From the NCBI GenBank assembly GCA_019314185.1, contig JAFCZU010000171.1:1-8023 (forward strand): a stretch of DNA of 8,023 nucleotides, written 5' to 3'. Below, one piece after another: positions 1 through 8,023 of this stretch (position 1 is its first letter; each line of letters opens with the position of its first letter). Below the pieces are notes generated by a model. It ran no database searches. It saw only the letters and a list, made by a program, of their open reading frames with translations, and was not told the origin of the DNA. The DNA comes from Deltaproteobacteria bacterium. Lineage in GTDB: Bacteria > Desulfobacterota > Desulfobacteria > Desulfobacterales > ETH-SRB1. The translations under genes were made by a program, and so were the position numbers.

Positions 1-914
1 GCGCGTGATTTAAGAAAGAAAATGGCTGGAAGAAGATGATATTTGTTTAATACCCGCATAATTTCCCCAAAAGGAGGCAATTTGTAGGGAGGAGCAAGAA
101 GTGGAGGACGTTTGATCTTTAAATAATCGGAAACCTGTTTGTGAAGCCTGTTTCTTTTTCCCTTGCTGCTTTTAACAGTTAGTGGAAAAAGTTTGCCTGA
201 AGGATGAAAAAAAATCGGGTAAAGTGGCACAGGCCTTTTTTTCTCCTCAACAACGATGCATTTTTTTAATCGTATGGATGAAAGCCATTTCGCTATTTGA
301 TTTGCATTTCCAATAGTGGCGGAAAGCAAAAGCAGTGGTATTCTGGAGGGAAGATATATCATTATTTCTTCCCAGACAACGCCCCTTTCTTTATCTCCTA
401 AAAAATGCGCTTCATCAAGAACAACCAGATCAGCGGACAGTGTCTCTCCTGAATGCATGGAATCGTACAACTGATTGCGAAGAATTTCGGTAGTCCCGAC
501 AATAATCGGCGCGCCGGGATTTTCTTTTCTATCGCCTGTTAATATGCCAACATTTTCCTTGCCGAATATCTTCGAAAACTCATTATACTTTGAATTGGAT
601 AAAGCCTTTAAAGGGGAAGCATACCACGACCTTCCGCCATTTGTATGTGTGCGGGCCATTGCTTTCTCAGCTATCCAGGTTTTGCCTGCTCCTGTTGGTG
701 CTGTGACAAGGCAGTCTGCTTTGCTTATTGCGGAAAGCGCCTCAAGCTGAAAGGGATCGGGTTTAAATGCCGATTTTTCGGGCACACCTATGGACGCAAA
801 AACTTTTTTCAGGCCGGCATCTATACCCGGTTTTAACTTTAGTCTCCGCAAAGCATTATCGGATTTTTTCTTTCGACCTCTTTTCCCTGGCCGATATTCG
901 TTTTGTTTATACAT
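1..914 (-). CDS. Ski2-like DEAH-box helicase, N-terminal part (runs off left edge)
   Basis: This is the first 304 codons of a superfamily 2 helicase, likely an ATP-dependent RNA or DNA unwinding enzyme. Visible in order are a basic N-terminus (residues 9-30), a Q-motif-like F55-Q56, Walker A TAPTGAGKT (71-79), motif Ia around PLKALSNSKY (101-110), TGD (127-129), motif Ib-like GTTEILRNQ (140-148), Walker B DEAHFLGD (167-174) and motif III SAT (198-200). AIFFLKSR at the cut end resembles the entry to the second RecA domain. The DEAHFLGD box and the TTEILRNQ segment are typical of the Ski2/Mtr4/HelY group rather than RhlE-type DEAD proteins. ATG at 914 is the only plausible start, since an in-frame TAA lies a few codons upstream. 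The Shine-Dalgarno is weak. The frame is intact to the window edge, so the truncation is a window effect. Family confidence is high; the substrate is unknown. Confidence 0.9.
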   Translation of the reverse strand, partial: MYKQNEYRPGKRGRKKKSDNALRRLKLKPGIDAGLKKVFASIGVPEKSAFKPDPFQLEALSAISKADCLVTAPTGAGKTWIAEKAMARTHTNGGRSWYASPLKALSNSKYNEFSKIFGKENVGILTGDRKENPGAPIIVGTTEILRNQLYDSMHSGETLSADLVVLDEAHFLGDKERGVVWEEIMIYLPSRIPLLLLSATIGNANQIAKWLSSIRLKKCIVVEEKKRPVPLYPIFFHPSGKLFPLTVKSSKGKRNRLHKQVSDYLKIKRPPLLAPPYKLPPFGEIMRVLNKYHLLPAIFFLKSR

Positions 915-1303
915 TAACTTTTTTGAGCTTTCATCCCGAGAGACATTTGCTTAGCTGTTTCTAAGTTATTAATTTAGATTGATTTTATCTAAGATATGCT
1001 ATTATAGCATTTAACAGTCTTCAGTCTATCCACCTGAGTATTTCTAAATAGAAAGTCAGTGTTCGTTCGTGTGGGTTTGTGGCTAATAATTTAAGCTATT
1101 CAAACCAGATGTGTTTTATTCAAAAAATTAAGTAACCATTCAGCCACTAAGTCACAAAAGGACTTTAATTTTAAAGGGTTATCAAAAAGAGAAAAAAGTT
1201 ATAGATACGGCGTATACAGTATATAAGATATTAAAATTATATTATATTAATTTAACATTATATTCTTTATTATAACAGCTTTAATTTATACTGGCAGGAA
1301 GTT
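915..1303. other. AT-rich intergenic region between helicase and yajD-like gene
   Basis: No credible gene is seen in these 389 bases. They hold the minus-strand promoter at 1001-1028 and three small inverted repeats: TTAGAT/ATCTAA (974-979 and 987-992), ATGCTA/TAGCAT (996-1010) and CTTTAA/TTAAAG (1163-1176). The stretch 1200-1290 is extremely A+T-rich with several -10-like hexamers but no clear -35, so no yajD promoter is called. The piece around 1055-1090 (GTTCGTTCGTGTGGGTTTGT) is G/T-rich and differs from its surroundings. It may be a decayed repeat, but only one copy is present here. Confidence 0.6.
1001..1028 (-). promoter_or_regulatory. Probable sigma-70 extended -10 promoter for the helicase gene
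   Basis: Read on the minus strand, a perfect TATAAT (1006 to 1001) is preceded by TGC (1009 to 1007), giving an extended -10. A -35-like TAGACT (1028 to 1023) lies 16 bases further upstream. Transcription would begin near 994, leaving a leader of about 80 bases before the ATG at 914. The -10 lies inside the small perfect palindrome ATGCTA-TTA-TAGCAT (996-1010), so a weaker plus-strand extended -10 (TGCTATTAT) is also present. Assignment is by consensus only. Confidence 0.5.
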
Positions 1304-1687
1304 ATGCTACTAAAAAAGACGCAGACAGAGGATGGCAAGCAGGGTCAGTTTATTGCCAAGGCCTTGCGTGACCGGGAGCTTCGGAAAAAAACCTATCGGG
1401 AGCGGGCGCTCAAGCTTTACCCGTGGGTCTGCGCGCGGTGCGGACGTGAATTCACAGGCAAGAAACTTCGTGAACTCACGATCCATCACAGGGATCACAA
1501 CCACGAAAACAATCCGTCTGACGGTAGTAACTGGGAGTTGCTATGTCTCTATTGTCATGACAATGAACACTCGCGGCATCTGGACGCGGAACATCATAAT
1601 GCGCTGACGCCGGGTGACGAGCAAGAGCCGCTTTTTACCCATAAGCCGTTCGCTGGTCTCGAAGCCTTGCTGAAAAATAAAAAGTAG
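1304..1687 (+). CDS. yajD: YajD-family HNH endonuclease-like protein
   Basis: The 127-residue protein has the HNH zinc-finger fold of the YajD family (about 115 residues in E. coli). The core RERALKLYPWVCARCGREF (32-50), followed by LRELTIHHRDHNH (55-67) and GSNWELLCLYCHDNEHS (74-90), closely resembles E. coli YajD from memory. C43/C46 and C81/C84 should bind structural zinc. H61-H62, N76 and H85/H89 form the presumed nuclease metal site. The tail HKPFAGLEALLKNKK also fits the family. A Shine-Dalgarno AGGAAG lies just upstream of ATG 1304. The family's physiological role is not established; nuclease activity is inferred from the fold. Its G+C is about 54% over 1321-1680, counted by eye, well above the roughly 40% or less of neighbouring genes, and it uses many GCG, CGG and CGC codons. 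This suggests recent transfer. Confidence 0.88.
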   Translation: MLLKKTQTEDGKQGQFIAKALRDRELRKKTYRERALKLYPWVCARCGREFTGKKLRELTIHHRDHNHENNPSDGSNWELLCLYCHDNEHSRHLDAEHHNALTPGDEQEPLFTHKPFAGLEALLKNKK

Positions 1688-1779
1688 CTGATCAATTCCT
1701 GGATCGAAAAAAAGCGCATAAGGTTCATTTCGGCAACGTTTCACATTCTCCACAAAAGAAAGCAAATGAGGTAAGCCCA

Positions 1780-2646
1780 TTGCTCTGGTTCATTCTTGCT
1801 TTTGCAACAGCATTTTGCGTCGCTACCGGAGATGCCTTAACAAAAAAGTTCTTTGGTCATTTTTCTCCTTATGAAATGGCTATAGCTGTCTCTTTGTATA
1901 GCCTTCCGTTTTTGCTGATTACCTTCCCTTTAATTACCATTCCCAAGTTGGATAATGTGTTCTGGCGGAGCGTTTTAATATTAGTTCCTGTTGATATCTT
2001 TGCGTTATATCTCTATATGAAGGCGCTCAAGCTTTCACCTCTTTCACTTTCAATTCCTTTTTTGTCTTTTACTCCTGTTTTTATGATATTAACCGGCTTC
2101 CTCGTCCTGAATGAGAGTCCGAATGTCTGGGGAGTTTGCGGAATCTCATTTGTGGTGGCAGGAAGCTATGTATTGTATGGCTCAAAGATAAAGCATGGAT
2201 ACTTTGCTCCATTTCGCGCTATCCGCAAAGAGTCAGGATCATGGTTGATGCTTGTCGTTGCTTTGCTCTATTCGATTTTAGCTGTTTTGGGCAAAAAGGC
2301 GATTCAGCATTCCTCCCCGATATTTTTCGGCTTTTTCTTCCTTACCTCCGTTAATGTTATAATATTGTTTCTCTTCCCGTTGCTCTCAAAAATTAACTGG
2401 AATGCTTTGTTTAAAATGCCTGGCAAAGGAATATGTGTCGGGGTTACTCTCTATTTGCATATACTGCTTCATGTTTTTGCCATTAGTATGGTTGAAGCGG
2501 TTTATATGATATCCGTCAAACGAATGAGTATTCTATTTGCCGTTATATATGGCTGGCTTCTATTCAAGGAAACCGATATCAAAAGCAGAATTTTGGGAGC
2601 AGCTCTCATGTTTCTGGGAATTATTGTCATAACACTGCTGGGTTGA
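1780..2646 (+). CDS. EamA/DMT-family membrane permease
   Basis: This is a 288-residue integral membrane protein of the drug/metabolite transporter superfamily, with two EamA repeats and about ten predicted helices. Approximate spans are 2-20, 31-53, 63-83, 88-110, 115-134, 155-172, 180-203, 217-236, 238-263 and 270-287. A charged cytoplasmic loop (135-153) separates the halves. Typical EamA marks are the helix-4 stretch SIPFLSFTPVF followed by GFLVLNESP (91-114), and the mirrored YGWLLFKETD near 257-266 in repeat two. Start is TTG at 1780, supported by GAGGT at 1768-1772 with 7-base spacing; the nearby ATG at 1766 hits a stop at once. The gene is 92 bases downstream of the yajD-like gene on the same strand, possibly co-transcribed. 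Substrate cannot be told; amino-acid or metabolite export is common in the family. Confidence 0.87.
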   Translation: MLWFILAFATAFCVATGDALTKKFFGHFSPYEMAIAVSLYSLPFLLITFPLITIPKLDNVFWRSVLILVPVDIFALYLYMKALKLSPLSLSIPFLSFTPVFMILTGFLVLNESPNVWGVCGISFVVAGSYVLYGSKIKHGYFAPFRAIRKESGSWLMLVVALLYSILAVLGKKAIQHSSPIFFGFFFLTSVNVIILFLFPLLSKINWNALFKMPGKGICVGVTLYLHILLHVFAISMVEAVYMISVKRMSILFAVIYGWLLFKETDIKSRILGAALMFLGIIVITLLG

Positions 2647-2874
2647 AAAACTATTAGCTTCGTTCTAAAACCAGCAACCATCTGGCCTTTACGGATAGAG
2701 CAATTTACTCTGTTCAGATGTTCCCAGAGGTTGGACAAATTTCTTTGCCATATTGTTTTTGAAAGTCTGGGAAAATCATACAAACTCTTGAATTCTTGGA
2801 CCCTCTTTTTCAACTAAATTGAAGAAGAACTTCTTTTAATAAACCGTGGGAGATAACCCGAATCCATTTTCTCT
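2647..2874. other. Intergenic region with no supported gene
   Basis: No plus-strand frame is open here. A minus-strand frame runs from about 2813 to 2502 and overlaps the 3' end of the permease gene. It lacks a recognisable family and I do not call it. A short AT-rich inverted repeat AAGAAG/CTTCTT (2822-2835) followed by TTTT could be a weak terminator for the permease transcript, but the stem has little G+C. Confidence 0.5.
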
Positions 2875-2901
2875 TAAGTTGTTAAGAAAAAATACCGATA
2901 A
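2875..2901 (+). promoter_or_regulatory. Sigma-28 (FliA)-type flagellar promoter
   Basis: TAAG (2875-2878) and ACCGATAA (2894-2901) are separated by exactly 15 bases. This matches the classic sigma-28 pattern TAAA-N15-GCCGATAA at 3 of 4 and 7 of 8 positions. It lies 38 bases upstream of the flagellar rod-type gene, so it would give a leader of about 30 bases containing the Shine-Dalgarno AAGGAG (2927-2932). Agreement of motif, spacing and the identity of the downstream gene makes this a convincing call. The -35 part also lies in a small inverted repeat CTTAA-GTTG-TTAAG. Confidence 0.75.
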
Positions 2902-2939
2902 AATAGTAAAAATAAGAGTGTTTTTTAAGGAGAAAGCAA

Positions 2940-3278
2940 ATGCCACGGATTCCAGCTTTAAATATAGCAGTATCTTCCATCTTGGCTTTAGAAAAGAAAC
3001 TTGATGTAACGGCCAATAATATCGCAAATGTAAACACGGATGAGTTCAAGAAGAGCCGGGTTATTTTTCAGACAGGAGATTCGTCCGGTGTTTCTGTAAG
3101 GATAACCAAGGTAGATACACCAGGCACAATTCAGCCTAATGGGCTGGAATCATCCAATGTGGTTTTTGCGGAAGAGTTTGTCAACCTTATTACCACGCAA
3201 CACTCCAATACCGCTAATGTTCAGGTTATAGAGACCGAAGCTGAGATGCAAGGGCATATGCTCGACATTTTTGCTTGA
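2940..3278 (+). CDS. Short flagellar basal-body rod/hook-type protein
   Basis: The 112-residue protein carries both hallmarks of the flagellar rod/hook axial family. The N-terminal motif LDVTANNIANVNTDEFKKSR (21-40) corresponds to the Flg_bb_rod segment. The C-terminal SSNVVFAEEFVNLI to MLDIFA (71-112) corresponds to Flg_bbr_C, whose heptad-like coil pairs with the N-terminal helix in assembled rods. Only about 30 residues (41-70) join them, so it is shorter than usual FlgC (roughly 130-150 residues) and far shorter than FlgF or FlgG. The usual N-T-x-G-[YF]-K turn reads NTDEFK. AAGGAG at 2927-2932 supports ATG 2940. No flgB, fliE or other flagellar gene adjoins it; it stands alone behind a sigma-28-type promoter. 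It could be a minimal rod subunit or a late, FliA-dependent accessory axial protein. Family membership is secure, the specific role is not. Confidence 0.85.
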   Translation: MPRIPALNIAVSSILALEKKLDVTANNIANVNTDEFKKSRVIFQTGDSSGVSVRITKVDTPGTIQPNGLESSNVVFAEEFVNLITTQHSNTANVQVIETEAEMQGHMLDIFA

Positions 3279-3350
3279 GATGAAATCGCCTGCTATCGGC
3301 TAAGGGCTGGGCAAAAAATAATTTGGGTTTGCCATAGTTATATTTAAATT

Positions 3351-3464
3351 TCATTTCAAGCGTCTTGAGGCCGTCAGGCCGAGTTCTTGCATTTAATGGA
3401 TGAACTTCTTAATTGCGCCCAAAATGGTCATGAATTGAACAAAATGGACTTTTTTACGAGACCA
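3351..3464 (+). repeat. Decayed right-hand part of the ~190-bp palindromic repeat (copy R1)
   Basis: This stretch aligns with the right-hand 60% of the two full copies. It shares the central GAGGCCGTCAGGCCGAGTTC, then CTTGCATTT, GATGAAC, TTCTTAATTGCGCCCAAAATGG, GAATTGAACAAAATGGACTTT and TTTACGAG. The terminal TTCATC is altered to ACCATT, and the left arm is unrecognisable in 3279-3350. It begins 16 bases beyond the pyrG stop, in the same orientation as the other copies. The central GGCC-GTCA-GGCC can form a small hairpin. It is probably an older, partly erased insertion. The flanking 3279-3350 holds only a weak GGCAAA/TTTGCC hairpin (3310-3333). Confidence 0.85.
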
Positions 3465-3480
3465 TTTTTATTAAAGCTTT

Positions 3481-5142
<1,662 letters not shown>

Positions 5143-5168
5143 TTACCACTTATCCCTAAATTAATTAT

Positions 5169-5357
5169 GATGGCGTCGTAAAAAAGTCTTTTGTGAACGG
5201 CTTTGAGCATTTTGGGAAAAAGCAATTGAGATGTTCATCGTCAAGAAATGCAAGCTGTTTGAGGCCCTTAGGCAGAGTTCTTGCATTTTAGATGAACATT
5301 TCAATTGCGCCCAAAATGGTCATGAAGTGAACAAAATCGACTTTTTACGAATTCATC
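5169..5357 (+). mobile_element. MITE-like palindromic element, full copy R2, with AATTAT target duplication
   Basis: This is a 189-bp non-coding element from GATGGCG to TTCATC. Outer arms match as inverted repeats (GATGGCGTCGTAAAAAAGTC against GATGAATTCGTAAAAAGTC). Inner arms GAGCATTTTGGG...CAATTGAGATGTTCATC match the complement of GATGAACATTTCAATTG...CCCAAAATGGTC, and AAATGCAAG (5246-5254) pairs with CTTGCATTT (5280-5288). Nearly the whole element folds as one hairpin with a loop of about 25 bases. Perfect 6-bp direct repeats AATTAT flank it (5163-5168 and 5358-5363). If the ends are drawn as TGATG/CATCA, the duplication is 4 bp, ATTA. No ORF or transposase is inside, so mobility would need a transposase in trans. 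The right end overlaps the last codon of the adjacent minus-strand gene and supplies its TGA. Confidence 0.88.
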
Positions 5358-6207
5358 AATTATATGTTTTTTTAAATTTTTCAATAATCTTATTGATTTC
5401 GCTTAATCCCTCTGATTCGGCTTGTTTTGGAACTACCTGCGAGTCCTGAAGATAAATAGATTGTAATTGTTTGATATCAAAAAGGTTCTTTGAGAAATCA
5501 AGGTTTGTTTTTATATCATTCACTATGATTTCACGCGTCAGGATATTGTTTTGATAATATTCTATATGCATTGGATACCAGGTATTATCAATATTCCGCC
5601 ATTTATTATATCTTAGCTCCATTGAATCTTTATGAGCAGTGTCAGATCCTTTTGATAGAATCAAACGAAAAGGACGGAACGTATCTTTATTTATCCATAA
5701 TTGTGAAACAGATTCATCTGGATATTGTGCGCCCAACACATATGCTGTTTTGCCGTGAAATCGTCCAAGGCTCGCAATAGATACATCTATTCCAAGCAGA
5801 TAGAGTTGATGCTCTAACAATGCCCGGCAGCGGTAGAGAATGATATCCTTATAATGGTCAAACATTGATTCATGGGTGGTTGTGATTTTCCCGTCGATTA
5901 CTGTCAACGTCTGACCCTTTGAAATAACACGAAATCTTTGAATGTTTTCAGACCGTATATCTGAACGAAACTCTTCCGGGAAAACATATTTTAATGTTTC
6001 GTTCAGTTCAACTGTTTTTGTCTCAGAGCTGCTATTATATAAAATCTGTCTTTGAGAAACCAACAGGGTTTTGGTTTTACCGTATTTGTCTGTCATTAAT
6101 TCCAGGATATGCGGGCCCTGTAATACATATGCATTTGCAGGCAGATAAAAAAAACCGATTGTTGCAAGGCAAAGTAAAGAAATATATAATTTTAGATAAT
6201 TAATCAA
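5356..6207 (-). CDS. Secreted/periplasmic protein of unknown function, possibly LolA-like
   Basis: The 283-residue protein starts with a clear Sec signal peptide: K6, a hydrophobic stretch 7-20, and a cleavage-like ANA-Y at 26/27. No lipobox cysteine is present, so it is predicted to be soluble in the periplasm or exported. The body is rich in alternating polar and hydrophobic strands. Segments such as TAYVLGAQYPDESVSQLWIN (154-173), FRPFRLILSK (177-186) and MELRYNKWRNIDNTWYPMHI (196-215) recall the half-barrel repeats of LolA/LolB-fold lipoprotein-sorting proteins. That is a resemblance, not a firm family call. The start is TTG at 6207 with a poor Shine-Dalgarno. An in-frame TGA two codons upstream and the signal peptide leave little alternative, except ATT at 6210. 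It lies between eno and pyrG, bounded on both sides by repeat copies, and its TGA stop is contributed by R2. Confidence 0.75.
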   Translation of the reverse strand: MINYLKLYISLLCLATIGFFYLPANAYVLQGPHILELMTDKYGKTKTLLVSQRQILYNSSSETKTVELNETLKYVFPEEFRSDIRSENIQRFRVISKGQTLTVIDGKITTTHESMFDHYKDIILYRCRALLEHQLYLLGIDVSIASLGRFHGKTAYVLGAQYPDESVSQLWINKDTFRPFRLILSKGSDTAHKDSMELRYNKWRNIDNTWYPMHIEYYQNNILTREIIVNDIKTNLDFSKNLFDIKQLQSIYLQDSQVVPKQAESEGLSEINKIIEKFKKTYN

Positions 6208-6228
6208 AATTCAGGTAATTTCTCAATA

Positions 6229-6246
6229 AGGGTTTGCGCAAACCCT
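6229..6246. repeat. 18-bp perfect palindrome upstream of the secreted-protein gene
   Basis: AGGGTTTGCGCAAACCCT reads identically on both strands with no spacer. It lies 21 bases before the TTG start at 6207 and directly abuts the target duplication of repeat R3. It could be an operator for a dimeric regulator, or the base of an RNA hairpin in the leader. It is unrelated in sequence to the R2/R3 element. Only one copy is present in the window. Confidence 0.7.
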
Positions 6247-6252
6247 AAGTTT

Positions 6253-6442
6253 GATGGCGTCGTAAAAAGTCTTTTGTGAACGACTTTTGAGCATTTTTGG
6301 GAAAAAGCAATTAAGATGTTTATCGTTAAGAAATGCAAGCTGTTTGAGACCGTCAGGCCGAGTTCTCACATTTTAGATGAACATCTTAATCGCGCCCAAA
6401 ATGGTTGTGAAGTGAACAAAATCGAGTTTTTACGAGTTCATC
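6253..6442 (+). mobile_element. MITE-like palindromic element, full copy R3, with AAGTTT target duplication
   Basis: This is a 190-bp second full copy in the same orientation as R2, about nine bases in ten identical by eye. The ends are GATGGCGTCGTAAAAAGTC and, on the complement, GATGAACTCGTAAAAACTC. The inner arms GCATTTTTGGG...CAATTAAGATGTTTATC and GATGAACATCTTAATCG...CCCAAAATGG pair over most of their length. Flanking 6-bp direct repeats AAGTTT (6247-6252 and 6443-6448) are perfect and differ from those of R2, so each copy moved independently. If the ends are drawn as TGATG/CATCA, the duplication is 4 bp, AGTT. It lies 50 bases after the eno stop and separates eno from the secreted-protein gene. 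Confidence 0.88.
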
Positions 6443-6498
6443 AAGTTTTGGTAACTAAAAAAGTAACAGTTCATGGTTTATGGTTTTGATTTTTGTTT

Positions 6499-7785
<1,287 letters not shown>

Positions 7786-7839
7786 CTAAATGGATTAAGG
7801 TTTGCCTGATATTTTAGTAATAACAACAGGTTAAATAAT

Positions 7840-7856
7840 TATTACTGTTAGTAATA
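7840..7856. promoter_or_regulatory. Operator-like inverted repeat in the eno leader
   Basis: TATTACT-GTT-AGTAATA is a 17-bp symmetrical site with a 3-base centre. A third half-site, AGTAATAA, stands upstream on the plus strand at 7816-7823 and can also pair with TTATTACT at 7839-7846. The cluster lies between the putative eno transcription start and the eno ATG, so it could bind a dimeric regulator or form a leader hairpin. AT-richness of the region raises the chance of coincidence. Confidence 0.4.
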
Positions 7857-7871
7857 TTGTTAATTCCGAAC

Positions 7872-7899
7872 TTGACAAATTATCGAAAAATGATACCCT
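7872..7899 (+). promoter_or_regulatory. Possible plus-strand promoter facing the eno promoter
   Basis: A perfect TTGACA (7872-7877) is followed after 16 bases by TACCCT (7894-7899), a poor -10. Its -35 region and that of eno form an inverted repeat CTTGACA/TGTCAAG (7871-7877 and 7913-7919). The two promoters would overlap face to face, implying competition between polymerases. It could serve the open frame starting at 7954. The weak -10 makes this tentative. Confidence 0.35.
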
Positions 7900-7918
7900 G
7901 CTTAAACTGTTATGTCAA
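7890..7918 (-). promoter_or_regulatory. Sigma-70 promoter for eno
   Basis: On the minus strand a perfect -35 TTGACA (7918 to 7913) is followed after exactly 17 bases by TATCAT (7895 to 7890), five of six matches to TATAAT. Transcription would start near 7883, giving an eno leader of about 110 bases. Motif quality and spacing make this the best promoter in the window by consensus. Confidence 0.7.
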
Positions 7919-7953
7919 GAATCGGTCGTTGATTTAATTTTATACTGGTTACC

Positions 7954-8023
7954 ATGGAACACATAAACCTTTATACCAAAGCCCATCTTTTTGTATCGGC
8001 AATAAGAATAATTGAATATAAGG
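7954..8023 (+). CDS. Start of an unrecognised gene (runs off right edge)
   Basis: An open frame begins at ATG 7954 and encodes MEHINLYTKAHLFVSAIRII followed by EYK to the window edge (23 codons). The helical, mixed hydrophobic and basic start could be the first helix of a small DNA-binding or regulatory protein, but too little is visible to assign a family. There is no convincing Shine-Dalgarno. A TATACT hexamer at 7941-7946 is too close to serve as its -10 with a normal leader. The call rests on orientation, the divergent intergenic region and the absence of stops to the edge. Confidence 0.45.
   Translation, partial: MEHINLYTKAHLFVSAIRIIEYK

What the first reader, a model, noticed from the sequence alone, without database searches (positions are those of the whole stretch)
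5163..6448. Non-coding ~190-bp palindromic mobile element with two intact copies and clear target duplications
Copies at 5169-5357 and 6253-6442 share ends GATG...CATC, have inverted arms along nearly their whole length, carry no ORF, and are flanked by different perfect 6-bp direct repeats (AATTAT and AAGTTT). Two independent duplications make transposition much more likely than local duplication. Both 6-bp repeats fit the pattern A-N4-T, so the target preference may be AT-rich 6-mers. The alternative reading is a 4-bp duplication with TGATG...CATCA ends. I do not recognise the parent insertion sequence.
Basis: partly seen in the sequence, partly recalled or inferred. Interest (0 to 1): 0.75.

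Follow-up and report, generated by a model that had tools for sequence, protein, structure and literature searches.

The report
Hairpin mini-transposons and their parent IS
The two repeats are copies of a gene-less mini-transposon, common in relatives of this sulfate-reducer-like bacterium, that shares its ends with a 1.9-kb insertion sequence found here and keeps its folded hairpin shape while its sequence changes.

Summary
Copies A (5169-5357) and B (6253-6442) have GATG...CATC ends, no gene of their own, and perfect 6-bp flanking duplications (AATTAT, AAGTTT). A third, decayed copy ends at 3466. Both gaps lack the element in a relative with the same pyrG-lolA-eno order.

Exact ends (GATGNNNTCGTAAAAAGTC) occur in 255 of 389 sampled Desulfobacterales genomes, up to 302 in one. 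Of 205 short elements with flanks, 119 have a 5-8 bp duplication, 100 of them exactly 6 bp (control 2.2%).

A parent is identified: an insertion sequence of about 1.9 kb encoding a DDE transposase (nearest NCBIfam model IS1182, below its cut-off). Of 11 full copies examined in 7 genomes, all have such ends (0-3 mismatches of 16) and 10 have a perfect 6-bp duplication. The window element is a MITE sharing only its ends with it.

Unusual: the same ends enclose several unrelated cores; the window lineage keeps a 65-pair fold, 35 pairs changed on both sides; and 34 of 48 CGTC-type REP units in 2.4 Mb of one relative lie within 150 bp of an end. [quoted passage not shown]

The parts
5163..5168 (.). 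left target duplication AATTAT of copy A
   Evidence: element absent from L220
5169..5357 (+). copy A, 189-bp MITE; ends GATGGCGTCGTAAAAAAGTC (one extra A) and GATGAATTCGTAAAAAGTC; long hairpin core
   Evidence: family alignment
5358..5363 (.). right target duplication AATTAT of copy A
6247..6252 (.). left target duplication AAGTTT of copy B
   Evidence: L220 has AAGTTT once at this site
6253..6442 (+). copy B, 190-bp MITE of the same lineage (171 of 191 aligned columns identical to A)
   Evidence: matches in 80 of 389 Desulfobacterales genomes
6443..6448 (.). right target duplication AAGTTT of copy B
3279..3466 (+). copy C, decayed third copy; clear at 3357-3454, right end at 3466 (CATT), left end uncertain (GATGAAATCG at 3279 would give 188 bp); no duplication seen
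   Evidence: repeat families D2 and D3; alignment

Best explanation
The element is a non-autonomous mini-transposon (MITE). A DDE transposase encoded by an insertion sequence of about 1.9 kb recognises its 19-bp ends (GATGNNNTCGTAAAAAGTC) and inserts it into AT-rich 6-bp targets (A....T, often AANNTT), which are duplicated. Shown: ends of the same kind on IS and MITE, duplications of the same length and base preference, gaps without the element in a relative, full IS copies with an open transposase frame. Inferred: that this transposase moves the MITE in trans, and whether transposition is cut-and-paste or replicative. Many hosts hold many ends and no detectable transposase, so most copies are probably dormant. 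The core of the window lineage folds into a hairpin kept by compensatory changes. I think selection on the folded form (single-stranded DNA during transposition, or an RNA hairpin that makes insertion between genes tolerable) is more likely than passive copying between the arms, because asymmetric bulges are conserved; this step is inferred.
For: Exact ends in 255 of 389 Desulfobacterales genomes; the reversed control pattern hit once in each of 2 of the 389. 119 of 205 elements with a 5-8 bp duplication, control 2.2%; in an earlier set where the partner end was chosen by fewest mismatches, not by duplication, 68 of 95 had one of 5-8 bp. Both window gaps lack the element in L220. Four identical 1910-bp IS copies in G706, each with a 6-bp duplication. 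Six further IS copies in five other genomes, picked from the list, 1879-1916 bp, ends with 0-3 mismatches, all six with a perfect 6-bp duplication. DDE domains, invariant D152, D360, E485 in 7 aligned transposases. A broken IS copy in Eth-SRB1 (G604), a relative of the window host, begins with such an end. 38 of 45 genomes with the transposase carry ends against 217 of 344 without (Fisher p 0.004), but the IS copies' own ends are counted too, so this association is partly built in. Near-identical elements with different flanks in G604. 61 of 68 G604 elements intergenic against 490 of 4000 random segments, by a simple ORF call.
Against: Beyond the 19-bp ends no similarity between an IS copy and the MITE was noted (not tested systematically), so the MITE does not look like an internal deletion of an IS seen here. 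217 genomes have ends but no transposase at E 1e-30 (at most 3 candidates per genome scored); of the 17 genomes with 100 or more exact ends, 4 have it. The full G008 IS copy has no duplication. In 2.4 of 3.3 Mb of G604 no intact autonomous copy was found, and the protein search of all of G604 gave only a fragment. 86 of 205 elements have no duplication of 5 bp or more, and the element scan preferred partner ends with a duplication where several were possible. The window's own genome is not held.
Confidence: 0.88

Rival explanations
1. The elements are moved by another enzyme, for example a single-copy host or RAYT-type tyrosine transposase acting on the hairpin, and the IS shares the ends by capture.
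For: Palindromic cores, including REP-like units, recall RAYT substrates; RAYT-like genes exist in Eth-SRB1; most MITE-rich genomes lack the DDE transposase.
Against: IS200/IS605-type enzymes are not known to make target duplications (recalled); MITE and IS duplications agree in length and base preference. The three RAYT-like stretches of G604 are not bounded by a pair of these ends: two have single R ends 0.7-2.1 kb away, the third none within 2.5 kb.
Confidence: 0.07
2. The MITE model holds, but the hairpin is kept by copying between the two arms (template switching or arm conversion), not by selection.
For: Whole inner stems differ between sequences while staying complementary. The excess of G-U over A-C pairs (65 to 19 cells) shrinks when only pairs predicted on both strands are counted (29 to 17 cells; 16 to 16 positions), so strand-specific selection is not shown.
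Against: Unpaired bulge columns are conserved in 24 or more of 26 sequences, which arm copying should erase; pairs changed on one side only, mainly to G-U, occur within the stems.
Confidence: 0.3
3. The repeats are fixed regulatory or structural elements (for example attenuators), not mobile DNA.
For: Stable hairpins between genes; conserved fold.
Against: Element absent from L220 and a different GATG-ended element in one gap of L221; target duplications; unrelated cores with the same ends; no Rfam match.
Confidence: 0.02

Closest known systems
Bacterial MITEs in general (review PMC10969869, passages seen)
   Same: Under 500 bp, terminal inverted repeats, flanking direct repeats, intergenic, stable stem-loops.
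   Different: One set of ends encloses several unrelated cores; strong base-pair covariation in the window lineage; ends found in 255 of 389 genomes of one order.
IS1182 family and ISNCY/ISDol1 group (for the parent IS)
   Same: Transposase matches NCBIfam IS1182 best (173.6 bits) and ISNCY_1 second (60.5 bits); one main ORF, DDE domains. From memory, the ISDol1 group has 6-7 bp duplications.
   Different: Below the IS1182 cut-off of 270 bits; ISDol1 itself could not be compared.
CGTC-tagged REPs (PMC3733652, passages seen)
   Same: 48 of 208 collected elements hold a CGTC-like unit by my own definition, 25 of them an inverted pair. The window copies belong to another core cluster.
   Different: Here the units lie inside elements with their own ends and, in 28 of 48, a duplication; that paper reports no dedicated transposase for CGTC REPs.
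Chunjie MITE of Geobacter uraniireducens (mentioned in PMC10969869)
   Same: A 235-bp MITE of a fellow former deltaproteobacterium.

Membership tests
MITE | short non-coding element with terminal inverted repeats | tested here: met
   189-190 bp, 19-bp imperfect inverted ends, no own ORF of 60 aa
MITE | target site duplication | tested here: met
   AATTAT and AAGTTT; 119 of 205 collected elements
MITE | ends shared with an autonomous transposon | tested here: met
   11 IS copies examined in 7 genomes, ends within 0-3 mismatches of 16, 10 with a 6-bp duplication
MITE | presence or absence at orthologous sites | tested here: met
   absent from both gaps in L220; single AAGTTT at site B
MITE | mobilisation in trans by the transposase | not testable with these tools
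   needs a transposition assay
IS1182 family (parent IS) | transposase passes the family model cut-off | tested here: not met
   173.6 bits against a cut-off of 270
ISNCY ISDol1 group (parent IS) | sequence relation to ISDol1 | not tested
   no ISDol1 sequence available; its 6-7 bp duplication is recalled
REP mobilised by RAYT | REP unit without target duplication (recalled) | tested here: not met
   the window copies have perfect 6-bp duplications and GATG ends

The most novel reading that the evidence does not exclude
This DDE insertion-sequence family mobilises CGTC-type REP palindromes, reported to lack a dedicated transposase, and it carries unrelated hairpins as interchangeable cargo whose folded shape, not sequence, is what selection keeps, so the hairpin itself takes part in transposition or protects the host transcript.
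Probability: 0.3. Interest if true: 0.75.

Novelty: new variant of a known kind. Interest (0 to 1): 0.55.

Why it matters
It proposes the parent of a very abundant repeat family in Desulfobacterales, and links CGTC REPs, described in 2013 as apparently lacking a dedicated transposase, to a testable DDE transposase. The strongly covarying hairpin offers a direct test of whether fold rather than sequence is selected in a bacterial mini-transposon.

Tried and rejected
(1) DDE_Tnp_1 (PF01609) genes in 12 MITE-rich genomes as parents: 42 places listed, 30 cut out, 18 searched for terminal repeats; none showed these ends. One of them, L159 in G023, later proved to overlap a fragment of the parent transposase. 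(2) A gene-carrying element around a sigma-factor gene in L058: the left end belongs to a separate short element. (3) A 1626-bp pair in G629: two 151-bp elements around an ORF that looks, by eye, like a transporter. (4) Four long pairs in G604: ordinary-looking genes inside. (5) Rfam: no match. (6) Strand-specific RNA selection: not decisive. (7) Element against plasmids and phages: no match at E 0.1; a 32-base end against plasmids gave 5 matches at E 9, taken as chance; one plasmid transposase relative (Microvirga, 38% identity), its ends not examined. (8) No relative of the transposase in viral contigs; the end pattern itself occurs in 20 viral contigs, several inside open frames. (9) Covariation in the 133-bp and 150-bp types: the alignments were poor (5-18 pairs, 4-9 with double changes), so the covariation claim rests on the window lineage.
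Searches located ends with a best-match regular expression that skips weaker ends; for counts I use the Hamming scans, except that one search is quoted as a second set.

Full report
What is there. The window carries a helicase gene(-), HNH nuclease(+), EamA transporter(+), flagellar rod protein(+), pyrG(-), a lolA-like gene(-; Pfam LolA_like match below its cut-off) and eno(-). Copies A and B lie in the pyrG-lolA and lolA-eno gaps. A third, decayed copy ends at 3466.

Mobility. In G614 (L220; PyrG 91%, LolA 84%, Eno 93% identical over the aligned parts) both gaps lack the element. Site B is clear: the window reads CAATAAG...AAGTTT[element]AAGTTTTGG and L220 reads CAATAAGTTTTGG. At site A the L220 flank is similar but not letter for letter the same (AAATTATTTATATG against AAATTA-ATTAT / ATG in the window). 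In G604 the lolA-eno gap holds a different GATG-ended element. G604 is Eth-SRB1: its contig C40 contains L112 of that named genome exactly.

Distribution. The fuller pattern is in 255 of 389 sampled Desulfobacterales genomes, up to 302 exact ends in one (G429); the reversed control hit once in each of 2 genomes. The narrower pattern hit 54 of 395 genomes sampled from the phylum. The window lineage itself matches 80 of 389 Desulfobacterales genomes; only the two best candidates per genome were scored.

Duplications. I collected 208 short elements from 119 pattern loci, 20 low-copy loci, the window and 2.4 Mb of G604; 205 have flanks. The longest perfect duplication is 6 bp in 100, 7 in 15, 8 in 1, 5 in 3, and under 5 in 86. 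Left and right flanks of different elements match over 5 bp or more in 2.2%. The scan preferred partner ends with a duplication where several were possible; in the earlier set, paired by fewest mismatches, 68 of 95 have 5-8 bp. Of the 100 six-bp duplications 99 start with A, 94 end with T, 48 fit AANNTT.

Parent. A pattern search of seven long-contig genomes led to G706, where four identical 1910-bp copies (L391-L394) start GATGGACTCGTAAAAAGTC and end GACTTTTTACAGGACCATC, each with a 6-bp duplication. They encode one transposase of 534-538 aa, depending on the start (Pfam DDE_Tnp_1_6, DDE_Tnp_1, DUF772; NCBIfam IS1182 173.6 bits, cut-off 270), with 5071 homologues at 1e-30 among 8000 candidates scored and no PDB chain at E 0.1. 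Six more copies from five genomes, picked from the 45 of 389 genomes with the transposase, all have such ends (0-3 mismatches of 16) and a perfect 6-bp duplication; other places in that list were not examined. The copy in G008 has the ends but no duplication. Seven transposases align with invariant D152, D360 and E485; that these are the catalytic triad is a motif reading, not a test. G604 keeps only a broken copy that begins with such an end. Genomes with the transposase have ends more often (38 of 45 against 217 of 344, p 0.004), but the IS ends themselves are counted and kinship was not controlled; of 17 genomes with 100 or more exact ends, 4 have the transposase.

Cores. After trimming 22 bp from each end, 196 cores fall into 20 single-linkage clusters, 12 of which contain an element with a duplication. 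Two clusters hold 172 of the 196; single linkage may chain related cores, and some small clusters may be decayed copies. The window cluster has 4 members in that set. For the window lineage both ends were located in 29 of 30 fetched loci (12 with a perfect duplication of 5-9 bp, 17 with at most one mismatch at 6 bp). I aligned 24 of these 29 with the two window copies, leaving out L190, L194, L198, L204 and L211. The fold has 65 pairs, 35 with a change on both sides; 94.5% of cells are paired, 0 of 500 shuffles reached any of the five measures, and sliding the partner by 1-3 columns lowers the covariation score from 0.389 to at most 0.069. The structure was derived from the same alignment, which favours it, and related sequences inflate the counts. 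In the inner stem 17 of 18 pairs have double changes. Wobble counts were not decisive for a strand.

REPs. In 2.4 Mb of G604, taken without regard to ends, 34 of 48 CGTC-like REP units lie within 150 bp of an end (up to 3 mismatches; about 3% for random places), and 29 are inside called elements; among the 208 elements 48 hold such a unit, 28 of them with a duplication. The unit definition was mine. [quoted passage not shown] Two readings remain: the REP pairs are cargo of this element, or they arose in it.

Literature. Full-text searches listed no title or abstract start that names this family; the library holds only open-licence papers, and ISfinder was not available. PMC3733652, PMC10969869, PMC8147514 and PMC10907252 were seen in passages only.

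Noticed in passing
window 6227-6249: A 16-bp perfect palindrome GGGTTTGCGCAAACCC (6230-6245) flanked by TAAG on both sides, just before copy B and absent from L220; it may be a separate tiny insertion.
   Followed up: partly
L146:231-2445: A DDE transposase gene (491 codons, Pfam DDE_Tnp_1, no NCBIfam family) follows a 133-bp type element that is broken at its palindrome, as if another IS had inserted into the hairpin.
   Followed up: partly
L221 lolA-pyrG gap: Eth-SRB1 has other repeat-like sequence (GCAGATTACGCC...) in the gap where the window has copy A.
   Followed up: no
G690, G709, G737; L398: Seven places 93-94% identical to the G706 transposase are listed with one TAA. In L398, one of them, the frame is open from the second start (534 codons), so there the stop lies in the first residues of the query.
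   Followed up: partly
contigs of G023: Many end matches lie about 120-139 bases from a contig start, as if contigs were broken inside the elements.
   Followed up: no
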